From positions 1 to 10,756 of the forward strand of contig JACIXM010000154.1 in the NCBI GenBank assembly GCA_014360395.1: DNA of 10,756 nucleotides, written 5' to 3'. A model generated the notes under the pieces. That model worked only from the letters and a program-made list of their open reading frames with translations. It was not told the DNA's origin and searched no databases. How positions within the stretch are numbered: the stretch's first letter is position 1; each line of letters begins with the position of its first letter. Made by a program: the position numbers and the translations under genes. Positions 1-10,756 of the stretch are shown one piece after another. The stretch comes from Actinotalea sp. (lineage in GTDB: Bacteria > Actinomycetota > Actinomycetes > Actinomycetales > Cellulomonadaceae).

Positions 1-1
1 G

Positions 2-790
2 TCATCGCGCGCCCCGACGCCCCCGCTGCGGCGGAGGGCGACGCCCGCCGGTCCGCCGGGGGGACGCGGCGCCGCCCGACCCGGTGCCCCGGCCCACGCT
101 CCGTGCGGGGCGTTCGCGGGCGGGCCCCGCGTCGCCCGCGGGGGCGGGCTCGCGGGAGCTGTTGGCCGTCCGGCCGCGCACGATCCCGACGAACGTCTCG
201 ACGTCGGGGGTCGTTCGCTCCGACGGCCAGGCCAGGTGGACCGTGGAGGTCGGGGCGTCGGTCACGGGGCGGTAGGCCAGGTCCTTGCGGTGGTGCAGCC
301 GGGCGAGGGACTGCGGCACGACGAGCACGCCGGCGCCCGCTGCGACGAGCTCGACGGCCTCCTCGGTGGTCGCCGGCGGGGGCAGGAGGCTCGGCTCACC
401 CGGCGGGTCGGCCCAGCCCAGGACGTCGTCCGCGGGGACGAGGAGCGTCTCCTCGGCGAGGTCGGCGCCCGTCACCTCCTCCGCGGCCGTCACCAGGTGG
501 TCCTTCGGCACGACGACGACGCTCGCCTCGGTGTACAGGGGGATGGCGCTGAGGTCCGGCGGCCGCTCCGCCAGGCGCACCAGGCCGACGTCGGCGCGAC
601 CCTCCCGCAGCGCGGCGAGCTGGTCGTGCACGGTGGCGTGCACGAGCTCCAGCGGGGTGCCGGGTCGGCGCTCCTCCCACGTGCGGACCCAGCGCCCGGG
701 CGTCGTGCCGGGGACGAGGAGGAGCCGGAGCACCGGGTGCGCCGCGGGGCCGTCGTCGTCCGGCTGGGCCGGGGCGTGCTCGTGGTCCAT
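2..790 (-). CDS. LysR-type substrate-binding domain protein lacking the HTH domain
   Basis: A 262-residue protein resembling the effector-binding (periplasmic-binding-protein-like) half of LysR regulators. The fold is visible in LRLLLVPGTTPG (21-32), the amphipathic LEGR-like stretch HDQLAALREGRADVGLVRL (55-73), PLYTEASVVVVPKDHLV (84-100) and ATTEEAVELVAAGAGVLVVPQ (140-160). A complete LysR regulator has about 300 residues with a 60-residue winged HTH first; here the effector domain starts almost at once after an acidic leader, so no HTH is encoded. The segment 200-212 (FVGIVRGRTANSS) is followed by a low-complexity Arg/Pro/Gly tail (213-262) with many arginines. The ATG at 790 is preferred over the longer frame reaching 937 because GGGGGAGG lies just before it and the upstream extension is not protein-like. 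It is divergent from the DUF5997-like gene, which suggests a shared function. The family assignment is solid; the ligand and mechanism are unknown. Confidence 0.85.
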   Translation of the reverse strand: MDHEHAPAQPDDDGPAAHPVLRLLLVPGTTPGRWVRTWEERRPGTPLELVHATVHDQLAALREGRADVGLVRLAERPPDLSAIPLYTEASVVVVPKDHLVTAAEEVTGADLAEETLLVPADDVLGWADPPGEPSLLPPPATTEEAVELVAAGAGVLVVPQSLARLHHRKDLAYRPVTDAPTSTVHLAWPSERTTPDVETFVGIVRGRTANSSREPAPAGDAGPARERPARSVGRGTGSGGAASPRRTGGRRPPPQRGRRGAR

Positions 791-827
791 CCCACCTCCC
801 CCTGGCGCGTCCGGCCGGGCGGTACCC

Positions 828-833
828 ACGCTA
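828..833 (-). promoter_or_regulatory. Putative -10 box (TAGCGT) of the LysR-effector-domain gene
   Basis: On the minus strand TAGCGT matches the actinobacterial TANNNT -10 consensus. Transcription would start near 821, giving a leader of about 30 bases that contains the GGGGGAGG ribosome binding site. No convincing -35 is visible. It lies back to back with the promoter of the plus-strand gene at 888, so one regulator bound in this gap could control both. Confidence 0.45.
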
Positions 834-875
834 CCGGCGGACCGGGCCGGACCAGGCCCGCGCGCGCACCGCCCG

Positions 876-881
876 TATCCT
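876..881 (+). promoter_or_regulatory. Putative -10 box (TATCCT) for a leaderless mRNA of the DUF5997-like gene
   Basis: TATCCT fits TANNNT and ends exactly six bases before the GTG at 888, so transcription would start at the start codon itself. No Shine-Dalgarno sequence lies upstream of 888 or of the internal ATG at 936, which supports leaderless translation from GTG 888. The same six-base spacing recurs at the potassium channel gene and at the hydrolase gene. Confidence 0.6.
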
Positions 882-887
882 GGCGCG

Positions 888-1292
888 GTGACCGACACCC
901 CCGCGCAGCCCCGCCGACAGCGCCAGTCCCAGTCCATGAAGGCCGCGACCGCGGCGGCGAAGCTGGAGATCTACCTGCCGGCCGCGCCGGAGGAGTTCCA
1001 GCGCTCGACCCCCACGCGCGAGGAGCTCGCGGCGCTGCAGCAGGACCCGCCGGCCTGGCTGGTGGAGCTGCGGAAGAACGGCCCGCACCCGCGGCAGGTC
1101 GTGGCGGCGCGGCTGCGCGTGTCGACGAGCGGCCTCGCCCGCGCCGGGATCACCCAGCCGCTGACCACGGCGGAGATCGAGGCCCTGCAGGCCGACCCGC
1201 CCGACTGGCTGCTGCGCGAGCGCCGCACCTTCAAGGACGTCCGCGCGCAGGAGCAGCGTCTGCGGGAGCGCGCGGCGGCCGAGGACCACTGA
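888..1292 (+). CDS. DUF5997-like small protein with a possible HTH
   Basis: A 134-residue soluble, basic protein that I match by memory to the actinobacterial family DUF5997 (function unknown). The conserved core begins at residue 17 (MKAATAAAKLEIYLPAAPEEFQ). Two similar motifs are visible: LAALQQDPPAWLVELR (47-62) and IEALQADPPDWLLRER (97-112), each preceded by a Thr and acidic residues. Between them VVAARLRVSTSGLARAG (71-87) has the spacing of a helix-turn-helix (Ala at helix-2 position 5, Ser after the turn, hydrophobics on the second helix). The C-terminus is a charged helix (113-134). I chose the GTG at 888 because a -10 box ends six bases before it and no ribosome binding site precedes the internal ATG at 936. 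The neighbour on the opposite strand is a LysR effector domain lacking an HTH, so this protein might supply DNA binding to that partner. That role is inference. Confidence 0.75.
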   Translation: MTDTPAQPRRQRQSQSMKAATAAAKLEIYLPAAPEEFQRSTPTREELAALQQDPPAWLVELRKNGPHPRQVVAARLRVSTSGLARAGITQPLTTAEIEALQADPPDWLLRERRTFKDVRAQEQRLRERAAAEDH

Positions 1293-1308
1293 CGACCCTC
1301 GTCGGGCT

Positions 1309-1332
1309 GGACCGTGGCGTTCGGCCGCGTCC
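1309..1332. terminator. Possible bidirectional terminator hairpin between convergent genes
   Basis: GGA(C)CGTGGC pairs with GCCGCGTCC around the loop GTTCG, giving about nine pairs with one bulged C and one G-U pair. It lies in the 75-base gap between the convergent DUF5997-like and FUSC genes, where a terminator is expected. There is no T tract on either side, so in a genome this GC-rich the hairpin could also be chance. Confidence 0.35.
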
Positions 1333-1367
1333 GGGGGAGGGGATCACCAGGTCGGGGCAGCCGGGCC

Positions 1368-2336
1368 TCAGGTCGACCCGGCCGGCACGTCCGTCCGCCC
1401 GGGCGCGCGCTCGGTGCGGTGCAGGAGCCACGCCGCCAGGAGCGCCACGGCGGCCCCGGCGACGGTGAGCAGCAGCCGGTCGACCGCGACGACGACGCTC
1501 TCACCGGCGAGCCCGCCGGAGGAGAGCAGGACGACGAGTGCGGTCGAGGCGGCGGCGAGGAGCCGCTGCTCCTTCACCACGGCCCATCCGACGGTCAGCA
1601 GCAGCAGGACGAGGGCCGTGACCAGGGCGAGCGGTGTCGGCAGGACCAGGACGCCGACGACGCCGGCGACGATCCCGACGAGGGTGCCGAGGACGCGCTC
1701 CACGGCCAGGTGACCCGTCTCGCCGGGGACGGGCCGCAGGATCGAGGCGATCGCCAGGACCATCCAGTAGCCGTGGCTCACCTCGAGCTCCACGACGACG
1801 AAGGCCGCGGCGCCTGCCGCGAGCGCCGTCGCCGCGGCGTGGCGCCAGGCCATCCCGGCCGGCGCGCCCGGGAGGGACGCACGGGCGGGCAGGAGCCGCG
1901 CCAGCACCGCGACGATGCCGAAGCCCACGAGCAACCAGGACGCGAGGGCGAGCGGCCGGTCCTCCAGGCCGACCGAGGCGCTCAGCGCCACCAGGACCGG
2001 CAGGAGCGCGCCGGCCCCCGCCACCCGGCGGTTGAGGGGCGCGGCGAGGAGCGCCGACGCGGCCACCGCGAGGGCCGTGCCGACGGCCGACCCGCTCACC
2101 GCGAGCCCCACGGCGCCGGCCGCAGCCGTCGCGGCCGCTGCGCCGACGACGACGCCGGCACCCGTCCGGGCGACGGCCGGCACCAGCCCGGCGAGGAAGC
2201 CGAGCACGACGCCGAGGGCGGCGACGGGGCCGTCGAGCGCGTTCGCGACCGCGGCGACGGCCAGCAGCGGTGCGACGAGGGCCCCGGCGAGCGCCAGGGC
2301 GCGCCGCGGCGGCCACGACCACGCCGGTGCGCTCAC
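1368..2336 (-). CDS. FUSC family integral membrane protein (aromatic acid/fusaric acid exporter-like)
   Basis: A 322-residue, strongly hydrophobic protein with two blocks of membrane segments: roughly 11-150 (about five to six helices) and 163-306 (about five). The second block has the signature of the FUSC_2 domain: HGYWMVLAIASILRP (188-202), then a conserved Glu-Arg at 213-214 followed by LGTLVGIVAGVVGVLVL (216-232). FUSC proteins are linked to efflux of aromatic acids such as fusaric acid or p-hydroxybenzoate; this one is a single-unit form without the large cytoplasmic domain of AaeB-type proteins. The GTG start at 2336 overlaps the stop of the potassium channel gene by four bases (GTGA). 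No clear ribosome binding site precedes it, so translation probably depends on coupling to the channel gene. The C-terminal tail (307-322) is polar. The substrate cannot be told from the sequence. Confidence 0.8.
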   Translation of the reverse strand: MSAPAWSWPPRRALALAGALVAPLLAVAAVANALDGPVAALGVVLGFLAGLVPAVARTGAGVVVGAAAATAAAGAVGLAVSGSAVGTALAVAASALLAAPLNRRVAGAGALLPVLVALSASVGLEDRPLALASWLLVGFGIVAVLARLLPARASLPGAPAGMAWRHAAATALAAGAAAFVVVELEVSHGYWMVLAIASILRPVPGETGHLAVERVLGTLVGIVAGVVGVLVLPTPLALVTALVLLLLTVGWAVVKEQRLLAAASTALVVLLSSGGLAGESVVVAVDRLLLTVAGAAVALLAAWLLHRTERAPGRTDVPAGST

Positions 2337-2836
2337 GGCGCCACCGGTCGTGCGAGCCGGCGCGAGAAGAGCGCGGCGAGGGCCCCGAGGAAGACGATGT
2401 CGAAGAGGAGCTGCGTCGTGACCAGCACCCTGGCTGCCTGACCGGTCGCGTGGACGTCCCCGTAGCCGACCGTGGTCATCGTCGTGGCCGAGAAGTACAG
2501 CGCATCGATGCGCGTGGTGATCCCGGTGATCTCGCCCTCGACGACCGTCGCGAGCACGTAGTAGGCGAAGGCGAAGACGACGAGCACGACCTGCGCGAGC
2601 AGCACGAGCCGCAGCGGGGTCAGCACGCCCTCGCCGCCGGTGCGGACCCGCCGCACCTCGCGGCGTGTGACCGCGCCGACGCCCCCGACGGCCAGGACGG
2701 TGAGCCCGATGCCGAGCGCCAGGTCCCGGGTGGGGCGGGACGCGTCGAGCGGGACCGCGAAGTACAGGAGCAGGACGGCGAGGAGGTTCAGCGCACCGCT
2801 CCACCAGCTCTCGGCCCGCCGCATCGCCCCCGGCAT
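2333..2836 (-). CDS. Small potassium channel (ion_trans_2 type, TVGYGD filter)
   Basis: A 167-residue membrane protein carrying the potassium selectivity filter TVGYGD (122-127). It is preceded by a pore helix (IDALYFSATTMT, 110-121) and flanked by an outer helix (75-96) and an inner helix (138-158). Two further membrane segments lie upstream (about 14-30 and 39-56), so the topology looks like four transmembrane helices plus one pore loop. No RCK/TrkA-N ligand-binding domain is present. The channel would be a tetramer in the cytoplasmic membrane, passing K+. I chose the ATG at 2836 because TACTGT ends six bases upstream, a leaderless arrangement; a GTG at 2857 lies upstream of that -10 box. 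The next gene, a FUSC exporter, starts inside this stop codon, suggesting joint expression. The family call is firm; gating is unknown. Confidence 0.88.
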   Translation of the reverse strand: MPGAMRRAESWWSGALNLLAVLLLYFAVPLDASRPTRDLALGIGLTVLAVGGVGAVTRREVRRVRTGGEGVLTPLRLVLLAQVVLVVFAFAYYVLATVVEGEITGITTRIDALYFSATTMTTVGYGDVHATGQAARVLVTTQLLFDIVFLGALAALFSRRLARPVAP

Positions 2837-2842
2837 GATCGG

Positions 2843-2848
2843 ACAGTA
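2843..2848 (-). promoter_or_regulatory. Putative -10 box (TACTGT) for a leaderless channel-FUSC mRNA
   Basis: Minus-strand TACTGT fits TANNNT and ends six bases before the ATG at 2836, so the mRNA would begin at the start codon. No Shine-Dalgarno sequence is seen in this gap. No -35 hexamer is evident. The transcript would carry the channel gene and the coupled FUSC gene. Confidence 0.6.
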
Positions 2849-2887
2849 GCGTCCCACCCCGTCCGCACGGGAGAGGCGTCCCGGAGG

Positions 2888-3331
2888 TCAGACCGCGGCT
2901 GCTGCCGTCCGCGCCGCCAGCCCGGCCACGGCCACGGTCAGCACCAGGGTGGCGAGGCCGAAGGCGGACTCCAGCGTCGTCACCCCGGCCAGGACGCCGG
3001 CGAGCGAGACGAGCTCGACGACGGCGGCGACCACCGCCAGGACGGCCCCGGCCAGGGCGGCGTCCCGCAGGGTGCGCGGACGGCCGACGTCAGCCCGCCG
3101 CCGTCCGACGACGATCCAGACGGCGAGGCCGGCGGGCACCGCCGCGGCGACCATCGCCGCCGCGGTGGCCGTCTCGAACGGGGCGTCCCGGACCATCATG
3201 AGGACGGTGCCCCCGGCCACCACCGTGGCCAGCTGCACCACGCAGATCGCGAGGAGGAGCGTCGACCAGGGGCGGTGCCGCACGGGTGCGGGCACGGCGA
3301 CCCGGGTCGGTTCGCTGGTCGTCTCGCGCAT
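2888..3331 (-). CDS. Hypothetical integral membrane protein, four helices
   Basis: A 147-residue protein that I do not recognise. The N-terminus (1-23) is polar, then four hydrophobic segments follow: LLLAICVVQLATVVAGG (25-41), MVAAAVPAGLAVWIVV (59-74), a long one at about 90-115 (ALAGAVLAVVAAVVELVSL), and GLATLVLTVAVAGLAAR (125-141). There are no obvious catalytic or metal-binding residues. The ATG at 3331 is chosen over the upstream GTG at 3379 because GGAGGG lies eight bases before it and the extra 16 residues are Pro/Gly/Arg-rich. A -10-like TACGAT lies at 3402-3407. It sits between the channel gene and another small membrane gene on the same strand, with a gap on each side, so it may be a separate transcript. 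Function unknown. Confidence 0.65.
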   Translation of the reverse strand: MRETTSEPTRVAVPAPVRHRPWSTLLLAICVVQLATVVAGGTVLMMVRDAPFETATAAAMVAAAVPAGLAVWIVVGRRRADVGRPRTLRDAALAGAVLAVVAAVVELVSLAGVLAGVTTLESAFGLATLVLTVAVAGLAARTAAAAV

Positions 3332-3401
3332 CCTTCCGCCCTCCGGCCCACGCCGGTCGCCCGGCGGCGGGTCGGCCACGTGCCGACCGGCGCCTGCGAC
3401 G

Positions 3402-3407
3402 ATCGTA
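3402..3407 (-). promoter_or_regulatory. Putative -10 box (TACGAT) of the four-helix membrane protein gene
   Basis: TACGAT on the minus strand fits TANNNT. Transcription would start near 3395, giving a leader of about 64 bases up to the ATG at 3331, with GGAGGG within it. If the GTG at 3379 were used instead, the leader would be about 16 bases with no ribosome binding site. Confidence 0.4.
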
Positions 3408-3425
3408 GCGAGGGCCCGCCGGCCC

Positions 3426-3734
3426 TCAGCCGCCGACGGCGACGAGCATCACGACGAGCGTCAGCGCAGCCACCGCGGCCAGCGCCATGCCCAACCACGC
3501 CCGGCGCCGGGCGGGTCCCGGTGGGGCGATCAGGCCGGCACCGACGGCACCGGCGAGCCCGAGCGGGAGGAAGGCCGACCCGGCGACCCGCAACCACTGC
3601 GGCACGTCGGCCGTGCCGAAGGTCAGGAACGCGATCCACGCGACGGCGGCGAGGGCGAGGGCGCCGAGGACCACGCCGGCGGTCCCGATCACGGTCCGGT
3701 CCAGGGTGAGGGGGTCCTGCATCCGGGTGGTCAT
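3426..3734 (-). CDS. Hypothetical small membrane protein, three helices
   Basis: A 102-residue hydrophobic protein of unknown function. Three membrane segments are visible at about 14-40 (VIGTAGVVLGALALAAVAWI), 50-69 (VAGSAFLPLGLAGAVGAGLI) and 79-101 (AWLGMALAAVAALTLVVMLV), separated by a loop with TADVPQWLR and a basic GPARRR loop. No family is recognised and no active-site residues stand out. The ATG at 3734 is well supported by AGGAGG six bases upstream. It is divergent from the hydrogenase operon with 128 bases between the start codons, and no TANNNT box is visible for it in that gap. It could be an independent gene or the first gene of a minus-strand unit with the next membrane gene, 94 bases further on, though that gene has its own -10-like box. 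Confidence 0.65.
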   Translation of the reverse strand: MTTRMQDPLTLDRTVIGTAGVVLGALALAAVAWIAFLTFGTADVPQWLRVAGSAFLPLGLAGAVGAGLIAPPGPARRRAWLGMALAAVAALTLVVMLVAVGG

Positions 3735-3801
3735 CGTCCACCTCCTGGGTCATCCCCATCGTCCTCCTGCGGGTCGCGCGGGGCTGGGTCGAACGGCCTG
3801 C

Positions 3802-3835
3802 GTGCCCTTGGTCCCTGGCGCCGGGGCACGGCGCC
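3802..3835. promoter_or_regulatory. Dyad symmetries upstream of the hydrogenase operon (candidate operator)
   Basis: Two nested inverted repeats lie in the divergent gap before the hydrogenase operon. GGCGCCG (3817-3823) pairs with CGGCGCC (3829-3835) around a five-base loop, ending 27 bases before the ATG. GTGCCC (3802-3807) pairs with GGGCAC (3824-3829) over a 16-base spacer. The dinucleotide TA does not occur in the plus-strand stretch from 3740 to 3862, so no TANNNT -10 box exists here. That suggests a promoter that needs an activator or an alternative sigma factor. The repeats could be a protein-binding site or simply GC-rich chance symmetry. Confidence 0.35.
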
Positions 3836-3862
3836 CGGTTCGGTGGTGCCTGGGAGGCGGCC

Positions 3863-5008
3863 ATGGACAGGCACGCACAGGTCATCGACGTCGACGGTCT
3901 CCAGCTGCTCATCGAGGTGCTGGCGTCCCGGGGGTACACCGTCATGGGCCCGACGGTCCGCGACGGCGCGGTGGTGGTCGCGCCCGTGGCGGGCGTGGCC
4001 GACCTGCCCCGGGGACTGCGCGACGAGCAGGACGCTGCGCACTACCGCCTGGTACCCCGCGACGACGACGCGTTCTTCGGTCACGCCGCCGCCGTGCAGG
4101 GCGCCAAGCCCGTGCTCTTCCCGGCCGACCAGCTGCTGTGGCGCGCGCGCCGCTCGGAGGACGGCTTCCGGCTGGACGCGTCGGACGACGACGACGCCGC
4201 GCCGGTCGCCCTGCTCGGCGCCCGCTCCTGCGATCTTGCGGCCGTGGACATCCACGACGAGGTGCTCCTGCGGCGCCGGTTCTCCGACGCGCACTACGCG
4301 CAGCGGCGGGCCGGGACGTTCGTCGTCGCCGTGACCTGCGGCGACCCCGCCGGCACGTGCTTCTGCGCCTCGACGGGCACCGGTCCGCGACCGGGCGCCG
4401 GCTTCGACCTCCTCCTCACCGAGCTGCTCGAGCCGGTCCACCGCTTCCTGGTCGAGGTCGGCAGCGTGCGGGGTGCAGAGGTCCTCGCCGAGGTCCCCGC
4501 GGCGCCTGCCGGGCCGGGTGACCTCGCCGCCGCCGACGACGTCGTCGTGCGCGCCACCGGGCGCATGGGGCGCGTGCTGGAGACCGAGGGGCTGCGGGAC
4601 GTCCTGTACGCCGCGGCCGAGAGCCCGCACTGGGACGACGTCGCCTCCCGCTGCCTCGCCTGCACGAGCTGCACCCTCGTGTGCCCGACGTGCTTCTGCA
4701 CGTCGGTGGAGGACGTGGCGGACCTCACCGGCGACGTCGCCGAGCGGCACCGCGTCTGGGACTCGTGCTTCTCGAAGGACTTCGCCTACATCCACGGCGG
4801 GAGCCTGCGGGGCGAGACACGCTCGCGCTACCGGCAGTGGATCACCCACAAGCTGGCCGCCTGGCAGGACCAGTTCGGCATGCTCGGCTGCGTCGGCTGC
4901 GGGCGCTGCATCACGTGGTGCCCGGCGGCGATCGACATCACCGCCGAGGCCGCGGCCCTGCGGGCGGCGACCCCGCTCGTCACGACAGGGGAAGGAGCCC
5001 GGCGATGA
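3863..5008 (+). CDS. hyhB: Group 3b [NiFe] hydrogenase beta subunit, two [4Fe-4S] motifs
   Basis: A 381-residue iron-sulfur electron-transfer subunit (also named HydB in Pyrococcus). The N-terminal two thirds contain the conserved [16 protein letters not shown] (119-134) and a Cys-rich stretch with C159, C166 and C168 ([12 protein letters not shown], 164-175). The C-terminal part has two ferredoxin-like motifs, [16 protein letters not shown] (264-279) and [16 protein letters not shown] (343-358), each CxxCxxCxxxCP. These would carry electrons between the flavin subunit and the small subunit in the cytoplasm. The length fits the family. The ATG at 3863 has GGGAGG five bases upstream. It is the first gene of the operon, and its stop overlaps the gamma-subunit start (ATGA). 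An acidic insert, SDDDDAA (107-113), looks unusual but lies in a loop region. The call is firm because all four subunits occur in the canonical beta-gamma-delta-alpha order. Confidence 0.93.
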
Positions 5009-5862
5009 CCAGCGTCCTCGAGGGCCGGCCGTCCGCCCCGCCGGACCCCATGCGACCCGTCCCGTACCGTGTGGAGCGGTTGCGTCAGGAGACCCGGGAC
5101 ACCTGGACGCTCGAGCTCGAGCCCGTCGGCGGGGCACCGCTGCGCTACCGCGCCGGGCAGTTCACCATGCTCGACGCGTTCGGCGTCGGCGAGGTGCCGA
5201 TCTCCATCAGCGGCGACCCGACCCGTCCCGGTCCGCTGGAGCACACGATCCGCGACGTCGGCGCGGTGACGCACGCGCTGGTGTCCGCGCGGGAGGGCGA
5301 GGTGCTCGGCGTCCGCGGCCCGTTCGGCACCACCTGGGACGTGACCGACGGGCAGGGCGGCGACGTCGTCCTCGTGGCGGGCGGCATCGGCCTGGCGCCG
5401 CTGCGGCCCGCGCTGCTCGAGCTCCTCGCGCACCGCGATCGCTACGGCCGCGTGGTCCTGCTCTACGGCGCGCGCACCCCGGAGGACATCCTCTTCGGCG
5501 AGGAGCTGCGGACCTGGGCGCGCGACCTCGGCGTCGCCGTCGACGTCACCGTCGACAACGGCCAGCACGCGTGGCGCGGCAAGGTCGGCCTCGTCACCCA
5601 GCTCGTCCCGCGCGCCGGCTTCGACGCGCGGCACACCCTCGCCCTCGTCTGCGGACCCGAGGTGATGATGCGGTACGTCGCCCAGGCCCTGGTGGACCGC
5701 GGCGTGCCCGCCGACCGCGTGCGGCTGTCCATGGAGCGCAGCATGAAGTGCGGGATCGGGCTGTGCGGCCACTGCCAGCTGCGCGAGCTCTTCGTCTGCG
5801 TGGACGGCCCGGTGCTCAGCTACGACCGTCTCGCCCCGCTGCTGACCTGCCGGGAGCTGTGA
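5005..5862 (+). CDS. hyhG: Group 3b [NiFe] hydrogenase gamma subunit, FAD/NAD(P)-binding with [2Fe-2S]
   Basis: A 285-residue subunit of the ferredoxin-NADP reductase superfamily (HydG in Pyrococcus). The FAD-binding barrel (about 16-112) includes [20 protein letters not shown] (49-68), a sequence typical of this subunit. The NAD(P)-binding domain starts with [15 protein letters not shown] (121-135) and includes [11 protein letters not shown] (154-164) and CGPEVMM (216-222). The C-terminal dihydroorotate-dehydrogenase-B-type [2Fe-2S] motif is [17 protein letters not shown] (249-265), with C249, C254, C257 and C265. It exchanges hydride with NAD(P)H and passes single electrons to the beta subunit. 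Whether NADP or NAD is preferred cannot be read here with certainty. GAAGGAG lies seven bases before the ATG, which overlaps the beta stop by four bases; the small subunit starts on the last base of this stop (TGATG). Confidence 0.93.
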
Positions 5863-6692
5863 TGACCACGACCCCGCTGCTGCCCGTCCCGCACGTGCCG
5901 CCCGCCCGCGCCACGCGCCCGACCCTCGCCGTGTGGAAGTTCGCCTCCTGCGACGGCTGCCAGCTCACCCTCCTCAACTGCGAGGACGAGCTCATGGCGC
6001 TCGCGGGCGCGGTCCGCATCGCGTACTTCCCGGAGGCGACGCGCGCCGTCGTCGACGGCCCGTACGACCTGTCCCTCGTCGAGGGCTCGGTCACGACCCC
6101 GGAGGAGGTCGAGCGCATCGGGCAGATCCGTGCGATGTCCCGGCACCTGGTGACCATCGGCGCCTGCGCGACCACCGGTGGGATCCAGGCCCTGCGCAAC
6201 TTCGCCGACGTCGCCGAGTTCCGGTCGGTCGTCTACGCCCACCCCGAGTACCTGTCGACGCTCGACCGCTCCACGCCGATCTCCGCGCACGTCACCGTCG
6301 ACTTCGAGCTGCGTGGCTGCCCGGTCGACAAGAACCAGCTCCTCGAGGTGCTCGCCGCGTACCTGCAGCGACGTCGACCCCGCATCCCGACCTACAGCGT
6401 GTGCGTGGAGTGCAAGAGGCGCGGCGCCGTCTGCGTGACGGTCGCCCACGGCACCCCGTGCCTGGGCCCGGTCACCCAGGCCGGCTGCGGCGCGCTGTGC
6501 CCGGCGTTCGCCCGCGGCTGCTACGGCTGCTTCGGCCCGCAGGACTCCCCGAACACCTCGGCGCTCGCCGACCGGCTGCTCGCGGCGGGGATGGCCCCGG
6601 ACGAGGTCATGCGGGTCTACCGCACGTTCAACGCGGCGTCCGAGCCGTTCCGCCGCGAGAGCGAGCGGCACGAGGGGGAGGTGTCCTCATGA
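5862..6692 (+). CDS. hyhS: Group 3b [NiFe] hydrogenase delta (small) subunit
   Basis: A 276-residue small subunit (HydD in Pyrococcus) with three predicted Fe-S clusters. The proximal cluster ligands are C30 and C33 ([14 protein letters not shown]), C102 ([10 protein letters not shown]) and C153 (RGCPVDK). The C-terminal half has eight further cysteines: C181, C184, C191, C200, C209, C213, C220 and C223, in [11 protein letters not shown], the [18 protein letters not shown] stretch and RGCYGCFGP, enough for a medial and a distal [4Fe-4S]. There is no twin-arginine signal peptide and no membrane anchor, so the enzyme is cytoplasmic, unlike group 1 uptake hydrogenases. GGGAG lies five bases before the ATG. 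The gene overlaps the gamma stop by one base and the large-subunit start by four. The length and motif order match group 3b. Confidence 0.95.
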
Positions 6693-7999
6693 CGCACAAG
6701 CTCAGCGACGGCGGCCAGGTGCTCCAGGTCGGCACGCTCGCCCGGGTCGAGGGCGAGGGCGGCATGCACGTCGCGATCCGCGACGGGCGCGTCACCGACG
6801 TCCAGCTGCGCATCTACGAGCCGCCGCGGTTCTACGAGGGCTTCCTGCGCGGACGGGCGTGGACCGAGCCGCCGGACATCACCGCGCGCATCTGCGGGAT
6901 CTGCCCGGTCGCCTACCAGTTCAGCTCGTGCCTGGCGATCGAGGACGCGTGCGGCGTCGCGGTCACGGACGCCATCCGCACGATGCGCCGGCTCCTGTAC
7001 TGCGGGGAGTGGATCGAGAGCCACGCGCTGCACGTCTTCCTCCTGCACGCCCCGGACTTCCTCGGCTACGACGGCGCCATCGAGATGGCGGCGGACCACC
7101 CGCAGGTCGTCGAGCGTGGCCTGCGGATCAAGAAGGTCGGCAACGACCTCATGACCGTCGTCGGGGGGCGCTCGGTGCACCCGGTCAACGTCAGGGTGGG
7201 CGGCTTCTACCGGATGCCGACGGTCGTCGAGCTGCGCGCCCTGCGCCCGGCGCTGGCCCGCGCGCTGGAGGACGCCGTGGCGACCGTGCGCCTCGTCTCG
7301 ACGTTCGCCTTCCCCGAGTGGGACCAGCCGTGGACGTACCTCGCGCTGCGGCCGGAGGCGGGCTACCCGATCGAGGGGGGCGACGTCGTCACCTCCGCCG
7401 GGGCCGCCTGGCCGGTGCGCGCCTTCACCGAGCACATCACCGAGGTCCACGTCGCGCACTCGAACGCCCTCCACGCGCGCCTCGACGGGCAGGACAGCCC
7501 CTACGTCGTCGGGCCGCTCGCCCGGTACACGCTCAACCACGACCGTCTCTCCCCGCTGGCCCAGGACCTCGCGCGCGAGGCGGGCCTGGCCACGACGTGC
7601 CGCAACCCGTTCCGCTCGATCATCGTGCGGGCCGTGGAGCTGGTGTACGCGATCGAGGAGGCGCTGCGGATCGTCGACGGGTGGGCCGACGGCGCGGCGC
7701 CGTCCGTGCCCGTCCCGGCGCGGGCGGGCGAGGGGTTCGGTGCCACCGAGGCCCCGCGCGGGGTCCTGTTCCACCGGTACGTCCTCGACGACGCGGGCAT
7801 CATCACCGACGCGCAGATCGTGCCGCCGACGTCGCAGAACCAGCCCAGCATCGAGGCCGACCTGCGTGTCATGGCCGAGCGCTGGGTCGACCTCTCCGAC
7901 CACGACCTGGGCCACCGGTGCGAGCACGCCATCCGCAACTACGACCCGTGCATCTCCTGCGCCACGCACTTCCTCGACCTCACCGTGGAGCGGTCGTGA
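6689..7999 (+). CDS. hyhL: Group 3b [NiFe] hydrogenase alpha (large, catalytic) subunit
   Basis: A 436-residue catalytic subunit (HydA in Pyrococcus) carrying the Ni-Fe(CN)2CO site. The N-terminal L1 motif is [11 protein letters not shown] (67-77; C69 and C72) and the C-terminal L2 motif is DPCISCATH (419-427; C421 and C424), the four cysteine ligands. Also visible are RVEGEGG (19-25) and [12 protein letters not shown] (351-362), conserved in this group. After H427, the usual cleavage point, nine residues follow (FLDLTVERS), to be removed by the maturation endopeptidase once nickel is inserted. The length of about 430 residues fits group 3b and is shorter than group 1. GGGGGAGG lies seven bases before the ATG. 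The start overlaps the small-subunit stop, and its own stop overlaps the protease start, so enzyme and processing protease are made together. Confidence 0.95.
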
Positions 8000-8481
8000 G
8001 CGCGCTGGTCATCGGGCTGGGCAGCCCGGACCGGGGTGACGACGGCGTGGGCCCGGTCGTCGCCGCCGAGGTCGGGGCGCTGCGCCTGGCGGACGTCCGG
8101 GTCCTCACCCACGAGGACCCGACGTGCCTGGTGGAGCTCTGGGCGGGCGCCGATCGCGTCGTCGTCGTCGACGCCGTCCGCTCGGGGGCCGCGCCGGGCA
8201 CCGTCCATGAGCTCGACGCGACGGCCGGCGTCCTCGCCGACCGCGCCTGGGCGCGCACCGGGCGTGGGGGGACGCACGCCTTCGGGGTGGCGGCGGCGGT
8301 CGAGCTGGCCCGCGCCCTGCGCCGGCTGCCGTCTCGGCTCGTGCTCGTCGGGGTCGAGGGCGCGTCCTTCGAACCCGGCGCGGCGCTGAGCCCCGCCGTC
8401 GTCCGCGCCGTCCGTCCGGCTGCGTGTGCCGTGGCCCGCGTGCTCGCGCCCGCCGAGGAGGCCTCCGGTGTGCCTCGGTGA
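7996..8481 (+). CDS. Hydrogenase maturation endopeptidase (HycI/HyaD family)
   Basis: A 161-residue protease expected to cut the C-terminal extension off the large subunit after nickel loading. Family features are LVIGLGSPDRGDDGVGP (4-20), with the nickel-sensing acidic residue D16; VVVVDAVRSG (55-64), with D59; and GGTHAFG (91-97), with H94. The sequence VLVGVEG (116-122) closes the fold, and SPAVVRAVRPAACAVARVL (132-150) is the terminal helix. The GTG start at 7996 overlaps the large-subunit stop (GTGA), with GGAG five bases upstream. Its end overlaps hypC by 14 bases. Proteases of this family are specific to one large subunit, and the position right after the alpha gene identifies its target. 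Confidence 0.9.
   Translation: MSALVIGLGSPDRGDDGVGPVVAAEVGALRLADVRVLTHEDPTCLVELWAGADRVVVVDAVRSGAAPGTVHELDATAGVLADRAWARTGRGGTHAFGVAAAVELARALRRLPSRLVLVGVEGASFEPGAALSPAVVRAVRPAACAVARVLAPAEEASGVPR
8456..8461 (+). promoter_or_regulatory. Ribosome binding site AGGAGG fixing the hypC start
   Basis: AGGAGG ends six bases before the GTG at 8468. That GTG is followed directly by TGC, giving the Met-Cys N-terminus that HypC proteins require. Earlier in-frame starts, such as the ATG at 8426, would bury the essential cysteine and are therefore rejected. Confidence 0.75.
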
Positions 8482-8770
8482 GGTGGCGCGCGTCGTCCGG
8501 ACGCTGCCCGACCGCGTCGTGGAGACGGAGGGGACCCGTCGCGCCCGCGTCTCCGTGCTCACCCTCGACGGCCCCGTCGAGGCGGGGGACTGGCTGCTGG
8601 TGCACTCCGGCTTCGCGCTGCGGCGCCTCACCGACCCCGAGGCCCGCGCCGCCCTCGCCCTGCGCGGCGGCATGGACGAACCCCCGCGCGACGCCCTGCA
8701 CGCACCCCTGCACGACCCGACCCGCCGGACCGACGTCCCCGCGGTGACACCGACAGGAGGCCCGACATGA
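8468..8770 (+). CDS. hypC: HypC/HybG/HupF-type hydrogenase assembly chaperone, divergent
   Basis: A 100-residue protein starting (V/M)CLGEVARVV, with C2, the residue known in HypC to carry or contact the Fe(CN)2CO unit together with HypD. The small beta-barrel core follows: RARVSVLTLDG (25-35) and VEAGDWLLVHSGFALRRL (37-54), including the conserved HxGFA (46-50). Two things are unusual. The proline normally found near position 6 (MC-x-x-x-P) is replaced by valine. The C-terminus beyond residue 60 is longer than the usual 75-90-residue HypC and ends in a polar, Pro/Thr-rich tail. The start overlaps the protease gene by 14 bases in another frame, and the stop overlaps the EamA start (ATGA). It likely serves as a chaperone dedicated to this large subunit; HypD and the others must be encoded elsewhere. 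Confidence 0.88.
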   Translation: MCLGEVARVVRTLPDRVVETEGTRRARVSVLTLDGPVEAGDWLLVHSGFALRRLTDPEARAALALRGGMDEPPRDALHAPLHDPTRRTDVPAVTPTGGPT

Positions 8771-9684
8771 CCAGCACCCGCCGCACCGGCCTGCTCCTGG
8801 CCCTGACCACCGCCGCCATCAGCGGCGTCGCCGTCTTCCTCAACGGCTTCGGTGTCCGGGCGTTCGGCGACGCCACCGCGTACACGACGGCCAAGAACCT
8901 CGTCGCCGCCCTGGTGCTCCTCGCCGCCGTCGGCCTGGGCTCCAGGGCCGGCGCCCGGCTGACCCGACCGACCAGCCGGCGGCAGTGGGCCGGCCTGGCG
9001 GTCGTGGCGGTCGTCGGCGGCAGCGTGCCGTTCGTCCTCTTCTTCGAGGGACTCGCGCGGGCGTCGTCGGCCCAGTCGGCCGTGATCCACAAGACGCTGC
9101 TGGTGTGGGTGGCCCTGCTGGCCGTCCCCCTCCTGGGGGAGCGGCTGACCGCGTGGCACGGTCTGGCGGTGCTCCTCCTCGTCGTCGCGCAGGTGGGCCT
9201 CGTGGGCGGGGTCCCCCGCGCCCTGGCCTCCGGCGAGCTGATGATCCTCGGCGCCACCCTGCTGTGGGCTGTCGAGGTGGTGCTCGCCAAGCGCCTGCTC
9301 GCCGGGCTGTCCTCCTGGACCCTCGGTGTGGCGCGCATGGCCGGGGGCTCGGTCGTGCTCGTGGGGTGGTCCGCCACCCAGGGTCACCTGGCGGGGCTCG
9401 GGGCCGTGGACGCCACCGGGTGGGGCTGGGTGCTGCTGACCGGCGTGATCCTCGCCGGCTACGTCGCCACCTGGTTCGCCGCGCTCGCCCGCGCCCAGGC
9501 GGTGGACGTCACCGCGGTGCTCGTCCTCGCCGCCCCGATCACGGCCCTGCTGGCCGCGGTGGTCGACGGCGCGCCGCTCGCCCCCCAGGCGGTGTGGCTG
9601 CTCATGCTCGTCGCGGGGGCCGCCCTGGTCGCGCGGCAGATGTGGGTGCGTCCCGCGCTGCCGGCGGTGGCCGCGGCGACGTGA
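8767..9684 (+). CDS. EamA/DMT-superfamily transporter inside the hydrogenase operon
   Basis: A 305-residue membrane protein with about ten transmembrane helices (approximately 8-28, 39-56, 76-94, 102-122, 128-147, 156-175, 184-201, 219-238, 246-267 and 273-291). It is made of two EamA halves, the usual layout of 10-TMS drug/metabolite transporters. Typical sequences are HKTLLVWVALLAVPLLGERL (108-127) at the end of the first half's core and VTAVLVLAAPITALLAAVVD (248-267) in the second. AGGAGG sits six bases before the ATG at 8767, which overlaps the hypC stop; its own stop overlaps the next gene (GTGA). The substrate is not evident. There is no His-rich loop of the kind seen in nickel transporters of other families. 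Membership of the operon suggests a link to hydrogenase function or maturation, but this is inference. Confidence 0.85.
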   Translation: MTSTRRTGLLLALTTAAISGVAVFLNGFGVRAFGDATAYTTAKNLVAALVLLAAVGLGSRAGARLTRPTSRRQWAGLAVVAVVGGSVPFVLFFEGLARASSAQSAVIHKTLLVWVALLAVPLLGERLTAWHGLAVLLLVVAQVGLVGGVPRALASGELMILGATLLWAVEVVLAKRLLAGLSSWTLGVARMAGGSVVLVGWSATQGHLAGLGAVDATGWGWVLLTGVILAGYVATWFAALARAQAVDVTAVLVLAAPITALLAAVVDGAPLAPQAVWLLMLVAGAALVARQMWVRPALPAVAAAT

Positions 9685-10490
9685 GCAGGCTGCGCGAGCA
9701 GCGCGTCGCCGGCGAGCCCGGCGGCGGCCCGCTCCTGTTCGCGCGCTACGCCTACCCGCCCAACGAGCTGGGCTACTGCGGGCCGGACGCCTCGCGCGAG
9801 CTGCTCGAGCGCGCGAGCGCCGCAGGGGCGGGTGCGGCCGACGACGGCGGCCTGCGCCGTCAGGCCCGTGGGTTCGAGGGCGCGTGGCCGTACCTCGAGC
9901 TGATCGCGCACGCCAACGGGCTCGCGGATCCGCTGGACCGCCGGGTCGTCGAGGCCTACTGGGTGGGCAACCACCTGCTGCGGTCCGTGAGCCCGGCGGC
10001 GCTCGGCGCATGCCTGGAAGACCGGTTCGCCGACCGCGGCCGGGCGGCGTGGGCCGGGATCGCGGGCGGCGTCGTCGGGGGAGCCGTCCCGCACCACAGC
10101 TTCCACGTGCTGGCCGTGTACCCGTGGGTCGGGCTGCTGCGCTCGGGCGCGCGGGACCAGGCGCTGCGGGTCCTGGACCGGTGCCGCATCCGGTGCGGCC
10201 AGGTGCTCGAGGTCGCCGACGGGCACGCGCTCCTGCGCACCCGGCCGCTGCAGTGGGACGGGCAGCACCTCACCGAGGGGCCCGAGACCGTCGAGCGCGT
10301 CGTCACCCGGCTCGACGGGCACGGCCTGGCGCCGACGCTCGCGCCGGGGGACTGGTGCTCGGCGCACTGGGACTGGGCGTGCGACCGGCTGGACCGGCGC
10401 GGCGTGATGGGCCTGCGCTGGTGGACGCGCCGCCAGCTGGCCCTGGTCGACGGGCTCGAGCGGCCCGCTCCGACGCAGGTGCTCGCCTGA
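9681..10490 (+). CDS. DUF6390-like Cys/His/Trp-rich protein, last gene of the hydrogenase operon
   Basis: A 269-residue soluble protein that I match from memory, not by search, to DUF6390, a family of unknown function. Visible motifs are LLFARYAYPPNELGYCGPD (18-36), FEGAWPYLELIAHANG (65-80), VEAYWVGNHLL (90-100), GGAVPHHSFHVLAVYPWV (133-150), CRIRCGQVLEV (168-178) and LAPGDWCSAHWDWACDRL (220-237). The clustered C33, H98, H138, H139, H142, C168, C172, C226, H229 and C234 could bind a metal or Fe-S cluster, and the Trp-rich segments could contact a cofactor. There are no membrane segments. The GTG at 9681 overlaps the EamA stop by four bases, and no good ribosome binding site precedes it, so it is probably translated by coupling. 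Position suggests an assembly or regulatory factor for this hydrogenase. The biochemical role is unknown. Confidence 0.7.
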   Translation: MSRLREQRVAGEPGGGPLLFARYAYPPNELGYCGPDASRELLERASAAGAGAADDGGLRRQARGFEGAWPYLELIAHANGLADPLDRRVVEAYWVGNHLLRSVSPAALGACLEDRFADRGRAAWAGIAGGVVGGAVPHHSFHVLAVYPWVGLLRSGARDQALRVLDRCRIRCGQVLEVADGHALLRTRPLQWDGQHLTEGPETVERVVTRLDGHGLAPTLAPGDWCSAHWDWACDRLDRRGVMGLRWWTRRQLALVDGLERPAPTQVLA

Positions 10491-10499
10491 ACGGGCGGC

Positions 10500-10505
10500 T
10501 ACGCT
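10500..10505 (+). promoter_or_regulatory. Putative -10 box (TACGCT) of the hydrolase gene
   Basis: TACGCT fits TANNNT and ends six bases before the ATG at 10512, the same leaderless spacing as at 888 and 2836. It lies within ten bases of the preceding stop codon, so the hydrolase can be transcribed on its own even though it closely follows the hydrogenase operon. Confidence 0.6.
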
Positions 10506-10511
10506 GCGCCG

Positions 10512-10756
10512 ATGGTCGACGAGGTGGTCGTCCCGGTCCACGGCGGACGGGTGCTGCAGGTGTTCGCCGTGCCGGCGACCGGGCGCGGCGGCCCCGTCGT
10601 CCTGTGGCACCACGGCACGCCGCACACCGGCCGTCTCCTGGCGCCCGTCACCGCGCTCGCGCAGGCGCGGGGCGCACGGGTGGTGACCTACGCGCGGCCC
10701 GGGTACGGCGGGTCGACGGTCCACCCGGGCAGGACCGTGGCGACGGCGGCCGAGAT
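10512..10756 (+). CDS. Alpha/beta-fold hydrolase, N-terminal part (cut by the window end)
   Basis: The first 81 codons of an alpha/beta hydrolase; the rest lies beyond the window. After a short beta-strand region (VVVPVHGGRVLQVFAVP), VVLWHHGTPHTG (29-40) carries the HGTP oxyanion-hole motif, and VVTYARPGYGGS (58-69) is the typical strand plus RPGYG turn before the nucleophile region. The nucleophile elbow and the catalytic Asp and His are not yet reached, so activity and substrate cannot be judged. The ATG at 10512 follows a -10 box by six bases and has no Shine-Dalgarno sequence, consistent with leaderless translation. The 21-base gap to the hydrogenase operon makes read-through possible, but there is no start/stop coupling, so a functional link is not indicated. 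Confidence 0.82.
   Translation, partial: MVDEVVVPVHGGRVLQVFAVPATGRGGPVVLWHHGTPHTGRLLAPVTALAQARGARVVTYARPGYGGSTVHPGRTVATAAE

Follow-up and report, generated by a model that had tools for sequence, protein, structure and literature searches.

What does the DUF6390 gene that closes a [NiFe] hydrogenase operon of Actinotalea sp. contribute to the enzyme encoded in front of it? The window, i.e., the whole stretch of 10,756 nucleotides that was analysed (contig JACIXM010000154.1), carries eight genes on the + strand, each overlapping its neighbour from 3863 to 10490, with DUF6390 closing the chain. According to Pfam and NCBIfam matches, the first four encode the iron-sulfur subunit HydB (3863..5008), the FAD/NAD(P) subunit HydG (5005..5862), the small subunit HydD (5862..6692) and the [NiFe] large subunit HydA (6689..7999), whose translation contains the RICGIC and DPCISC motifs and the C-terminal tail. 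They are followed by a HycI-type hydrogenase maturation protease (7996..8481), a HypC (PF01455) with a Met-Cys start and the His (8471..8770) and an EamA-family transporter recognised by its Pfam match (8767..9684), which on locus comparison is the partner of DUF6390 in most loci from genomes lacking HypD, HypE and HypF (HypDEF-less). Matches to the ShyA/HydA, ShyB/HydB, HydD and HydG-like models of Pfam and NCBIfam all lie below the equivalog cut-offs, and the operon is assigned to group 3b on the joint presence of subunits A, B, G and D, the FAD/NAD module and both Cys motifs. The DUF6390 gene (9681..10490, + strand) is open throughout and translates into 269 aa without an internal stop. Its product matched PF19927 with 308.9 bits (Pfam gathering score cut-off 25), and scoring of 8000 candidates gave 5286 homologues at E ≤ 0.001. 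The gene begins at a GTG that overlaps the stop codon of EamA, and no Shine-Dalgarno-like motif was seen, by inspection, in the 25 bases upstream of it. The original prediction, which had placed DUF6390 last of eight overlapping genes, overlapping the preceding stop and lacking a clear ribosome binding site, was accurate in these respects, and the motifs it named are present in the protein. Upstream of the operon, the − strand (2-3734) bears genes with a LysR substrate-binding domain, a FUSC_2 domain and an ion-channel domain, besides small unassigned ORFs.

Profile and structural comparison divided the DUF6390 protein into two parts. The N-terminal domain (residues 16-167, 9726..10181, + strand) is all-helical, and the C-terminal domain (residues 168-259, 10182..10457, + strand) is of HypC type. 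Concerning the latter, hhalign of DUF6390 against an alignment of 40 database HypC sequences plus E. coli HypC scored 41.9 (E = 1.8e-6) for the whole protein and 44.4 (E = 5.4e-8) for its C-terminal part, beyond all 200 controls (two sets of 100 column shuffles with maxima of 21.3 and 22.1). Against the family profiles this domain reached 94% with HypC and less than 1% with every other valid profile. The top structural match was HypC 2z1c_B, aligned over 74 of 74 residues with C168 on Cys2, consistent with a HypC fold. The codons of Cys168 (10182..10184, + strand) and His229 (10365..10367, + strand) align with HypC Cys2 and E. coli HypC His51, respectively. In E. coli HypC, the His near position 51 helps HypD binding. 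DUF6390 shares with HypC/HybG/HupF (PF01455) the predicted fold, the Cys and His at the C2/H51 positions, the CxxxxGxV and GDW...H motifs and the hydrogenase setting, but the PF01455 model itself gave no match to the protein at E up to 1. Moreover, instead of forming an N-terminal Met-Cys, the invariant Cys follows a helical domain of about 150 residues, which leaves it without an N-terminal amine close by, and an ordinary HypC is usually encoded next to DUF6390. PMC9002611 describes C2 of HypC as essential and H51 as close to C2.

Residue conservation was followed in 68 aligned DUF6390 sequences (the window and 67 of the 80 loci). C33, H139, C168, R169, H229, W230 and C234 are invariant, while H142 is kept in 63/68 and H138 in 54/68. 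Eight Cys and His residues had been put forward in the original prediction as potential metal ligands; six of them are thus conserved, and C172 (Cys in 2/68, mostly W) and C226 (Cys in 15/68, mostly V) fail. H229 and W230 were absent from that list, to which H229 should be added. The N-terminal domain, which holds the invariant C33 and H139, had no relative among the profiles of HypD, HypE, HypF, HypB, HypA, HydA/B/D/G and HyaA (best value 1.85%, with HypF) or those of the proteases, EamA, the ABC binding protein and HypC, and the structural match list was filled by matches of the C-terminal domain, with no clear N-domain fold among them. Like the HypC-HypD scaffold, DUF6390 links a HypC-type part with another conserved part that contains Cys and His, but the HypD profile (PF01924) matched neither its N-terminal (0.61%) nor its C-terminal domain (0.55%), and DUF6390 also adjoins intact hypD. 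It likewise recalls the ancillary HupF-HupK and HoxL-HoxV scaffolds, which add to HypA-F a scaffold with a HypC relative. According to a 2025 review (PMC12134894), HupK and HoxV are similar to the large subunit, whereas the N-terminal domain of DUF6390 is not, as judged on the HydA profile (0.20%; the hyaB profile row was void).

Genomic neighbourhoods place DUF6390 with hydrogenases. At a threshold of 25 bits, 72 of the 80 loci contain genes for a hydrogenase, a protease or a Hyp protein (all except L002, L014, L023, L024, L033, L041, L043 and L047), so that the homologues, instead of standing mostly away from hydrogenases, bear out the coupling read from the window. Two main settings recur, namely 3b operons ending in HypC-EamA-DUF6390, and clusters of group 1 or of hypFCDE genes, found among others in Streptomyces and Actinoplanes. 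In a draw by class, all 16 new HypD-bearing genomes with DUF6390 had it within a cluster of hyp or hydrogenase genes, adjoining hypD in 10 genomes. Linkage in both settings and in the newly drawn genomes argues that DUF6390 serves [NiFe] maturation broadly. The coupling to group 3b as such, claimed originally, is not supported, and a group 3b-specific factor was rejected, given that group-1 loci (e.g., L015, L018, L020, L030, L087) and hyp loci carry the gene; a universal HypD replacement was also rejected, as DUF6390 adjoins hypD in many genomes. Among the roles first suggested, assembly or cofactor factor is favored by the HypC-type domain and the linkage, and nothing was found for redox regulation. 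Several loci deserve mention in their own right. L018 has two DUF6390 genes, near 1.0 kb and 10.0 kb; L024 (DUF6390 with EamA), L033 and L043 (both with an ABC importer) have no hydrogenase genes in about 20 kb; and L107 (G345) holds a DUF6390 fragment away from hydrogenase genes, probably a remnant. A cyclic-nucleotide-binding-domain protein adjoins HydG inside the 3b operons of L088 (4495-4974) and L118 (6547-7020), and L025 (8226-8699) has one similar by look. L091 encodes, between hypC and hypD, a 71-aa HypC-like protein (18313-18528) with CxxC and, by eye, no Met-Cys start. Downstream of the 3b operon of L028, an ORF at 6318-8204 looks like a nickel CO dehydrogenase, judging by eye from its motif.

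The genome of the window lacks recognisable HypD, HypE and HypF, a result which, like the HypC relation, goes beyond the original prediction. Absence here means absence of profile matches. Among 216 genomes drawn across the phylum, DUF6390 occurs in 16, all of which have a PF00374 match at E ≤ 0.001 (149/216 overall), and HypD is absent from 6 of these 16. Restricting the set to PF00374 matches of about 1e-10 or better leaves 125 genomes. Of these, 14 are without HypD, and DUF6390 is present in 6 of those 14 and in 10 of the 111 HypD-bearing ones (p = 0.003); some HypD-less hydrogenase genomes therefore lack DUF6390. Additionally, 44 locus genomes chosen for having no hypDEF nearby were searched for HypF, HypD and HypE. 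HypF and HypD were both absent in 40 of them, in none of which HypE exceeded its cut-off; the four exceptions were L010, L035, L039 and L075, the HypE of the last being only a fragment. Together with the window's genome, G008, G025, G129 and G168, this gives 45 genomes without the three proteins. Their weak HypF and HypE matches (at most 37 and 61 bits, for cut-offs of 466 and 252) look like acylphosphatase/YrdC and PurM/ThiL relatives. Hydrogenase structural genes are present at 38 of the 45 HypDEF-less loci (37/44 and L089). HypC keeps its Met-Cys in 43 of the 44 rows from HypD-less loci, and in L036, L037, L061 (from genome G150), L067 and L092, also HypD-less, the HypC His near 51 is replaced by Q, S or R while the His of DUF6390 is kept; these losses are no full count, the search pattern having missed or misread some rows. 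Going by titles and the opening lines of abstracts, the open-licence PMC literature yielded no description of [NiFe] maturation without HypDEF and no activity measurements on HypDEF-less strains, and no mention of DUF6390 was found in open-licence PMC text.

A second feature of the HypDEF-less loci is a transporter. Where EamA is absent, an ABC importer (binding protein, fused permease and ATPase) often adjoins DUF6390, and L087 (G008) has a FecCD-type importer. In the PDB, the binding protein of the ABC importer comes closest to an iron(III)-compound-binding protein (E = 1.3e-17), with Fe3+-type and pyridoxal-phosphate-binding proteins next; NCBIfam points to 2-aminoethylphosphonate transporters, far below the cut-offs, and EamA had no PDB relative by sequence. 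A transporter lies within 6.5 kb of DUF6390 in 58 of 59 HypD-less loci (the exception is L015) versus 6 of 51 HypD-bearing ones (EamA in L010, L035 and L075; ABC in L034, L093 and L097), and the resulting p of 4.7e-23 overstates the association since the loci are related. For 14 of the 59, HypD was the sole Hyp protein searched, part of the Streptomyces/Actinoplanes-type loci were called HypD-bearing from a hypD within the locus, and L044 was counted as positive from gene-finder output, its importer having been missed by the 6.5-kb scan. The tally omits the fragments G143 and G345, L099 (same genome as L034), L101, and L055, a HypD-less locus with a hypF fragment at the contig end and no transporter. 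With the drawn genomes alone, the counts are 8/8 HypD-less and 3/25 HypD-bearing (p = 1.2e-5). The DUF6390 tree omits L021, L041, L054 and L061 for their short rows, L098 for its incomplete DUF6390 and L101 because it shares its genome with L061. On this tree Hyp status changes at least nine times, but only six independent contrasts are supported; the transporter follows Hyp status in two to three of the six and almost never opposes it, numbers too small to be significant. The HypDEF-less loci L020 (group 1 with EamA) and L025 (3b with ABC), set beside the HypD-bearing 3b loci L039 and L095, which have no transporter, argue that the transporter tracks the absence of HypDEF and not the hydrogenase type. 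These importers belong to ordinary transporter families, as do others linked to metal enzymes, but differ in being associated with a HypC-type protein and with the lack of HypDEF, an association undescribed in the open-licence PMC literature searched; no mention of EamA together with HypC and hydrogenase was found in open-licence PMC text.

We propose, with a probability of roughly two in three, that DUF6390 takes part in [NiFe]-hydrogenase maturation, on the simplest account as a HypC-type carrier which, where HypDEF are absent, works with an alternative supply tied to a transporter. Its key Cys168, paired with His229, stands inside the chain behind the conserved helical domain and not at the N-terminus. 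DUF6390 most probably carries Fe(CN)2CO, or a precursor of that group, and, together with the ordinary HypC of the operon, would hand it on to the precursor of the large subunit ahead of cleavage by the protease. Where the genome has HypDEF, DUF6390 would take the iron group from HypCD. Where HypDEF are missing, as they are from the genome of the window and from many related ones, another source must provide the iron group or at least its cyanide, possibly by a route tied to EamA or, in other lineages, to the ABC importer. The transporter is the one conserved partner without explanation at these loci. A tentative and rather doubtful extension is that EamA, the iron-compound-type ABC importer or the FecCD-type importer brings in an iron complex or a cyanide-bearing precursor, with which DUF6390 and HypC would load the large subunit. 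Import of an iron-cyanide or cyanide-bearing compound would be the boldest form of this, its main rival being a metal importer combined with an unseen ligand pathway.

A serious contender, a little short of an even chance, is that DUF6390 acts as an auxiliary chaperone comparable to HupF/HupK or HoxL/HoxV, which would protect or store the iron group, while unrecognised enzymes make CN and CO and the transporter supplies nickel or iron. Such chaperones have precedent in those systems (PMC12134894), and the adjacency of DUF6390 to intact hypCDEF shows that it is no simple HypDEF replacement; on the other hand, the HypDEF-less loci have no other gene family in common. HypB exceeded its cut-off in only two HypDEF-less genomes (G008 and G241), so that metal supply could matter, but it is under the cut-off in three HypD-bearing genomes as well (G224, G242, G258), so its absence is not special, and the relatives of the ABC binding protein are iron-compound and pyridoxal-phosphate binders, not nickel binders. 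An altered active site that lacks cyanide ligands, with DUF6390 and HypC doing the loading, is unlikely for the HypDEF-less hydrogenases: the CN-making HypE and HypF are indeed absent, but both Cys motifs are kept in 42 of the 45 large-subunit ORFs of HypD-less loci (the other three are cut or hold X), as are the APRG motif and the tail in most, so the active sites look ordinary. That HypD, HypE and HypF were merely missed in incomplete genomes is very improbable. Many genomes are indeed metagenome-assembled, and that of the window consists of 545 contigs (95.66% complete), but G008, in 20 contigs, has a listed completeness of 100%, and 40 of the 44 locus genomes lack the three proteins together. 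None of the three was found in named isolates either, among them Cellulomonas carbonis, Actinotalea sp. Marseille-Q4924, Pedococcus cremeus, Nostocoides sp. F2B08 and Demequina strains.

In the 2025 review, six Hyp proteins are given as necessary for the [NiFe] hydrogenase cofactor (PMC12134894). This requirement is challenged by operons whose active-site motifs are complete although no HypD, HypE or HypF is found in the genome. For the step that is missing there, DUF6390 and the transporter next to it are the obvious candidates. As the HypDEF-less set includes isolates, it is open to infrared spectroscopy and gene removal.
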